In this document: piece by piece, positions 1 to 64,000 of the stretch
How positions within the stretch are numbered: position 1 is the stretch's first letter
How the letters are laid out: every line of letters starts with the position of its first letter
Assembly (NCBI RefSeq): GCF_037198285.1
Contig: NZ_CP147243.1
Span: forward strand, 1,488,001-1,552,000
Length of the DNA: 64,000 nucleotides
Direction of reading: 5' to 3'
DNA from: Haladaptatus sp. DJG-WS-42
GTDB taxonomy: Archaea; Halobacteriota; Halobacteria; Halobacteriales; Halococcaceae
Notes under the pieces: model-generated
Database searches by the model: none
The model's input: the letters and a program-made list of their open reading frames with translations, nothing else
What the model was told of the DNA's origin: nothing
Program-made: the position numbers and the translations under genes

Positions 1-537
1 GTCGTTCGCTCTGTCCTTCTGTTCGTGGACGAACTCACGGACCATCTGGCCAAACGGTTTGTCGTCGTCAAGGTCGTCGCGGTCTAACAGGTGATGGACG
101 AACCGAGAGACGTGCTGGCCAAACGGCGCGTCATCATCGTACGTTGGCTCCCAGTCGCCAAGGACGGTTGTCAGGGACGCGTTCTCGCCGTTCGCCGTGG
201 CGACGATTTCGACTTCGACTTCCTCATCAGGGGTTGCGAGGGTCACCGTACCGTTTTCGTCGGTCGTGTAACTGCCCGCACCGGCGTAGCTGGCATCGCC
301 GAGCGTGGTGACGTTCACGGTCGCAGATGCGACCGGCTCCGTCCCGTTGGTCACGGTGACGGTGGCATCTTCTTGGGTTTCACTCACGTGAATGGCGAGC
401 GGTGCGTCGTTGCCCGCCGTCGCCATTGAGTCGTTTCCGGCGGCGTCGTCTCCGGCGAACGCAGCCACCGGACCGACGGTGGCGAGCAGCATGGCCAGGA
501 CGGCGGCGACTGCGAACAGCTTTGGTTTCGTGCTCAT
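1..537 (-). CDS. Secreted protein with Ig-like repeat domain, 3' end cut by window edge
   Basis: At least 179 codons; the stop lies beyond the window edge. A signal peptide is visible (MSTKPKLF, a hydrophobic stretch, then VAAFA), so the product is exported. Residues about 45-125 are Thr/Val/Gly-rich with a T.GTEPVASATVNV pattern typical of carboxypeptidase-regulatory-like/Ig-like beta domains; the same pattern recurs in the DUF4382 lipoprotein at 10374-11474. The C-terminal part has two copies of an acidic unit, DDAPFGQHVSRFVH and DDKPFGQMVREFVH. A TATA-like TATTTATC (minus strand, near 565) about 27 nt upstream supports the ATG at 537 as leaderless. Function unknown. Confidence 0.7.
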   Translation of the reverse strand, partial: MSTKPKLFAVAAVLAMLLATVGPVAAFAGDDAAGNDSMATAGNDAPLAIHVSETQEDATVTVTNGTEPVASATVNVTTLGDASYAGAGSYTTDENGTVTLATPDEEVEVEIVATANGENASLTTVLGDWEPTYDDDAPFGQHVSRFVHHLLDRDDLDDDKPFGQMVREFVHEQKDRAND

Positions 538-752
538 CGATTCAGTGATATTCTGTAAAAGGGATAAATACAGATTTTTGTTCAGTTCAGTTTGGTGTGG
601 TTCTTTCCGTTCACCCGACAAAAATGGACTGCTCAAATCGGGTCTTACGGTTCAAAAACGCCTCTGAATGTTTATCGACACTGTTGTGTTTTCGGACAAG
701 TCAGCTCTCCTTTCACGAAAACAATCCAACATATCTGCGGGGCCGTGCTGAT

Positions 753-2039
753 TCAGACGCGCTCGACAAGCTCGTGGGCAGCGTCCGCGGCGCGCTCACG
801 AATCGGTTCCTCGTCGCCGACGAGCACCTCGCGGTCGCGCATGAGCACTTGCCCGTCACAGACGGTGTGGCGCACGTCAGAGCCGCGGACGGCGTAGGCG
901 AGGTGGCTCACGTAGTCGTGGGCGGGCGTCAGGTGTGGCGCGTCGAAGTCCACGACGGCGAAATCAGCCTTCGCCCCTTCTTCGATGCGTCCCACGTCGA
1001 AGCCAAGCGCCTCAGCACCGCCCTGCGTCGCCATCTCCACGACGGCTTCTGCGGGGACGGCACTCGCGTCCTCTGCGGCGAGTTTACCGAGCATCGCGGC
1101 GTCGCGCATCTCGTCGAACAGGTCTAAGTCGTTGTTGGAGGCCGCGCCGTCGGTGCCGAGTGCGACGGTCACACCCGCGTCGCGGAGGGCTTGGACGGGA
1201 GCCATCCCGCTTGCAAGTTTCATGTTCGATGCCGGGCAGTGAACGACCGATGCCTCGCGGCCTGCGAGCACCGAAATCTCCGTTTCATCGAGGTGGACGC
1301 CGTGGGCGAAGAAGTCGCCTGCCTCCAGCATCCCGAGGTCGTCTGCGTACTCGAGTGGGCGCTCGCCGCGCTCTTCTACTATCGGCTCAACTTCGTTCAC
1401 CGTCTCGTTCGCGTGGTAGTGCAGCGAGAGGCCCGCCTCGCGCACCTGCGGGATGAACTCGCGGTAGTACTCCTCGCCCACGGTCGTGAGGCTGTGGGGC
1501 ATCACCGCGGTCTTGATGCGGCCGTCCGCCGCGCCGTCGAACGCAGTGGCCACGTCGAGAGATTCATCGATGTCTGCCCACGCAGCCTCCTCGTCTCTGC
1601 CGATGGTGACGATGCCGTGGCCGATGCGGGCGCGGACGCCCAGCTCTTCGACGGCGGCGGCGACTTCGGGCACCTCGAAGTACATGTCTCCGAACGTCGT
1701 GACACCGGCTTTTATCATCTCGACGATGCCCAACTCGGCTCCGGCGCGCACGTCTTCTGGGGTTAACTCAGCCTCTGCGGGCCAGATATCTTCTTGCAGC
1801 CACTCCCCGAGCGGTTTGTCGTCGGCGTAGCCACGCAGGAGCGTCATCGCAACGTGGCAGTGGGCGTTTACGAGCCCCGGCATGACGAGCGACCCCGACG
1901 CGTCGAGCGTTTCATCGCCGGGTTCCACGTCGCCAACGGCGAGAATGGTGCCCGTGTCTTGGTCTACGAGCACGTCTGCGGCTTCGACCGACAAGTCCGG
2001 CAAGAGGACCTTCCCGCCGGTAAGCTGGAGCGTAGTCAT
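753..2039 (-). CDS. mtaD: Amidohydrolase, 5'-methylthioadenosine/S-adenosylhomocysteine deaminase type
   Basis: 428-aa member of the metal-dependent amidohydrolase superfamily. It probably deaminates 5'-methylthioadenosine, S-adenosylhomocysteine or 5'-deoxyadenosine, salvaging SAM by-products. The metal motif HCHVAM is near residue 60, followed by HYHANE, FFAHGVH with HCPASNMKLASG, and GTDGAASNNDLD, which is the usual order of the MtaD/SsnA group. A TTG codon lies three codons upstream, but the ATG at 2039 is the natural start. Which adenosine derivative is preferred cannot be told from sequence; guanine deaminase-like members share the fold but differ in these motifs. Confidence 0.82.
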   Translation of the reverse strand: MTTLQLTGGKVLLPDLSVEAADVLVDQDTGTILAVGDVEPGDETLDASGSLVMPGLVNAHCHVAMTLLRGYADDKPLGEWLQEDIWPAEAELTPEDVRAGAELGIVEMIKAGVTTFGDMYFEVPEVAAAVEELGVRARIGHGIVTIGRDEEAAWADIDESLDVATAFDGAADGRIKTAVMPHSLTTVGEEYYREFIPQVREAGLSLHYHANETVNEVEPIVEERGERPLEYADDLGMLEAGDFFAHGVHLDETEISVLAGREASVVHCPASNMKLASGMAPVQALRDAGVTVALGTDGAASNNDLDLFDEMRDAAMLGKLAAEDASAVPAEAVVEMATQGGAEALGFDVGRIEEGAKADFAVVDFDAPHLTPAHDYVSHLAYAVRGSDVRHTVCDGQVLMRDREVLVGDEEPIRERAADAAHELVERV

Positions 2040-2078
2040 GGCCGGCAATTTTCCCCCGGGTGTTGAAAACGTGCCGAC

Positions 2079-3164
2079 TCAGACTTGGTTGTATAAGCGA
2101 TTGATGCGCTTGTTGAGCGACGGTTTCATCCGGACGAGCGACGTGACGAAGCCTTGCGAGAAATCGACTTCCTGTTCGTTGCCGACCCGTTCGTAGGTCT
2201 CTGCGACGAGCCCTGGGTCGGTTCGTTCGCCCGCGACGCGGTCTGCGCGGTAGACGAGGCGCGCCCCGAGCCACAGCAAGAGACAGACGACGACCAGCCC
2301 TGCAAGGACTTGTCGCCCGGTGGCCGGAATCGGCGCGAACACGACCGTCCAGACCCAACCGGCGAACAGGAGGACCGTGGCGATGCGGTACTCACGATAC
2401 CAGACTGCGGTCTGTCCGGCGGCTGCGGCGAGCAGGGCGCGAGCGCCGTCGTCGTCGTAGGTGTCGAGCAGATAGTCGGTCACGAACAGCTGGCGACGAC
2501 CAGGTGGCCCGCTGACGGTCGCCCCGGCCCACTTGTTCTCCTCGCCGGGAAGGACGTGTACGTCGGTCACGTCGAGGGAAACGTCCTCGCAGAGGCGGTC
2601 GAGCCGGTCTCGTTTTGCAGGGGTCAGGTCGCGGGTTTCGCTAATTAGCAGGCTCAGCCGTGGGCTGACGGCGTAGATTGCCCCAATGAACGCGACGGTC
2701 ACGAGCGGGATGGCAACCCCCGAGAGGTAGATGACCGGGACGAGCGAAACGACGAGGAGGAGGTAGATACCGCCCACGTAGCGTGCCAACCGCAACAGCG
2801 CCGTGGTCGCGCTCATGTCGAGGTCGCGGGCGCGCAGCAGGTACGGGAACATCCCGCGGTACGCGGTGAGGACGGCGACGACGCCACAGAGGCCGCCAAC
2901 GACCCACCCGAGGAGGTCTGCGGTCGGCGTCTCACCGACCAGTGCGAACGCGATTTCATCGAGTCCAGCCACACGGACGGTGGCGAATGTGGTGGCGGCG
3001 GCGAACGCAAGCCCGATAAGAATGCCACGGCGCAGACGGGCGGTGGGTTTTGCGCTTCGACGGAGCACCCACCACGCGTACCCGCGGAGGCAGAGAGCCC
3101 AGAAAACAACACAGGCGGCGAACGCGAGGGCAGCGCCAGAGAGTGCAGAGGCTGGAACGGACAT
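2079..3164 (-). CDS. M48 (Ste24/HtpX)-like integral membrane protein lacking HExxH
   Basis: 361 aa with about seven hydrophobic segments, four or five before residue 190 and two near residues 285-325. The middle part ([19 protein letters not shown], then [13 protein letters not shown]) has the layout of M48 membrane metallopeptidases, but where HExxH is expected the sequence reads [19 protein letters not shown]. There is no zinc site, so it looks like a pseudoprotease. The frame can be extended to 3266, but that would overrun the divergent hisG start (3244), so ATG 3164 is chosen. Assignment to the M48 fold is inference from pattern. Confidence 0.6.
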
Positions 3165-3243
3165 GTCAAACGCTCTGTATTGGCCGGTGAAAAACACACC
3201 GGGAGGGAAAGACAGTTCTTCGCCGCACGCAAAGGCCCTGTCA

Positions 3244-4092
3244 ATGCGCATCGCCGTGCCGAACAAAGGCCGACTGCACGACCCAACGATTGACCTACTC
3301 GAACGCGCAGGGCTTCATGTCGTGGACGGTGCAGACCGCAAACTCTACGCCAGCACGGTTGACCCCGACGTGACGATTCTGTTCGTCCGCGCCGCAGACA
3401 TCCCCGAGTACGTCGCAGACGGCGCAGCCGACATCGGCATCACCGGCTTAGACCAGAAACACGAATCCGGGGTCACGAATTTAACCGACCTCTTAGACCT
3501 CGGCTACGGCCAGTGTCGCCTCGTCCTCGCCGCCCCCGAAGACGGCGACATCGAGGAAATTTATGATTTAGAGGGCAAAACCGTCGCCACCGAGTTCCCG
3601 AACATCGCGCGAAACTACTTCACCGAACGCGACATCGACCCCGACATCGTGGAGGTCACGGGCGCGACCGAACTCACGCCACACGTCGATATGGCCGACG
3701 CCATCATCGACATCACCTCGACGGGGACGACGCTTCGCGTGAATCGGCTCGCCATCCTCGACGAAGTGCTGAACAGCTCTGTCCGGCTGTTCGCCCGCGA
3801 GGACGTGGCGACAGACGACAAGGTGGGCCAAATCAAGACCGCGCTCAACTCCGTGCTCCACGCAGAGGGCAAGCGCTACCTGATGATGAACGTCCCGCGC
3901 GACCAGCTAGACGCCATCCGCGACGCCCTCCCCGGCCTTGGCGGGCCAACGGTCATGGACATCGCGGGCGGCGAGGCGGTGGCTGTCCACGTGGTCGTCG
4001 ACGAACGCGACGTGTTCGAAACCATCACCGAGGTCAAACAGCTCGGCGCATCGGGGATTTTGGTCACCGAAATCGAACGGTTGGTCGAATAA
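3244..4092 (+). CDS. hisG: ATP phosphoribosyltransferase (long form)
   Basis: 282 aa. It catalyses the first step of histidine biosynthesis, ATP + PRPP to phosphoribosyl-ATP, in the cytoplasm. The start [15 protein letters not shown] is diagnostic. The phosphate/PRPP loop appears as [15 protein letters not shown]-type sequence near residues 158-172. The C-terminal ACT-like regulatory domain (about residues 210-282, including [10 protein letters not shown] and GASGILV) marks the long HisG type, which is normally feedback-inhibited by histidine and needs no HisZ. The frame is open upstream to 2803, but homology begins at 3244. hisH lies 28 kb away at 32527, so his genes are dispersed. Confidence 0.95.
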
Positions 4093-4467
4093 TCAGACGG
4101 GGGCGGTGCTGAGCAGCGCCAAGAGGTTTGCGAGCACGAGCGCGATAAGTACGGTCACGGTGTAGTGGATGACCGTGATGAGGCCGCCTGTTTTGAGCCT
4201 GACGCGGTAGATGAAGCGAATCGCGAGGAAGTCCGCGAGAAAGCCCATTACGAGCATCACCGCGACGGGGTACTGTTGCAGGAGTATCGTCACGAGCGCG
4301 GGTACGGGACCGACCATGAGCGCGCGGGTAACGGGTACGTCGCCGAGGACGTAGCGGGCGGCGATGTGCGCCGTGAGTGCGTAAAAAAGCGCTCCAAGGA
4401 CGAACGTTCCGGCGACCGCGAGCAGGCCGCCTTCTGCGGGCGTGACCTGCAATGCGGTAGAGTCCAT
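4093..4467 (-). CDS. Conserved haloarchaeal four-helix membrane protein
   Basis: 124 aa with about four hydrophobic helices (residues 12-38, 45-65, 66-85, 95-118) and no large soluble part. It is convergent with hisG, and the two stop codons abut. It resembles a small membrane family I know only from haloarchaea (DUF7473-like). No catalytic or ligand motif is visible, so no function is proposed. Confidence 0.6.
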   Translation of the reverse strand: MDSTALQVTPAEGGLLAVAGTFVLGALFYALTAHIAARYVLGDVPVTRALMVGPVPALVTILLQQYPVAVMLVMGFLADFLAIRFIYRVRLKTGGLITVIHYTVTVLIALVLANLLALLSTAPV

Positions 4468-4509
4468 ACTGGAAGGTGAGTGCTCGAAAAGGCTTGTGTG
4501 TGGCGAAAG

Positions 4510-5091
4510 TTACTCGAGCAGGCCGAGTTCTTCCAGCCGCGAGACGATTTTGTCGACGGCGTGCTCTGCGTCAACTGGCTGTTTCCCGCCGGTGATGACG
4601 AGTTTGCCGGAGCCAAAGAGAAGGGCGACGACTTTCGGTTCGTCGATGCGGTAGACGAGGCCCGGGAACTGCTCTGGTTCGTACTCGATGTTCTCAAGGC
4701 CGAGGCCGATGGCGATTGCGTTCAGGTTGAGATTACGCCCGAGGTCTGCGCTCGTGACGATGTTCTGGACGACGATTTCCGGGTCTTCGTCAACGTCGAT
4801 GTTGAGATCGCGGAGTTTGTCGAACACGATGTTCAGGCTCTCGTGGACGTCGTCGGTGCTCTTCGCACCGGTACAGACGATTTTGCCGGAGCGGAAGATG
4901 AGTGCGGCAGATTTCGGGTTCTGCGTACGGTAAACGAGACCGGGGAACTGCTCAGGGTCGTAGTCCGCCCCCTCAAGGTCCATTGCGACGGACTGAAGGT
5001 CGAGTTCCTGACCGATTCCTGTGGAGGCAACCACGTTCTCAATATTAATTGTCTCCTTAGGGTCAGTAATAGTCTCCTTGGGGTCAGTCAT
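4510..5091 (-). CDS. tbp: TATA-box-binding protein
   Basis: 193 aa; the general transcription factor that binds TATA elements and recruits TFB and RNA polymerase. Two pseudo-symmetric repeats are clear: [20 protein letters not shown]...EQFPGLVYR (residues about 17-100) and [20 protein letters not shown]...EQFPGLVYR (about 108-190). The N-terminus carries TDPKETI twice in tandem (residues 2-15), unlike the single copy I expect in haloarchaeal TBPs. Haloarchaea often have several TBPs; only this one is in the window. A consensus TTTATAAA lies 28-35 nt upstream. Confidence 0.96.
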
Positions 5092-5118
5092 GTTTCGTTT
5101 AAAAACTTGTATTTAAGG

Positions 5119-5126
5119 TTTATAAA
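5119..5126 (-). promoter_or_regulatory. TATA box of tbp
   Basis: TTTATAAA, a near-ideal archaeal TATA element, sits 28-35 nt upstream of the tbp ATG, fitting a leaderless transcript. It shares the divergent intergenic region with the Trm-G10 gene, whose own AT-rich element is at about 5156-5163. Confidence 0.65.
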
Positions 5127-5191
5127 TGTTGGTGCCTGTTGTTGACAGGTTGGCGTATTTAACCGATACGCTCATTGTTTGCGGTTCCAGA

Positions 5192-6205
5192 GTGCGCATC
5201 GTGTACGTCCTGGAACTCGGCGGTGAAGACCACGCCTTCGCCGCCTGCGAGGCCGAGAGCGCCGCCACGAGCGTCTCCGTCATGGCCACGGGCCTCGCTC
5301 GCTGTGGCAGCATCGACCCCGAAGCCATCTCGCGGCTCGCCTACACCCACCGCGCGAACGAACTCGTTGGCCACACCGACGCCTCAGTAGAAAGCGCTCG
5401 AACCCTCTTAGACGCCGCGACGTTCGACCGCGACGGGAGCGTCGCCGTCCGTGCCCGCAACATCCAGCGCACCGCGAACGTCTCGACGCAGCAGGCAGAG
5501 CGCGAACTGGGTGCAGTCCTCGTAGAGCGGGGCTTCAGCGTCGATTTAGATACTCCCGACCACACGCTTCGCGCGCTGTTCGCAGACGACGTGTGCGCCC
5601 TCGGCTGGGAGGCCGCCGCGAGCGTCCGCGACTTTGGCGACCGCAACCCGACCAACCGTCCCTTCTTCCAGCCCGGGTCGATGGCACCGTTGCTCGCCCG
5701 CGCGCTCGTTAACATTGCGGGAGGTGGCCCCGGGCGAACCATCGTCGACCCGATGTGTGGAACCGGCGGCGTCCTCCTCGAAGCCGGACTTACCGGGTCG
5801 CGCGCCATCGGCAACGACGCCCAGTGGAAGATGGTTCGCGGGACACAGGAAAACCTCTCGGCACTCCTCCCCGACGACGCCGACTTCGGCGTGATTCGCG
5901 GGGACGCAACCGCGCTCGCGCTCCGTGACGGCGTTGCAGACGGCGTGGTGTTCGACGCACCGTACGGTCGCCAGTCGAAAATCGCCAACCTCGACCTCGA
6001 AACGCTCGTCGAAGGCGCGCTCCGCGAAGCCCGTCGCGTTGGGGGAAAATGCGTTCTCGTCGCAGACCGGTCGTGGGAACACGCCGCCCGCGCCGCCGGC
6101 TGGGAGGTCACGAACGCCTTCGAGCGCTACGTCCACGGGACGCTCACGCGTCACATTCTCGTCCTCTCTCCTCAGGACATGTCGCCGGGGTCGTCCGACT
6201 CGTAG
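5192..6205 (+). CDS. trmG10: tRNA (guanine(10)-N2)-dimethyltransferase (Trm-G10/Trm11 family)
   Basis: About 337 aa. It methylates the exocyclic amine of G10 in tRNA using SAM. The N-terminal half (residues 1-150) is THUMP-like. The Rossmann methyltransferase half has DPMCGTGGVLLEAG (about residue 187) and the catalytic DAPYGRQS, the D-PPY type motif. GTG 5192 is preferred because TATTTAAC at 5156-5163 is properly spaced for leaderless expression; GTG 5201 (VYVLELGG) is the alternative. The frame is open back to ATG 5126, but that start would lie upstream of the TATA element. Its 3' end overlaps the convergent epimerase-like gene by 34 bp. Confidence 0.85.
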   Translation: MRIVYVLELGGEDHAFAACEAESAATSVSVMATGLARCGSIDPEAISRLAYTHRANELVGHTDASVESARTLLDAATFDRDGSVAVRARNIQRTANVSTQQAERELGAVLVERGFSVDLDTPDHTLRALFADDVCALGWEAAASVRDFGDRNPTNRPFFQPGSMAPLLARALVNIAGGGPGRTIVDPMCGTGGVLLEAGLTGSRAIGNDAQWKMVRGTQENLSALLPDDADFGVIRGDATALALRDGVADGVVFDAPYGRQSKIANLDLETLVEGALREARRVGGKCVLVADRSWEHAARAAGWEVTNAFERYVHGTLTRHILVLSPQDMSPGSSDS

Positions 6206-7320
6206 AGCTCTCGTACCTCTCTGAAGTAATCGTTGCCCGTTATCTGATACAGCTTATCGAGCTGAATGAGGTGGACGCCGTGGTAGTAGTCGTTGCCCCG
6301 ATACGGGTCAGGATACCGCTCTGTCTGGCCGAGTTGCCAGCGCCGATGACCGTCTAAGCCGTAGTAGCTCACTTTGCCGGGCACGCGCCAGTCTTCTGCG
6401 TACTGCTGAATGGTCGTGACGGCGGCGTCGAGCAGGCGTTTCGACTCCTCGGATTTCGTGTGCAGCCAGTAGTCGTACAGCCCCCAGATGCCGATGCAGT
6501 AGCCGTTCAGGACGTGGGTTGGTGGCTCGAACGGGTACTCTTCGACCCAGTAGTAGCCGTCCGGGTCTACCATCGTCGTCCACGGGCCGTCGGCAGTGCG
6601 TTTGACGGACTTGAACGTCTGAAAAACGCGTTCTGCGAGTCCCTTGTACTTCTCCTCGCCGGTGAGTTCGTGGAAGTAGGTGTACGCAGAGAGGCCCACC
6701 CCTTGGCACATCCCGGAGTACCACGGGGCTTTCAGGTCGGCGCTTGACCCAGCTTTGTCGAGGCGATAGGAGAAGTACAGGCCGTTGTTCTCGCCAACGG
6801 CGGCGTCATCCACGAGCGCTTGTGACATCTCTTGTGCTTTTTCGAGATACCCCTCGTCGCCTTGGGTTCGATAGCAGTGGAGACAGCGCAGGAGCCACCG
6901 CGTCGTCCGCAGTGGGAAGTGGCCGGTTTCGCCGTCCACCGTGGCCGGAATCAGGTTCGGCACGCTGTCGAGGGCGTCCACCGAGGTCCGACATTCGGGG
7001 GCAGACTCACGGAACGCACCGAAAAACTGCGGGCGTTTTTCGTATGGTAGCTCCGTGTAGCTGTACTCGGTTCGTTGGATGGGAACCTCGGCCACCAGCG
7101 CTTCTTGGGCCGGTTCTGGCGACTCAGTCGTCGCTTGTGTCTCCACCGTCGCTGATTCTGTGGTCGTCGTCTCGGTGGTCGTGGTTCTCGTCGTGGTCGG
7201 CGTAGCGTCGTCGTTTTTCGGCGGAAGCTGCGAACACCCAGCAAGCCCGAGCGCGCCAGCGAGTGCGAGCAACCGTCGCCGGGAGCTTGTGGGGCGGTCA
7301 CAAGGTGGTCGCTTACCCAT
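6172..7320 (-). CDS. Tat-exported lipoprotein resembling D-glucuronyl C5-epimerase
   Basis: 382 aa. The N-terminus is a twin-arginine lipoprotein signal (SRRRLLALAG then LAGCSQ lipobox), followed by a Thr-rich linker to about residue 70. The rest is an alpha/alpha-barrel-like domain with motifs of the C-terminal D-glucuronyl C5-epimerase family: APWYSGMCQGVGLSAY (about 205) and HVLNGYCIGIWGLYDYW (about 265), plus aromatic and acidic residues. In eukaryotes and some bacteria such enzymes epimerise GlcA to IdoA in heparan-type polymers; here it may act on a cell-surface uronate glycan. No sugar-metabolism neighbours confirm this. Confidence 0.65.
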   Translation of the reverse strand: MGKRPPCDRPTSSRRRLLALAGALGLAGCSQLPPKNDDATPTTTRTTTTETTTTESATVETQATTESPEPAQEALVAEVPIQRTEYSYTELPYEKRPQFFGAFRESAPECRTSVDALDSVPNLIPATVDGETGHFPLRTTRWLLRCLHCYRTQGDEGYLEKAQEMSQALVDDAAVGENNGLYFSYRLDKAGSSADLKAPWYSGMCQGVGLSAYTYFHELTGEEKYKGLAERVFQTFKSVKRTADGPWTTMVDPDGYYWVEEYPFEPPTHVLNGYCIGIWGLYDYWLHTKSEESKRLLDAAVTTIQQYAEDWRVPGKVSYYGLDGHRRWQLGQTERYPDPYRGNDYYHGVHLIQLDKLYQITGNDYFREVRELYESDDPGDMS

Positions 7321-7698
7321 CGTCCCTGTTCACCGTCCCCGTTTCCAATGCTGTCAACAGTACTGAAGTATCTCGACCCCCCACCAGGGAACCGAGAACC
7401 TGGAGGGAGGTTCGTCGGTGGTGCTGTCGCATTCACCCCACTGTGACAGTCAGTTGCTGTAAATGTTTTCTGGTCAACATTTACGTCGGCTTTTCTGAGA
7501 GGTCAATCTACTAATGCAGAAGAAACCACTGTACTGAGAGCGATTTTATCTCGTATTCAACCCGAACTGGAATGTGCGTGTACGTCCCAACCGTCTCCGG
7601 TCGCCAGTCCACTCTCCTCGTTTTGAGCGCCTCATTTCGTGTCTCACAGCCACCCAGCCGAGCAACGTTTTAGCCTGTGTCTGTCATCTCTTTGAATA
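7321..7698. other. Intergenic region with two interrupted palindromes
   Basis: 378 bp between divergent genes (epimerase-like lipoprotein, MFS transporter). No coding sequence is convincing. It contains an 18-bp dyad at 7396-7413 (GAACCT-N6-AGGTTC) and a 26-bp dyad at 7459-7484 (GTAAATGTT-N8-AACATTTAC). The MFS TATA-like TTTTAG lies at 7667-7672. Confidence 0.6.
7459..7484. promoter_or_regulatory. Perfect 9-bp inverted repeat, candidate operator
   Basis: GTAAATGTT, 8-nt spacer, AACATTTAC. It is a perfect dyad in the divergent intergenic region, 139 nt from the lipoprotein start and 215 nt from the MFS start. It could be a regulator site or an RNA hairpin; the sequence does not decide. Confidence 0.4.
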
Positions 7699-8916
7699 AT
7701 GTCTGACGCCGCGTTTGCCGGCCGGTGGCGTGCCCTCCTTCTCATCGCAGTCGCAGAGCTACTCATCATGTCGCTCTGGTTTTCCGCGACGGCGGCCGCC
7801 CCCGAACTCGCCGCAGACTGGGGGCTAACCCCGAGCGAGACGGCGTGGCTCACCACGTCCGTCCAACTTGGCTTCGTCGCCGGGGCGCTGCTCTCTGCAA
7901 TTTTCACCCTCTCTGACGTGATTCCGCCAAAATACCTCATCGCCGGGTCGGCACTCGTCGGCGCGGGCGCAACCGCCGCCATCGCCGCCGCTGTTTCCTC
8001 GCTCCTCCCTGCCGTCGCGCTCCGCTTTCTCACCGGGATGGTGCTTGCAGGCGTCTATCCGCCCGGCATGAAGCTGCTCGCGGGCTGGTTTCGCGCGGGC
8101 CGCGGCATGGCCGTGGGCGTCCTCGTCGGCGCAATCACTGTCGGCTCTGCGCTGCCCCACCTCATCCGCGTCATCGGCGGCGTTGGCAACCCGCGCGCGG
8201 TGCTGTTCGGCGCGGCGGGCGTCGCCCTCGTCGGCGCGGCCATAGCACTGTTCGTGACCGAAGGCCCCTACCAGTCGCCCGCCGCCCCGTTCGACCCGCG
8301 GGCGACGGTGCGCATCCTCCGCGACCGCCCGACGCTGCTCGCAAACGGCGGCTACTTCGGCCACATGTGGGAACTCTACGCGGTGTGGACGTGGATTCCC
8401 GTCTTCCTCGTCGCCAGCCTCGCCGCGGGCACGCCCGGCACCCAACAAACCGCCGGCCTGCTCGCCTTCGCCACCATCGCCGTCGGCGGCTTTGGCGCGC
8501 TGTTCGCCGGCCTCGCCGCAGACCGAATTGGCAGAACCACCATCACGAGCGCTAGCATGGCCGTGAGCGGCCTTGCGTGTCTCGCCGCAGGCTTCGTGTT
8601 CGGCGCACCGCTCTGGATTCTCACGCCCTTTGTCTTGCTCTGGGGATTTGCGGTCATCGCAGACTCGGCCCAGTTCTCGGTGGCCATCACCGAACTTGCG
8701 GAAGGAAGCTACGTCGGTACGGCGCTCACCCTCCAGACCGCAATCGGCTTCCTGCTCACGATTGTCTCGATTCAACTCATCCCGATTCTCGTAGACTTCG
8801 TCGGCTGGCAGTGGGCGTTTGCCCCGCTCGCAATCGGCCCCGCGCTCGGCACGCTCTCGATGCTCAGACTGCGGATGCGACCGGAATCGACGCGGCTTGC
8901 GGGTGGACGAAAATAA
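7699..8916 (+). CDS. MFS transporter
   Basis: 405 aa with about 12 hydrophobic helices and a central loop near residues 190-210. Major facilitator superfamily of the CynX/NarK-like single-domain type: LWFSATAAAPELAADWGL in helix 1 and ITVGSALPHLIR in the middle of the N-half. Substrate unknown. ATG 7699 is preceded at the leaderless distance by TTTTAG (7667-7672). The large open frame on the opposite strand (7825-8970) is a GC-rich shadow. Confidence 0.8.
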   Translation: MSDAAFAGRWRALLLIAVAELLIMSLWFSATAAAPELAADWGLTPSETAWLTTSVQLGFVAGALLSAIFTLSDVIPPKYLIAGSALVGAGATAAIAAAVSSLLPAVALRFLTGMVLAGVYPPGMKLLAGWFRAGRGMAVGVLVGAITVGSALPHLIRVIGGVGNPRAVLFGAAGVALVGAAIALFVTEGPYQSPAAPFDPRATVRILRDRPTLLANGGYFGHMWELYAVWTWIPVFLVASLAAGTPGTQQTAGLLAFATIAVGGFGALFAGLAADRIGRTTITSASMAVSGLACLAAGFVFGAPLWILTPFVLLWGFAVIADSAQFSVAITELAEGSYVGTALTLQTAIGFLLTIVSIQLIPILVDFVGWQWAFAPLAIGPALGTLSMLRLRMRPESTRLAGGRK

Positions 8917-8993
8917 GGTCGTAATGATTCCTCTCCGTTTCCCACCGGGCATGTTATAAGAGCCGCGCACTTCCTTTCAGATAATTTGACATC

Positions 8994-9332
8994 ATGGGGC
9001 TCTTTGGAATTTTGCTCACAAGCGGACTTCTTGTCGGTCTCATCGGTTCGAGCATCGTGTATATGGACTGCACTCGCCGAGCAGTCTCACTGAACGGTCG
9101 GCTTCTCCGAGCAGGCTCGGTTGGCGCTCTCAGTGTCACCGGGTTCCTTGTCCCGTACGTCTTTTCGACGCAACTGCAGTACCTATACTTCCAGATTCTC
9201 AAACCGCGCCCAATCGCCGTGTCTCCGTACGAATGGGTCGCGGTAAACCTCACAACTGGCTTGCTACTCGCCGTGCTGTTCGTGTTTTTCTACGTTGCGG
9301 GAAGTCGCTCGCAGAAGCTACCGACGTTCTAA
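8994..9332 (+). CDS. Small membrane protein, unknown
   Basis: 112 aa with three hydrophobic segments (residues 3-23, 42-60 and 84-106). No motif is recognised. It is convergent with the RFC-type gene, and the stops are 3 nt apart. Codon use is less GC-rich than its neighbours, and I know no clear family, so this could be a lineage-specific protein. Confidence 0.5.
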   Translation: MGLFGILLTSGLLVGLIGSSIVYMDCTRRAVSLNGRLLRAGSVGALSVTGFLVPYVFSTQLQYLYFQILKPRPIAVSPYEWVAVNLTTGLLLAVLFVFFYVAGSRSQKLPTF

Positions 9333-9335
9333 TCG

Positions 9336-10334
9336 TTACCGACCCAACTCAGCGAGCAGGTGCGAGATGTGAATCCGGTCGCTCGTCCCCTCCGCCAAAT
9401 CCATATCAATCTCGCCCGCAATCTCGTGGAGATGTGCGAGATTCTCGCCGCTGTAGCGCGAGCGCGCCACCGAGAGAATATCTTGTAACACCTCGCCGCC
9501 GCTGTAGCCCTCGTCGACGAGCAGGTCGTCCAGAATCTTGCGCGCGTCGGTGAACTGGCGTTTCTCGGCTTTGGCGACCATCGTTTCAACCTCCTCCTTG
9601 TTCCCAATCTCGCCGAGGGTTTCGTAGGCCGTCTGCATCGTGATTTCGCCCGCGTCTTCGTAGGTGGCCTGTGCGCCCAAAATCGCCTTCCGTAAATCGC
9701 CGCCGCCGTAGCCCGCGAGGTACTGGATGCCGTCGTCATCGTGGTCTACTTCCTCTGCTTCGACGATTTTCCGGAGCACTTCGGCCGACTCTTTGGCGGT
9801 CGGTGCGCGCACGGGAACCGGGAAACAGCGCGATTTGATGGGAGGAATCAGCTTCGTCGGCTGGCGCGTCGTGATGACGAACTGCGTCGTCGCGTGGTGG
9901 CGCTCCATCACCCGGCGCAGTGCCTGCTGGAAGTCCTCCCGGATGGCTTCTGCGTTGTCGAGGAGGATGGTTTTGTAGTTCCCCGACACCGGCGCGTAAC
10001 TCGCCGATTCCTTGAGGACGTGGTTTATCATGTCGCGCTTCGGGAGGTCGCTTTTCCCGGTCAGAAAGTGTTCGAAGCGCGGGTCGTTCGTGATCTCTTT
10101 TTTGGTTCGGTTGAAGAAGTCGGCAACGTTGATTTCGACCAAATCGTTGTCGTCGTCTTCGTGTGCGGCCGCTGCGAGCGCGCGCACGGCAGCGGTTTTT
10201 CCGCTCCCCTGTGGCCCGTGGAGCACGAGGTTGAGCGGTTCGTCTACCGCCCGCGTGAGGTAGTCGCGGACCTCCGGCTGGGGAAGGTCTGAAAGCGCTG
10301 GTGCGTGCGTATCGGTCCACAGCGGCCCGTCCAT
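9336..10334 (-). CDS. rfcC: Replication factor C small-subunit-type AAA+ ATPase
   Basis: 332 aa; a clamp-loader ATPase that would help load PCNA on primed DNA. Walker A GPQGSGKT is near residue 40, the Walker B position reads ILLDNAEA instead of the usual DEAD/DEAH box, and the arginine-finger SRC motif is present (KSRCFPV, about residue 170). A C-terminal collar domain follows. Haloarchaea encode two small-subunit-like RFC proteins besides the large one; the altered Walker B suggests the divergent one, for which I use rfcC with moderate certainty. Confidence 0.75.
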   Translation of the reverse strand: MDGPLWTDTHAPALSDLPQPEVRDYLTRAVDEPLNLVLHGPQGSGKTAAVRALAAAAHEDDDNDLVEINVADFFNRTKKEITNDPRFEHFLTGKSDLPKRDMINHVLKESASYAPVSGNYKTILLDNAEAIREDFQQALRRVMERHHATTQFVITTRQPTKLIPPIKSRCFPVPVRAPTAKESAEVLRKIVEAEEVDHDDDGIQYLAGYGGGDLRKAILGAQATYEDAGEITMQTAYETLGEIGNKEEVETMVAKAEKRQFTDARKILDDLLVDEGYSGGEVLQDILSVARSRYSGENLAHLHEIAGEIDMDLAEGTSDRIHISHLLAELGR

Positions 10335-10373
10335 TAGTGCAAAAGAGGAACGGCGGGGGTAAGAATCGGTCGG

Positions 10374-11474
10374 TTATGCGGCCGTTTCCGTGGCGTCAGC
10401 CGAGGCGGTCGCCGCGGCTGTAATCGACACTTCAACTTCGCCTTCTGCCTCACCGGAGACGGCCTTCACGTCTACGTCGCCTTCGGCGGGTGCGCTGAAG
10501 GTGAGCGTCCCATCCTCACCCGTGGCTCCGACGGCTTCACCGTTCACGGTCACGTTCGCGTCCGCGACGGGTTCGCCCGCCTGCGTGACTTTCACGGTCG
10601 CGTTCTCGCTTGCGGTGACCTCGCCGACGAACTCGATGGAGAGGGCTTCTTCGTCGTCAGATTCGGCTTCGCTCTCGTCGCTTTCGTTCGCGTCGATGTC
10701 GGTGTACGGGATGTTCGCGCCGGATTCGCTCACGACCGGCTTGATGATGTACTTCCCGCTGTTGCCCGCAGAGTGGACGGTGATGTCGTAGACGAAGTCG
10801 GTCTCTGTCTCCGCGTCAACCGTGAACTCGGATTTGATTTTGAGCGTGTTGCTCGGAAGTTTCACGTTCACCTGTTCGCCGTCTGTGAGCGTTCCGTTCA
10901 CACCAGAGATGTGGAGGCGAACCTCGGTGTACGTGCCCGCTTCGAGGTCGAACTCGGAGAGCTTCTGGGCGTTTTCGTCCTGTAACTGTGTCAGGTCGAA
11001 CGTTTTCGCGTCAACGTCGTAGGTCTCCCAGCCGTCGTCACTCTCGCCTTCACCCGCAGTCTCTGCTTCCGTCATCGTCGCCGTCTCCTCGGTTTCCGTC
11101 TCGGACTCCTCTTGAAGCGCGGCTTCCTCTGCGGTGGTCTCCGTCGCCGTCGTCTCGGCGGTCGTTTGAGTTGTTGTCTCGGTTTCGCTCGCGGTCGTCT
11201 CTGTCTCAGCCGTCGTCGTGGCAGTAGTCGTCGTTTCGGTCTCCTCGTCGCCACCGGCTTTGCGGAACGACACCGCATCGACCGTGACGTTCAGGTGTTC
11301 GAAATCGTTGATGGCGTTCTCTTGGTCAGAAATGTAGAAGTTTACCGTCCCCATCGTCGCGGCGTCGCCGCCGCTCGCCGTCGTCGTCTCGTCTGTCGGT
11401 CCCATTCCGCCGGTACACCCTGCAAGGACGAGCAGGGCGGCCATGAGCAGCGAACCAATCAGTTTCTGTGACAT
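10374..11474 (-). CDS. DUF4382 lipoprotein with low-complexity Thr/Glu linker
   Basis: 366 aa. Start MSQKLIGS is followed by a lipobox (LVLAGCTGG), so it is a membrane-anchored surface lipoprotein. A DUF4382-type beta domain begins at about residue 40 (GTVNFYISDQE) and continues after a T/E/A-rich insert (about residues 80-145) with a YDVDAKTFDLTQLQ stretch. The C-terminal 90 residues form a carboxypeptidase-regulatory-like domain (GEPVADANVTVNGEAVG). An upstream extension of the frame to 11630 would overlap the divergent rnz start and is not credible. Role unknown. Confidence 0.75.
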   Translation of the reverse strand: MSQKLIGSLLMAALLVLAGCTGGMGPTDETTTASGGDAATMGTVNFYISDQENAINDFEHLNVTVDAVSFRKAGGDEETETTTTATTTAETETTASETETTTQTTAETTATETTAEEAALQEESETETEETATMTEAETAGEGESDDGWETYDVDAKTFDLTQLQDENAQKLSEFDLEAGTYTEVRLHISGVNGTLTDGEQVNVKLPSNTLKIKSEFTVDAETETDFVYDITVHSAGNSGKYIIKPVVSESGANIPYTDIDANESDESEAESDDEEALSIEFVGEVTASENATVKVTQAGEPVADANVTVNGEAVGATGEDGTLTFSAPAEGDVDVKAVSGEAEGEVEVSITAAATASADATETAA

Positions 11475-11629
11475 ACACTTCTTTCGTGGTATTCCGAATG
11501 GATAAGAACCATCTTTCGTTTTCGATCGTTTCACACGGTTCACGTCGGTCGGTTTTACCGATGAACGATTCGGCAGGTCGCAGGCTGTTTCCGAAGCGCG
11601 TTTAATCCTCCATCGCCCAAATCCGGGCA

Positions 11630-12550
11630 ATGCGCGTGACGTTTCTCGGAACGAGCGGGGCGGTGCCGACCACCGAGCGCAATCCCAGTGCGCTGATGGT
11701 CAACCGCGAAGGCGAGCGACTGCTGTTCGATGCCGCCGAAGGCACCCAGCGACAGATGATGCGCTTTGGCACCGGGTTTGCCGTTTCCCACCTGTTCGTC
11801 ACGCACCTCCACGGCGACCACGTCCTCGGGATTCCCGGCCTCGTCCAGACGTGGGACTTCAACGGGCGCGACGACCCGCTGATGATTCACACGCCGACGG
11901 GCACCCGCCGCGAAATCCGGAATCTCGTCGAAGCGACGGGCGCACGCCCTTCGTATCCCGTCCACATCAACGAAGTCGAACCCGACGAGGTCGCCTACGC
12001 GGGCGATGACTACGAGGTGCGCACCTTCGAGACCGACCACCGAACCACCTCGGTCGGCTACGCGCTGGTCGAAGAAGACCGCAAAGGCCGGTTCAACCGC
12101 CAAAAGGCAGAAGAACTCGGCGTCCCAGTCGGCCCTCTGTTCCAAGATCTCCACGCGGGCAATCCCGTCGAACTCGAAGACGGCACCGTCATCGAACCCG
12201 AACAGGTCGTGGGAAAGCCACGCCCCGGTCGTCGTCTTGTCTACACTGGCGACACCCGACCCACCCCAGAAGTCATCGAGGCGGCGACGGGCGCAGACCT
12301 GCTCATCCACGACGCGACGTTCGACGACGAACGCGCAGACCGCGCCCGCGAGACGGGGCACTCGACGGGGGCAGAGGCGGGCGACGTGGCGAAAAAAGCG
12401 GGTGTCAAACGCCTTGCGCTGACGCACATCTCCTCGCGCTACGCCGGGAACGCGGGGCTCATTCACAAGGACGCTGTTGCCGCGTTCGACGGTGACGTGT
12501 TTGTCCCTCACGACGGCCAAACCGTCGATGTCCCGTACCCGGATGACTGA
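11630..12550 (+). CDS. rnz: Ribonuclease Z (tRNA 3' endonuclease)
   Basis: 306 aa, about the usual length of the short RNase Z form. It cleaves tRNA precursors at the discriminator to make mature 3' ends. Start MRVTFLGTSGAVPTTERN is diagnostic. The metal motif THLHGDH is at about residue 62, VYTGDTRP near 205 and ALTHISSRY near 265 complete the binuclear zinc site, and an exosite-arm region lies around residues 145-185. The next gene starts inside its last codons (12543). Confidence 0.95.
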   Translation: MRVTFLGTSGAVPTTERNPSALMVNREGERLLFDAAEGTQRQMMRFGTGFAVSHLFVTHLHGDHVLGIPGLVQTWDFNGRDDPLMIHTPTGTRREIRNLVEATGARPSYPVHINEVEPDEVAYAGDDYEVRTFETDHRTTSVGYALVEEDRKGRFNRQKAEELGVPVGPLFQDLHAGNPVELEDGTVIEPEQVVGKPRPGRRLVYTGDTRPTPEVIEAATGADLLIHDATFDDERADRARETGHSTGAEAGDVAKKAGVKRLALTHISSRYAGNAGLIHKDAVAAFDGDVFVPHDGQTVDVPYPDD

Positions 12551-13718
12551 CACCCGACGCACCGTCGCCGTCATTCTCGCGTGGCAGGTTGCGGCGAGCG
12601 TTTGTTACTACAGCGTGTTCGCCGCGACGGGCCTCATCCAAGCGGGATTCGAACTCTCGAAATTTTCACTCGGCCTCGTCGTTTCGACGCTCACCCTCGG
12701 GTACACCATCTTCCTGTTCCCGATGGGCGCGGCCGTCGATGGCCTCGGAGAAAAGCGGGTCATGACCGCGGGCCTCATCGCGCTTTCCCTCGGCGTCCTC
12801 GGCGTCACGCTTGCCTCCTCCTTTGCCTTCCTGCTGGGTGCGGTGTTCGCCCTCGGGGCGGCCTACGCCACGGCGATGCCCTCGACCAACCGCGCCATCG
12901 TCGAGAAAGTGCCCAACTCACAGCGCAACCTCGCCCTCGGCATCAAACAGGTCGGCGTCTCCGCCGGGGCGGGCGCGAGCGCGCTCGTCGTCACCGGCCT
13001 CGCCGCCCGCGCTGGCGTGCCGTGGGACGCAGGCTTCTACGTCGCCGCAGGCCTCGCGTTTCTCGTCACCGCCGCCTTCTCACAGGGCTACCGCGGCGGG
13101 AGTGACGGAACGGGCGCACTCGCCATCCCGGACGTCCGCGGCCTCGCGGACAACCGCGCCTACGTCCTGCTTATCGCGGGCGGGGTGTTCCTCGCCGCGA
13201 CACTGTTCACGATGACGGGCTATCTCGTGCCCTACCTCACCGAATCCATCTCGATTTCGGTGGGGGTTGCCGGACTGACGCTCGCGCTCGTCCAAGTGAT
13301 GGGGTCCACTGGCCGCATCGCCTTTGGCGGCCTTGCAGACCGTCTGCCGGGCGAATCGGTGCGCGGTAGCGCGCTCATCATGGTCGTCCTCGCGCTCTGT
13401 TCTGCGGGGCTGTTTTTCCTCCTCCCGCTGGCCGACGCCCGTCTCTCCGCGATTGCGGTGTTCGCGCTGCTCGGCCTCTCAGTCCTCGGCTTTACGGGAT
13501 TGTACCACGCCTCGGTGACGATGCTCGTCGCTCCCGACGAAGTGGGTGCGGCCACCGCTGGCGCGCAGACCGCGCTCAACTCCGGCGCACTCGTCATCCC
13601 GCCCCTCTTTGGCTACGTCGCGGACGTGAGCGGCTATGCTGCGGGGTGGCGCGTGCTCGTGGTGTTTGCGCTGGTCGCCGCGCTGTTTTTCGGCGGCGTT
13701 GTCAGGCAAACCGCCTGA
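12543..13718 (+). CDS. MFS transporter overlapping rnz
   Basis: 391 aa with about 12 transmembrane helices; MFS_1 type with AVDGLGEKRVM at the loop 2-3 motif. The ATG at 12543 overlaps the rnz stop by 8 bp, so the two are probably co-transcribed and translationally coupled. The frame is open further upstream, but only within rnz. Substrate unknown. Confidence 0.78.
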   Translation: MTDTRRTVAVILAWQVAASVCYYSVFAATGLIQAGFELSKFSLGLVVSTLTLGYTIFLFPMGAAVDGLGEKRVMTAGLIALSLGVLGVTLASSFAFLLGAVFALGAAYATAMPSTNRAIVEKVPNSQRNLALGIKQVGVSAGAGASALVVTGLAARAGVPWDAGFYVAAGLAFLVTAAFSQGYRGGSDGTGALAIPDVRGLADNRAYVLLIAGGVFLAATLFTMTGYLVPYLTESISISVGVAGLTLALVQVMGSTGRIAFGGLADRLPGESVRGSALIMVVLALCSAGLFFLLPLADARLSAIAVFALLGLSVLGFTGLYHASVTMLVAPDEVGAATAGAQTALNSGALVIPPLFGYVADVSGYAAGWRVLVVFALVAALFFGGVVRQTA

Positions 13719-13766
13719 GTCGAAGGCCGCCATGAGTTTAAGTCACATGCGGCCCTACCCGGGCGT

Positions 13767-15740
13767 GTGAGTACTCGAACGAGTGCCCTCGACGCCCTGA
13801 TTTTCGGGGTTGACGTGCAAAGTGGCGACATCCGGGGTGACGCGCCGTCGTTCGCCCTCGTTGCCTTCGATGGAGAGTCGCTCGAACGCGACGTCGTCAC
13901 CTTCCGCAAGCTGTGTCGACTCATCCGGCGCGACCAACCGGCCATCGTCGCCACCGACAACATGTACGAACTCGCTGCCGACAAGGACGCGCTCGTCCAC
14001 TTCCTGCGCGAACTCCCGAGTGAGACAAAACTCGTGCAGGTGACCGGCGACGAACGACCAGAACCGCTCTCCCGAGTCGCTGCTCGCCACGGCGTCCCCT
14101 ACGGCAAAGACTCGATGCAGGAAGCAGAAGCCGCAGCCCGCCTCGCCGCCGCGAACGTCGGCTACGAGGTGTCTGCGTTCACAAACACGACCCAAATTAA
14201 GGTCTCTCGCGGGCGCTCTACGGGCAAAGGTGGGTGGAGCGAAGACCGCTTCACCCGGCGGATTCACGGCGCGGTCAGGACGCGCGCCCGTGAAGTCGAG
14301 GCCACGCTCAAAGACGTGGGTCTCGACTTCGAGAAAGACGTGACCGAGAAGTACGGCGGCTTTTCGAACGCTCTCTTCACGGTCGACGGCAGACCCGCAG
14401 AGATTCCAGTGACGACCCACCGCTCGGGCGACGTGCGCGTCGAGATGGAGCGCGAACGCCGCGACGGCATCGAGTTTCGCCCGCTCGCAAAGCGCCGCGA
14501 CCACGTCCTCGTGGGCATCGACCCCGGCACCACCACCGGCGTCGCCATCGTTGGCTTAGACGGCGCGGTGCTTGACGTGCTCTCGACGCGCACTGCGGAC
14601 ACCGCGGCGATAATCGAGTGGATTATCGAACGCGGGCGACCGATTCTCATCGCCGCGGACGTGACGCCAATGCCGGAGACGGTCGAAAAGTTCCGTCGCA
14701 GTTTCACGGCCGCGCCGTGGGAACCAGCGAGCGACTTGCCCGTCGATGAAAAGCAACACCGCACCCGCGAGGAGGGCTACGACAACGACCACGAACGCGA
14801 CGCGATGGCCGCGGCGCTGTTCGCCTACGACGCCCACGAAGACCAGTTCGAACGCATCGCCCGGAAAGTGCCAGCACCCATTGACCGCGGCGAAGTGACC
14901 GCGCGCGTGCTCGCGGGGGGCGAAACCGTCGAAGCCGTTTTGGACGATTTACTGGCAGAAGACGACCCAGAAGCGGAACACACAGAACACACTGCGCGGG
15001 AGTTGACGCGCGAGGAAAAGCGCATCAAGCGCCTGGAAGCCCAAGTAAACCGGCTCGAATCACACGTCGAAGACCTCCGCGAGACGATTGCGACGAAAAA
15101 CGAACGGCTTGCAGAATACGAAACTGAGCTTTCGCAAGCCCGACGAGAGGAGCGCAAAGAAGCCAGAGAGCGCCGCGAAATCACGCGCGTCGAACGCGAT
15201 AATGAGCGACTCAAACGCGAACTCGCTGCCCAAAAAGAGACGAACGAGGAGCTTTCTGCCAAGCTCGAACGGCTGAAAGACCTCTGGCGCATCGACCACT
15301 CGAACCTCGCCGATGTGGCTGGCGACAACGACCTCGTCTCGGTAAAGCCCATCTCGCAGTTCACGAAAGGCGCGATTGCAGAGGCCAAAGAACGGTACGG
15401 ACTCGCAAAAGACGACGTGATTCTCCTCCGAGATGCAAGCGGAGCGGGCCGGAGCACCGCAGAAGCGCTCGCCGCGACCGAGCCGAAAGTCGTTCTCAAA
15501 CACGGCACGCTCTCTGACGCGGCGGATGCAGTGTTGTTCGCCCACGACATCCCTGCCGGAGATGTAACTACCGTTGACATTCAAGAGATAGATGACCTCG
15601 CGGTGGCGCGCGAAAGCGACGTGAATGCGGTCATCGATGAGTGGGAGAAACGGGCCGAAAAACGACAGAAGGAACAGCAAGAGGCGATGATAGACCGCCT
15701 CATCAGCGAGCATCGTGCTGGCCACGGTGAGAGTGACTAG
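13767..15740 (+). CDS. DUF460 protein: RNase H/RuvC-fold putative nuclease with coiled coil
   Basis: 657 aa. Residues 1-240 form an N-terminal domain. Residues about 245-365 have an RNase H/RuvC-like fold with GIDPGTTTGVA, a second acidic strand ILIAADVTPMPE and DNDHERDA, which together supply candidate metal-binding acids. Residues about 415-510 are a strongly charged coiled coil, and a C-terminal domain follows. It matches the archaeal DUF460 family, predicted to act on nucleic acids but not characterised to my knowledge. The GTG start at 13767 is leaderless: TTTAAG lies at 13737-13742. Confidence 0.8.
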   Translation: MSTRTSALDALIFGVDVQSGDIRGDAPSFALVAFDGESLERDVVTFRKLCRLIRRDQPAIVATDNMYELAADKDALVHFLRELPSETKLVQVTGDERPEPLSRVAARHGVPYGKDSMQEAEAAARLAAANVGYEVSAFTNTTQIKVSRGRSTGKGGWSEDRFTRRIHGAVRTRAREVEATLKDVGLDFEKDVTEKYGGFSNALFTVDGRPAEIPVTTHRSGDVRVEMERERRDGIEFRPLAKRRDHVLVGIDPGTTTGVAIVGLDGAVLDVLSTRTADTAAIIEWIIERGRPILIAADVTPMPETVEKFRRSFTAAPWEPASDLPVDEKQHRTREEGYDNDHERDAMAAALFAYDAHEDQFERIARKVPAPIDRGEVTARVLAGGETVEAVLDDLLAEDDPEAEHTEHTARELTREEKRIKRLEAQVNRLESHVEDLRETIATKNERLAEYETELSQARREERKEARERREITRVERDNERLKRELAAQKETNEELSAKLERLKDLWRIDHSNLADVAGDNDLVSVKPISQFTKGAIAEAKERYGLAKDDVILLRDASGAGRSTAEALAATEPKVVLKHGTLSDAADAVLFAHDIPAGDVTTVDIQEIDDLAVARESDVNAVIDEWEKRAEKRQKEQQEAMIDRLISEHRAGHGESD

Positions 15741-15958
15741 ATTTTATCAATGCCCACTGTCACCTAGAGTCACGCTTAACCTATTCTCTCTCCTAGATAC
15801 CCATGCTACTTCCAACAGTGTGGCATTTTTCCACGTTGGAGTGGCATTAGGTGCCGGAAACGGCCCCTCCCCCCTACCCCACTTCACACCCTGTCTAGAG
15901 ACACCTCTTCCCGGAGAGGCACTCGTAGGTTGCGCGCGCACCGTGACAAAGTAGATAC
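15741..15958. other. Convergent intergenic spacer with a short dyad
   Basis: 218 bp between two converging genes. It contains a TCCAAC...GTTGGA dyad (15811-15840) enclosing a T5 run, and a C-rich tract at about 15866-15881. It probably holds terminators for both genes; no coding sequence is seen. Confidence 0.45.
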
Positions 15959-17620
15959 CTATGTATGTAGGTTCCCGCGCTCATTCCCGCCGAAAAAGGC
16001 CGATAACCGCTTTCGTTGGGCCGCTCTGAGGTGTTGGTGGAACGTTGCAGAGGAGATGCCCATCGACGAAGCGATTTCCTCTGCGGTCGAGCCGCGTGGC
16101 CAGTCGAAGTAGCCCGCGTGGTAGGCAGCGCTGAGCGCGTCGCGCTGGCGGTCGGTCAATTGCTCGTTGAGTTTGTGCCTGAACTCGCGCGTGGTTTCGA
16201 CGGGACGGTCGCGCTCGCGCTTTGCGATGAGCGTGGCGTTTGGATAGATATCAGACACCGCGTGGACGGCGGCATAGATGTCCGCTTCGGGCGCGAATTC
16301 GACGACGATGCGGCTCACGCCGTCCGTCGCCGCCGTGCGCGTAATCTGCCCACCGAGGTCCATGAGCGACTTGGCCGCAGACGGGACGGACACGCTGAAC
16401 TCGAACAGGGTTGCCCCGTTGTCTTCGCGGATGCGTCGCAGTGTCTTGATCTCTGGAAACGCGCGCGCCGTCTCCTCGACTGTCTCGGCTGGCGCACCGC
16501 TCACCTCACAGTAGAGCACGAGCCCGCCGTCGGTGCGCGTCACGAGTTGGTGTATCTCGATGTGACAGCTCGCTTCGCGCGAGAGCTGTGCGAACACGGC
16601 GTTTTCATCTGCCACCTCGAATTCGAGTTCGATGACCGAATCAGTGAACAAGAGCCGCCGCGTTTGGATGGCGTTGATGGCGTAGCCAATCGTCTCACCG
16701 AGTTCACAGAGGACGTTGAGCTCTGGGGTGGTGAACGCATCCTCGCGGTCGGTCGAGATGACCAACACGGCGTAGACGGTGGTGTCATACAGCAGCGGGA
16801 TTGCCACCGACGACTCGCCGCTGAGTCGCTGTGAGTGGGTCTGAATTTCTCCCGGGATGGCCGTCGTCTTGGACACGTCGCGGGCGAGGGAGTACGTCCC
16901 CGTCGTGAACACCTTCGTCGAGGGCCACCGCTCTGCGGCTTCGGGGTTGTTTCGTGCGAGCGATCTCAGTGTGTCGTAGTAGGCCGCATCGACGCCCGCA
17001 CTCGCTCGCGGAACCATCCCCACACCGCTCGTGTGTCGCTCGCCAATCCACGCGAACTCATAGAGGGCTGAGCCAGCAATCGCCTCACAGACGGCGGTTT
17101 CGATTTCTTCCTGCGTCGTCGCACCAACGAGCGAGTGGTTGATGTCTCTGATGACGTTGTTAATCTGGTTGACCGTCTGTAACTCCGCGTGCTGCTCGAT
17201 GAGCGCCTGTTCACGCGCTTTTCGCTCGGTGATGTCTTCGACCGAGACGACGACGAACGCCACCGCACCGTCGTCGTCAAAAATCGGGGCGGCGTTCAGC
17301 GAACACCAGAGCCAGTCGCCATCGCTCCGGGGAATCTGGTACTCGTGGTTGTAGAGTGGCTCGCCGCTCACGAGCACCTGGCGAATCGGGAGGTCGGCTT
17401 TCGGGACGTGGGTTCTCGTTTCGTCGTACACTGGCCACTCTTCAAGCCGCGTAACTTTCTCGATGATTTCGTCTTTTGCCGCGCCGAGCAAGTCTGCCAG
17501 GCGGTCGTTTACGCGGACGATTGTTGCGTCACCATCGAAGACAGCGATGCCGACCGGACTGGTTTCGAGAATCGTCGACGTAATCGCTTCCGACTGGGCG
17601 GCGTTGGTTCCGTGCGCCAC
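15959..17620 (-). CDS. Bacterio-opsin activator (Bat)-type sensor-regulator: PAS, GAF, BAT, HTH10
   Basis: 553 aa. Residues about 10-130 form a PAS domain (VGIAVFDGDATIVRVN, then VVVSVEDITERK), about 150-310 a GAF domain, 320-480 the BAT-associated domain, and 490-545 the HTH_10 DNA-binding domain (LTDRQRDALSAAYHAGYF, then ATFHQHLRAAQRK). The architecture is that of Bat, the regulator of bacteriorhodopsin synthesis, but haloarchaea carry many paralogues with unknown signals, and no opsin or carotenoid gene is nearby. The GTG at 17620 is the start of the conserved PAS region. Confidence 0.85.
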   Translation of the reverse strand: MAHGTNAAQSEAITSTILETSPVGIAVFDGDATIVRVNDRLADLLGAAKDEIIEKVTRLEEWPVYDETRTHVPKADLPIRQVLVSGEPLYNHEYQIPRSDGDWLWCSLNAAPIFDDDGAVAFVVVSVEDITERKAREQALIEQHAELQTVNQINNVIRDINHSLVGATTQEEIETAVCEAIAGSALYEFAWIGERHTSGVGMVPRASAGVDAAYYDTLRSLARNNPEAAERWPSTKVFTTGTYSLARDVSKTTAIPGEIQTHSQRLSGESSVAIPLLYDTTVYAVLVISTDREDAFTTPELNVLCELGETIGYAINAIQTRRLLFTDSVIELEFEVADENAVFAQLSREASCHIEIHQLVTRTDGGLVLYCEVSGAPAETVEETARAFPEIKTLRRIREDNGATLFEFSVSVPSAAKSLMDLGGQITRTAATDGVSRIVVEFAPEADIYAAVHAVSDIYPNATLIAKRERDRPVETTREFRHKLNEQLTDRQRDALSAAYHAGYFDWPRGSTAEEIASSMGISSATFHQHLRAAQRKRLSAFFGGNERGNLHT

Positions 17621-17748
17621 TAGCTATCACTCACCGTGGTATCATGATAAAGGCACCCGTTGAGAGAAAAATTCCACCAGAAAACACAGTCTCAAACGTT
17701 GTCTAGAGGGCCAGCAAGCTTTTACCGGTTGTACAACGAGTGAGAAAT

Positions 17749-17979
17749 ATGGTTTCGTTCGCCCTCGCTGGTGGTCCCGATTTGGGGGTGTTGCTGGTTC
17801 TCTTTCTCATCTTTAACACGGTGTTAGCCGTGCTTGCCGGGTCGTGTGTCTACAGAGACGCCCAGCGAAGCGGGAAAAAGCGCGCTCCGCACTGGGGGGC
17901 GTTCGTGGGCACGCTGTTCTTGCTCAACGTGATGACCGGCACGGCCGGGCTGTTTGCGTATCTGCTCACGCGCAGTTAG
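17749..17979 (+). CDS. Small two-helix membrane protein
   Basis: 76 aa: hydrophobic segments at residues about 10-32 and 50-72, separated by a basic loop (YRDAQRSGKKRAPHWG). ATG 17749 is preferred to GTG 17740; TTTTACC near 17720 gives leaderless spacing. Its stop overlaps the convergent gene by 4 bp. No function is proposed. Confidence 0.55.
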   Translation: MVSFALAGGPDLGVLLVLFLIFNTVLAVLAGSCVYRDAQRSGKKRAPHWGAFVGTLFLLNVMTGTAGLFAYLLTRS

Positions 17980-18164
17980 AACATCCCGCCCATCCCGAAC
18001 GCAGAGAGCAGTCCCGAGACGAGTCCTTTTGCCACGAGACCGACACCGACGAGCACGAGCGCGAGTCCGGCGGCGATGAGGGGGTTTGCGTAGGCAATCA
18101 CGCCGAGTCCAGCGACTAGTACGATGAGGCCAATGAGGCCACCGGTACCGAGCTTATCCAACAT
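17976..18164 (-). CDS. Small glycine-rich membrane protein
   Basis: 62 aa, almost entirely hydrophobic with two helices (residues 8-26 and 30-50) and a C-terminal GMGGMF. It resembles a short family conserved in haloarchaea (DUF7470-like). Function unknown. It converges on the preceding small membrane-protein gene. Confidence 0.55.
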
Positions 18165-18209
18165 ACTCCGGGACTTTCGGCGCGCACGCTTAAGTGCGGT
18201 GATGGCGGC

Positions 18210-19271
18210 TCAAAACTCGTTGACGACCGGGATGCCGACCGACTCGTAGTCAGAAAGGGCCGCGAGTTTCTCGGGGACGGCATCGAGCGAAACCGTCTCC
18301 GAGACGATTTTCCCGGGGTCTACGCTCCCGTTTGCAATCATGCGAAAGATTTCGTCGTAGCGGTTTGGCTGCATCCCAAACGCGCCGTAGAGCTCTTTTT
18401 CGCCCATCGCAATGGCGTCTATCGGGAGCGAAATTTCGCCGCGTTCGTCGCTCGTCGTCAGCCCTATTTGGAGGTGCTGGCCGCCTTTTACGAGGCAGTT
18501 CACGGAGTTCTGGCAGGTTTCTTCGATGCCGAGCGCATCGACCGAGACGTTCGCACCGCCGCCCGTAACTCGCTTGATTTCGCGCGTGACCGAGTCGACG
18601 TCGGCGACGTTCACCGTCTCGTGGGCGCCCAACTCGCGGGCTTTGTCGAGTTTGTCGTCGCCGATGTCGACGGCCACGACGGTCGCCCCGAGGGCGGCGG
18701 CGATGTGCACTGCAGAGAGGCCAACGCCGCCACAACCGTGGACGGCGACCCAATCGCCCGCAGTCACCGACACGCGGTGGGCAAGTCCGTGGAAGGCGGT
18801 GGCGAACCGACAGCCGAGCGCCGCGACCGCCACTGGGTCGACGTCGTCTGGCAGGCGGACGGCGTTGTGGTCTGCGTCGGGGAGCGCGAACTGCCCAGCG
18901 AACGCGCCTTGGGCCATCCCCACGAAGCCGAGCGGGACGATGTTCTCACAGATGTTCGCCCGACCCGCCCGACAGTGTGGGCACGTTCCGTCAGAGAGGT
19001 TGAACGGCGTGGTCACGCGGTCGCCTTCCTCGAAGCGCGTCACGTCCGCACCGACTTCGCGGACGATACCGACGGGTTCGTGGCCGAAAATCTGGCCGGG
19101 TTGTGGCTTGACGCCCACCCAGTCCCAGTCGCCCTGCCACGCGTGCCAGTCCGAGCGACAGATGCCACAGGCTTCCGTTTCGACGACGATGCCGTGTGGC
19201 GGGCATTCTGGCTCCGGCACGTCTTCTATGGTGAGCGGTTCTCCCGCACCCTGAAACACTACTGCGCGCAT
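18210..19271 (-). CDS. Zinc-dependent alcohol dehydrogenase (MDR family)
   Basis: 353 aa. NAD(P)-dependent medium-chain dehydrogenase oxidising alcohols or reducing aldehydes. The catalytic zinc site is [13 protein letters not shown] with GHEPVG; the structural-zinc loop is [15 protein letters not shown], where the first of the four usual cysteines is Asp. The Rossmann motif is [17 protein letters not shown] (about residue 170). ATG 19271 begins [18 protein letters not shown]; upstream codons of the same frame run into the divergent aIF1A gene. The substrate cannot be told. Confidence 0.85.
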
Positions 19272-19382
19272 TGGTACCAGTTGTCGAAACGCGCGGTTAA
19301 GTGTGCGGGAGACGGCAGGGAACGGTGTCGTGGGTCGGTCGAGGTTGCAAATCTTAAATGCCCTCCCGATAAACAGGCCCCC

Positions 19383-19679
19383 ATGAGCGAGAACGAGAGC
19401 AATGAGGGCAGGAAGAACCTGCGGATGCCTGATGACGGTGAGGTGTTCGCGGTCGTCACAAACATGCTCGGCGCGAACCGCGTCAAGGTGCAGTGCATGG
19501 ACGGGGTCGAACGCACTGCCCGCATTCCCGGGCGAATGCGAAAGCGCGTCTGGATTCGCGAAGACGACGTGGTCATCATCGAACCGTGGGACTGGCAAGA
19601 CGAGAAGGCGGACATCGTCTGGCGGTTCAAAAAGCAGGAAGCAGACCAGCTGCGCCGCGAAGGTCACATCACCGCGTGA
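19383..19679 (+). CDS. eif1a: Translation initiation factor aIF1A
   Basis: 98 aa. An OB-fold (S1-like) factor that occupies the ribosomal A site and stabilises initiator tRNA binding. The core [18 protein letters not shown] and [17 protein letters not shown] is unmistakable. ATG 19383 is right, as TTAAAT lies about 27 nt upstream. It is followed by rio1, an order common in archaea. Confidence 0.95.
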
Positions 19680-19721
19680 AGTGCCACCGCTTTTAGGCGT
19701 AGACACCTTACTCACCGGTAG

Positions 19722-20564
19722 ATGAGCGATGACTCAGGTCTCGTAGACACCGAGATGGCCGACCCCGACGAATGGGAGGAAATCGACGTTCCAGACAGCG
19801 AGGCCGACCGCATCGCAAAGAGCCACGACCGCGACTTCGAGGAGTTCGCGATTCGAATCAAGGACTCAGAGCAGTTCAAAGTCGAGGCGTCGGTGTTCGA
19901 CGACGCGACGCTCGCGGCGCTCTACAAACTCGTTCAAGACGGCCACATCGACGCCTTTGGTGGGCCAATTTCGACCGGCAAAGAGGCGAACGTCTACCTC
20001 GCAGACGGCCCCGACGGCGAAGTCGCCGTGAAAGTGTACCTCATCAACACGAGCAACTTCCGCCAGATGCGCGACTACCTGGAGGGCGACCCGCGCTTTG
20101 AGGGGATTGGCAACCGCAAGCGACAAGTCGTGATGGCGTGGGTGAAAAAGGAGTTCGCGAACCTCAAGCGCGCCAAAAAGGCGGGCGTTCGCGTGCCGAA
20201 CCCGATTGCCACCGAGCGAAACGTCCTCGTCATGGAGTACATGGGACAGGGCGACGACCGCGCTCGCCGCCTCGGCGAGGTGCATATCGAGAATCCCGTG
20301 ACCGCGTTCGAAGTCGTCCGCGAGTATATGCGCCGCCTCTACGACGCGGGCCTTGTCCACGGCGACCTCTCTGAGTACAACATCATCGTCCACGAGGGCG
20401 AACTCACGGTCATCGACCTCGGCCAAGCCGTCACCGTCCACCACCCGAACTCTCGTGACTTCCTTACCCGCGACTGTCGCAACATTGCGAACTTTTTTGC
20501 CCGACAGGGCGTCGATACCAACCCAGATTCGCTGCTCGCTCACGTCACCGAACAGGACGACTGA
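19722..20564 (+). CDS. rio1: RIO1-type serine protein kinase
   Basis: 280 aa. An atypical kinase/ATPase acting in small-subunit ribosome maturation. The nucleotide loop is STGKEANVYLAD (about residue 86), the catalytic loop VHGDLSEYNI (about 208) and the metal loop VIDLGQAV (about 227). An acidic N-terminal extension precedes the domain. The TATA-like CTTTTAG at about 19690 fits leaderless expression. It lies 42 nt after aIF1A. Confidence 0.95.
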   Translation: MSDDSGLVDTEMADPDEWEEIDVPDSEADRIAKSHDRDFEEFAIRIKDSEQFKVEASVFDDATLAALYKLVQDGHIDAFGGPISTGKEANVYLADGPDGEVAVKVYLINTSNFRQMRDYLEGDPRFEGIGNRKRQVVMAWVKKEFANLKRAKKAGVRVPNPIATERNVLVMEYMGQGDDRARRLGEVHIENPVTAFEVVREYMRRLYDAGLVHGDLSEYNIIVHEGELTVIDLGQAVTVHHPNSRDFLTRDCRNIANFFARQGVDTNPDSLLAHVTEQDD

Positions 20565-20605
20565 CTCAGCGAAACGCAGTTATCGGAGAGTGACGTTTCA
20601 CCGTC

Positions 20606-21466
20606 ATGAACGAATCTGTGGGGGACGTCCGCCCTGACGAGGCGTTCGCGCTGCTCGGCAACGAGACGCGGGTCGCCATCCTCCGTGCACTCGCAGACAC
20701 ACAGGATGCGCCGCTGTCGTTTTCCGACCTTCGTGAACGGGTGGGCATGCGCGATAGCGGCCAGTTCAACTATCACTTGGGAAAGCTCACGGGCGTGTTC
20801 ATCGACAAAGTCGAAGATGGCTACCGCCTGCGCTACGCCGGGGCGCACGTCGTCGGCGCGATTCTCGCCGGTGCGTACGAACACGCAGCGACGGTCGGGC
20901 CGTTCACGCTCCCCGACCCGTGTCCAGAGTGTGGCGGCGCGCTCGAATTCACCTACGAGAACGAACGCGCGTCGGTCGTCTGCGCGGCGTGCGAGCGAAC
21001 CAGCCTTGACGGTGCCGTCCCGCCGGGCGTGTTTGATGGCTACGACCGCGACGAGTACCCGCTCGTGTTCGACCGCTGGCTCCGCTCGAAAGCCCGCGGC
21101 GCAGTCGATGGCTTCTGCGTCTCGTGTGAGGGCAGAACCACGTCCGAAGTCCTGCTCGACGCTGATACGTGGGGAACCGACGACCGGATGGTGAAATTCG
21201 GCTGCAAGCGGTGTGACGAAGCGGTGTACATGACGATACCAGAGGCGCTCATGTTCGACCCCGCCGTGATTGCGTTCCACCACGACCACGGCGTGTCGTC
21301 CACCGCCGAACCGACGTGGCGACTCCAATGGCTGAAAGACACGACCGTCGAAACCGTCTCGACCGACCCGCTCAGAATACGGGCCACGGGCGCGGTTGGC
21401 GACGGCACGCTCACCGTCACTGTCAACGACTCGCTTTCGGTCGTCGAAACTGAAACTGCACCGTAA
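20606..21466 (+). CDS. ArsR-like winged-helix regulator with zinc-ribbon C-terminus
   Basis: 286 aa. Residues 8-75 form a winged helix (DEAFALLGNETRVAILRAL, then QFNYHLGKL). The rest has CPECGG...CAAC (about 110-132), CVSC (about 172) and CKRCDEA (about 200), two candidate zinc ribbons, and a C-terminal beta-rich part. This architecture is common in haloarchaeal regulators without a known ligand. It lies between rio1 and an MFS gene whose promoter carries two dyads, so it may control that transporter; this is inference. Confidence 0.75.
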   Translation: MNESVGDVRPDEAFALLGNETRVAILRALADTQDAPLSFSDLRERVGMRDSGQFNYHLGKLTGVFIDKVEDGYRLRYAGAHVVGAILAGAYEHAATVGPFTLPDPCPECGGALEFTYENERASVVCAACERTSLDGAVPPGVFDGYDRDEYPLVFDRWLRSKARGAVDGFCVSCEGRTTSEVLLDADTWGTDDRMVKFGCKRCDEAVYMTIPEALMFDPAVIAFHHDHGVSSTAEPTWRLQWLKDTTVETVSTDPLRIRATGAVGDGTLTVTVNDSLSVVETETAP

Positions 21467-21480
21467 TTCCAACTCGTTTA

Positions 21481-21496
21481 CAGAATGACGCTTCTG
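21481..21496. promoter_or_regulatory. Dyad CAGAA-N6-TTCTG, copy 1
   Basis: Perfect 5-bp arms with a 6-nt spacer, 15 nt after the ArsR-like gene's stop. The same 16-bp pattern recurs 28 bp downstream, and both right arms continue as TTCTGCAAT. Candidate operator for the adjacent regulator. Confidence 0.5.
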
Positions 21497-21508
21497 CAAT
21501 GGACGCGA

Positions 21509-21524
21509 CAGAAATGACATTCTG
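21509..21524. promoter_or_regulatory. Dyad CAGAA-N6-TTCTG, copy 2, beside MFS promoter
   Basis: Second copy of the dyad, ending just before the TATA-like CATTTATC (21529-21536), which lies about 27 nt before the MFS ATG. Binding here would overlap the BRE/TFB region and could repress transcription. Confidence 0.5.
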
Positions 21525-21560
21525 CAATCATTTATCCTCGCTTTCTGCGTCACTGCAGCC

Positions 21561-22799
21561 ATGCACTCGCTCTCTCGCAATGGGCCGTTTGTCCGGCTCA
21601 TGGCCGGGCGGCTCATCACGAACGCGGGCGACAGCCTCTACTACATCGCGGCGATGTGGCTCGTCTACTCGCTCACGGGGGCGTCGTTTTACACCGGCCT
21701 CGCGGGCTTTCTCACCCTGTTGCCGGGGGCGTTTCAGTTTCTTGCCGGGCCGCTCGTAGACCGGCTTTCGATTCGCCGCGTGCTCGTCACGACGCAGATC
21801 GTCCAAGGCGTGTTGGTGCTCGCCATCCCACTCGCCCACTACACGGGTCACCTCACGGTCTGGTTCGTCCTCGTGGTGATGCCCGTTCTTTCGGCGCTCA
21901 ACCAGGTGGTGTACCCCGCCCAAATCGTTGCGCTGCCCCGGCTCGTCTCAAACGACGAACTGGTGGCGGCGAACTCGGCGTTCTCGTTTGCCTATCAGGG
22001 CGTGGACTTCGTGTTCAACGCCGTTGGCGGCCTCATCGTCGCCTTCTTCGGCGCGGTTGCCCTGTTTCTCGCAGATTCGGTGACGTTCGCGGCCGCAGCG
22101 TTACTCTTTTTCTCCGTTCGCGTGCCACCTGCGGAGGATACGACCGAGACGACGGGGTCGCCGGTGCAGAACTATCTGACTGACCTGCGCGAGGGCATTG
22201 CCGCGCTTCGCAACTCGCCGCTGTTCAAGCTCATCGTCGGCGCGGTCGTGGCGAACTTCGCCTTCGGCGGGGCGTTTGCGGTGTTCCCGGCGTACGCAGA
22301 CACGCTCGGTGATTCTGCGGCCTACGGCTTCCTGCTCGCCGCGCTCTCTGGAGGGATGCTCGTCGGCGCGCTCGCGGCGTCGTCGGTTGACCACTTCCCG
22401 ATTGGGAGATTGTTGGTGGTGAGCTACGCCGTCTCCGGCGCGCTCTGGGTGGTGGCGATTCTCGCACCGTCGCTTTCGACGACTGTTGCGCTCATCGCGG
22501 TTGCCTCCGTGCCAATCGGTGCGACGAACGTGCTCATCATGACGCTCGTCCAGACGGGGATGCCAGAGCGCCTCGTCGGCCGGGTTACGTCGGTGCTCAC
22601 AAGCATGGCCACGGTGGCGACACCGCTTGGCGCGCTCCTTGGCGGGGCCGCCGCAGATGTGTACGGTACCCAGCCGGTCATGCTCGCCACGGGGGCGTCG
22701 TTTCTGTTCGTTGCGTTCTACGTGACCGCTCTCCCGACGCTCCGACGACTGGGACCGGTTGCGGACGTGGAGTTCGGCGTCGTGGCTGGCGCTGAGTAA
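21561..22799 (+). CDS. MFS exporter (MFS_3/EntS-like drug efflux type)
   Basis: 412 aa with 12 predicted helices. FVRLMAGRLITNAGDSLYYIA and LVDRLSIRRVLV match the MFS_3 group, which includes enterobactin and macrolide exporters. The preceding ArsR-like regulator and the dyad pair suggest inducible efflux. The substrate is unknown. The leaderless promoter is at 21529-21536. Confidence 0.78.
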   Translation: MHSLSRNGPFVRLMAGRLITNAGDSLYYIAAMWLVYSLTGASFYTGLAGFLTLLPGAFQFLAGPLVDRLSIRRVLVTTQIVQGVLVLAIPLAHYTGHLTVWFVLVVMPVLSALNQVVYPAQIVALPRLVSNDELVAANSAFSFAYQGVDFVFNAVGGLIVAFFGAVALFLADSVTFAAAALLFFSVRVPPAEDTTETTGSPVQNYLTDLREGIAALRNSPLFKLIVGAVVANFAFGGAFAVFPAYADTLGDSAAYGFLLAALSGGMLVGALAASSVDHFPIGRLLVVSYAVSGALWVVAILAPSLSTTVALIAVASVPIGATNVLIMTLVQTGMPERLVGRVTSVLTSMATVATPLGALLGGAAADVYGTQPVMLATGASFLFVAFYVTALPTLRRLGPVADVEFGVVAGAE

Positions 22800-22852
22800 G
22801 CCGTTCGGCCGTGTGCGAAGGCTTAAAACTGCGTGAGAAAGTAGACTGGTCC

Positions 22853-23401
22853 ATGCAACACGTAAAGATTCCGCAAGACCGCATTGGCGTCCTTATCGGC
22901 GAAGGCGGTGCGACGATGCGTGAAATCGAAAAGCGTGCAGAGGTACGCCTCGACATCGATTCGGAGTCCGGGTCCGTGAAAGTCGAGTCGGTTGGCGACC
23001 CCATCACCGGCCTCACAGGCCCCGATGTGGTGCGCGCCATCGGCCGCGGGTTTTCCCCGGACGCGGCGCTCTCCCTGCTCGACGACGACATGATGATGTT
23101 CGACCTCATCGACATCGACGCTCACAGCCGCAACAAAAACGACATGAAACGCCAGAAGGGTCGCCTCATCGGTGAAGGCGGCCGCACCCGGCAACTGATG
23201 TCCGAGCTTTCCGGTGCGGCAGTCACCATCTACGGCTCGACCCTCGGTATCATCGGCACGCCAAAGCAGGTCGAAGTCGCCCGCAGAGCCGCGGAAATGC
23301 TCCTAGACGGCGCACCCCACGGCACCGTCTACTCCTACTTAGAACGCGCCCACAACGAGCTCAAAACCGAGGGGATGGAGTTCCACCGCTTCTCCGGCTA
23401 A
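22853..23401 (+). CDS. KH-domain RNA-binding protein (Dim2/Pno1-like)
   Basis: 182 aa with two KH modules: IPQDRIGVLIGEGGATMREIE (residues about 5-70) and KGRLIGEGGRTRQLM (about 95-165). Archaeal homologue of Pno1/Dim2, which binds the 3' end of small-subunit rRNA and works with RIO kinases and aIF1A-linked factors. ATG 22853 starts MQHVKIPQDR, with CTTAAAAC about 27-30 nt upstream. In this window it is separated from rio1 by the regulator/MFS pair. Confidence 0.9.
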   Translation: MQHVKIPQDRIGVLIGEGGATMREIEKRAEVRLDIDSESGSVKVESVGDPITGLTGPDVVRAIGRGFSPDAALSLLDDDMMMFDLIDIDAHSRNKNDMKRQKGRLIGEGGRTRQLMSELSGAAVTIYGSTLGIIGTPKQVEVARRAAEMLLDGAPHGTVYSYLERAHNELKTEGMEFHRFSG

Positions 23402-23491
23402 CAGTATATAAACTATCATTTGTTAGTCGTTCTCACACCGATGCACGGGGCCTCTGTGCTACACTTTCTCAATCACCTGGCAACAGCTTTT

Positions 23492-23505
23492 TATAGAATC
23501 GCATT
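23492..23505 (+). promoter_or_regulatory. Promoter element TATAGAATCGCATT of first thermosome gene
   Basis: The 14-mer starts 31 nt upstream of the ATG at 23523. An identical 14-mer starts 31 nt upstream of the second thermosome gene's ATG (56077). Its first part is the TATA box; the invariant GAATCGCATT downstream exceeds what basal TBP/TFB recognition needs. Confidence 0.65.
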
Positions 23506-23522
23506 CAATCTGGTAACTGATT

Positions 23523-25199
23523 ATGGCTCAGCGAATGGGCAACCAGCCCCTCATTGTACTTTCAGAGGATAGCCAGCGCACATCCGGTCGCGATGCGCAG
23601 TCGATGAACATCACCGCCGGGAAGGCGGTCGCCGAGGCGGTACGCACCACCCTTGGCCCGAAAGGGATGGACAAGATGCTCGTCGACTCGATGGGGTCGG
23701 TCGTCGTCACGAACGACGGTGTGACCATCCTCAAAGAGATGGACATCGAGCACCCGGCAGCGAACATGATTGTCGAAGTCGCCCAGACGCAAGAAGACGA
23801 AGTCGGTGACGGCACGACCACCGCCGTCGTCATCACGGGCGGCCTGCTCCAGCAGGCAGAAGACCTCTTAGAACAGGACATCCACGCGACCACCCTCGCA
23901 CAGGGGTACCGTCAGGCCGCGTCGAAGTCCAAGGAAATCTTAGAGAACATCGCAATCGACGTCTCCGAAGACGACGAGGAGATTCTCAACCAGATTGCCG
24001 CAACCGCAATGACCGGCAAGGGCGCAGAGAGCGCGAAGGACACGCTCTCCTCGCTCGTTGTTGACGCCGTTCGCGCCGTCGCAGACGATGACGGCATCGA
24101 CACGGACAACATCAAAGTCGAGAAGGTCATCGGCGGCTCCATCGACGAATCCGAACTCGTCGAAGGCGTCATCATCTCGAAGACCCGCGTCCACGACAAC
24201 ATGCCGTACGCCGTCGAAGACGCGAACGTCGCCGTCCTCGACCAGGCACTCGAAATCAAGGAGACGGAAATCGACGCCGAAGTCAACGTCACCGACCCAG
24301 CCCAGCTCCAGCAGTTCCTCGACCAAGAGGAAGCCCAGCTGAAGGAGATGGTCGACAAGCTCAAAGCCGTCGGCGCTGACGTCGTCTTCTGCCAGAAGGG
24401 CATCGACGACATGGCCCAGCACTACCTCGCGAAGGAAGGCATCCTCGCCGCCCGTCGCGTCAAGAAGTCCGACATCAAACGCCTCGCCCGCGCGACGGGC
24501 GCACGCGTGGTCTCGAACCTTGACGACATCGAAGAAGCAGACCTCGGCTTCGCTGGCTCCGTCGCAGAGCGCGACGTTGGCGGCAAAGACCGTATCTTCG
24601 TCGAGGACGTCAAAGAAGCGAAGTCCGTCACGATGATTCTCCGCGGCGGCACCGAGCACGTCGTCGACGAAGTCGAGCGCGCAATCGAGGACTCCCTCGG
24701 CGTCGTTCGCGTCACGCTCGAAGACGGCAAAGTCCTGCCCGGCGGCGCAGCTCCGGAGACGGAACTCGCCCTCGGTCTTCGCGACTACGCCGACTCCGTT
24801 GGCGGCCGCGAGCAGCTCGCCGTCGAAGCGTTCGCAGACGCCATCGACGTGATTCCACGCACCCTCGCAGAGAACGCTGGCCTCGACCCAATCGACAGCC
24901 TCGTCAACCTTCGCTCGAAGCACGACGCAGGCGAGCAGACGACGGGTCTCGACGCCTACACCGGCGACATCATCGACATGGAAGCCGAAGGCGTTGTGGA
25001 GCCACTCCGCGTCAAAACCCAAGCTATCGAATCCGCAACCGAAGCCGCTGTCATGATCCTCCGCATCGACGACGTCATCGCGGCTGGCGACCTCTCCGGT
25101 GGTCAGGTCACCGACGACGACGATGACATGGACATGCCACCGGGTGGCGGCGGCATGGGTGGCATGGGCGGTATGGGCGGCATGGGCGGGGCGATGTAA
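23523..25199 (+). CDS. thsA: Thermosome subunit (group II chaperonin), first paralogue
   Basis: 558 aa. ATP-dependent chaperonin subunit forming a double ring. Equatorial motifs [14 protein letters not shown] and the ATP-binding [12 protein letters not shown] (about residues 95-106) are intact; the apical domain is in the middle and [11 protein letters not shown] near 410. The C-terminus is acidic and ends in a Gly-Gly-Met repeat tail, typical of haloarchaeal thermosomes. It shares a promoter element with the paralogue at 56077. A T9 run at 25270-25278 is a likely terminator. Confidence 0.96.
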
Positions 25200-25269
25200 G
25201 CTCCCCTCAACGGAACACCATACACCCACACCAACCCGCGTCCAGTATCGCAGCGAAAACCGACGCCGA

Positions 25270-25299
25270 TTTTTTTTTGTAACGCTCACCCCGTGAGCG
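25270..25299 (+). terminator. T-run terminator of thermosome gene followed by small hairpin
   Basis: A run of nine T (25270-25278), about 70 nt after the stop, is the usual archaeal termination signal. It is followed by the perfect hairpin CGCTCAC-CCC-GTGAGCG at 25283-25299. Confidence 0.6.
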
Positions 25300-25342
25300 A
25301 TGGGTTTTCCGTAGCCTACCGGCGTTTTTGCGTATTTATAGA

Positions 25343-25363
25343 AACACCGTCTCTCGCGGTGTT
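25343..25363. terminator. Hairpin AACACCG-N7-CGGTGTT followed by T-rich tract
   Basis: Perfect 7-bp stem with a 7-nt loop, followed on the plus strand by CTTTTC, between the convergent thermosome and lrp genes. Possibly a back-up terminator; its function is unproved. Confidence 0.4.
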
Positions 25364-25426
25364 CTTTTCTGGCTCTGTGAAAAAACGCGACGCGAAATCA
25401 CCGTGCCCGATGCCCGGCTTCCGCGA

Positions 25427-25885
25427 TTATTCTTCGATTTCTAAGTCGAACTGCTCGTGCTCTGCAGCGGCGTTGAGGACGACGCTCGTGTTCGATTCTT
25501 TGATTTCGGGTTCGACGAGCAGCGCCTTGATCTGCTTGTTCATGTCGTCTGTGTCCTTGAACTTGCCAATCGCGATGATGTCGTGGTCGCCAGTGACTTC
25601 GTAGACAGAGACCATCTGGCGGTGGGTGCGGAGCTGCTCTGTAATCTCGGGAAGCGCGGAGCCTTCGACCTTGAGTTGGATGACCGCGGTGACGCCGTAG
25701 CCGAGTTTGTCGTAGCTGACTTTCGGCGTGTAGCCGGTGATGACGCCTTCTTCTTCTAAGTTCTTCAGGTGGTTCGAGACGGTCGTGACCGACACGTCGA
25801 GTTCGTCTGCGAGGCTGCGAAGACTGGCGCGGCCGTCTTCAAGCAATGCATTGATGAGTTTGCTGTCGAGGTTTTCATACGTCAT
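25427..25885 (-). CDS. lrp: Lrp/AsnC-family transcriptional regulator
   Basis: 152 aa from ATG 25885 (160 aa if ATG 25909 is used). The N-terminal winged helix is [29 protein letters not shown]; the C-terminal RAM/ACT-like ligand domain begins at about residue 60 ([10 protein letters not shown]) with [13 protein letters not shown]. It is divergent from glnA, an arrangement I recall from other haloarchaea, so it likely senses an amino acid and controls glutamine synthesis. Dyads in the shared intergenic region are candidate sites. Confidence 0.88.
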
Positions 25886-25915
25886 ATTTGCTACTCTGTC
25901 TCCTGCCATTAGAAT

Positions 25916-25943
25916 TTTACGAATATCCAATTTTCGACGTAAA
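25916..25943. promoter_or_regulatory. Dyad TTTACG-N16-CGTAAA between lrp and glnA
   Basis: Inverted repeat in the AT-rich divergent region, just upstream of both possible lrp starts. Candidate Lrp binding site, perhaps autoregulatory. Confidence 0.4.
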
Positions 25944-25961
25944 TCAAAGACTTGCACCGAC

Positions 25962-25977
25962 CATTAGTGTTTTAATG
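25962..25977 (+). promoter_or_regulatory. glnA promoter region with dyad CATTA-N6-TAATG
   Basis: TTTTAAT (about 25970-25976) is a likely glnA TATA element, 34-40 nt before ATG 26010. It is embedded in a short inverted repeat, so a bound regulator could occlude it. Confidence 0.4.
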
Positions 25978-26009
25978 ATTGAGGTAGTCCGAAGGCGTGT
26001 AAGAGAAAG

Positions 26010-27383
26010 ATGACAAACGAAAATATTGCCACTGATGGCGGTCTTTCGGCAGAAGCACAGGCGGTTGTGGATAAAATCGAAGAAAACAATGTTGATTTCC
26101 TTCGTCTCCAGTTCACTGACATTCTCGGCACTGTGAAGAACGTCGCTGTCCCCGCCTCGCAGGCGGAGAAGGCATTTACCGAGGGCATCTATTTTGACGG
26201 TTCCTCTATTGAGGGATTCGTACGCATCCAGGAATCGGACATGCGGCTCAAGCCCGACCCCGCAACGTTTGCTATTCTCCCATGGCGCAACACCGAGGAC
26301 AGCGCCTCTGCTCGCCTCATGTGTGACGTCGTCAACACCGGGTCGGACGAACCGTTCAACGGTGACCCACGCTACGTACTCAAACAGGCACTCGCCCGCG
26401 CAGAGGAGATGGGCTACAAGGTAAACGCCGCGCCAGAACCCGAGTTCTTCCTGTTCGAGGAGGACGAAGATGGCCGCGCGACGACCATTACGAACGACGC
26501 TGGCGGCTACTTCGACGTCGCACCGAAAGACCTCGCCTCCGACGTCCGTCGCGACATTATCTACGGCTTAGAGAACATGGGCTTCGAAATCGAAGCCAGC
26601 CACCACGAGGTCGCAGAAGGCCAGCACGAAATCAACTTCGAGTACGACGACGCGCTCACGACCGCAGACAACGTCGCAACCTTCCGCATGGTCGTTCGCG
26701 CCATCGCCGCAGAACACGGCTACCACGCGACGTTCATGCCAAAGCCAATCGCCAAAATCAACGGCTCTGGCATGCACACGCACATCTCGCTGTTCACCGA
26801 AGACGGCGAGAACGCGTTCCACGACGGCGACGACGAGTTCAGCCTCTCTGCCACGGCAAAGCAGTTCCTCGCGGGCGTTCTCGAACACGCCCCGGCGCTC
26901 ACCGCCGTCTGTAACCCGACGGTTAACTCATACAAGCGTCTCGTCCCCGGCTACGAAGCACCCGTCTATGTCGCCTGGTCGGACCGCAACCGCTCTGCGC
27001 TCATCCGCCGGCCGGCCGCCCGCGTGCCGGCCGCCTCGCGTATCGAACTGCGCTCTCCAGACCCTTCGTGCAACCCGTATCTCGCACTCGCCGTCATCAT
27101 CCACGCCGGGCTGAACGGCATCGAGCGCGGACTCGAAGCGCCCGACCCGGTCCGCGAGAACATCTACGAGTTCGACGCCGACAAACGCGCAGAGTACGGC
27201 ATCGACACGCTTCCGGCTAACCTTGGTCAGGCACTCACCGCGCTCAAAGCAGATGAGGACATGCAGGACGCCCTTGGCGAGCACGTCTACGAGAAGTTCG
27301 TCCAAGCGAAAACCCAGGAGTACGACGAGTACCGCATCTCGGTCAGCGAGTGGGAACTCGACCGCTACCTCGAGACGTTCTAA
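26010..27383 (+). CDS. glnA: Glutamine synthetase, type I
   Basis: 457 aa. ATP-dependent ligation of ammonia to glutamate. The beta-grasp N-domain has [14 protein letters not shown] and FDGSSIEGF; the catalytic domain has [38 protein letters not shown], the [19 protein letters not shown] loop and [14 protein letters not shown]. Complete and of normal length. Nitrogen assimilation is probably regulated through the divergent lrp. Confidence 0.97.
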
Positions 27384-27402
27384 GGCGACAATTCACCGCT
27401 TT

Positions 27403-28293
27403 TTATTTGCGATTACTCACGATCGGCAGCGCCAGCAGTCCCGCGATGACGACGGCATTGCCGAGGAGTGAAGCGACGAGTACGTCAGAAACGGTCGTGA
27501 CGAGCGCGAGCAAAAGGCCGAGAACGGGCAGACCCAACACCGCGGTGGTATAGGCTTCTCGTCTGGTCGGCGTGCGGTCGAGTCGTGGCGAGACGGCCTG
27601 CCACGTGAACACGCCGCCGAGCGTCGCCCCAAGCGCGGCAGCCCCTTCGAAGCCAAAGCCCGTCGTCACGAACGCGACGGCGGCGATACCCGCGGCAACC
27701 CAGAAGGCGAGTCGGGGGTCTTCGCCCGTGATGCGTCGTTCGATGAGCAGGTAGGTCACCCCGAGCGCGACGCCCGCGAGGATGTCCACGAGGTAGTGGA
27801 CGCCGAGGACGAGCCGGGACAGCGAGATGAGCGCGACGATACCCGTTGCCGTTGCGAGTCGGCGTCGGAGCGTGCTCACAGCGAGCGTCAGTGCGAGGCC
27901 GCCCCAGACGACGGTCGAGCCGAGGGCGTGGCCGCTCGGGAAGCCGTAGCCGTCAGAGACCGCGAGCCACTCGTAGGCGGCGTGGTAGGCCTGCGGGACG
28001 AACTGGCTCCCCGGGACGATGTCCGGGGAGGGTGGGCGGGGCAGGGCGAACAGTCCTTTCAGCGCGAGGGTGAGCGAGAGCGCGCCGAGCGTGAGCGCGA
28101 TGACGTAGGCCATCTTCTCTCGGTCGACGCCGTCGCGCCAGCGTGGGGTTCGCGGGCCGAGCCAGTAGAGCACCGACAGAACGACGAAGTAAACCCAGAG
28201 GTCACCGAGTTGGGTGACCAGCGCGAACACTGGCACCAGCAGGTCGGGGATGAGACTGCGCAAAACGTCGAGTTCGCCAAGCCCTCTCGTCAT
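27403..28293 (-). CDS. PAP2-superfamily membrane phosphatase
   Basis: 296 aa, multi-spanning. All three acid-phosphatase motifs are present: KGLFALPRP (about residue 85), PSGHALGS (about 127) and SRLVLGVHYLVD (about 165). They form a vanadium-haloperoxidase-like site that dephosphorylates lipid or polyprenyl phosphates on the outer face. The ATG at 28293 overlaps the TGA of the upstream YihY gene by 4 bp, which fixes the start and indicates translational coupling. An alternative GTG lies at 28308. Confidence 0.85.
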   Translation of the reverse strand: MTRGLGELDVLRSLIPDLLVPVFALVTQLGDLWVYFVVLSVLYWLGPRTPRWRDGVDREKMAYVIALTLGALSLTLALKGLFALPRPPSPDIVPGSQFVPQAYHAAYEWLAVSDGYGFPSGHALGSTVVWGGLALTLAVSTLRRRLATATGIVALISLSRLVLGVHYLVDILAGVALGVTYLLIERRITGEDPRLAFWVAAGIAAVAFVTTGFGFEGAAALGATLGGVFTWQAVSPRLDRTPTRREAYTTAVLGLPVLGLLLALVTTVSDVLVASLLGNAVVIAGLLALPIVSNRK

Positions 28294-29537
28294 CTGTCTT
28301 GTCGCCACGCACTGTAGCGGTCACGCACTCGGCCCGGGACGTTGACCACGTTCCCGACGAGGCCGACGCCGAGCATCACGACGTAGAGGCCGAGCGTCGA
28401 GAGCCAGACGACGAGCATTGCGAGGATGGCCCAGCCACCAGAGAGGTAGAAAAACGCCCCGAGGGTCATGATGGTGCCGTAGAGGAGCACGAGATACGGT
28501 CCCCAACCGCGGGCGTGGCCTCGGCGCATCCGGCCGCGAACGTAGCGTTCGAGGTCGTTTTCGACCTCGTCGCGCGTGACCGTCCGCTGTTCGATTTCCT
28601 CCTCGAACGCTTCTACGTCCGCGCGAAGCGCGGCAAGCTCGTCGGAAACCGATTCGGTGGCCGTCTCTGTGTCGTCGCGTTCGTCGGTCATGCTCGCGGG
28701 TTGTCGCTTGTCACCTCGTTGGCCGCCTTTGTGTAACTGCCGGTCTTTCGGTGCGCCGGTTCGCCCGGCGAGGACGGCGTTGATGACGACTCCGGCGAGC
28801 AGGATGACGCTCCCGAGGTAGAACAGCGTCACGAGCAACAACACCGCGCCGATGATGCCGTAGGCCTGAAACTGGTCTGCCTGCCCGGCATAGATACGAA
28901 AGCCGGTCTGGAGGGCGGTCCAGCCAACCGCCGCGAACACCGCCCCCGGCAGTGCTTCGCGGAGGGAGACGTCCTTCGCGGGCAAAAAGTAGTACAGCGG
29001 CACGAACGCCACGGCGAGGACGACGATGAGCGCGAACGGCCCGACGAACTGGAAGATTGGTAACCCAGTGAACGCGATTACCGCGCCAACGACCGCGGTC
29101 AGGACGAGTCCCCCCGCGACTGCGATGAGCGTCACGAGGCCGTGTTGCACCTGCTCGACGATGGAGTCTGGCAGCGGGCTGTCGTAGACGTTCGAAAAGG
29201 CGATGTCAAGTGCACGGAAGATTTTGAGGCCGCTCCACAGCAAGAACCCAACCCCGATGACGGTCGCGCCGCCCCGCCCGGCCGCGCCGGTGAGCGCGGC
29301 GGCGATGAGTGCTTCACCATCCGCTGAGAGCATGCCTGAGAGAGCGTTGACGATTGCGGTGGCGAACTCTTGACCGCCGAACAGCGACCCGAGGGCGAGG
29401 GTGAGCAACAGCAACGGGATGAGCGAGATAAACGCATAGTAGGCGAGGCTGGCTGCCAGAAACGTAATCTGCTGGTCTTGTGCCTCGCGGACGATGGCCT
29501 TCCCCGTGTCTGCAAGCGTGGCGGCGCGTTGATTCAC
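28290..29537 (-). CDS. YihY/BrkB-type membrane protein with C-terminal extension
   Basis: 415 aa from GTG 29537. Residues 1-260 match the YihY/BrkB (formerly RNase BN) family: LAASLAYYAFISLIPLLLL, six helices and QAYGIIGAVLLLVTLFYLGS. Residues about 280-345 are a charged coiled coil, followed by two or three more helices, an extension absent from the paralogue just upstream (29558-30355). Role unknown; the family has been discussed as transporters. It is in an operon with the paralogue and the PAP2 gene. Confidence 0.75.
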   Translation of the reverse strand: MNQRAATLADTGKAIVREAQDQQITFLAASLAYYAFISLIPLLLLTLALGSLFGGQEFATAIVNALSGMLSADGEALIAAALTGAAGRGGATVIGVGFLLWSGLKIFRALDIAFSNVYDSPLPDSIVEQVQHGLVTLIAVAGGLVLTAVVGAVIAFTGLPIFQFVGPFALIVVLAVAFVPLYYFLPAKDVSLREALPGAVFAAVGWTALQTGFRIYAGQADQFQAYGIIGAVLLLVTLFYLGSVILLAGVVINAVLAGRTGAPKDRQLHKGGQRGDKRQPASMTDERDDTETATESVSDELAALRADVEAFEEEIEQRTVTRDEVENDLERYVRGRMRRGHARGWGPYLVLLYGTIMTLGAFFYLSGGWAILAMLVVWLSTLGLYVVMLGVGLVGNVVNVPGRVRDRYSAWRQDR

Positions 29538-29557
29538 ATGTCTCAATTCGTCAACGA

Positions 29558-30355
29558 CTACAAAAAACTCGGTGGCCCCTCGGGTTCGACGTGGCCGTTG
29601 GTCACCGCGTTGTACACCACCCCAAGGAGGAGGAAGATGGCTCCGAGGTACAGCCACGTCAGCACGACGAGCGCGATTCCCGCGCTGCTGTAGAGGCGCG
29701 CCTGTCCGATGGTCGTGCTGTAGAGACGAAAGCCGAGGAACAACAGCGCCCACGACACCGCGGCAATGAGCGCGCCGGGGAGCGCCTTGCCAAGCGGCAC
29801 GGTCCCCTTCGGGAAGATGTGAAACAGCGGGAGGAACACGAGCGTCAGCCCGGGAACGAGAAGCAGCGGGCCGAGATATCGCCAGAATGTGGCGTCAAAG
29901 GAGACGGCGAGGGCAACGCCCATCCCGAGGATGAGCGCGACCGCACCGGTCACGGTGATGAACGCGAGCAAAATGTTCTGGACGCGGTCGAGAATCCCGT
30001 GTTTCTCGCGGTCGCCATACAGTTCGACGAACACCGCATCGAGCCCGCGAAACAGCCGGAGCGACGACCAGAACAAGACGATTCCAGAGAGTGCCGTCGT
30101 CCGCGTGCGGCCCGCGGCGGTCATCACCATTGACCGAATCTGCTCGGTCTGCGCCGGGAGCGCCTTCGAGAGGACGCGCTCGATGACGAAGGCAGCAAAG
30201 CCATCGCCGCCCCACGTAGAGAGCGCGATGATGCACAAGAGGGCAAACGGGATGAGCGAGGCGACGGCGAAGTACGCGAGGCTCGCGGCTTTGACGTTCA
30301 ACTGTTTTTCTTTCGCCACGGTCACGACTGCGTTCACCGAGTGGAGGGCGGCCAT
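29558..30355 (-). CDS. YihY/BrkB-type membrane protein, short paralogue
   Basis: 265 aa with six hydrophobic helices; KAASLAYFAVASLIPFALL and SSAGIALVVLTWLYLGAIF are the family signatures. It lies 20 nt upstream of the longer paralogue, so this is a tandem duplication in which one copy gained a C-terminal domain. The start MAALHSVNAV is an ATG. Function unknown. Confidence 0.78.
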   Translation of the reverse strand: MAALHSVNAVVTVAKEKQLNVKAASLAYFAVASLIPFALLCIIALSTWGGDGFAAFVIERVLSKALPAQTEQIRSMVMTAAGRTRTTALSGIVLFWSSLRLFRGLDAVFVELYGDREKHGILDRVQNILLAFITVTGAVALILGMGVALAVSFDATFWRYLGPLLLVPGLTLVFLPLFHIFPKGTVPLGKALPGALIAAVSWALLFLGFRLYSTTIGQARLYSSAGIALVVLTWLYLGAIFLLLGVVYNAVTNGHVEPEGPPSFL

Positions 30356-30423
30356 TCGATAGATACTCCGTTACCTACGGGGCCTTTCAAGGGTTGTGGC
30401 CACACCCCGCTGCCCTTGACAGA

Positions 30424-31536
30424 TCAGCTAAACTGCTCGCGCGCTGCTTGCTCGATTTCTGCAATCGTCGCATCCGTGTGGAAGGTCGTACCGCCGTAGT
30501 GTGCCCGTCGCGCTTCGTAGCCAGCGTCTCTGAGTACGTCGAGAAAGGCGTCCATCGCGGGGGCGGAGACGCCCCACTGCTTGCAGATTTTGTGCTGGTC
30601 GAAGTGGAAGGGCACGTCGAGTTCGTCTTCGACCGTTGCGAGCATGCGTTCGGCTTTTTTCGCCCGGCCCATCTCCTCGCTCAACTGGTCGCGGACGTTC
30701 GCAGTGAAGTGTGGGTCACGGATTTTTCCGAGCCACACCGGTCCCGCGCTCACCATGCTCGTTTCGCAGTTCGGGCACGCTTCGGGTGGATGAGCAATCA
30801 GGCCCTGTTCCCACTCGCGGTGCATGCACTCGTTGCAGTGGTGGACGTAGCCGAGTTCGTCCACGGCGTGGTTCGCGTCCGTCGCACGGGGACTGCATTC
30901 GAGGTAGACACGGACGTAGTGGCGGGTGACGTGGCTCAGAATGGGGGTGACGCCGACGTCGTAGCGGGCGGCGGTGCGGGCGAGCATCGAGAGGAGGATG
31001 CGAAGGCCCATCTCGGCGTGGTAGTCGGTGTTCCGAGGGACCGCGGAGTACTTGCGGACGCCGGAGTTGAAGTGTGCGCCACAGAGCGGGGCGGTGTCGG
31101 TCGCGGTCACGCAGACGAGGTTTCGGGCGCTGTTGAACGCGGCGTCCGCGAAGGGCGTGGGCGTCCCGAACGGGTCTACGTCCACGACGTCGAAGCGCTG
31201 TTCGTGCATGAGGGCGTTCGCGTTTCGACGGACGGCGGTTCCCGCGAGGTCGTTTCGCGCGAAGTTCTCCTCACAGAGCGCAACGGCGTCCTCGTCCACG
31301 TCACAGCAGGTGGCCTCCCAGCCGTCGTTCGCGGCTCTGACCCCGCGGATGCCGCTCGCGGCGGTGGCGTCTAAGTAGGACCTCGCGTACTCGTTTCGCT
31401 CGGCGTAGGCTCTGAGGACGGCGATGGTGATGTCTCGGTTCAACTCTTGGTTCGGATTGAAGAACACGGCGTCCTCTATCGAGTCGCCTGCCTGCTCTGG
31501 TACGGCGACCTCAATGTCCCCTTCCCGGACGTGCAT
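30424..31536 (-). CDS. trm1: tRNA (guanine(26)-N2)-dimethyltransferase
   Basis: 370 aa. SAM-dependent N2,N2-dimethylation of G26 in tRNA. SAM-binding [16 protein letters not shown] (about residue 52), catalytic DVDPFGTP (about 117), and the Trm1 zinc-finger CNEC...CPNC (about residues 229-255) are intact. The C-terminal winged region ends with [13 protein letters not shown] 31536 starts [14 protein letters not shown]; the frame continues four codons upstream. Confidence 0.95.
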
Positions 31537-31622
31537 ATCACCTCTCACCGGTCGCAGACGAAAAGCGACACGCTCTCGGGGCGAGCAGAAGGAGTTTTGT
31601 TGGTCTATCCGTGAGAACCGGT

Positions 31623-32132
31623 ATGCGTCGTCGTCGCCTGCGGATGAGTCTCTACGCCGGGGTGCTGTTTACGGTGCTTGGCCTCCTTGCGTGGGTCACC
31701 GGCCAACCGTTTATCTTCCCGAGTCTCGGCCCCTCTGCGTTCATCCTCGCCTTCGAGGGACGGAGCGCACAGACCGCCCCTCGTCGCGTCATCGGGAGTC
31801 ACTTCATTGGTTCTCTCGCGGGGCTCGTTGCCTACCTCCTCGTTGCCAACGGCGTCATCCTCACGGACTCGTTTGCGCCGTTTTCTCCGGCAGGGCTTCG
31901 CCTCGCCGCGAGCGGCGTGCTTTCGATTGCCCTCACGAGCTTTGCGATGTTCGAGACCGATACCGTCCACGCGCCGGCGTGTGCGACCACCCTCATCGTC
32001 TCACTTGGCCTGCTCTCGACGCCGGTGAAAGCCGCAACCATCGTCGTGAGCGTCGTGATTCTCGTGGTGTCACATCGGATCGCACTCGGCTCTGTAGACT
32101 GGGTTGGCGTGCGCTTCCCGAGCCAGTCGTAG
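31623..32132 (+). CDS. HPP-family membrane protein
   Basis: 169 aa with four or five helices. [15 protein letters not shown] matches the HPP family signature, whose plant chloroplast members have been implicated in nitrite uptake. ATG 31623 is preferred because GTTTTG at about 31593-31598 is at leaderless distance; GTG 31611 is also possible. No nitrite or nitrate gene is nearby, so the substrate is unknown. Confidence 0.72.
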
Positions 32133-32178
32133 TCGCACTATCGCATGGGTTTTTGGTACGCACCTCCTACGTTCACGT

Positions 32179-32526
32179 GTGAACGCGGTCGAACGCTGGC
32201 AGTCCGACTTGGAGCAACATGGTTCGTTAGCCCCGGCTATCGTTGACCGCATCATTTCGATACACGGCTCGCGCGGCGTCCGCGCCATCGAAGCCGTCTC
32301 GGAACTCAGAGTCAAACAGTACCGGGATTTCACCGTCGTCGTCGGACACGAAGACGAATACGTGATTGAGGGACGCGCCTGTGAGTGTCAGGACGCGGCG
32401 TTCAACCTCGACAAGGCCGACCCAGAACAGTTGTGCTGGCACGTCCTCGCCGCGGAAATCGCCCGACGAATCGACATGGTGGACGACCACGACATGTGGT
32501 ACTCGGACGTGCGCGAATTTTTGTAA
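32179..32526 (+). CDS. Small SWIM-type zinc-finger protein
   Basis: 115 aa. GRACECQDAAFN followed by QLCWHVLAAEIA gives a CxC...CxH pattern, the SWIM zinc finger, in a protein with almost nothing else. Such stand-alone SWIM proteins occur in haloarchaea; DNA or protein binding is presumed. The GTG at 32179 begins the conserved region and is preceded by a TTTTTGG element at about 27 nt. Convergent with hisH; stops are adjacent. Confidence 0.7.
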   Translation: MNAVERWQSDLEQHGSLAPAIVDRIISIHGSRGVRAIEAVSELRVKQYRDFTVVVGHEDEYVIEGRACECQDAAFNLDKADPEQLCWHVLAAEIARRIDMVDDHDMWYSDVREFL

Positions 32527-33186
32527 TCAGTCCGCGATGCAGATGTCCACGAAGTTCTTGAGAATCCTGAGTCCCGCCTCCCCGCTCTTTTCGGGGTGGA
32601 ACTGCGTACCGAAGATGTTGCCTTCCTCGTTTGCGATGATGGCAGGGAACTCGACGCCGTAGTCGGTCGTGGCGACGATGGCGGCCTCGTCGTCGGGGAC
32701 GGCGTAGTAAGAGTGGACGAAGTAGGCGTACTCGCCGTCGATTCCTTCCACGAGCGGGTGGTCGCGCGTCACGTTGAGCTGGTTCCAGCCCATGTGGGGC
32801 ACCTTCTGCCCCTCGCGGAACTTGACGTTGTTTCCGGGGATGAAGTCGAGGCCGGTCACCTCGCCTTGTCCGGCACGGTCTGCTTCCTCGCTCGCGGTCA
32901 ACAGCATCTGCATCCCGAGACAAATCCCGAAAACGGGTTGGCCGCGGTCTGCGGCGTCGCGCAGGGCTTCACGGTAGGGGCCGGCGTTCTCGACGCCCTC
33001 GCGGAACGCGCCGACGCCGGGCAGCACGATGCCGTCTGCCGATGCAAAGCGGTCGGGGTCATCGGTGATTTCGACCGACGCCCCGGCGCGTTCGAGTCCG
33101 CGGGTGACGCTCCGGAGGTTGCCAAGACCGTAGTCCACGACGACGATATCGGCCATTGTCGTCTGCTGTGGGGCGCGCTGGCTCAT
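32527..33186 (-). CDS. hisH: Imidazole glycerol phosphate synthase glutaminase subunit
   Basis: 219 aa. Class I glutamine amidotransferase supplying ammonia to HisF in histidine biosynthesis. VVDYGLGNLRSVTRGLERAG at the start, catalytic Cys in FGICLGMQML (about residue 92), and His/Glu in GTQFHPEKSG (about 200). The first ATG gives a 10-residue extension; the alternative start is ATG 33156 (MADIVVVDYG). hisF is not beside it. Confidence 0.94.
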   Translation of the reverse strand: MSQRAPQQTTMADIVVVDYGLGNLRSVTRGLERAGASVEITDDPDRFASADGIVLPGVGAFREGVENAGPYREALRDAADRGQPVFGICLGMQMLLTASEEADRAGQGEVTGLDFIPGNNVKFREGQKVPHMGWNQLNVTRDHPLVEGIDGEYAYFVHSYYAVPDDEAAIVATTDYGVEFPAIIANEEGNIFGTQFHPEKSGEAGLRILKNFVDICIAD

Positions 33187-33244
33187 ACCTGAGAATTCGT
33201 GGTGCAGAACAAGTCCCTTTCCGTTGCGGTGGGTTCTGCGCCAG

Positions 33245-33832
33245 TCAGAAATCGCCGAGGCGTTTTTGCCCGCCGGTGTCGGTGGTGAACTCTGCGGCCT
33301 TCGTGAGCGTCTCGACGAAGGTGTCGGTCTGGCTTCGGTCGTACAGCGTCGCCGCCGGATGCACGCTGATGAGGATGCGTCGGGGCTTGCCCGCGATTGC
33401 CTTGTCCACGAGGCTCCCGGCTTCGCTCGTCACCGCGACCGACCGGCCCAAGAGGTGCTCTGACGGGACTTTCCCGAGCGTGACGATGAGTTCGGGGTCG
33501 ACGCGGTCGATTTCTTTCTCTAGATACTCGCGGCAGTTTGCGAGTTCTTCTTTGCGGGGGTTGCGGTTGTCCGGCGGGCGACACCGCACGCAGTTCGTGA
33601 TACGGACGATTTCTCGTTCTAAGCCCACGTCGCGGAGCGTGTCAGAGAGGACGGTTCCGCTCCGCCCGACGAAGGGTTCACCCTGTTCGTCTTCCTGTGC
33701 ACCGGGGCCTTCGCCTACGAACAGAATATCCGCGTCCGCCGGGCCGACACCGTTCACGATTTGTGACCGACACGCGACGAGGTCGGGACACTTCGTACAC
33801 TCGGTGACGGTGAGGCCGTCCATTTCTCCCAT
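33245..33832 (-). CDS. udg: Uracil-DNA glycosylase, family 4 type
   Basis: 195 aa from ATG 33832 (192 from 33823). Removes uracil from DNA. CTKCPDL and a second Cys at ACRSQ, plus the distal CVRC, are the four likely Fe-S cluster ligands. GEGPGAQEDEQGEPFVGRSG is the active-site motif A and SVHPAATL the distal HPxx motif. It lies 26 nt after the DUF99 gene on the same strand, likely in an operon with it. Confidence 0.9.
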   Translation of the reverse strand: MGEMDGLTVTECTKCPDLVACRSQIVNGVGPADADILFVGEGPGAQEDEQGEPFVGRSGTVLSDTLRDVGLEREIVRITNCVRCRPPDNRNPRKEELANCREYLEKEIDRVDPELIVTLGKVPSEHLLGRSVAVTSEAGSLVDKAIAGKPRRILISVHPAATLYDRSQTDTFVETLTKAAEFTTDTGGQKRLGDF

Positions 33833-33858
33833 TGCCCGGAAGTGGGCGAGCGGGCTAC

Positions 33859-34410
33859 TTAATTCTCCCACTCGTCGGCCGCCCGTGCCGCGAGTCTGGC
33901 CACCCGGAGCGGTTCGGGGCGACCGCCTTCGGGCGTGAACCCGCGGACGATTTCGGCGGCCTCCTCAAGAGAACAGCCCACCGCCCGCACCCACACCGTT
34001 TCCGGGCCAACGGCGAGCTCGTGGCGCGGCGGCTGGGCGTCGTAGATGGCCATTCGCGCAGCCAACTCGTCGCCCGAAAAGGCGCCTCTGAGCCCCTGTT
34101 CCAGTCCGTCACTGGCTTCGTAGGTGACGGAAATTACCGGCCGTTCCGTTTGCTCGTGTACCCGGTGTAAGTCAACGAGATTGTACCACGCGAGCGCGAT
34201 GCCAGAAACCATGACGTAGCGCACGTCTTCGCGGGCGAGGCGCTCATAGAGTGCACAGATTGCATCGGTCGCGTCCAGTCCGCCGACCGTACACGTCCCG
34301 AAAGAAAAGCCATCGACGACGCGACTGGCGCGTGTGACGACGCCAGCCAGCATACTTCGCTCATCGCGGAACGACTCGGCGATGCCGAGCGCCCGCACGC
34401 CCTGCTTCAC
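33859..34410 (-). CDS. DUF99 family protein (endonuclease V-like fold)
   Basis: 183 aa, full length for DUF99. ALGIAESFRDERSMLAGVVTR and DGFSFGTCTVGGLDATD resemble the RNase H-type fold of the endonuclease V-related DUF99 family; nuclease activity is not shown for the family to my knowledge. It starts with ATG 34410, overlapping the stop of the DUF5786 gene by 4 bp, and is followed by the UDG gene. The combination hints at DNA repair, but this is context only. Confidence 0.8.
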   Translation of the reverse strand: MKQGVRALGIAESFRDERSMLAGVVTRASRVVDGFSFGTCTVGGLDATDAICALYERLAREDVRYVMVSGIALAWYNLVDLHRVHEQTERPVISVTYEASDGLEQGLRGAFSGDELAARMAIYDAQPPRHELAVGPETVWVRAVGCSLEEAAEIVRGFTPEGGRPEPLRVARLAARAADEWEN

Positions 34411-34583
34411 TGCTCTTTGATTTCCTGTAACCGGTCGAGGAGTTCGTCCGACGACGCACCATTTTCGTAGTCGATGCTCCCATCGTGGTGTGCATCACTG
34501 GTCGCTACTGCTTCGCCATCTGATTCGTCACTATCGACTTCTTGCCGTGACTGCTCGGTTTCATCGTAGCTCCCAAATCCCAT
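34407..34583 (-). CDS. DUF5786 small acidic haloarchaeal protein
   Basis: 58 aa starting MGFGSYDETEQ, a short highly acidic protein family conserved in haloarchaea. The C-terminus (SSDELLDRLQEIKEQ) is a likely helix. No function known. Codons upstream of ATG 34583 in this frame (to 34652) are not conserved-looking. A 4-bp overlap with the DUF99 gene suggests coupling. Confidence 0.75.
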   Translation of the reverse strand: MGFGSYDETEQSRQEVDSDESDGEAVATSDAHHDGSIDYENGASSDELLDRLQEIKEQ

Positions 34584-34745
34584 ACCTGTCTCTTGTGGAC
34601 TCACGCGGAAAAAAGCCACGACACCTGTTGTCTGTAGAACAGTTTTCCCCACGCTGTCGAATTTTCATCTTTCGTGACAAAAGCCGTCCCGTCTAGCACT
34701 TGCCTCCCCCGGTAGCCTCAAGAACCCCCGGGTCCACGGGTTTGT

Positions 34746-35354
34746 ATGCACGTTATCAATATCACCGAGGATGCGGAGGTGTTCACCGCGAACGTCTACC
34801 TCGTCGTCGGTGACCGGACGGTGCTCGTCGATGCAGGCGCAATGGAGGGCGTCGTAGAGGCTGTCCGAGAGCACACAGACCACCTCGATGCGGTCGTGCT
34901 CACCCACCAGCACGGCGACCACGTCGCACAGCTGGCGGACGTTCTTTCGGCCTTTGATTGTGAGTGCTACGCCTACGGCGAACACGAACTGCGAACCAAC
35001 CACTTAGACGACGGCGAGACCATCCAGATTGGCGACGAGACATTCGAAGCCATCTACACGCCGGGCCACGCTGCAGACCACATCGCGCTCGTAAGCGATT
35101 CGACCATCTTCTCCGGCGACGTGGTCGTCCACAACGACGCCGCCTTCGACTACGGCAGCTTCGGGCGCACCGACATGCCCGGTCAGTCGCGCGAACGCCT
35201 CATCGAGAGCATCAAAGAAATCTTAGACCGCCTCCCCGAGGGCGTCGAACACCTGTACGCGGGCCACGGCAATGCGTTCCACGGCGACGTGCGCGACGTC
35301 ATCGAGACGGCGCTCTCTCGCGCAGAACAGCGCACGTCGAAATACCCCGAATAA
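34746..35354 (+). CDS. Metallo-beta-lactamase-fold hydrolase
   Basis: 202 aa, glyoxalase II-like MBL hydrolase. Metal motifs LTHQHGDHVAQ (about residue 57), YTPGHAADH (about 107), SGDVVVHND and YAGHGNAFHG provide the complete binuclear site. The compact size and absence of an accessory domain leave the substrate open; a thioester or a lactone is possible. Confidence 0.82.
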   Translation: MHVINITEDAEVFTANVYLVVGDRTVLVDAGAMEGVVEAVREHTDHLDAVVLTHQHGDHVAQLADVLSAFDCECYAYGEHELRTNHLDDGETIQIGDETFEAIYTPGHAADHIALVSDSTIFSGDVVVHNDAAFDYGSFGRTDMPGQSRERLIESIKEILDRLPEGVEHLYAGHGNAFHGDVRDVIETALSRAEQRTSKYPE

Positions 35355-35399
35355 CCCGTCCGAGCAACATTTTTGAGTGCAATCTGTGTCTGTCCAGCC

Positions 35400-35930
35400 A
35401 TGCCTGGTGCACTCTATTTAGAAGGCGACGGTGTCTCGCTCTACACCATCGAAGAAGACGACCTCGAATTTCTCCGCGACACCATCAACCACCCGCAGGT
35501 TCGCCCGACGATACACAGCCGCGCGCCCATCAACTTAACGCAGGAAACCAAGCATTTCGAAGAGAGCATCTCCGCAGAGACTGCCGCAAACCTCCTGATT
35601 TGCGTCGATGGCGAGCGTGCCGGAACCATCGGTCTCGGCCCGTTCGAGGCGGGAGACGGCAACGCAGAAATCGGGCTCGTTCTCGCGCCCGAGTTCTGGG
35701 GCGCGGGCCACGGCACAGAAGCGAGTCAGTTGATGACCGACTACGCCTTCCGCGAACGCGGCCTCCACCGCGTGTTTGCGGACGTCCTCGCGTCGAACGA
35801 GGCGTCTGCGCGCATCTGGCAGGGCCTCGGCTATCGGCAGGAGGGAACGTTCGAAGAAGCGGCGATTCTGGACGGCGAGCGCGTCGCAATCGAGCGCTAC
35901 GCAATCCTCGCCCGCGAGTGGCGGGCTTAG
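35400..35930 (+). CDS. GNAT N-acetyltransferase (RimJ/RimL-like)
   Basis: 176 aa. Acetyl-CoA-binding motif [21 protein letters not shown] with [19 protein letters not shown], typical of the RimJ/RimL group that acetylates protein N-termini or small amines. ATG 35400 begins [10 protein letters not shown]. Its TAG stop overlaps the stop of the convergent L40e gene by 2 bp. Confidence 0.82.
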
Positions 35931-36076
35931 GCTGCGCGCCGTTCTTTGCTCTTCGGTCGAAGCTTTGCGTAGCCGCACTTGCGGCATTTCTCTGCGCGTT
36001 TCGGGTTGCGGGCGTTACACCGCATGCAAATCATCTTCTCGAGAGTCCGTTTTTCGGCGGATTCAAAGCTGGCCAT
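35927..36076 (-). CDS. rpl40e: Ribosomal protein L40e
   Basis: 49 aa, a short zinc-ribbon protein of the large ribosomal subunit. I translated it by hand: [15 protein letters not shown], then CMRC and CRKC zinc knuckles and a basic tail ending KERRAA. The length equals that of other archaeal L40e. A TTTTAA element on the minus strand near 36100 gives leaderless spacing. Stop codons overlap those of the convergent GNAT gene. Confidence 0.93.
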
Positions 36077-36130
36077 ACTGGCGGGTTACCGCCTGTGGCG
36101 GTTAAAAGTTTCCGAGTTGCCCCGAGTGAG

Positions 36131-36628
36131 TCACTCACCGCGGTCTAAGTACTCCTGTTGGACCTCGACGACCTCCGACGAATCAGCACACTCTGCGTAG
36201 CGTCGAAGCGGTTCCTCGTTCATCTCGAGGAACGTGTGGCCCCAGCGGAACTTCGACAGAATTTCTGCTGCGTGGTCGTACTCGCCGAGAATCGCGAGTC
36301 CCGCCGCAAACGCCTCAACCGTGTTCAATTGGAAGGGCTTGCCGTAGTTCACCGGATTCGCCGCGACGAGGAACGGGAGTGCGCGATGTTCGCCGCGCAT
36401 CGTGAACATCGCTTCGCCCGCCGTTTCCCACGAACAGTCAAGCGCGACGAGGTTCGACTGGCCGGCGTCGGCGGGCGAGAGCGCCTGCTCTGCGTGTGGA
36501 TTGAGAATCACACCGTAGGGCGTGGCCCGTGCCGAGCGATGGAGCTCACAGAGGTCAAATCGCGCGAGCTTACGGGCCGTGCACTTCTTCGGGTCGTCAT
36601 CGCCCTCGTAGCGGACGTGCAGGTTCAC
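36131..36628 (-). CDS. tsr3: 16S rRNA aminocarboxypropyltransferase Tsr3 (DUF367)
   Basis: 165 aa, usual length. Transfers the aminocarboxypropyl group of SAM to small-subunit rRNA near the decoding centre. [46 protein letters not shown] are the conserved family blocks. Near L40e, so two ribosome-related genes lie together. Confidence 0.92.
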
Positions 36629-36667
36629 TGCTCGCCGGTAGGGCGTGAGAAACTAAAGGCGCTCCGT

Positions 36668-37282
36668 TCAGTCGTCGCCGGGTGCGGGTGTCTCGCCGTC
36701 CTCCTTGACGTCGATTTTCACGCCCGCGGAGTCGCGATTCTCACCGAACCCAGCAGAGAGCACGCGGATGAGCGCGTCTTCTACCTTCTCGTCTACCTCC
36801 TCGAAGCGGTCGGATTCTGCTTCGATGACGAAGCCAGTCGTGATGTTCGGTGAGGTCGGTAAAAAGAGCACCTCGCGGCCATCAGGGGCGAGTTTCCCCG
36901 TCTTGAACGCGGTCATCCGAAGCCCGTCCCACGTCTCGACTTTGACGGGTTTTTGGAGGTCCTCGGTGCCGGTGAGGGCCGTCTCGATGGCCATCTTCGA
37001 GGCGTTGTAGACAATACGAAGGCCCGGCAGTCGGTTCATCAGCCCGTCGATGGTATCCTCTACGAAGCTCCCGAACGCGGTGCGCATCAGGTAGCCCACC
37101 GCGAGGACGAACAGGGAAAAGACGATGAGCGTCAGAATGACGCCGAGCCAGATCGGTTGAATGTTGGCAACGCCTGAAATCGACGCAATCAGGATGTACA
37201 GTCGGAAGACCACGTACGCCACGACGAGGATAGGGATGAGGACGACCAGGCCACTGGCCATATCACGTTTCCAGGAGGCCAT
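36668..37282 (-). CDS. DUF502 membrane protein
   Basis: 204 aa with two N-terminal helices (residues about 8-30 and 42-65) and a soluble domain with GLMNRLPGLRIVYNASK and LFLPTSPNITTGF, the DUF502 signature. The C-terminal tail is acidic. Function unknown. ATG 37282 chosen; an alternative ATG five codons upstream. Confidence 0.82.
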   Translation of the reverse strand: MASWKRDMASGLVVLIPILVVAYVVFRLYILIASISGVANIQPIWLGVILTLIVFSLFVLAVGYLMRTAFGSFVEDTIDGLMNRLPGLRIVYNASKMAIETALTGTEDLQKPVKVETWDGLRMTAFKTGKLAPDGREVLFLPTSPNITTGFVIEAESDRFEEVDEKVEDALIRVLSAGFGENRDSAGVKIDVKEDGETPAPGDD

Positions 37283-37336
37283 TTGGCGTACCAACACGCC
37301 CCACGATTATCAGCCCTTTCCTTCGCACCTGTTGGC

Positions 37337-38173
37337 TCAGCGACCAACAATCGCCCGCACCGCGAACAACACGTTCTCCTTTCGCTCCATCACGCGGCGG
37401 TAGAAATACTGCGCCCAACGGTCGCCATAGGGAACGTACTGCCACATCTCGTACTCATCTGCGAGGTCGTACTGCGCGTCGGTGCGGACGCCCATCAGCA
37501 TCTGAATCTCGAAGTCGGTGCCGTACTCGTCGTGGAGTTCTTTCGCGTAGGCAATCATCTCCGGGTCGTGGCTCCCGACGGCGATGCCGCCCTCGAACGA
37601 CTCGAACATGAATTTGAGATACTCTTTGTACGCGCGGTTCACGGCTGCCTTGTCCTTGTACGCGATTTCCGTTGGCTCGTCGTACGCGCCTTTGACGAGG
37701 CGAATCTTCCCGGGGACGTCGGCGAGGCGGGCTAAGTCTTCGCGTGTGCGCTTCAGATTCGCTTGAATCGCCAGCCCGACGCCGCCTTCGTGTTTGCGTG
37801 CGAGTTCGCAGAACACGTCGAGCGTGTCGTCGGTCGTCGTGTGGTCTTCCATGTCTATCCAGACAAACACGCCCTTCGCTGCGGCGTGGTCGACGATGCG
37901 CGTGACGTTTTCTGAGAATACGTCTGCGCCGAAGTCGAGCCCAACCTGCGACGGTTTGACTGAAATGCACGCATCGAGATTCGCGGCTGCAATCTCATCG
38001 ACGAGGTCGATGTACACGTCGGCGTCGGCGTCTGCCTCCGCGCGTTCTGCGTAGTGTTCACCAAGGAGATTGAGAATCGCCTTTACCCCCCGTTCGTTGA
38101 GTTTTCGCGCGTGGTCGAGGGCGGTCGCCTCCGTCTCCCCTGCCACGAATTTGCTCGCGATGGGCGGAATCAT
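37337..38173 (-). CDS. putA: Proline dehydrogenase (PutA-type PRODH domain)
   Basis: 278 aa, monofunctional. FAD-dependent oxidation of proline to pyrroline-5-carboxylate. KPSQVGLD, GKIRLVKGAYDEP, IQMLMGVR and FYRRVMERKEN are typical of the beta/alpha-barrel active site, with the two Arg that hold the proline carboxylate in the last motif. No pyrroline-5-carboxylate dehydrogenase is adjacent. Confidence 0.9.
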   Translation of the reverse strand: MIPPIASKFVAGETEATALDHARKLNERGVKAILNLLGEHYAERAEADADADVYIDLVDEIAAANLDACISVKPSQVGLDFGADVFSENVTRIVDHAAAKGVFVWIDMEDHTTTDDTLDVFCELARKHEGGVGLAIQANLKRTREDLARLADVPGKIRLVKGAYDEPTEIAYKDKAAVNRAYKEYLKFMFESFEGGIAVGSHDPEMIAYAKELHDEYGTDFEIQMLMGVRTDAQYDLADEYEMWQYVPYGDRWAQYFYRRVMERKENVLFAVRAIVGR

Positions 38174-38274
38174 ACCGGCACTTTTTGCGCTCTCCTCTTC
38201 AGAATGTTGCTTTTCGTCCGTGACAGATGAAAAACACCCCCGATTAAGGTAGCCGCCTGAGTCAGAGCAGACAT

Positions 38275-38820
38275 ATGGGTATCTTTGCGGTGATTGCGAT
38301 TGCCTTCTGGGCGATGTTGCCTGCCTACATTCCCAACAATGCCGCCGTCCTCTTTGGCGGTGGCCCGCCCATCGACGGTGGCCGGACGTTGAACGGGAAG
38401 CGCATCCTCGGCGACGGGAAAACGTGGCGCGGCACCGCCGCTGGCACTGTCATCGGCATCCTCGTCGCCCTTCTGCTCAACGCCATCCGTCCCACGCTCA
38501 ACCACCAACTCGACTTCATGCTCCCGGCGTTCCCGCTCGTCGCCGGATTCACGCTCGCCTTCGGCGCAATGCTCGGTGACATCCTCGCGTCGTTCATCAA
38601 ACGCCGCTTCGGGCGCGAACGCGGCGCGGCATTTCCGCTGCTCGACCAACTCGACTTCGTCGTCGTCGCCCTCATCTTGACGTTCTTCGTCACTCCCGGC
38701 TGGTTCAAACAGACCTTCACGCTCTCCGTCGTCGTGGCCGTCCTCATCCTCACCCCGCTCCTTCACGTCATCACCAACGTGATTGCCTATTTGTTGGGGC
38801 TGAAAAACGAGCCCTACTAG
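38275..38820 (+). CDS. carS: CDP-archaeol synthase
   Basis: 181 aa with about five helices. Converts digeranylgeranylglyceryl phosphate plus CTP to CDP-archaeol, a central step in archaeal membrane lipid synthesis. [17 protein letters not shown] and [15 protein letters not shown]...LLDQLDFV match CarS (formerly DUF46). GATTAAGG about 27-32 nt upstream gives leaderless expression from ATG 38275. Confidence 0.94.
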
Positions 38821-38883
38821 AGCGCATCTTTTTACAACTCGGGTTCGACAGAGGCGAACCGCTCGTTGCAAAACCATGCTCTG

Positions 38884-38967
38884 GCGAATCGAAGATTCGC
38901 GGAGGCAGCGAGACGCACAGCGTCTCGCCCGCCCTGAAAAGGCCGAATGCGCCGCTGGCGCATTCGG
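38884..38967. repeat. Cluster of three perfect triloop hairpins
   Basis: GCGAATC-GAA-GATTCGC (38884-38900), GCGAGACGC-ACA-GCGTCTCGC (38908-38928) and an 11-bp stem CCGAATGCGCC with loop GCT (38943-38967). All arms are perfect. The ACA loop and the style match hairpins downstream of tRNA-Ser at 54869-54889. Confidence 0.7.
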
Positions 38968-38982
38968 ATGCTGTGCCAGACG

Positions 38983-39066
38983 ACTTCCGCACTGCAACCG
39001 CACCGCACAGCACTACAATCAACGCAGCACAGCACCGCAATCGCACCGCAACCGCCGCACAGCCGC
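38983..39066. repeat. Degenerate GCACCGCA / GCACAGCA microrepeat tract
   Basis: About 84 bp consisting almost only of variants of GCACCGCA, GCAACCGC and GCACAGCA on the plus strand. The units are irregular and there are no spacers, so it is not a CRISPR. Probably a slippage-prone simple-sequence tract. Confidence 0.5.
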
Positions 39067-39181
39067 TCACCACCTCTCATAACCCCAACACGACGCGACC
39101 ATGCTAATGCACATCAATGGTTACTTCCAGCGTGCCATCCCATCGATGTATTCATAACTGTGCAACCATGAGGTACAGGGC

Positions 39182-39898
39182 ATGAATCGAGCGGAGAAAG
39201 CCGCAATCCAGTTGCAGGCGGTCGCCGTCCTCCGAATGCTCAAACAGAGTCGGACGTACGACGAACTCGCCGACCTCACCGGCCTCCCCGCCGGTGACCT
39301 GAATCGCTACGTCAACGGTCACGTCCTCCCCGGCGTCGAACGCGCCCGCGAGGTCGTCCGCGGCGTCGGCCACGACGAACTCGCCCGCGAACTCCACGCC
39401 CGCATCCGCGTGGACAGCGAGGGCTACGTCGATAACTCCGGCGTCGTCTTCGACCAGTCGTTCCTCGACCTCGTCGCCCCCATCGCCGCTGACACCTTCG
39501 AATTTGAAACCCCCGATGTCGTGCTCACGGCCGCAACCGACGGCATCACGCTCGCCGCCGCGATGGCGAGCTACTTCGGCGCGCGCCTCGCGTACGCGAA
39601 GAAATCGAAAGAAACCGCCGTAGAGGAGTTCATCGAAGCCCGCCAGCGCCTCCAGTCGGGCATCGAACTCACCTACTACCTCCCAACCTCTGCCATCGAC
39701 GCGAACGACACGGTGCTCGTCGTAGACGACCTCATCCGCTCTGGGGAGACCCAAGAACTCCTTCTCGACATCGCAGCGAGCGCGAACGCAGACGTCGGTG
39801 GTGTGTTTGCCCTCATTGCGGTTGGCGAAGAAGGCGTCTCCCGCGCCCGCGAACTCACGGATGCACCAGTCGGCGCGCTGACCCAACTCGAGCCCTAA
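39182..39898 (+). CDS. HTH-PRTase regulator, PRPP-binding type, next to purine permease
   Basis: 238 aa. An N-terminal helix-turn-helix (TYDELADLTGLPAGDLNRYVNG, residues about 24-46) is joined to a type I phosphoribosyltransferase fold with the PRPP loop VLVVDDLIRSGET (about residue 180). The layout recalls GfcR/PurR-type regulators that sense PRPP. The next gene is an NCS2 permease, so it probably regulates nucleobase uptake or salvage. Enzymatic PRTase activity cannot be excluded. Confidence 0.75.
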   Translation: MNRAEKAAIQLQAVAVLRMLKQSRTYDELADLTGLPAGDLNRYVNGHVLPGVERAREVVRGVGHDELARELHARIRVDSEGYVDNSGVVFDQSFLDLVAPIAADTFEFETPDVVLTAATDGITLAAAMASYFGARLAYAKKSKETAVEEFIEARQRLQSGIELTYYLPTSAIDANDTVLVVDDLIRSGETQELLLDIAASANADVGGVFALIAVGEEGVSRARELTDAPVGALTQLEP

Positions 39899-39980
39899 TT
39901 ATACACGTTTGTGTTGATTTACGTGGCAGTGAGAGGATAACTTTTAAGTCAATTTCAGGCACTGTGCTTAAACGTGCATT

Positions 39981-41420
39981 ATGGCGATAACTGACACAAT
40001 TGCCGATTACTTCGGCTTCGAGGAACATAACACCGACCTCAGAACCGAGGTCATTGCCGGGCTTACGACGTTCCTCACGATGTCCTACATCGTGGTCGTC
40101 AACCCCGCGATTCTCAACCTCGCAATCGACGTCCCTGGGCGCACCGACGCACAAACATTCCAGATGATTGCTGTGGTCACGATGATCTCCGCCGCCATCG
40201 CAACGCTCGTGATGGCCTTCTACGCGAATCGGCCGTTCGCCCAAGCACCGGGCCTTGGGTTGAACGCCTTTTTCGCGTTCACGGTCGTCCTCGGCCTCGG
40301 CGTCCCGTGGCAGACCGCGCTCGCCGCGGTCGTCGTCGAAGGTATCCTGTTCATCGCGCTCACCGCTGTGGGCGCGCGTGAGTTCATCATCGGCCTGTTC
40401 CCCGAACCCGTCAAGTTCGCTGTCGGGACCGGTATTGGCCTCTTCCTTGCGATTATCGGCCTCGAAGCCATGCGCGTCGTTGCGGGTGACGCTGCGACGT
40501 TCGTCTCGTTCAACCCAGTGTTCGCCGCAGACCCAATCGCCATCATCTCCGCGGTGGGTCTGTTCGTCACGTTCGCGCTCTACGCCCGCGGCGTCCGTGG
40601 CTCCATCATCCTCGGCATCATCCTGACCACCGTCGCTGGCTATGTGGCTCACGCGATGGGCTACCGCGCGCTTCCAGCAGAGCAGGTTCCAGACGGAACC
40701 ACGCTCGCCGCAGGTTCGCTCGTCGGCTCCACGCAGGTCACCTACTCCGCAGCTGGCTACGACATCACGCCGCTCGTCGGCGCGTTCGTCCAAGGCTTCC
40801 AGAACGTCGACGCGCTTGCCTTCTCGCTCATCGTCTTCACGTTCTTCTTCGTGGACTTCTTCGACACCGCGGGCACGCTCACCGGCGTCGCCCAAGTCGC
40901 AGGCTTCCTCGACGAGGACGGCGACCTCCCCGACATCGACAAGCCACTCATGGCAGACGCAGTCGGGACGACGGCAGGTGGCATCCTCGGCACGTCGACA
41001 GTCACGACGTACATCGAATCCGCAACGGGCGTCGAAGAGGGCGGTCGCACGGGCATGACCGCGCTCGTCGTTGCGCTGTTGTTCCTCGCCTCACTCGCGC
41101 TCGTCCCGCTCGCCGCAGCCGTCCCGCTCTACGCTTCACACATCGCCCTTGTGGTGGTCGCGGTGCTCATGCTCCGCAACATCGCGGACGTCCAATGGGA
41201 CAAGATTTCCCACGCCGTTCCGGCCGGGCTGACCATCCTCGTGATGCCGTTTACCTTCTCTATCGCCTACGGCATCGCCGCAGGCATCATCTCCTACCCG
41301 CTCGTGAAAGCCGCTACCGGCGAAGCACGCGACGTCCACGCAGGCCAGTGGATTCTCGCCGCATTGTTCGTATTCTACTTCTTCGTCCGCACGAGCGGCC
41401 TGCTCGCTGGCCAACTCTAA
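39981..41420 (+). CDS. NCS2 purine permease (AzgA-like)
   Basis: 479 aa with 12-14 helices. The start DYFGFEEHNTDLRTEVIAGLTTFLTMSYI and ANRPFAQAPGLGLNAFFAF are characteristic of the AzgA group transporting guanine/hypoxanthine/adenine with protons. The FFVDFFDTAGTLTG motif is the NCS2 signature. It lies 82 nt downstream of the PRTase-type regulator. Confidence 0.9.
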   Translation: MAITDTIADYFGFEEHNTDLRTEVIAGLTTFLTMSYIVVVNPAILNLAIDVPGRTDAQTFQMIAVVTMISAAIATLVMAFYANRPFAQAPGLGLNAFFAFTVVLGLGVPWQTALAAVVVEGILFIALTAVGAREFIIGLFPEPVKFAVGTGIGLFLAIIGLEAMRVVAGDAATFVSFNPVFAADPIAIISAVGLFVTFALYARGVRGSIILGIILTTVAGYVAHAMGYRALPAEQVPDGTTLAAGSLVGSTQVTYSAAGYDITPLVGAFVQGFQNVDALAFSLIVFTFFFVDFFDTAGTLTGVAQVAGFLDEDGDLPDIDKPLMADAVGTTAGGILGTSTVTTYIESATGVEEGGRTGMTALVVALLFLASLALVPLAAAVPLYASHIALVVVAVLMLRNIADVQWDKISHAVPAGLTILVMPFTFSIAYGIAAGIISYPLVKAATGEARDVHAGQWILAALFVFYFFVRTSGLLAGQL

Positions 41421-41430
41421 GCTCGTTGTT

Positions 41431-41447
41431 GTGTGCACGGTGCACAC
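41431..41447. promoter_or_regulatory. Perfect palindrome GTGTGCAC-G-GTGCACAC
   Basis: 17-bp palindrome, 10 nt after the permease stop and about 10 nt before the glutaredoxin TATA-like CTTTTTTAG (41457-41465). The position fits an operator for the glutaredoxin gene. Confidence 0.5.
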
Positions 41448-41488
41448 CTCCGCGTCCCTTTTTAGGAACGACTCCATAGATGGGGTCG

Positions 41489-41734
41489 ATGGCGAATATC
41501 ACCCTTTACGAACTTCCCGGCTGCCCGTTCTGTGCGAAAGTCACGAGCAAACTCGATGAACTTGGGCTTGCGTACGACACAATCAACGTCCCCTCCTCGC
41601 ACGCAGAACGCACCGAAGTGGAGGAGGTAAGCGGTCAGACCGGCGTCCCCGTTATCGTAGACGAGGAACACGGTGTCTCCGGGATGGCAGAGAGCAGCGA
41701 CATCGTCCAGTACTTAGAAGAAACCTACGCGTAA
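41489..41734 (+). CDS. Glutaredoxin-like protein
   Basis: 81 aa. Thioredoxin fold with redox motif GCPFCAK at residues about 9-15, a cis-Pro region (TGVPVIV), and an N-terminal strand ITLYELP. Thiol-disulphide exchange, probably with small thiols such as gamma-glutamylcysteine in haloarchaea. ATG 41489 is preferred to ATG 41480 because of the TATA spacing. Confidence 0.88.
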   Translation: MANITLYELPGCPFCAKVTSKLDELGLAYDTINVPSSHAERTEVEEVSGQTGVPVIVDEEHGVSGMAESSDIVQYLEETYA

Positions 41735-41853
41735 GCACTGTCTTCGCGGTCCCTGCTGGCGTTCGCCAACGCAACCCACACCCCCTTGTTTCGACTGGAA
41801 CCCACTCCCAGTGACACCTGTGTTTTTACCCGTTTCACGCCAACGTACATCCA

Positions 41854-42258
41854 ATGGGTTCAACGGTTCGGACACGCGCCGGAAAAAACGCCGCCGGTAT
41901 CGCAAGCCTCCTCGTCACCGGCATCTGGCTCGCGGCGATGTTCACCGGGCAAAGCTGGTGGCTCGCGGCCATGCTGTTCGGCTACATCGTCGTCGTCCCC
42001 ATCGTCGCCCTTCTCTTTGGCGATGACGAGGACGGCCTCGATACGTGGTGGGACGGCCAGTGGAACGACACGAGCGAGCAGGCGGAATCGGAGCCAACTG
42101 TAAACAACCGCGACGCGCTCGAAACGCTGCGAGACCGCTACGCACGCGGCGAACTCACCGACGAACAGTTCGAGCGCAAGCTAGAGCGCCTGCTCGATAC
42201 GGACACGCTCGAAAGTGTAGAAGACCGGGCCGCCGTCCGTGACCGGCTGAAAGAGTAG
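41854..42258 (+). CDS. SHOCT-domain membrane protein
   Basis: 134 aa. Two hydrophobic helices (residues about 14-32 and 36-55), an acidic linker, and a C-terminal SHOCT domain (ALETLRDRYARGELTDEQFERKLERLL). SHOCT segments are thought to mediate oligomerisation. GTTTTTACC at about 41820-41828 is a leaderless promoter. Role unknown. Stop adjacent to that of the convergent regulator. Confidence 0.8.
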   Translation: MGSTVRTRAGKNAAGIASLLVTGIWLAAMFTGQSWWLAAMLFGYIVVVPIVALLFGDDEDGLDTWWDGQWNDTSEQAESEPTVNNRDALETLRDRYARGELTDEQFERKLERLLDTDTLESVEDRAAVRDRLKE

Positions 42259-43218
42259 TTAGGCCTCAGAGCCAGAGCGTTTCGTGCGCTCGTAGATGAG
42301 GTCGCGCAGGTCGTCCGGGTCGTCGATGCGTTCGATTTCCTGTTGTTCGATGATGGCCGTGTGCTTGACCGAATCGCGCTTTGCGCGGTCAACGACGTAC
42401 ACGGACCGAGTCTGGGTGACTTTGCCGAGCGAACTCATGATGCGAGCGCGCTTTTCTGCGGTTTTCGTGAACGCAGAGTGGCCCGTGAGGACGCGGTCTT
42501 CGCGGTTGTCCGTCTCGCTTACGGCTTTGAAGGGGGCACGGGCGGTCGGGTGGACTTGGAAGCCAACCCGCGTGAGCGCGCTCACGAAGTGCGCGTCGTC
42601 GGGGTCTACGGCCTCTTCGGCCTGCCGTTCTTCCTTTGCAAGTTCCTCTGCGAGCATCTCGACGGGCGTCGTGAGCGGGCGGTTGAACAGCTCTTCTAAG
42701 TGGGCGGCGACTTCGACGCTCGCGTTCATGCCGTCTTCGTACTTTGACACCGTGCGCCGAGAGACACCGAGCTCGGTGGCGAGCTGTCCGAGGCTCCAGC
42801 CACGCTCTTCGCGGGCGTCTGCGAGCACTTCCTCGTCGATGTTCACGTAGAGGCCACCGGGTGCGGCGTAGATGAGCGGTGGAACGCCCTCGACGAAGAA
42901 GTCCATCGCGGTGTCGGGGCTGATGACGGGGACGCCGTGGCGGAAATAGACGACGCCCGGTTTCAGGTCTTCGTCGCGGGTTCGGAGGCCGAGGACGAGC
43001 GGTGTCGCGTCCAAGAACCGTCCGAGGCGGCGCATCTCGATGCCCGTGTGTGCGTCTAAGGCGTCGATGTTGCCGAGAATCTTGACCAGAATGAGGTCAT
43101 CGTGCCGGCGGGCCGCCACGTCGAAGCTTTTCGGACGGATGGCACACCGGTCGCTCACCGTAAAGCCCGCATCGGCGAGCATTGCGGTCACGTTCTCGAC
43201 CAGTGCTGACCGTGACAT
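42259..43218 (-). CDS. Archaeal HTH regulator with endonuclease-like N-terminal domain
   Basis: 319 aa. Residues 1-125 start [19 protein letters not shown] and contain [21 protein letters not shown], a D...xK pattern resembling a PD-(D/E)XK fold. Residues about 125-195 hold a Cro/C1-type HTH ([24 protein letters not shown]). This matches a conserved archaeal family annotated as putative HTH-type transcriptional regulator. The target is unknown; nuclease activity is my inference only. Confidence 0.78.
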
Positions 43219-43366
43219 GGACAATAATAAGCCAGTCCTGCCATATATGCGTTGTGCCACCCGAAAACCCACGCCTTCGGTCGATTCACCTGGTTTGTGG
43301 GGATAGATTCATATATTCCGTCGCCGGGTCGAAACCGAGAAATTCGAGCGCCGGTAACCCCCTCGC

Positions 43367-44629
43367 GTGACGCTCGTTGGCCTCGACGACACCGATTCGA
43401 GAGAACGCGGGATGTGTACGACCTACGCCGCCGCCCGGATTGCCGGTCGCATCCGCGAGGCCGACGGGCACGTCGCTCGCCTGCTGCTCATCCGGCTGAA
43501 TCCAGCCGTGAAACACAAAACGCGCGGGAACGCTGCGCTCTGTATCCACACCGACTGCGACCCCGAAACGGCGTTCGAACTCGCCCGCGACGAAATCGAG
43601 GCTTCTGCAGAAACCGCCGACCCGCGCACGAATCCAGGACTCGTCGTTTCTCAGACAGACACCGTCTCCGACGCCGTCAAAGCGTTCGCCCGCGACGCCG
43701 TCACGGCGTTTCACGACACCGAAGCCGCTCGGAAACTCATCGAAAAAGAGGGCTTGTTGTCTGCGGAATGGAAGCGCGGGCGCGGCCTCATCGGCGCGCT
43801 CGCTGCCGTCGGGGCGTGGGACGCCTTCTCTGCGTGGACGTACGAATACATCTCGTATCGGCCCCGCGAGCGGTGGGGAACCGAGCGCGACATCGACTAC
43901 GATTCGGTGTTTGCGGCCGCGAAAACGGGCTATCCCGCAGTCTGGGACACGGTTGACGAGGTCGAAGGACAAGCCGTCTGTGTGCCGCACACGCCCGGCC
44001 CCATCCTCCACGGGATTCGCGGCGACGACCCTGCTGCTGTCCGGGAGGTTGCCCACGCCATCGAGAGCGAACCAGTCGAACAAACTGCCCTCTTCACGAC
44101 GAATCAGGGCACCGACGCCCACCTCAAAGCGGGAACCATTTCCACTGCAAAAAACGGCCATGCGTACCGCCTTCCAGGCCGTGTTATCACTCCACCAGAA
44201 ACGAAGGAAGGAGGGCACGTCTTTTTTGACATTGAATCAGGTGGCGACCGCCTCCAGTGTGCCGCATTCGAGCCTACAAAGCGGTTCCGTGACCGCGTGC
44301 GCGCCCTCCGCGTGGGCGACGACCTCGTGGTGTGTGGCGAACTCAGCCGAGACACGCTGAAACTCGAAAAGTTCGCCGTTCGCGAGTTGAACACGACCGC
44401 GCTCGAAACGCCAGAATGCCCCACCTGCGGCCGACGAATGAAGTCTGCAGGCGCGAAGCAAGGCTATCGCTGCCGGGACTGTAACACGAGCGCGCCGGGC
44501 AAAGTCGAAGTGTCTGTCGCGCGCAATATCGAGCACGGGTGGTACGAGGTGCCGCCGTGTGCACGACGACATATCGCCAAACCATTAGTTCGTGGTGGCT
44601 TCGAGTGTGAAACCCACACAGAGCGCTGA
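43367..44629 (+). CDS. tiaS: tRNA(Ile2) 2-agmatinylcytidine synthetase
   Basis: 420 aa. Attaches agmatine to C34 of tRNA-Ile(CAU), allowing AUA decoding. VGLDDTDSRERGMCTTY at the start, KHKTRGNAALCI, the central KEGLLSAEWKRGRGLIGALAAVG region, an OB-like domain (about 280-350) and a C-terminal zinc ribbon (CPTCGRR...CRDC). GTG 43367 is the start; full-length for the family. Confidence 0.93.
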   Translation: MTLVGLDDTDSRERGMCTTYAAARIAGRIREADGHVARLLLIRLNPAVKHKTRGNAALCIHTDCDPETAFELARDEIEASAETADPRTNPGLVVSQTDTVSDAVKAFARDAVTAFHDTEAARKLIEKEGLLSAEWKRGRGLIGALAAVGAWDAFSAWTYEYISYRPRERWGTERDIDYDSVFAAAKTGYPAVWDTVDEVEGQAVCVPHTPGPILHGIRGDDPAAVREVAHAIESEPVEQTALFTTNQGTDAHLKAGTISTAKNGHAYRLPGRVITPPETKEGGHVFFDIESGGDRLQCAAFEPTKRFRDRVRALRVGDDLVVCGELSRDTLKLEKFAVRELNTTALETPECPTCGRRMKSAGAKQGYRCRDCNTSAPGKVEVSVARNIEHGWYEVPPCARRHIAKPLVRGGFECETHTER

Positions 44630-44795
44630 CTGCGTGCGTTTTTGGGTGTCTCTTGCATCGTCTTGCAGACTGTTTCAGATCGTTCTCGTCTTTAGAACGG
44701 AATTAACGGTCTGCTTAGCCAGTGTATAGGTATGGTGGGAGGGGTACTTGGCTTTGGTACGCGTCGATGACCCGACGTGAACGGAGACCCCAACC

Positions 44796-45029
44796 ATGAG
44801 CGGAAACGAATACGATCTCAGCAACTCCGGATGGACGAATGGCGCTGAAACCCAGTCGTTTACCTCGCGTAACCGCTGGCCCGAGTTCGACCTCGATTAC
44901 ACCATCGAGTCGAACGGCCCACGCGAAGAGTGCACCGTGTACCCACGCGAGGCGACCGAAGACGCGCTGATGACCCAGTGGATTACGGCGTCCGAGGGGT
45001 CTTTCGTCGACGTAACGGACGCTCGCTGA
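44796..45029 (+). CDS. DUF7511 small acidic protein
   Basis: 77 aa. The middle FDLDYTIESNGPREECTVYPREAT followed by MTQWITASEGSFVDV matches a short family common in haloarchaea (DUF7511). No known role. Unlike most genes here it has a leader: a GTGTATAG element at about 44721-44728 lies some 70 nt upstream, and GGAG precedes the ATG. Confidence 0.68.
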   Translation: MSGNEYDLSNSGWTNGAETQSFTSRNRWPEFDLDYTIESNGPREECTVYPREATEDALMTQWITASEGSFVDVTDAR

Positions 45030-45359
45030 ACCGAGTCCCTCACTTCGGCCCTTCCCCAACCCGGCTCCCCGTCGGGGAGGCCGGTACCCCCTATCGGTTG
45101 CATCGCCCCGGCCGCGCCCCCACGCGGCTGTGAACCAAACACAGCGCACCCTACTGCGCTCCATCGAAGGCGTCGCCAGCGCCTTCGTTGTCTGCCATGC
45201 CACTGCGCTGCTGGCGCGCTCGCCACCGCTCACCACGGTGGCGTTCAGTACCGACCAAATCCCCTTGGCCGGTTCTCGGCGGCTGCCACCGCCGCCACGG
45301 CCGTTCCATCCGTGGCCCGCGCCAGCAGGTACACACCTACTTCCTGAGCGATAGCGGAA
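45030..45359. other. Non-coding, hairpin-rich region
   Basis: 330 bp between the DUF7511 and threonine synthase genes. It has hairpins CTCCCC-GTC-GGGGAG (45065-45079, flanked by CCGG arms), CCGCG-N6-CGCGG (45112-45127), CGAAGGCG-N7-CGCCTTCG (45165-45187) and CGCCACCG-N7-CGGTGGCG (45221-45243). A reading frame at 45130-45354 is Pro/Arg-rich and not credible. Possibly a structured RNA or a decayed repeat. Confidence 0.5.
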
Positions 45360-46442
45360 TCATTCCATCTTCAGTCCGCTCCCGGTGAGTGGGACGACTA
45401 CGTCATCGCTGTCGTCGATAGCTCCGCGTTCACGATACGCCGCCAGACCGGCCGTCGCGCTCGCGCACGTCGGTTCGACGTAGAAGCCCGCGCGGTGGAG
45501 GCGGTCGAGTTCGACTTCCGTTTCCGGGGCTTCGACGGCAATCGCGTCGCCGCCGGTGGCTTCGATAGCGGCGAGGAGCTGGGCTTTGCGGGCGGGGTCG
45601 CGTATCTGAATCCCGTCTGCAACGTCGTTTTCGGCGTCTGACGGTCCGTGCAGCTCCTCGGCTATCGGGGCGAATCCGGCGGCCTGTGCGCCCAATAAAC
45701 GAGGCATTTCATCCGTCCAGCCCGCATCAAGCAGGGCTTTAAAGCCGCGGTACGCGCCCAAAAACAGCGTTCCGTGACCGAGTGGCAACACGACCGCGTC
45801 GGGCACGTCCCAGTCGCGCTGGGCGGCGAGTTCGAAGGCGACGGTCTGGGTTCCGGCGAAGAAGGCCGGGTTCCACGCGTGGCTTGCATACCAGCCCTCG
45901 CCGCGTTCGACCGCCTCGATGCAGGCGTCGGTGACGGCTCCACGGCCGCCTTCTATGGGCACGACGGTCGCCCCGGCGCGCTTGATGGCGCGGCGCTTTG
46001 CGGGTTTCACGTCTGCGGGCACGTAGATCTCCGCGTCGATGCCCGCGCGAGCGGCGTAGGTGGCGATTGCCGCACCCGCGTTCCCCGAGGAGTCTTCGAT
46101 GACGGTTTCGACACCTAACTGTTTGGCCCACGAGAGCGTCGTCGTCGCGCCTCGGTCTTTGAAACTCCCTGTCGGGAAGACGTACTCCAATTTAAACTGG
46201 GCGTCCCAGTCGGAGGCGTCTACGAGCGGCGTCCAGCCCTCGCCGAGCGTGACGCGCGGCTCCATGGGGAGAAACTCCTGAAATGTCCAGAGGCCGGGTC
46301 GCGTATCGAGCGCCGTGGGGTCGGGTGCGGGCCTGTCGGGAAGCGGTCGGTCTGCGAAATCGAGGGCGTGACCACACACACAGCGCCACGGCTCGTCGGG
46401 GCCAGCGTCGGAGGTTCGATTACAAGACGTGCAGGCGTACAT
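45360..46442 (-). CDS. thrC: Threonine synthase
   Basis: 360 aa. PLP-dependent conversion of O-phosphohomoserine to threonine. N-terminal zinc ribbon (CTSCNRT...CVCGH), PLP-lysine in FPTGSFKDRGATTT (about residue 95), EDSSGNAGAAIATYAARAG, and LPLGHGTLFLGAYRGF for the phosphate. ATG 46442 overlaps the TGA of the upstream deacylase gene, so the frame's long upstream extension is a shadow. Confidence 0.93.
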   Translation of the reverse strand: MYACTSCNRTSDAGPDEPWRCVCGHALDFADRPLPDRPAPDPTALDTRPGLWTFQEFLPMEPRVTLGEGWTPLVDASDWDAQFKLEYVFPTGSFKDRGATTTLSWAKQLGVETVIEDSSGNAGAAIATYAARAGIDAEIYVPADVKPAKRRAIKRAGATVVPIEGGRGAVTDACIEAVERGEGWYASHAWNPAFFAGTQTVAFELAAQRDWDVPDAVVLPLGHGTLFLGAYRGFKALLDAGWTDEMPRLLGAQAAGFAPIAEELHGPSDAENDVADGIQIRDPARKAQLLAAIEATGGDAIAVEAPETEVELDRLHRAGFYVEPTCASATAGLAAYRERGAIDDSDDVVVPLTGSGLKME

Positions 46443-47398
46443 CAGATTTCGTCGATATCGACGCCGACCGAACAGACGTACTCGCCGGTTGCGACCTGTG
46501 GGAGGCGGCGGGTTCGCCAGAAGATGCCGTCGGTGTCGGCTTCGATGGTGTCCTTTCTGGTGCCGAACACGTCGGTGATGCGAAACAGCGTGTCGCCCGC
46601 CCGTACTCGGTCGCCAAGGTCTTTCTCGAAGCTCACGAGGCCGCCAGAGGGCGCGCCAAACTGGCGAAAGCCACGCGCGCGAGTTTGGGGTTCTACGTCC
46701 ACGTCGCCGTCTAAAAAGCCGTAGTAGCGAAGCACGTTGTAGATGCCGCGGACGCCAAGCCCGATGCTCTGTTCGTCCCAACCAACCGCGCCCCCGAGTT
46801 CGGGGTCGATGGTCGGGATGCCCTTGTCGGGGGCGGCGCGGGCGAGTTGGCCGTTCGGGCCTTTCTGGTCTAAGATGTGCCCACAGCCGAACACGCGGGC
46901 GAGTTCGAGACACTCGTCGTGCATGTGGTGGCGGCGACCACACCGGACGCGGGTTTCGTTTATCATCCGGCTGGTCGAGCCTTGGTGGAGGTCGAGAATG
47001 TAGTCTGCGCGACTCGCGACTTCGAAGGTGGCGGCGGCAATCCGTTCTGAAGAGGTGCCGCGTTTGTCGCCGGGATACGCCCGGTTCATTTTCGTATCGT
47101 CGATTGGATTTCTGTGCTGTGCGACCTGAAAGCCGTGATAATTGACGATGCCGACGAGGAGAATCGTGCCAGCGAGTTCGGTCGGGTCGAGCTGTGGAAC
47201 AAGCGTCTTCAACACACCAACGCCGTTCAGTTCGTCACCATCACTCGCCGCCTGAATGTAGAGCGTGTCCCCCTCGGCAGCCCCGTTTATCACGGCGACA
47301 GGGAGCCGAAGCGGGCTGCCATCGCGGAGTTCGCCAACGGCTAAGCGACCGACATCCATCTCACCAGGAGCGGCCGCTGCCGTGCCGAGGGTCGTCAT
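46442..47398 (-). CDS. Succinylglutamate desuccinylase/aspartoacylase-type deacylase
   Basis: 318 aa, M14-like zinc hydrolase fold. AASDGDELNG stands where the family usually has HGDE, so the first zinc His is Asp here. ILDLHQGS supplies the later His, and the C-terminal region (EKDLGDRVRAGDTLFRI) is the beta-barrel typical of AstE-like proteins. The substrate is unknown, perhaps an N-acyl amino acid. It overlaps threonine synthase at its 3' end. Confidence 0.75.
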   Translation of the reverse strand: MTTLGTAAAAPGEMDVGRLAVGELRDGSPLRLPVAVINGAAEGDTLYIQAASDGDELNGVGVLKTLVPQLDPTELAGTILLVGIVNYHGFQVAQHRNPIDDTKMNRAYPGDKRGTSSERIAAATFEVASRADYILDLHQGSTSRMINETRVRCGRRHHMHDECLELARVFGCGHILDQKGPNGQLARAAPDKGIPTIDPELGGAVGWDEQSIGLGVRGIYNVLRYYGFLDGDVDVEPQTRARGFRQFGAPSGGLVSFEKDLGDRVRAGDTLFRITDVFGTRKDTIEADTDGIFWRTRRLPQVATGEYVCSVGVDIDEI

Positions 47399-47486
47399 TA
47401 CCCCTAGACGGCAACCCCACGCTCTTTAGATGTTCGGTATGCGGGAAACCAACGTGGTTTTTGCGCTCGCACTCGAAATTCCGCCT

Positions 47487-47744
47487 GTGACAGACGACCC
47501 GTCCCGCTCGCCGCGTGCGAACATGGTCGCCGCGCTCAACGTGCCACAGAACGCCCGGCGCGGCTTTGGCTTTGGCCTCGTTGCGACGCTCGCCCTCTTC
47601 GTCTTCTTCGTCCTCCTGCCGGGGACGTTCCGCTCGCCGGTGTTGTACGTCGCTCTCGGATTCGTGCTCGCCACGTCGCTCGGCGCGTTTGCGACGGTGA
47701 TTCTCACGCTGATTTCGGCCTACAGGCTGTCGAGAGAGTCCTGA
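47487..47744 (+). CDS. Small haloarchaeal membrane protein (DUF7536-like)
   Basis: 85 aa from GTG 47487 (104 aa if the first ATG at 47430 is used). Two helices, about residues 22-42 and 50-75, after RSPRANMVAALNVPQNARRG. The start is uncertain. It overlaps the 3' end of the convergent PhoU/TrkA_C gene by 25 bp. Function unknown. Confidence 0.55.
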   Translation: MTDDPSRSPRANMVAALNVPQNARRGFGFGLVATLALFVFFVLLPGTFRSPVLYVALGFVLATSLGAFATVILTLISAYRLSRES

Positions 47745-48949
47745 CCGGCGAGTTGCGCGAGGCGTTCTGCGCCGGTTCGCGTCCCTTTTGCGATGAGCAC
47801 GTCGCCGCTGTGAAGCGCCGTGAGCGGCCCCGGCGAGACGACCCACTCGTCTGGCACGCCGCGGGCGTCGTGGGTTTTGTTCCGCCGGTGGACGGCAATC
47901 ACGCGCATCCCGGTTTCGGTTTTCACCATCTTATCGCGCAGGGTTACGCCGTCTAAGTCGCTTCCCTCGCCCACCGTCAGGCGGATGATGACCTCGTCGC
48001 TTTCGAGGACGGCCTGTTCGACCACGGGATGGGTGCCAAGCCCGCGTAGGACGCCTTCGCTGATTTCGAGTGCGGCGTCGCTGATGACTTCGGTCGAGCG
48101 CGCGAGGTGGACGAGACCGCGCAACTGGACGGGGTCTTCGACGCGACTCGCCGCCTGTAACACCCATGCCTCGAACCGGGACTGGAGCGCGTCCACTTCG
48201 GCTTCGAGTTCGACGACTTCCTCTGCGACTTCGGCGCTGTCGAACAGCACGGAGCCGTAGGCCAAATCCACGGCGAGTTCAGCCATGTTCTTCATCAGCA
48301 CAATCGAGTCAACGGCGCGCTCTAGGTCTTCGATGCCGGGTTCTGGTGGGTTTGGCGGGACGTAGGCGCGGCCGCTCGCCTGTTCGTACACGCGCGAGAC
48401 GCCGTCTTCCGGCCCGCGAAGCAACATCACGTCACCGGCTTCGAGTTTGGTTTCGTGGTCGGGATTCAGCAGCCAGGTGCCGCTGCGTCGGAGCGCGATG
48501 ATGCGCACGCCGGTTTCGGTCTCGATGTTTTCGCCGCCGAGTGATTTCCCGTCGAGCGCAGCGTGTTCGGTGATGGTTACGCGCACCAGGGTTTCGACGG
48601 CTTCTGGAATCGCCGCCCGCATGGCGTCGGGCAGGCCGATGTCCTCTAAGACGATTTTGGCGATGTCGCCTGCGGCGTCGCTGATTTTCTCCGCTGCGCC
48701 GACGACGCCGAGCACGGGCGCGAGCGCCTCTGCGTCTTCGGGGCTACGCGCGGCCATGAGCAGGCTCATGCGCGCTTGCATCTGGAGGACGTCCATGCGT
48801 TCTTCTAAGACGAGCACCTCCTCTGCGACTTCGTCGCTGCCGAGCAACACGGCCGAGTAGGAGAGGTCGATGAGCAGCTCAGCGATGTCTTTCATCTCTG
48901 CAAGAACCTGCTTTACGCTAACCGGCTCATAGCCGACCTCATCGGACAT
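47720..48949 (-). CDS. Tandem PhoU-TrkA_C protein
   Basis: 409 aa made of two copies of the same module: a PhoU-like helical region (MKDIAELLIDLSYSAVLLGSD..., and MKNMAELAVDLAYGSVLFDSA...) followed by a TrkA_C/RCK_C domain (ETGVRIIALRRSGTW..., and ETGMRVIAVHRRNKTH...). Each half is about 200 residues. TrkA_C domains bind ligands such as cyclic di-AMP and gate K+ transport; no transporter is adjacent. Divergent from citrate synthase. Confidence 0.85.
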   Translation of the reverse strand: MSDEVGYEPVSVKQVLAEMKDIAELLIDLSYSAVLLGSDEVAEEVLVLEERMDVLQMQARMSLLMAARSPEDAEALAPVLGVVGAAEKISDAAGDIAKIVLEDIGLPDAMRAAIPEAVETLVRVTITEHAALDGKSLGGENIETETGVRIIALRRSGTWLLNPDHETKLEAGDVMLLRGPEDGVSRVYEQASGRAYVPPNPPEPGIEDLERAVDSIVLMKNMAELAVDLAYGSVLFDSAEVAEEVVELEAEVDALQSRFEAWVLQAASRVEDPVQLRGLVHLARSTEVISDAALEISEGVLRGLGTHPVVEQAVLESDEVIIRLTVGEGSDLDGVTLRDKMVKTETGMRVIAVHRRNKTHDARGVPDEWVVSPGPLTALHSGDVLIAKGTRTGAERLAQLAGQDSLDSL

Positions 48950-49052
48950 ACTCGGCAGTTTACTGGCACCGGCAAAAAACGTTGCCCGGAGCCTGCGGCA
49001 GTATGCGGACGAACAATAATGTTTTTCCCGGCAGGTAAGCTAGTGTCACGGT

Positions 49053-50195
49053 ATGTCTGACGAGCTCAAGAAAGGGCTAGAAGGTGTGCTTGTTGCAGAG
49101 TCGTCACTTTCGTTTATTGACGGCGACGCAGGCAAGCTCGTCTATCGTGGCTATACAATCGAGGATCTCGCTCGAAATACAAGCTACGAAGAAGTACTCT
49201 ACCTCCTCTGGCACGGTGAGCTGCCAACAGAGGACGAACTCGCCGGGTTCGCCGATGCGATGGCCACCGAACGCGAGGTTCCAGACGGCCTGCTTGCCGA
49301 AGTCCGCGAACTCGCAGAGCAGGACGAAGAGCCGATGGCAGCCCTCAGGACGCTCGTCTCCGCACTCTCCGCCTACGACCCTGACGCGAACGCCGACGTT
49401 GACCCAACCGACGTTGACGCGAACCTCCGCAAGGCACGGCGCATCACCGCGAAGATTCCGACCCTCCTCGCGGCGTACAACCGCATCCGCAACGGGAACG
49501 ACCCTGTCTCCCCGCGCCAAGACCTCTCGCATGCGGCGAACTTCCTCTACATGCTGAACGACGAGGAACCGAACGACGTCTTAGAAGACGTGTTCGACCA
49601 GGCGCTCGTGCTCCACGCAGACCACGGCCTGAACGCCTCGACGTTCTCCGCGATGGTGACGGCCTCGACGCTCACCGACCTTCACAGCGCGATTACGAGC
49701 GCGATTGGCACGCTCGCTGGCAGCCTCCACGGCGGCGCGAACGCGAACGTGATGAAGATGCTGAAAGAAGTAGACGACAGCGGCAAAGAGCCGACCCAAT
49801 GGGTCACAGACGCCCTCGAAAACGGCCGTCGCGTCCCCGGCTTCGGCCACCGCGTCTACAACGTCAAAGACCCGCGCGCAAACATTCTCGGCGAGCAGTC
49901 TGAATCGCTCGGCGAGGCCGCAGGCGACCTGAAGTGGTACAACTACTCCGTCGCCATCGAGGAGTACGTGGGCGGGGAGAAGGGCCTCGCGCCGAACGTT
50001 GACTTCTACTCCGCGACGACGTACTACCAGATGGGCATCCCAATCGACATCTACACGCCAATCTTCGCCATGTCCCGGGCCGGTGGCTGGATTGCGCACG
50101 TCTTAGAGCAGTACGAGGACAACCGCCTCATCCGCCCACGCGCTCGCTACGTCGGCGCAGAAGACCGCACGGTCGCGCCGTTCGACGAGCGATAA
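49053..50195 (+). CDS. gltA: Citrate synthase
   Basis: 380 aa, archaeal short type. Condenses acetyl-CoA and oxaloacetate in the citric acid cycle; may also accept propionyl-CoA. HADHGLNASTFSA, SLHGGANANVM and PGFGHRVYNVKDPRA hold the catalytic His residues, and an Asp in the C-terminal ATTYYQMGIPIDIYTPIFA region. TGTTTTTC about 27 nt upstream fits a leaderless start. Confidence 0.96.
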   Translation: MSDELKKGLEGVLVAESSLSFIDGDAGKLVYRGYTIEDLARNTSYEEVLYLLWHGELPTEDELAGFADAMATEREVPDGLLAEVRELAEQDEEPMAALRTLVSALSAYDPDANADVDPTDVDANLRKARRITAKIPTLLAAYNRIRNGNDPVSPRQDLSHAANFLYMLNDEEPNDVLEDVFDQALVLHADHGLNASTFSAMVTASTLTDLHSAITSAIGTLAGSLHGGANANVMKMLKEVDDSGKEPTQWVTDALENGRRVPGFGHRVYNVKDPRANILGEQSESLGEAAGDLKWYNYSVAIEEYVGGEKGLAPNVDFYSATTYYQMGIPIDIYTPIFAMSRAGGWIAHVLEQYEDNRLIRPRARYVGAEDRTVAPFDER

Positions 50196-50253
50196 GGCTT
50201 CGTCAGCTCATTTTCCCACAACGTGCAAGGCACCGGGTCGTGTAGCACCGCGT

Positions 50254-50646
50254 ATGGATGTGTTCGTCTACGGCACGCTGACCGACCCCGATACGGTGAG
50301 CGAGGTGGTCTCCAGTTTTGAGTTCGTCTGCGATGCTCGTCTCGATGGTCTCCGGCGCGTCGAGGGGACCTACCCGACGCTCGCGCCTGCGCCCGGGAAC
50401 TCGGTCGACGGGAAGCTCTTACGAACCGCTGACATCCGCTCGCTCGACGCCTACGAAGGGATAGAAAGCGGGCTGTACGTCCGGGTGAGCGTGCCCTGTG
50501 CAGACCAGTCGGTTGCGGTGTACGTTGGCGACCCCGGTCGACTCGACGTCGCAGAACCAGTCAAGTGGCCCGGTGACGGCTCGTTCGAGGCGCGCGTGCA
50601 CCGCTACCTCGCGGAACACGCGGTGTGCGTTCGTGAAATCGCGTAA
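50254..50646 (+). CDS. Gamma-glutamylcyclotransferase-like (AIG2/BtrG) protein
   Basis: 130 aa. VFVYGTLTDPDTV is the substrate-binding YGTL motif of the GGCT-like fold and LDAYEGIESGLYVR carries the catalytic Glu region. Possibly acts on gamma-glutamyl compounds; haloarchaea use gamma-glutamylcysteine as thiol, but the link is inference. Confidence 0.78.
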   Translation: MDVFVYGTLTDPDTVSEVVSSFEFVCDARLDGLRRVEGTYPTLAPAPGNSVDGKLLRTADIRSLDAYEGIESGLYVRVSVPCADQSVAVYVGDPGRLDVAEPVKWPGDGSFEARVHRYLAEHAVCVREIA

Positions 50647-50921
50647 CCTGTCAGCTTCCGAGCAGTCAGACGTCAGACGCGACCTGAATGACACGTGGCC
50701 GACGAGCGTCTGACACCTGGTTCGAAGCGGCGTAGTCTACCGATTTCACTTTCACTCCGCCTCCCAATCCTTTATATTCCCTCCCTGCTCTCATCCAGAT
50801 GCAGTCATACGCTTTGGGACCGCGTCCCCCATCCCCTGGGAATGCTCAGTCCCTATCCCCCCTACTTTACCATTCGAGAGCCACAGGCAACCGTTAATGT
50901 GGCGGGCAAGCAACCACCAGT
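50647..50921. other. Intergenic region before threonine deaminase
   Basis: 275 bp with no gene. Contains a 9-bp inverted repeat GTCAGACGC (50672-50680) and GCGTCTGAC (50706-50714), an AT element CTTTATATTCC near 50770, and a C-rich tract at about 50850. Confidence 0.4.
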
Positions 50922-52133
50922 ATGCTCGAACTTGCTGACGTAATCGAGGCCCGAGAGCGGGTCGAGGCGGTCGCCCGCCACACACCGCTCGACTATTCTC
51001 ACACGTTCTCCGATATCACCGGCGCGACGGTACATCTCAAACTCGAAACCTTCCAGCGCACTGGCTCGTTCAAGATTCGCGGTGCGTCGAACCGAATCGC
51101 CACGCTCTCACCCGATGAAAAAGAGGCGGGCGTCGTCACCGCGAGCGCCGGAAATCACGCACAGGGCGTCGCCCTCGCCGCAACGCGAAACGGCGTTGAC
51201 GCGAAAATCGTGATGCCCGAGTACGCGCCTATCTCGAAGGTCAAGGCCACGCGCGCCTACGGCGCGGAGGTCGTCCTCCACGGCAAAGACTACGACGAGG
51301 CCGCAGAGAAGGCCCACGAAATAGAGCGCGAGGAAGGGCGCTGCTACGTCCACGCCTTCGACGACGAGAAGGTGATGGCCGGACAGGGAACCATTGGCTT
51401 AGAAATCTACGACGACCTCCCCGAAGTCGATACGGTCGTGGTGGGCATCGGCGGCGGCGGCCTCATCGCCGGCATCGCAACCGCGCTCAAGGCGAAAAAT
51501 CCGGATATTCGCGTCATCGGCGTCCAAGCAGAAGGGGCCTCAAGCGTCGCCCAATCGCTCGAAAAAGGGTCGGTTCAGCAGATAGACAGCGTCGATACCA
51601 TCGCCGACGGCATCGCCACCCGAAGCGTTGGCGAACAGACGTTCGACGTCATCGAAGAGCGCGTCGACGAGGTCGTCACGGTCTCTGACTCAGAGATTGC
51701 GGTCGCGCTCATCTCGCTGCTCGAACGCGGCAAGACGCTCGTCGAAGGTGCAGGCGCCGTCCCGCTCGCTGCGCTGCTCTCTGAGAAGTTCGACTACGAA
51801 GAAGACGAGGTCATCGTCCCCGCGCTCTGTGGCGGGAACATCGACCTGAACGTGCTCACGACGGTCATCATGCGCGGACTGGTCGAGACGGGGCGCTACC
51901 TGAAGATTCGCACCGTGCTCAAAGACCGCCCCGGCGCGCTCGAACGTCTCATCGAGGTCATCGCCGTCGAGAAGGCGAACATCTACGCCATCCAGCACGA
52001 CCGCACCTCGCGCGACCTCGCGATGAACGCCGCAGAGGTCGAAGTAGACTTAGAGACGAGGGGACACGACCACGTCGCCGAGGTAGTGGCCGCGCTCGAA
52101 CAGAACGGCTACGAAGTGGACGTCCTCATCTGA
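50922..52133 (+). CDS. ilvA: Threonine ammonia-lyase with ACT domain
   Basis: 403 aa. PLP enzyme giving 2-oxobutyrate for isoleucine synthesis. TGSFKIRGASNRI contains the PLP Lys, SAGNHAQGVALAA and VGIGGGGLIAGIATALK bind the cofactor, and a C-terminal ACT domain starts at about residue 325 (LKDRPGALERLIEVI), suggesting allosteric control or the catabolic type. The 3' end overlaps the convergent patatin gene by 25 bp. Confidence 0.92.
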   Translation: MLELADVIEARERVEAVARHTPLDYSHTFSDITGATVHLKLETFQRTGSFKIRGASNRIATLSPDEKEAGVVTASAGNHAQGVALAATRNGVDAKIVMPEYAPISKVKATRAYGAEVVLHGKDYDEAAEKAHEIEREEGRCYVHAFDDEKVMAGQGTIGLEIYDDLPEVDTVVVGIGGGGLIAGIATALKAKNPDIRVIGVQAEGASSVAQSLEKGSVQQIDSVDTIADGIATRSVGEQTFDVIEERVDEVVTVSDSEIAVALISLLERGKTLVEGAGAVPLAALLSEKFDYEEDEVIVPALCGGNIDLNVLTTVIMRGLVETGRYLKIRTVLKDRPGALERLIEVIAVEKANIYAIQHDRTSRDLAMNAAEVEVDLETRGHDHVAEVVAALEQNGYEVDVLI

Positions 52134-53071
52134 GCGACGAACGACCGCCCGCATTGCTCGCCGTGTTCGAGTAACTCTTCGATAAAGTCGGGCGAGCGGT
52201 CGAGTTTGGTCGCGCTCGGCAGTTCGCGTTTTAACTCGATTTTCCGGGTTCTGACGGGCTTGTAGTGCTCTTTGGGGAGGTGGCCCGCTTCGACCCATTC
52301 GTTTACCCGGTGGATAAAGCGCAACTCTTGGTTCATCGAAATATTTCCGGCCAACTCGTTGCGCCGGTCATGGATTTCTACCAGCGATTGTGGCTCGCCT
52401 TCGCGCACTTGCGGGTTTATCTGGATGACCCAAATTTCGTCTGGCTTTTCGCCGTCTCCGGTCATGAGGTCGTGAATCGGGGGGTTCTGACTGAACAGCC
52501 CGTCCCAGTGCCAGTGGCCGTGGATTTCGACCGCCGGAAACAGGGTTGGAATCGCCGTTGACGCGAGGATAGCGGCTTCTGAGATCGCCGCGTTCTCGAA
52601 CGTTTCGAAGTCGCCCGCGTTCACGTTCACGGTTCCGACGACGAAGTTCGGCTGGCTGTCGTCGTAGAGGGCTGGGATGCGTTCGAAGTCGATGAATCGC
52701 TGGAGGGTCTCGCGGAGTTGGTCGTGGCCCCACCCCGACAGTGGGTGTCTGTACGGGCTGATTTCAGGGAGTGGGAACCCGCTGTTGCCAGCGCGCGTCC
52801 ACGCAACCATCGAGTCGTTGACCCACTGGTCTATGCCCGGCTTCGCGGCGATATCGGCCCAGACGGCGTCGATGAGCCGACACGCCTCCTCGGGGCCGTC
52901 GGTGAGCAGGCCGTACCACGCGGCGAGCCCAGAGATGGCCCCGCCCGAGGTGCCAGAGAGGCCAGCGAGTTCGATGTCCGGTCGTTCGCTGAGGATGCCT
53001 TTGAGGACGCCACCGGTGAACGCGGTGTGGCTCCCGCCGCCCTGACACGCGATGGCGACGCGCTTACTCAT
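52109..53071 (-). CDS. phaZ: Patatin-like hydrolase, probable PHA depolymerase (PhaZh1-like)
   Basis: 320 aa. Patatin fold: oxyanion GGG (residues 11-13), nucleophile Ser42 in GLSGTSGGA, catalytic Asp190 in WHWDGLF. Patatins are lipid acyl hydrolases, but in Haloferax mediterranei a patatin-like protein beside bdhA degrades native polyhydroxyalkanoate granules. Here too the gene follows a 3-hydroxybutyrate dehydrogenase-like gene with an 8-bp overlap, so PHA depolymerase is favoured. Plain phospholipase remains possible. Confidence 0.75.
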   Translation of the reverse strand: MSKRVAIACQGGGSHTAFTGGVLKGILSERPDIELAGLSGTSGGAISGLAAWYGLLTDGPEEACRLIDAVWADIAAKPGIDQWVNDSMVAWTRAGNSGFPLPEISPYRHPLSGWGHDQLRETLQRFIDFERIPALYDDSQPNFVVGTVNVNAGDFETFENAAISEAAILASTAIPTLFPAVEIHGHWHWDGLFSQNPPIHDLMTGDGEKPDEIWVIQINPQVREGEPQSLVEIHDRRNELAGNISMNQELRFIHRVNEWVEAGHLPKEHYKPVRTRKIELKRELPSATKLDRSPDFIEELLEHGEQCGRSFVAQMRTSTS

Positions 53072-53924
53072 AGGTGAGGGTCATGCCGCCGTCCCAGCGC
53101 AGGTCGCCTCCATCGAGGTGCTGGCCATACTGCGAGAAGCCGAAGGCAAAGAGGTTCGCCACGTCAACCGGCTCCATCATCTCCTTTACGCGACTGTGGC
53201 CGAGCATCACGTCTTCGACCACCTCGCGCTCGCTGATTCCCCGCTCGCGGGCGGAGTCAGGAACTTGCTTCGTGACGAGCGGTGTTTTGACGTAGGCCGT
53301 CGAGACGCTGAAGCTCCGAATTGTCCCCTCGCCCTCTGCGGCAATCGCTTGAGTCAGCCCACGGAGGGCGAACTTCGTCATGATGTAGACAGGCTTGTCT
53401 TTCGTGGCGACGTGGCCGTGTACCGAGGCCATATTCGCAATTGCGCCGACGCCGTCGTCGGCCTCGCGGATGTGTGGGAGGGCGCATTTCGTGAGCAAAA
53501 ATGGCGCGCGAACCATCACGTTCTGCATCAGGTCGTAGGTCTCCATCGGGAACGTCTCGATGGGGTCGATGTGCTGGAGTCCGGCGATGTTCGCCACGTA
53601 GCGCAGTTGGCCCAACTCGGCGGCCGTCTCCACGAGCGCTTCGACGGCCGCGTCGTCGGTGAGGTTCACGTCGGCGGTTTCGATAGTTCCGGATGCCCTA
53701 ACTTCGCCCGCGATGTCGACCGTCTCTGCGAGGCCCGCTTCGTCCATGTCGGTGGCGACGACGGTGAGGCCGTTTTTGGCGAGGGCGACGGCGGTGGCTC
53801 GGCCGATGCCGGAGGCCGCGCCGGTAACGATGGCCACCGATTTGTCGGTGAATCGGGGGTCTGTGAGGGTGAGAATCCGGTCTGCGGTCAGTTCGGGCGG
53901 CGAAAGCTCGTAGTCGGCTCCCAT
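53064..53924 (-). CDS. bdhA: SDR, probable 3-hydroxybutyrate dehydrogenase
   Basis: 286 aa. Short-chain dehydrogenase with VTGAASGIGRATA (NAD site, about residue 33), NIAG, catalytic Ser in MASVHGH and YIMTKFA (YxxxK). The C-terminus (FGFSQYGQHLDGGDLRWDGGMTLTYE) and the patatin-like neighbour fit 3-hydroxybutyrate dehydrogenase, oxidising the monomer released from polyhydroxybutyrate. Substrate assignment rests on context. Confidence 0.75.
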   Translation of the reverse strand: MGADYELSPPELTADRILTLTDPRFTDKSVAIVTGAASGIGRATAVALAKNGLTVVATDMDEAGLAETVDIAGEVRASGTIETADVNLTDDAAVEALVETAAELGQLRYVANIAGLQHIDPIETFPMETYDLMQNVMVRAPFLLTKCALPHIREADDGVGAIANMASVHGHVATKDKPVYIMTKFALRGLTQAIAAEGEGTIRSFSVSTAYVKTPLVTKQVPDSARERGISEREVVEDVMLGHSRVKEMMEPVDVANLFAFGFSQYGQHLDGGDLRWDGGMTLTYE

Positions 53925-54020
53925 GTGTGTTCATTGATTCGTTGACACACCACGGGCGTAAACCTTCGGCGGCGACAAGACTCCTGCAGTTTTATCACGC
54001 TCGGCGTTGCGTTTCGGGAC

Positions 54021-54401
54021 ATGAAGGAAATCATCCACACCGACGAGGCTCCAGAAGCCGTCGGGGCGTACAGCCAAGCAACCACCAACGGTTCGCTCGT
54101 CTTCACGGCCGGGCAGATCCCCCTCACGCCGGACGGTGAACTGCTGGATGACGAACCCATCGACGTCCAAGCGCGTCAGTGCCTCGACAATCTGACCGCC
54201 GTCCTCGCGGAAGCAGGCGCGGAGATGAGCGACGTGCTCAAAGTCTCCGTCTTCCTCGATGACATCGACGACTTCGCCGAGATGAACGACACCTACGCGA
54301 CCTACTTCGATGACGAACCACCGGCCCGGAGCGCCGTCGAAGTCGGCAACCTGCCAAAGGGCGTCGGCGTCGAAATCGAAGCCATCGCCTCCGTGGAGTA
54401 A
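54021..54401 (+). CDS. ridA: RidA-family enamine/imine deaminase
   Basis: 126 aa. Hydrolyses reactive 2-aminoacrylate-type intermediates released by PLP enzymes such as threonine deaminase. GAYSQATTNG, FTAGQIPL and the catalytic Arg in RSAVEVGNLPKG with VEIEAIA are the family motifs. ilvA, a likely source of its substrate, lies 2 kb away. Confidence 0.93.
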   Translation: MKEIIHTDEAPEAVGAYSQATTNGSLVFTAGQIPLTPDGELLDDEPIDVQARQCLDNLTAVLAEAGAEMSDVLKVSVFLDDIDDFAEMNDTYATYFDDEPPARSAVEVGNLPKGVGVEIEAIASVE

Positions 54402-54411
54402 CGCCACTGCG

Positions 54412-54618
54412 ATGCACCCCCGGACGAAAGCGAGCCTGCTGTGGGGCGTCGTTGGCGCACTCGCGTTTCTGGTGCTCGTCCAAGGGTACGAACTCCTCAC
54501 CAGTCAGCCGGTTGACTTGCTGGTGAAGGGTGGCGTCGCGCTCCTCGTCTTTGTCGGCGCAACGGTGCTAACGAACCTCGCAGACCGCCGTCTCGCCGCC
54601 GGAAAAAGAAGGACTTAA
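54412..54618 (+). CDS. Small membrane protein downstream of ridA
   Basis: 68 aa with two helices (residues about 8-28 and 34-54) and a basic C-terminus (LADRRLAAGKRRT). ATG 54412 is 10 nt after the ridA stop, so they are probably co-transcribed. The open frame further upstream is inside ridA. No function known. Confidence 0.6.
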   Translation: MHPRTKASLLWGVVGALAFLVLVQGYELLTSQPVDLLVKGGVALLVFVGATVLTNLADRRLAAGKRRT

Positions 54619-54647
54619 ACGCATCACGGGGATAGTCACGGACGCGA

Positions 54648-54729
54648 GCCAGGATGGCCGAACGGTAAGGCGCACGCCTGGAAAGCGTGTTCCCTTTCGG
54701 GATTCTGGGTTCAAATCCCAGTCCTGGCG
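54648..54729 (+). tRNA. tRNA-Ser (anticodon GGA)
   Basis: 82 nt. Acceptor stem GCCAGGA/TCCTGGC with discriminator G, anticodon stem-loop CACGC-CTGGAAA-GCGTG (anticodon GGA, reading UCC/UCU), a long variable arm (TTCCCTTTCGGGAT) as in type II tRNAs, and T-arm CTGGG-TTCAAAT-CCCAG. No intron and no encoded CCA. Its 3' end is repeated downstream. Confidence 0.95.
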
Positions 54730-54734
54730 TTTTC
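54716..54734 (+). repeat. 19-bp direct repeat, left copy (tRNA-Ser 3' end)
   Basis: TCCCAGTCCTGGCGTTTTC, spanning the last 14 nt of the tRNA plus 5 nt. The identical right copy is at 54919-54937. The pair looks like the attL/attR of an element or a partial tRNA duplication. Confidence 0.75.
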
Positions 54735-54918
54735 ATCGATTCAGCTTTGAGAGCGACGCGACTCACGCGTCGCTCTCTCGTGGCGATGAAAACGGGGACT
54801 GGGATTTGAGCGGGAGTTGCGCGAACATCGCTAACGCGAGTTCGCGCAGGGTGAGTGCCTTCAAACTACGCTGAGCCACAGGCTCAGCGAGGTTCGCGAA
54901 ACCAGTGGTTTCGCTCAC
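54735..54918. other. Hairpin-rich island between tRNA-Ser direct repeats
   Basis: 184 bp with no gene. It holds a 12-bp perfect stem (54749-54777, loop ACTCA), an inverted copy of the tRNA 3' end and flank (54784-54809), a 9-bp stem (54818-54848), CGCTGAGCC-ACA-GGCTCAGCG (54869-54889) and GCGAAACC-AGT-GGTTTCGC (54896-54914). It resembles a non-autonomous element or remnant. Confidence 0.65.
54784..54809 (-). repeat. Inverted copy of tRNA-Ser 3' end
   Basis: CGATGAAAACG (54784-54794) and GGACTGGGATTTGA (54796-54809) are reverse complements of 54728-54738 and 54711-54724 respectively, so the tRNA T-arm, 3' strand and flank are mirrored around the 12-bp hairpin. Confidence 0.7.
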
Positions 54919-54937
54919 TCCCAGTCCTGGCGTTTTC
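54919..54937 (+). repeat. 19-bp direct repeat, right copy
   Basis: Identical to 54716-54734. It is followed by unrelated sequence leading to the next gene, so the duplicated unit ends here. Confidence 0.75.
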
Positions 54938-55031
54938 TCAACGCAACACCCCCAGCAGCGCGTCTACTTTCTTCTCGCCCACACCTGTTACCACTCCAAC
55001 ACTTAAACCACTCGTCTGAGAAATATCACAC

Positions 55032-55487
55032 ATGGTCCCCACCCTCCGCTCGCTGTTCCTCGGGTCGAAACAGCCTCGCTGGTTGTTCGTCGCGTTCCTC
55101 ACCTGCGGCCTGTTCGCACTCACGTTCGCAGCCTACGCCGTTGGCCTGTTCAGAGTCACCGGTGGCGTTGTTTTCATTCCGTACGACGCCGCACTCGTCG
55201 GTGTGCTCGCCGCGTTCGGTGTCGGGTATGCACGGCGGGGGCTGCTTGTTGCGTGGATTTTCGCGTATGCTTCTCTTCTCGGCTACCTCGCAGACCACGC
55301 CTTTTTCGGCCTGTCGTACCGGCCATTTTTAGACCAACTCGGCTACTTCCTCCAGCTCGATGGACTCGCGTTTCTCGCGGTTGAGGCGCTCGTCTTGGGA
55401 ACGCTCGCCTTCATCGTCGGCATGACAGTCAGTGCGGTCATCGCGTTCGTCCGTCGTGAGCGGCTCTCGTCGCCCCAGTCGCGCTAA
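55032..55487 (+). CDS. Four-helix membrane protein, unknown
   Basis: 151 aa with about four helices (residues 18-40, 45-65, 72-90 and 112-140), a basic N-terminus and a short basic tail. No family recognised with confidence. An ACTTAAACC element about 30 nt upstream supports the ATG at 55032. Confidence 0.55.
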   Translation: MVPTLRSLFLGSKQPRWLFVAFLTCGLFALTFAAYAVGLFRVTGGVVFIPYDAALVGVLAAFGVGYARRGLLVAWIFAYASLLGYLADHAFFGLSYRPFLDQLGYFLQLDGLAFLAVEALVLGTLAFIVGMTVSAVIAFVRRERLSSPQSR

Positions 55488-55532
55488 CACATCATCCAAT
55501 AGACTATTCTCTGCTCCCCGCCTACTGCAGGT

Positions 55533-55886
55533 ATGGCAGAGCAGAATATCTGGGTCAATGCGCTCATCGGCGCGGTCGTGGCGGTTCTTTTCTCGTGGAT
55601 TCCCTTCTCGCCGGTGCTTGGCGGTGCCATCGCGGGGTATCTTCAGAAAGACGAGGGACTGAAAGTTGGGGCACTCTCGGGCGTGATTTCGGCGATTCCC
55701 ATCATGGGCATTGCCTTCCTCTTTTTCGGCATCGTCTCGTTTTTCACCATCAGCGCTGGCGAGCCGGGGGGCGGGCTTGCGGTTGGCCTCATCGTCTGGG
55801 TCATCCTCTTTTTCGTGCTCCTCTACACCGTTGTGCTGAGCGCGGTCGGCGGCATCCTTGGCGTCTACATCGCAAAAGAAGCGTAA
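55533..55886 (+). CDS. DUF5518 membrane protein
   Basis: 117 aa with three or four helices. VLGGAIAGYLQKDEGLKVGALSG is the signature of DUF5518, frequent in archaea and of unknown role. It follows another membrane protein gene by 45 nt. Confidence 0.78.
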   Translation: MAEQNIWVNALIGAVVAVLFSWIPFSPVLGGAIAGYLQKDEGLKVGALSGVISAIPIMGIAFLFFGIVSFFTISAGEPGGGLAVGLIVWVILFFVLLYTVVLSAVGGILGVYIAKEA

Positions 55887-56045
55887 ACTGCCCTGTTTCA
55901 CTACTTAAATGAGCGGGTTAGGTCGGTGTCAGGCCGTGTGCACCGCCCACATAACTGGCGTTTTGACACCACTCTATCGCGTGATTTCCGGGGATAACGG
56001 GTCGCTCTGTGCCGAATTTGCCACTGGGCGAAAGCAAAAAGATTA

Positions 56046-56059
56046 TATAGAATCGCATT
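56046..56059 (+). promoter_or_regulatory. Promoter element TATAGAATCGCATT of second thermosome gene
   Basis: Identical to 23492-23505 and, as there, starting 31 nt before the ATG. The first part lies in the longer TATA box ATTATATAG (56042-56050). Confidence 0.65.
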
Positions 56060-56076
56060 TATAGTCGCTCTTGATT

Positions 56077-57747
<1,671 letters not shown>

Positions 57748-57790
57748 ACGTCGGCCAACAACCCATCTCCAACCGCTGACTGTTGAATCG

Positions 57791-57808
57791 TTTTTTGACC
57801 GTTTTTTT
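57791..57808 (+). terminator. T-run terminator after second thermosome gene
   Basis: T6 (57791-57796) and T7 (57802-57808), 43-60 nt after the stop. The second run overlaps the last codon of the convergent lipoprotein gene. Confidence 0.55.
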
Positions 57809-58703
57809 ACGCCGACGTTGCTTCCGTAGTGGAACCGCTGTCGAGCGTCCGATTTGCCTCGTCAACCCATCTCGGTGGTGAGACGGTCACGTCGCCAACT
57901 CGTTCGTACACTCCTGAAACGCTCTCCACGTACGGCGTTCCGTCTTTCTCGCCCACGAGGGTGTAGTGGTACTCACGGATGTGGCCCTCGCTCGTCACGA
58001 GCAGTCTGAAAGAGACGTTGTGGACCTCGAATCCTGGTGTCTCTGTGAAGTGCTGTTGTGGTCCAGTGAAGAACGTCCCGGGAGGAATCTCCTCCCCTCG
58101 GAGGAAGAACGCCTGACCTCCATTGACCATCCTTGGTTCGATAGAGACGTTCTCGTCGTTATTCAGCAGCAACGTGAGGTCACGTCTCCCGAGGCCGTCT
58201 ATCGTGTGCTTCCCGTCTTGGTGAGGAATATCATCCTCAATCTCTAACGCAATCTCGAACTTGGGTTCTCCAGCCTTCACCTCCATCTCGTAAACGTTCG
58301 CTTCCGTTCCCCACAGCTCCGTGACTGCAGGCGAATCCCTCGACGCAGTCCGGTGAACCGTTCGCTGGTGGAAGTTCGACCGGTTGGATTCGATTGTGAG
58401 CGTGGTGTCGAACTCCTCGAATCCGTCAGCACCAATCGGTCGCTTGATTACACCGTACTCCAGGACGTATCCTTTTTCAGAAACCCACTCCGTGTGCGCT
58501 TCTCGGAGTTCGACGCCGTTTTGCAATCTCTCGTGGGTCACTCCGGGTGGATAGTCGAGCGAGGGGCCAGGAGTGCTGTCATCCGGTACGTTGACAGGTG
58601 TGGCTGAGAAGTCGGCTGTTTGCTCACCTTGTCCCGTGAACCCGTTACACCCAGCAGCCACGAGCAACAGCGAGACGGCGAGCGTCGCAACGACGCGTCG
58701 CAT
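57807..58703 (-). CDS. Haloarchaeal lipoprotein, tandem copy 2 (DUF7537-like)
   Basis: 298 aa. Signal peptide with lipobox (LLVAAGCNGF), then TPVNVPDDSTPGPSLDYPPGVTHERLQN, shared with the adjacent gene (TPIEVPEDPTYPPGVTEDGIQS). The rest is beta-rich with DVTVSPPRWVDEANRTL near the end, paralleling NTTIDAPEWISKVNET in the neighbour. Surface-anchored, function unknown. The neighbour's last codon abuts its start. Confidence 0.72.
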   Translation of the reverse strand: MRRVVATLAVSLLLVAAGCNGFTGQGEQTADFSATPVNVPDDSTPGPSLDYPPGVTHERLQNGVELREAHTEWVSEKGYVLEYGVIKRPIGADGFEEFDTTLTIESNRSNFHQRTVHRTASRDSPAVTELWGTEANVYEMEVKAGEPKFEIALEIEDDIPHQDGKHTIDGLGRRDLTLLLNNDENVSIEPRMVNGGQAFFLRGEEIPPGTFFTGPQQHFTETPGFEVHNVSFRLLVTSEGHIREYHYTLVGEKDGTPYVESVSGVYERVGDVTVSPPRWVDEANRTLDSGSTTEATSA

Positions 58704-59621
58704 TTAGCGTCCCTCATCTGTGGCCGTGTCGCTGGCCGGTGCGCCCGTCTCGTTCACCTTCGAAATCCACTCAGGTGCATCGATGGTCGTGTTGCCCCAG
58801 TCTGTGTAAGTGACCGACTGTTCGATGTGGACGCGCCCGTTCTTGGTCGTCTGCGTGTAGGACACGTCGAAAGACTGGATTGCACCGGTCTCTGCGACGA
58901 CGAGCGACAAACTCCCACCTGAAACGGCCTCCACGCCCCGCTGGTCTGCGAACTGTTCTGGCTCCTCGAAGCCCTCCGCAGTGATGCGATACCGCTCCGT
59001 CGGAGACTCTTGAACCCGCTCGACTGTCACGATGTTCATCGTGTAAAGGTAGTTCATGAGTTCGCTCTCTTTGTGCAGATTGACGTACAGCACCTCGCGC
59101 GGGTCGATTGGCTCGCCGTCCGGGTCGTACAGCGTCCGATACGTCGAGTTGTCCGCTTGCGTCTCGTTCATGTAGACGCGCTTGCCGTCGGCATACGCGC
59201 GGACGATGTAGTCATCGTACACTTCGGTCATCGACTCCGAATCAGCGAACGTGTGCGTGAGGAAGTAACTCCGATTCTTCAGGTACTCTCCGTGAACGTA
59301 GCCGTCGTAGATTATAGTCGAGTTCTCACAGCTGAACGCTTCGCCCTCGGAGGAAGTGACCCGCGTGCAGGTACGCGTCGCCGTCGTCTCTTGATGGAAC
59401 GTAACCGACTGATTTGCGAGCGCCGATTGATGCGCCGACACGAGCGCGCTCACACTCTGGATGCCGTCTTCGGTCACGCCGGGCGGGTAGGTTGGGTCTT
59501 CGGGAACCTCAATTGGTGTCGCAGAGACGCCTTGTTTTGAGTCGTCACTGGTCAAACCGCTGCACCCGGCGGTCATGAGAAGGAGACAACAGAGGAGCGT
59601 CGCGGGGAGGGACGTGTGCAT
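58704..59621 (-). CDS. Haloarchaeal lipoprotein, tandem copy 1 (DUF7537-like)
   Basis: 305 aa with lipobox LLMTAGCSGL. Shares N-terminal and C-terminal motifs with the next gene and contains the LolA-like layout of a signal-anchored beta protein (VTFHQETTATRTCTRV, YRITAEGFEEPEQF). The two genes are back-to-back on the same strand without a gap, a tandem duplication followed by divergence. Role unknown. Confidence 0.72.
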   Translation of the reverse strand: MHTSLPATLLCCLLLMTAGCSGLTSDDSKQGVSATPIEVPEDPTYPPGVTEDGIQSVSALVSAHQSALANQSVTFHQETTATRTCTRVTSSEGEAFSCENSTIIYDGYVHGEYLKNRSYFLTHTFADSESMTEVYDDYIVRAYADGKRVYMNETQADNSTYRTLYDPDGEPIDPREVLYVNLHKESELMNYLYTMNIVTVERVQESPTERYRITAEGFEEPEQFADQRGVEAVSGGSLSLVVAETGAIQSFDVSYTQTTKNGRVHIEQSVTYTDWGNTTIDAPEWISKVNETGAPASDTATDEGR

Positions 59622-59752
59622 TAATTGAGGTGATCCAACCCCGTGGAATAGGCTTTTTGGTCAGTCTCCAAAGGTGAATCTGGTCGTTTCCTGCGTTCTC
59701 CACTGGAATCACGGAAAGATGGAACTAAGTTTCGGGCGCAAAAATCGCCACC

Positions 59753-60748
59753 ATGGAAACGTTACTCCTCAATCGGGAGGCCGTAGACGAGAACACGCAG
59801 ATGCCTGAACTCATTCAGGCAATCGAGGACGCCTTCGCCGCCTACGAACGCGGCGACGCCCAGATGCCCGCGAAATCCTACATCGACCTACCGGAGTACA
59901 ACGGTGACTTCCGCTCGATGCCAGCCTATATCGACGCGGGCGACTGGGACGCGGCAGGTATCAAGTGGGTGAACGTCCACCCCGACAACCGCGACAAGTT
60001 CGGCCTCCCAACCGTGATGGGGACGATGGTCTATTCCGACCCTGAAACCGCCTTCCCGCTCGCCATCATGGACGGGACGGAACTCACGATGAAGCGCACG
60101 GGCGCGGCCGCCGCCGTCGCCACCGACCACCTCGCCATCGAAGACGCCACCTCCATGGGTCTCGTCGGCGCGGGCGTCCAGTCGTACACGCAACTCGAAG
60201 CCATCAGCCAGATTCGCGACATCGAAACCGTCGTCATCTCCGACCTTGACGAAGAGGCCGTCGCCGCCTTCATCGACGCCTTCTCAGACCGTTTCGACGT
60301 GCGCGCAGGCTCCATCGAGGATGCCGCCCAGTGTGACATTCTCTCGACGGTCACCCCCGTCGAATCCCCAATTGTCTCGCGCGAAGCCGTTGGCGAGCAC
60401 ACCCACATCAACGCGATGGGCGCGGACGCAGCAGGCAAACACGAACTCGCAGACGAGATTCTGCTCGACGCAAAACTCGTCATCGACGACTACGACCAGA
60501 CGACCCACTCGGGCGAAATCAACGTCCCATTCCACGAGGGCGTCCTCACTGACGAGGACATCTACGGCCAGATTGGCGAAATCGTCGTCGGCAAAATCGA
60601 GGGCCGCACCGACGCAGACGGCCTCACCGTCTTCGACTCGACCGGGCTTGCGATTCAGGACGTCGCCGCCGCCCACGTCGTCTACGAACACGCAGACGAA
60701 AACGACAACGGCTACCCGTTCGACCTCATCGGCACGGCACTCCACTAA
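59753..60748 (+). CDS. Ornithine cyclodeaminase / mu-crystallin family (archaeal alanine dehydrogenase-like)
   Basis: 331 aa. NAD(P)-binding core with SMGLVGAGVQSYTQLEAIS (about residue 130) and MKRTGAAAAVATDHLA preceding it, typical of the OCD/mu-crystallin family. Archaeal members include alanine dehydrogenase; ornithine or proline-related activity is the alternative, and the sequence alone does not decide. C-terminal FDSTGLAIQDVAAAHVVYE is a family block. Confidence 0.85.
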   Translation: METLLLNREAVDENTQMPELIQAIEDAFAAYERGDAQMPAKSYIDLPEYNGDFRSMPAYIDAGDWDAAGIKWVNVHPDNRDKFGLPTVMGTMVYSDPETAFPLAIMDGTELTMKRTGAAAAVATDHLAIEDATSMGLVGAGVQSYTQLEAISQIRDIETVVISDLDEEAVAAFIDAFSDRFDVRAGSIEDAAQCDILSTVTPVESPIVSREAVGEHTHINAMGADAAGKHELADEILLDAKLVIDDYDQTTHSGEINVPFHEGVLTDEDIYGQIGEIVVGKIEGRTDADGLTVFDSTGLAIQDVAAAHVVYEHADENDNGYPFDLIGTALH

Positions 60749-60751
60749 CGC

Positions 60752-61048
60752 CTATCCAACGCGTCCCTTTCGAGCACGTTCGCGCGCCCGAATCTGGTCG
60801 CGGACGTGGACGTTTACTTCTTCTTCAGACAGCATCCGCTCGCGCACGTAGCCAATCGCCCAGACGAGCGCGATAAACGGCGCAAGCGGGATGAGCAGCA
60901 CGATGAGCAGCCCAAACCAGATGAGCCCGAGCAGACTCATCTCGTTGTTGCCGTGCATCCCCATCTCTGGCTTGACCGAGCGGTACACCTCTTTCAGCTC
61001 GCTGGGAAGCCCCGATTCGTCTGTGGTGGTACTTTCGCTCTCGCTCAT
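60752..61048 (-). CDS. Small membrane protein (DUF7535-like)
   Basis: 98 aa. Acidic N-terminus (MSESESTTTDESGLP), VKPEMGMHGNNEMSLLGL, then two helices (about 38-70) and a basic C-terminal tail. This matches a short haloarchaeal family. Function unknown. Confidence 0.6.
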   Translation of the reverse strand: MSESESTTTDESGLPSELKEVYRSVKPEMGMHGNNEMSLLGLIWFGLLIVLLIPLAPFIALVWAIGYVRERMLSEEEVNVHVRDQIRARERARKGRVG

Positions 61049-61105
61049 ACCCTAACAGACGCGCGCAGAAAGAATGAAGCTGGCCCTACACTCAGCGAAT
61101 CCAGC

Positions 61106-63934
61106 TTATTCGAGGTGAATCGCCGGTCGGAACGGCTCTGCGTGGCGGGCTTTGTCCGCGGGGTCGTAGGCGTCTTCGCCTTCGCGGTAGAGTTCAATGT
61201 CTGCGTCGAACTCCGCGCCAAAGAAGCGTGCGGCGTCTTCGTACACCTCAAACTCGTCTAACTCGCTCATCGCGGCGAGCACGTCGTCGTCGCGTCCACG
61301 AACCACGTCTACGAGCGTTTGCACCAGGTCGTTCACCTGATTGCCTTTCTCGCGCAGGGATTCGTGTTGCATGACCTTGCCCATCACTTGGCCGATGTTC
61401 GTCCCCGTCTCGACAACCTCGTCGAAGACAGTGTACTTCCAGTCGGCGGCGGTGTAGATGCGAATCGTCTCCGGGTTCGAGTCGGTGACGTTGACGATGT
61501 CTTGGATGTCGTCGGTCAGCCGCGACACCAACTGCTCGCGCACTTCGGTCTCCGTGCGGACGAACTCGGCTTCGACCGCTGGCCACGCCGACTTCTCGAC
61601 CGACGTTCCAGTGAGCTGCTCGTGCAGTTCGTTCGTGAGGAATGGGACGATTGGCGCGAGCAGGCGCAGGCGGGTTTCGAGCACCTTGCGCAGCGTCCAC
61701 TTCGCACCGGGTCGCTCCAAGTCCGCGCGGCGGCGATACCAGCGCAGTTGCTCCTCGAAGCTGTAGAAGGCGGCCTGACTCGCGGTTCGCGTCTCGAAGC
61801 GGTCGAGCGCCTCGGTCGTCGTCTCGACGGTGTCCTGCAACTTCGCGAGCAGCCAGCGGTCTACGTGCTTCAGCTCTTTCTCGCCTGCGTCGTCCGCGAT
61901 AATCTCCTGCGCGCGCATCCAGAACCGGTCTAGCTGGTTGCGCGTGGACTCGACCTGCTCTGCGCGCCAGTCGTAGTCCTGCCACGGTTCGGCGGAGTTG
62001 AGCAAGAACAGCCGGACGGTGTCCGCGCCGTACGCTTCGATGGCCTCTGCGGGCAACACGACGTGGCCCTTCGAGGAGGACATCTTGTCGCCTTCGAGCA
62101 GCCCCATCCCCATGATGGTGATGCCCTGTGGCTGTTTTGGCTGCTCGAACAGCTCTGCGTGGTGGAACAAGTAGAACGTCAGGTGGTTCGAAATCAGGTC
62201 GTTGCCCGAACACCGGTAATCGACGGGATACCAGTAGTCCCACTCCTCGCGCAGGTCGAGGGCTTTCTCGTCGTCACCCTCATCGAGCAACAGCGTGTCG
62301 AAGAACTCGCGGGTGAGTTCCTCCGGGGGCACATCCTGGATGCGGTGGGCGATGGTGTAGTACGCCATGTAGATGGTCGAATCGGACAACGGCTCGATGA
62401 CGAAATCCGTGTCCCACGGCAGGCGCGTCCCTAGCCCGTAGTTGCGGATGCACGGCCACTCGTTCAGCCAGTCAACCGTGTGCAGGTACTGCTCGCGGGT
62501 GTTCTCTGGAATCGCGTCCAAGTCCGCGATGGCTTCCTTCGTCTTCTGTTTCCAGTCTTCGTCGTTGTACCGCAGGAACCACGTGTCCTGTTTGGCGACT
62601 TCGACCACGCCGCCACACCGGCAGATAACCTCCTCTGAGAACTCGTACATCGCGTCGAAGGCACCCTGACTCTGGTAGTGTGCCTTCAGGTCGTCGCGGA
62701 CGTGTTCGACGATTTCGCCGGCGTACTCGCCGTACATGTCGGAGAGTTTTCCGGCGTGGAACTCGCGGTTGTACACGTCTTTGGTCGCTTCTTCCAGTGC
62801 GGGGTCGTCTGAGGACGTGATACCGTGTTCTTCGACGGCGTCTTTGGCGGGGAACTCACCGTAGCCCTCAACGGTCAGAATAGCGCGTGGCTCAATGGCC
62901 TTGACGTCGGCGGGGTCGATGCCGAACGACTCCATTCGCGCAGTGTCGGCTTTCGCCTCTTCGAGCGCCACCCAGTCGTCTGGGCTGTGGGCCGGAACGG
63001 ACATCACGACGCCCGTCGCGTTGTCCGTGTCCACAAAGTCTGCAGGCAGGATAAGCACGTCTTCGTCGGTCACGGGGTTCGTGACGAACGTGCCAATCAG
63101 GTCTTCGCCCGTCAGTTCCTCGGTGACTTCGACGTCGCGCTCTTGGAGGCGTAGCTTTTCGACGGCTTCGACAGAGACAATCCACTCCTCGCCGTCCACC
63201 AGTGTCCGGCGGTACGCGCCGTCCGGCTGGACGTAGGCGTTCGTGACGCCGTGAACCGTCTCCGGGCGCAGCGTCGCCATCGGCAACACGATGTCGCCGC
63301 TGCGGAACTTGACCAGCGTATACTCTTGGAACTCGGCGGTTTCGCCCTCGAGCAGGTCGTGGGTCGTCACCGGGTTCTGTTCGTTCGTACAGAATTTGAC
63401 CGGGTGCAGGCCCTTTTCGAGCAAGCCGCGCTCGCGGAGGGTCTCGTACTGCCACGTGATGAACTTCGAGTAGCGCTCGTCGTTCGTCGTGAACTCACGA
63501 CGCCAGTCGATAGAGAGGCCAAGCGCCTTCATGTTCTTCTTGTAGTGTTCTTCGATGAAGTAGCGCGCAAAGCCCATCGGCGTCTCCAAGTCCTGTAACG
63601 TCTCCTCGGGGACGTTGTAGGTGTCTCGCAGGACGGAGAGTTGTTTCTCCTCGCCCTTTTTCAAGCGCTCGACGGCACCGATAATCGGCGTGCCCGTGAC
63701 GTGCCATCCGAGTGGGAACAGCACGTTGTCGCCCTGTTGGCGGCGATACCGGGCGTACACGTCTGGGACAGTGTACGTCCGGGCGTGCCCGATGTGCATC
63801 CCGCCGCTCGGATACGGATACGCAACCGTGATGAACGTCGCCTCCTCTCGGTCGTCGGGGGTGGCTTCGTACAGGCCCTCCTCGGCCCACTGCTCGCGCC
63901 ACTTCCCCTCGACTGCGCGGGGGTCGTAATCCAT
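61106..63934 (-). CDS. leuS: Leucyl-tRNA synthetase
   Basis: 942 aa. Class I synthetase charging tRNA-Leu. HIGH motif in AYPYPSGGMHIGHARTY (about residue 45), editing (CP1) domain about residues 220-440 with MATLRPETVHGVTNAYV and the conserved DATGV-like motif DNATGVVMSVPAHSPDD, KMSKS as KMSSSKG (about 640), and anticodon/C-terminal domains. ATG 63934 is the natural start; the frame continues 13 codons upstream. Confidence 0.97.
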   Translation of the reverse strand: MDYDPRAVEGKWREQWAEEGLYEATPDDREEATFITVAYPYPSGGMHIGHARTYTVPDVYARYRRQQGDNVLFPLGWHVTGTPIIGAVERLKKGEEKQLSVLRDTYNVPEETLQDLETPMGFARYFIEEHYKKNMKALGLSIDWRREFTTNDERYSKFITWQYETLRERGLLEKGLHPVKFCTNEQNPVTTHDLLEGETAEFQEYTLVKFRSGDIVLPMATLRPETVHGVTNAYVQPDGAYRRTLVDGEEWIVSVEAVEKLRLQERDVEVTEELTGEDLIGTFVTNPVTDEDVLILPADFVDTDNATGVVMSVPAHSPDDWVALEEAKADTARMESFGIDPADVKAIEPRAILTVEGYGEFPAKDAVEEHGITSSDDPALEEATKDVYNREFHAGKLSDMYGEYAGEIVEHVRDDLKAHYQSQGAFDAMYEFSEEVICRCGGVVEVAKQDTWFLRYNDEDWKQKTKEAIADLDAIPENTREQYLHTVDWLNEWPCIRNYGLGTRLPWDTDFVIEPLSDSTIYMAYYTIAHRIQDVPPEELTREFFDTLLLDEGDDEKALDLREEWDYWYPVDYRCSGNDLISNHLTFYLFHHAELFEQPKQPQGITIMGMGLLEGDKMSSSKGHVVLPAEAIEAYGADTVRLFLLNSAEPWQDYDWRAEQVESTRNQLDRFWMRAQEIIADDAGEKELKHVDRWLLAKLQDTVETTTEALDRFETRTASQAAFYSFEEQLRWYRRRADLERPGAKWTLRKVLETRLRLLAPIVPFLTNELHEQLTGTSVEKSAWPAVEAEFVRTETEVREQLVSRLTDDIQDIVNVTDSNPETIRIYTAADWKYTVFDEVVETGTNIGQVMGKVMQHESLREKGNQVNDLVQTLVDVVRGRDDDVLAAMSELDEFEVYEDAARFFGAEFDADIELYREGEDAYDPADKARHAEPFRPAIHLE

Positions 63935-64000
63935 GTACTCTCGTTCAGGTGGCGAAGGTAAAAGAACTACCATACCTGACGCTCGCAGGTGTCTGATAGC

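Follow-up and report, generated by a model that had tools for sequence, protein, structure and literature searches.

The window, that is, the whole stretch of 64,000 nucleotides of Haladaptatus sp. DJG-WS-42 DNA that was analysed, carries on its forward strand a tRNA-Ser(GGA) gene followed by hairpins and partial copies of the tRNA (Table 1). The 3′ end of the tRNA recurs as an exact 19-nt direct repeat (TCCCAGTCCTGGCGTTTTC) with a spacing of 203, as a preliminary description had claimed. The mirror-image copy of this end, which that description had placed at 54784-54809, is likewise present, together with a 12-bp hairpin. The mirror copy consists of two perfect inverted arms, of 11 and 14 nt, and the sole break between them is TGG against one base. 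Three additional perfect stems, also described before, can be read from the sequence of the insert. The parts in Table 1 are named after the order found in such units generally: H1, a hairpin right after the T-tract of the tRNA; I, in which the T-loop and part of the T-stem are repeated in inverted orientation; the core; and D, a copy running from the T-loop to the tRNA 3′ end, with I, core, and D folded as one hairpin designated H2. G000 is the genome that contains the window, and G001 and G002 are genomes of the same genus.

Table 1. Parts of the unit behind tRNA-Ser(GGA), in window positions
Feature	Position	Strand	Basis or detail
tRNA-Ser(GGA), host gene of the unit	54648..54729	+	ARAGORN; Rfam RF00005, 61.8 bits
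D1, the 19-mer at its first occurrence (the terminal 14 nt of the tRNA and 5 nt of flank)	54716..54734	+	
H1 hairpin, directly 3′ of the tRNA	54728..54794	+	outer arms 54728-54738/54784-54794, perfect over 11 nt
H1 inner 12-bp stem	54749-54760/54766-54777	+	
203-bp insertion relative to the G002 empty site, with D2 at its end	54735..54937	+	G002 alignment; absent from G001 too
I, inverted copy of the tRNA T-loop, T-stem and acceptor strand (GGACTGGGATTTGA)	54796..54809	+	against 54711-54724, perfect over 14 nt
Variant core with 9-bp hairpin 54818-54826/54840-54848	54810..54859	+	sequence; comparison with other cores
TTCAAA, rest of the T-loop in the D copy; the inserted hairpin module lies between it and TCCC	54860..54865	+	
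Right-end hairpin module: stem 54869-54877/54881-54889, then GCGAAACCAGTGGTTTCGC (54896-54914; stem 54896-54904/54906-54914) and TCAC against TCCC	54866..54918	+	
D2, second copy of the 19-mer	54919..54937	+	
Older H1 remnant (TCAACGCAACACCC..AGCAGCGCG)	54938..54968	+	directly 3′ of the tRNA in G001 and G002

The claim that the insert carries no gene was borne out: no integrase gene lies in the 203 bp, and the listed open reading frames, which are not integrases, overlap only the edge of the insert. Across the window unit, Rfam matched the tRNA alone. The 211-nt insert folds with a z of -9.3 and the tRNA plus insert with a z of -11.4, and 0 of 200 shuffled sequences folded as well. A read-through RNA of 54648-54937 is predicted to misfold, with the 3′ half of the tRNA caught by I and H1 and with D2 placed in the acceptor stem; the free fold is 17 kcal/mol better than the fold with the native tRNA (-169.2 vs -152.3). 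Elsewhere in the window, on the reverse strand at 45119-45210, ARAGORN calls a tRNA-Ala(GGC) that is backed neither by the Rfam tRNA model nor by the genome-wide tRNA search and is probably a false positive.

The G002 sequence aligns to window positions 54640-54734 and 54919-54960, both segments sharing 19 bp, and forms a clean empty site in which the 19-mer stands exactly once and the insert is missing, the arrangement that the preliminary description had proposed to look for in relatives. Upstream identity between G000 and G002 is 94%, and G001, the outgroup, is farther. The insert is also absent from G001, where an older H1 stands directly after the tRNA. Because G002 and the more distant G001 both lack the unit, the simplest reading of the alignments is probably that the unit was gained in the G000 lineage.

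Two weak matches to the right end of the insert, in G000 and G002, both lie behind tRNA-Ser(TGA), between copies of its 3′ end. When 392 genomes of the order were searched with a 169-nt query from the Ser(TGA) tail, 36 proved to contain a conserved core of ~47 nt, almost always behind tRNAs and for many amino acids. All 12 core-motif matches in G000 are at tRNA tails, and the reversed control gave 0. The 2.78-Mb genome holds no second full copy of the internal 184 bp, so that the suggestion that this segment might be found at other tRNA ends holds for its modules, which recur individually, and not for the whole.

A census was made of all 44 tRNAs of G000 with their flanks, and likewise for G002 and G001, scoring as a tail copy any repeat of the tRNA's own last 14 nt that lies within 1 kb and has no more than 1 mismatch. 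Downstream copies were found at 20/43, 10/42, and 16/44 tRNAs in the three genomes, 46 of 129 in total, and by the same rule there were no upstream copies (0/129). This absence, together with fold z values of -9 to -11, eliminates a chance repeat. A slightly looser rule gave tail copies at 24/44, 12/42, and 21/44 tRNAs. For around one third of tRNAs, a D copy is lacking in all three genomes; those never followed by a tail copy include Ala(TGC), Ile, Leu(CAG), Leu(GAG), Ser(GCT), Thr(TGT), and Thr(GGT). Hairpins with arms of at least 7 occur in the first 75 nt after 23/43, 22/41, and 24/42 tRNAs; at a distance of 1.2 kb the counts are 5, 5, and 9. In two non-haloarchaeal genomes of the phylum, tail copies were present at only 1 of 30 tRNAs.

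Several core types exist, of which type A has the form N-A-RG-GA-RY-loop-RY-GA-CY-GNG, and a T-rich tract follows each D. A separate right-end module, NCGCAAA..TTTGCTCA(C/G)T abutting the TCCC of the T-stem, has 24 occurrences in the three genomes, spread over 11 tRNA types. The window unit has H1, I, D, and this module as its right end, and for that reason is considered composite; the split of TTCAAA from TCCC seen in it recurs at tRNAs Asp, Gly, Leu, and Ser(TGA). R1, a covariance model of the I-core-D hairpin that represents one core type (type A), although units may carry others, does not match the window, where the unit has a variant core. The model matches 89 of the 91 listed haloarchaeal genomes, from 43 genera, with at most 13 candidates scored per genome, so that copy numbers per genome are lower bounds; in the other ~302 genomes of the phylum there were 0 matches. 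A same-strand tRNA lies upstream of 114 of the 117 model matches checked, at a median distance of 65 nt; of the other three, two merely echo a true match on the reverse strand.

It is highly probable, then, that a family of gene-less hairpin units at tRNA tails extends across the haloarchaea and that the island belongs to it as a composite member. The preliminary description had likened the repeats to the attL/attR of an element that carries no gene: a non-autonomous mobile element, a remnant, or a tRNA-derived hairpin RNA. The empty site supports the likeness, but an isolated element or remnant is excluded by the hundreds of units behind tRNA genes that form a family. A dispersed repeat was also rejected, since three seemingly tRNA-distant matches proved to lie behind an apparent tRNA-Trp end or behind two integrated elements. 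Rfam 15 returned no family over the units, only tRNA and weak tRNA-like chance matches. In the collections of viral contigs, phages, and plasmids searched no units were found, and four viral pattern matches were judged to be chance, having no tRNA and no matching context. Open-access PubMed Central papers yielded no description of haloarchaeal tRNA-tail hairpin units. An element nearly universal in its clade thus appears to be undescribed in Rfam and in the open papers searched, although absence there is no proof of novelty.

The co-change of the tRNA, D, and I was assessed with 69 cores found by core sequence alone, without use of I or D. In none of 5000 shuffles did I fit the reassigned tRNAs as well as its own (0/5000), and the same holds for D (0/5000). 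Examples are tRNA-Lys TTCAAC with inverted GTTGAA and tRNA-Met TTCAAATCTAC with inverted GTAGATTTGAA. At tRNA-Val(CAC), the T-stem of the tRNA, D, and I differ together between G001 and G000 within a unit whose other parts, H1 among them, are nearly identical. In one genome the D behind tRNA-His has kept up with the tRNA, and I lags. The D copies of the three genomes comprise 60 self and 0 foreign copies, the tRNA-Met gene itself and its tail being excluded, and the Met-type matches behind tRNA-Asn are the adjoining tRNA-Met gene and its own tail. In genome G120, one unit of the tRNA-Lys array (L248, around 1036-1200) ends in TCCCGTCGCGCCCG, which resembles a tRNA-Arg end. This end may hint at transfer between tRNA loci, of which it is the clearest sign.

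An alignment of 30 type-A hairpins has 92% of its pair cells paired and a covariation score of 0.307, compared with at most 0.073 in slid controls. Core pairs outside the tRNA copies also covary: 18-53 (GC17/AU8/GU4) and 23-48 (CG16/UA13). An alignment of 107 distinct hairpins contains 1387 Watson-Crick, 50 G-T, and 26 A-C cells, counts that lean towards structure as the alignment was fitted to the model. Tandem G-A mismatches are conserved inside the covarying stem; a kink-turn reading of this motif was discarded by eye, as the adjoining bases covary as pairs. Among 81 distinct inner loops, the first two positions are Watson-Crick in 76 and 79. Judged from these alignments, the units are conserved as a folded strand. 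G-T outnumbers A-C only about 2:1, a ratio compatible with either RNA or single-stranded DNA.

Between close species, entire units are present or absent at orthologous tRNAs, and the junctions fall at D. Four exact 111-bp tandem copies stand behind the tRNA-Lys of G120, and behind its tRNA-Leu the same H1 and I occur with two different cores in tandem. At tRNA-Glu(TTC), H1 and I are common to three species and the cores are of three different kinds. Cores group neither by genome nor by tRNA type, which excludes whole-unit vertical inheritance and simple within-genome spread. We consider it likely that units turn over at D, and the comparisons show a haloarchaea-wide family with conserved structure and fast turnover. 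At the tRNA-Arg TCT tails (L063, L196, L337), corresponding hairpin loops are inverted between species, GGA vs TCC, possibly as a trace of template switching.

Integron attC sites act as a folded single strand with paired outer and inner boxes, an unpaired asymmetric spacer, and a variable terminal structure, and occur in tandem arrays. The units have the same folded paired boxes, unpaired spacer, variable terminal structure, and arrays, but the likeness is an analogy of shape only: the outer box is a copy taken from the adjacent tRNA, D reads GTTCAAA or GTTCGAA and not as the GTTRRRY core box, and a unit is without the gene of a cassette. Bacterial REP/REPIN elements resemble the units in being irregular hairpins of many copies and clade-wide spread, but they are not tRNA-bound and their arms do not match the target. 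Casposons target tRNA 3′ ends with target duplication; the units, unlike them, have no Cas1 gene and no terminal inverted repeats of their own, their arms being tRNA copies. The scattered insertion of SMRs, PATEs, or MITEs is not seen in the units, given the placement of all G000 core matches. The SMRs and PATEs of Haloquadratum are short gene-less palindromic repeats, scattered, without target duplication, and not described as tRNA-specific, in contrast to units whose D is a tRNA copy; the Haloquadratum study on them, which also describes repeat-mediated deletion between partial tRNA duplications, is the nearest published account (PMC3119063).

As the best explanation on the whole, we tentatively favor a gene-less family whose units recombine at D and are gained as folded cassettes. 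Recombination between D copies would account for the loss and multiplication of units and would keep D identical to the tRNA, and new units would be gained as cassettes inserted at the 3′ end of the tRNA by a putative recombinase acting in trans. The recombination site of the cassette would be double-stranded only in the folded single strand, where I pairs with D; if the site needs folding, I must match D and D must match the tRNA. Such a folded single-strand mechanism, with a logic like that of integron attC, is by analogy conceivable and is put forward with some reserve. A self-carried D should sometimes land elsewhere, yet foreign D copies are nearly absent, and D is therefore perhaps made from the target. 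That the units are integron-like arrays behind many tRNAs, with a site built from the tRNA so that tRNA, D, and I evolve together, is possible but rather doubtful.

It is somewhat unlikely that the units are instead structured RNAs, either 3′ trailers of the tRNA transcripts or small RNAs, with selection on the RNA keeping I and D paired and with H1 and H2 serving termination, 3′ processing, or as a decoy of the tRNA 3′ domain. The covariation with G-U tolerated on the tRNA strand and the invariant tandem G-A mismatches are consistent with this, as are the constant tRNA orientation, the proximity to tRNAs, and the T-rich tract after each D. However, a D is lacking behind about a third of tRNAs and unit presence varies freely among orthologous tRNAs, so the units are not needed for tRNA maturation; moreover, the tandem arrays and the insertion with D duplication are left unexplained, and the window read-through is predicted to misfold its tRNA.

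An unlikely alternative is a mutational by-product without function or mobility, in which the replication fork switches template at the tRNA and thereby generates the mirror copies and maintains perfect stems, and arrays arise by unequal recombination between direct copies. The origin of both I and D in the local tRNA, the exact tandem copies in G120, and the loop inversions (GGA/TCC, GAA/TTC) in corresponding hairpins point in this direction. Against it stand a conserved non-tRNA core and an invariant tandem G-A in a covarying stem across 43 genera; palindrome correction would erase mismatches, and the persistence of the G-A pairs argues against pure palindrome correction. The near universality in haloarchaea, beside the single tail copy at 30 tRNAs of the two other genomes of the phylum, also counts against it.

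Two full-size integrated elements are present in G000: a 3.7-kb element in tRNA-Lys(CTT) (L164, G000:C1:111978-115663) with a 352-aa ORF resembling a tyrosine integrase, and a 9.7-kb element in tRNA-Phe (L165, G000:C1:1780350-1790020) with 337-aa integrase-like and 525-aa helicase/primase-like ORFs, named by eye. Older tail units stand behind both. The combination of an inverted copy and a covarying hairpin is, to our knowledge, not a feature of integrases, and the earlier judgement that mirror-image tRNA ends lie beyond simple integrase action is right. The tRNA-targeting archaeal elements of the SNJ2, pNOB8, and SSV type (PMC8371274) share with the units the 3′-end direct repeat, the intact tRNA, and insertion directly behind it, but the units are gene-less, 100-300 bp long, carry the inverted tRNA copy and covarying hairpin, and occur behind many tRNAs at once. 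A conventional tRNA-targeting element, whether only its attachment site is left or a tyrosine integrase like that of SNJ2 moves it in trans, with the window unit as its remnant, is very unlikely: direct repeats that begin in the T-loop or 14 nt before the tRNA 3′ end and run to that end are those of archaeal integrases (PMC8371274), the window unit has both direct repeat and empty site, and the genome has integrase-bearing elements, but the ends of these two elements are unlike the units, which excludes the units as right ends of such elements, units are absent from the viral and plasmid collections searched, and ordinary integrase elements are hard to reconcile with foreign D copies being nearly absent.

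The established site, polarity, structure, co-change, and turnover of the units are compatible with action as RNA and as single-stranded DNA. The co-change of tRNA, D, and I makes the mechanism testable. The family would represent either a new RNA class with a link to tRNA biogenesis or mobile or recombining DNA of a new kind, with the tRNA as its template, and the unit arrays may shape the landing sites of viruses and integrative elements in haloarchaea.
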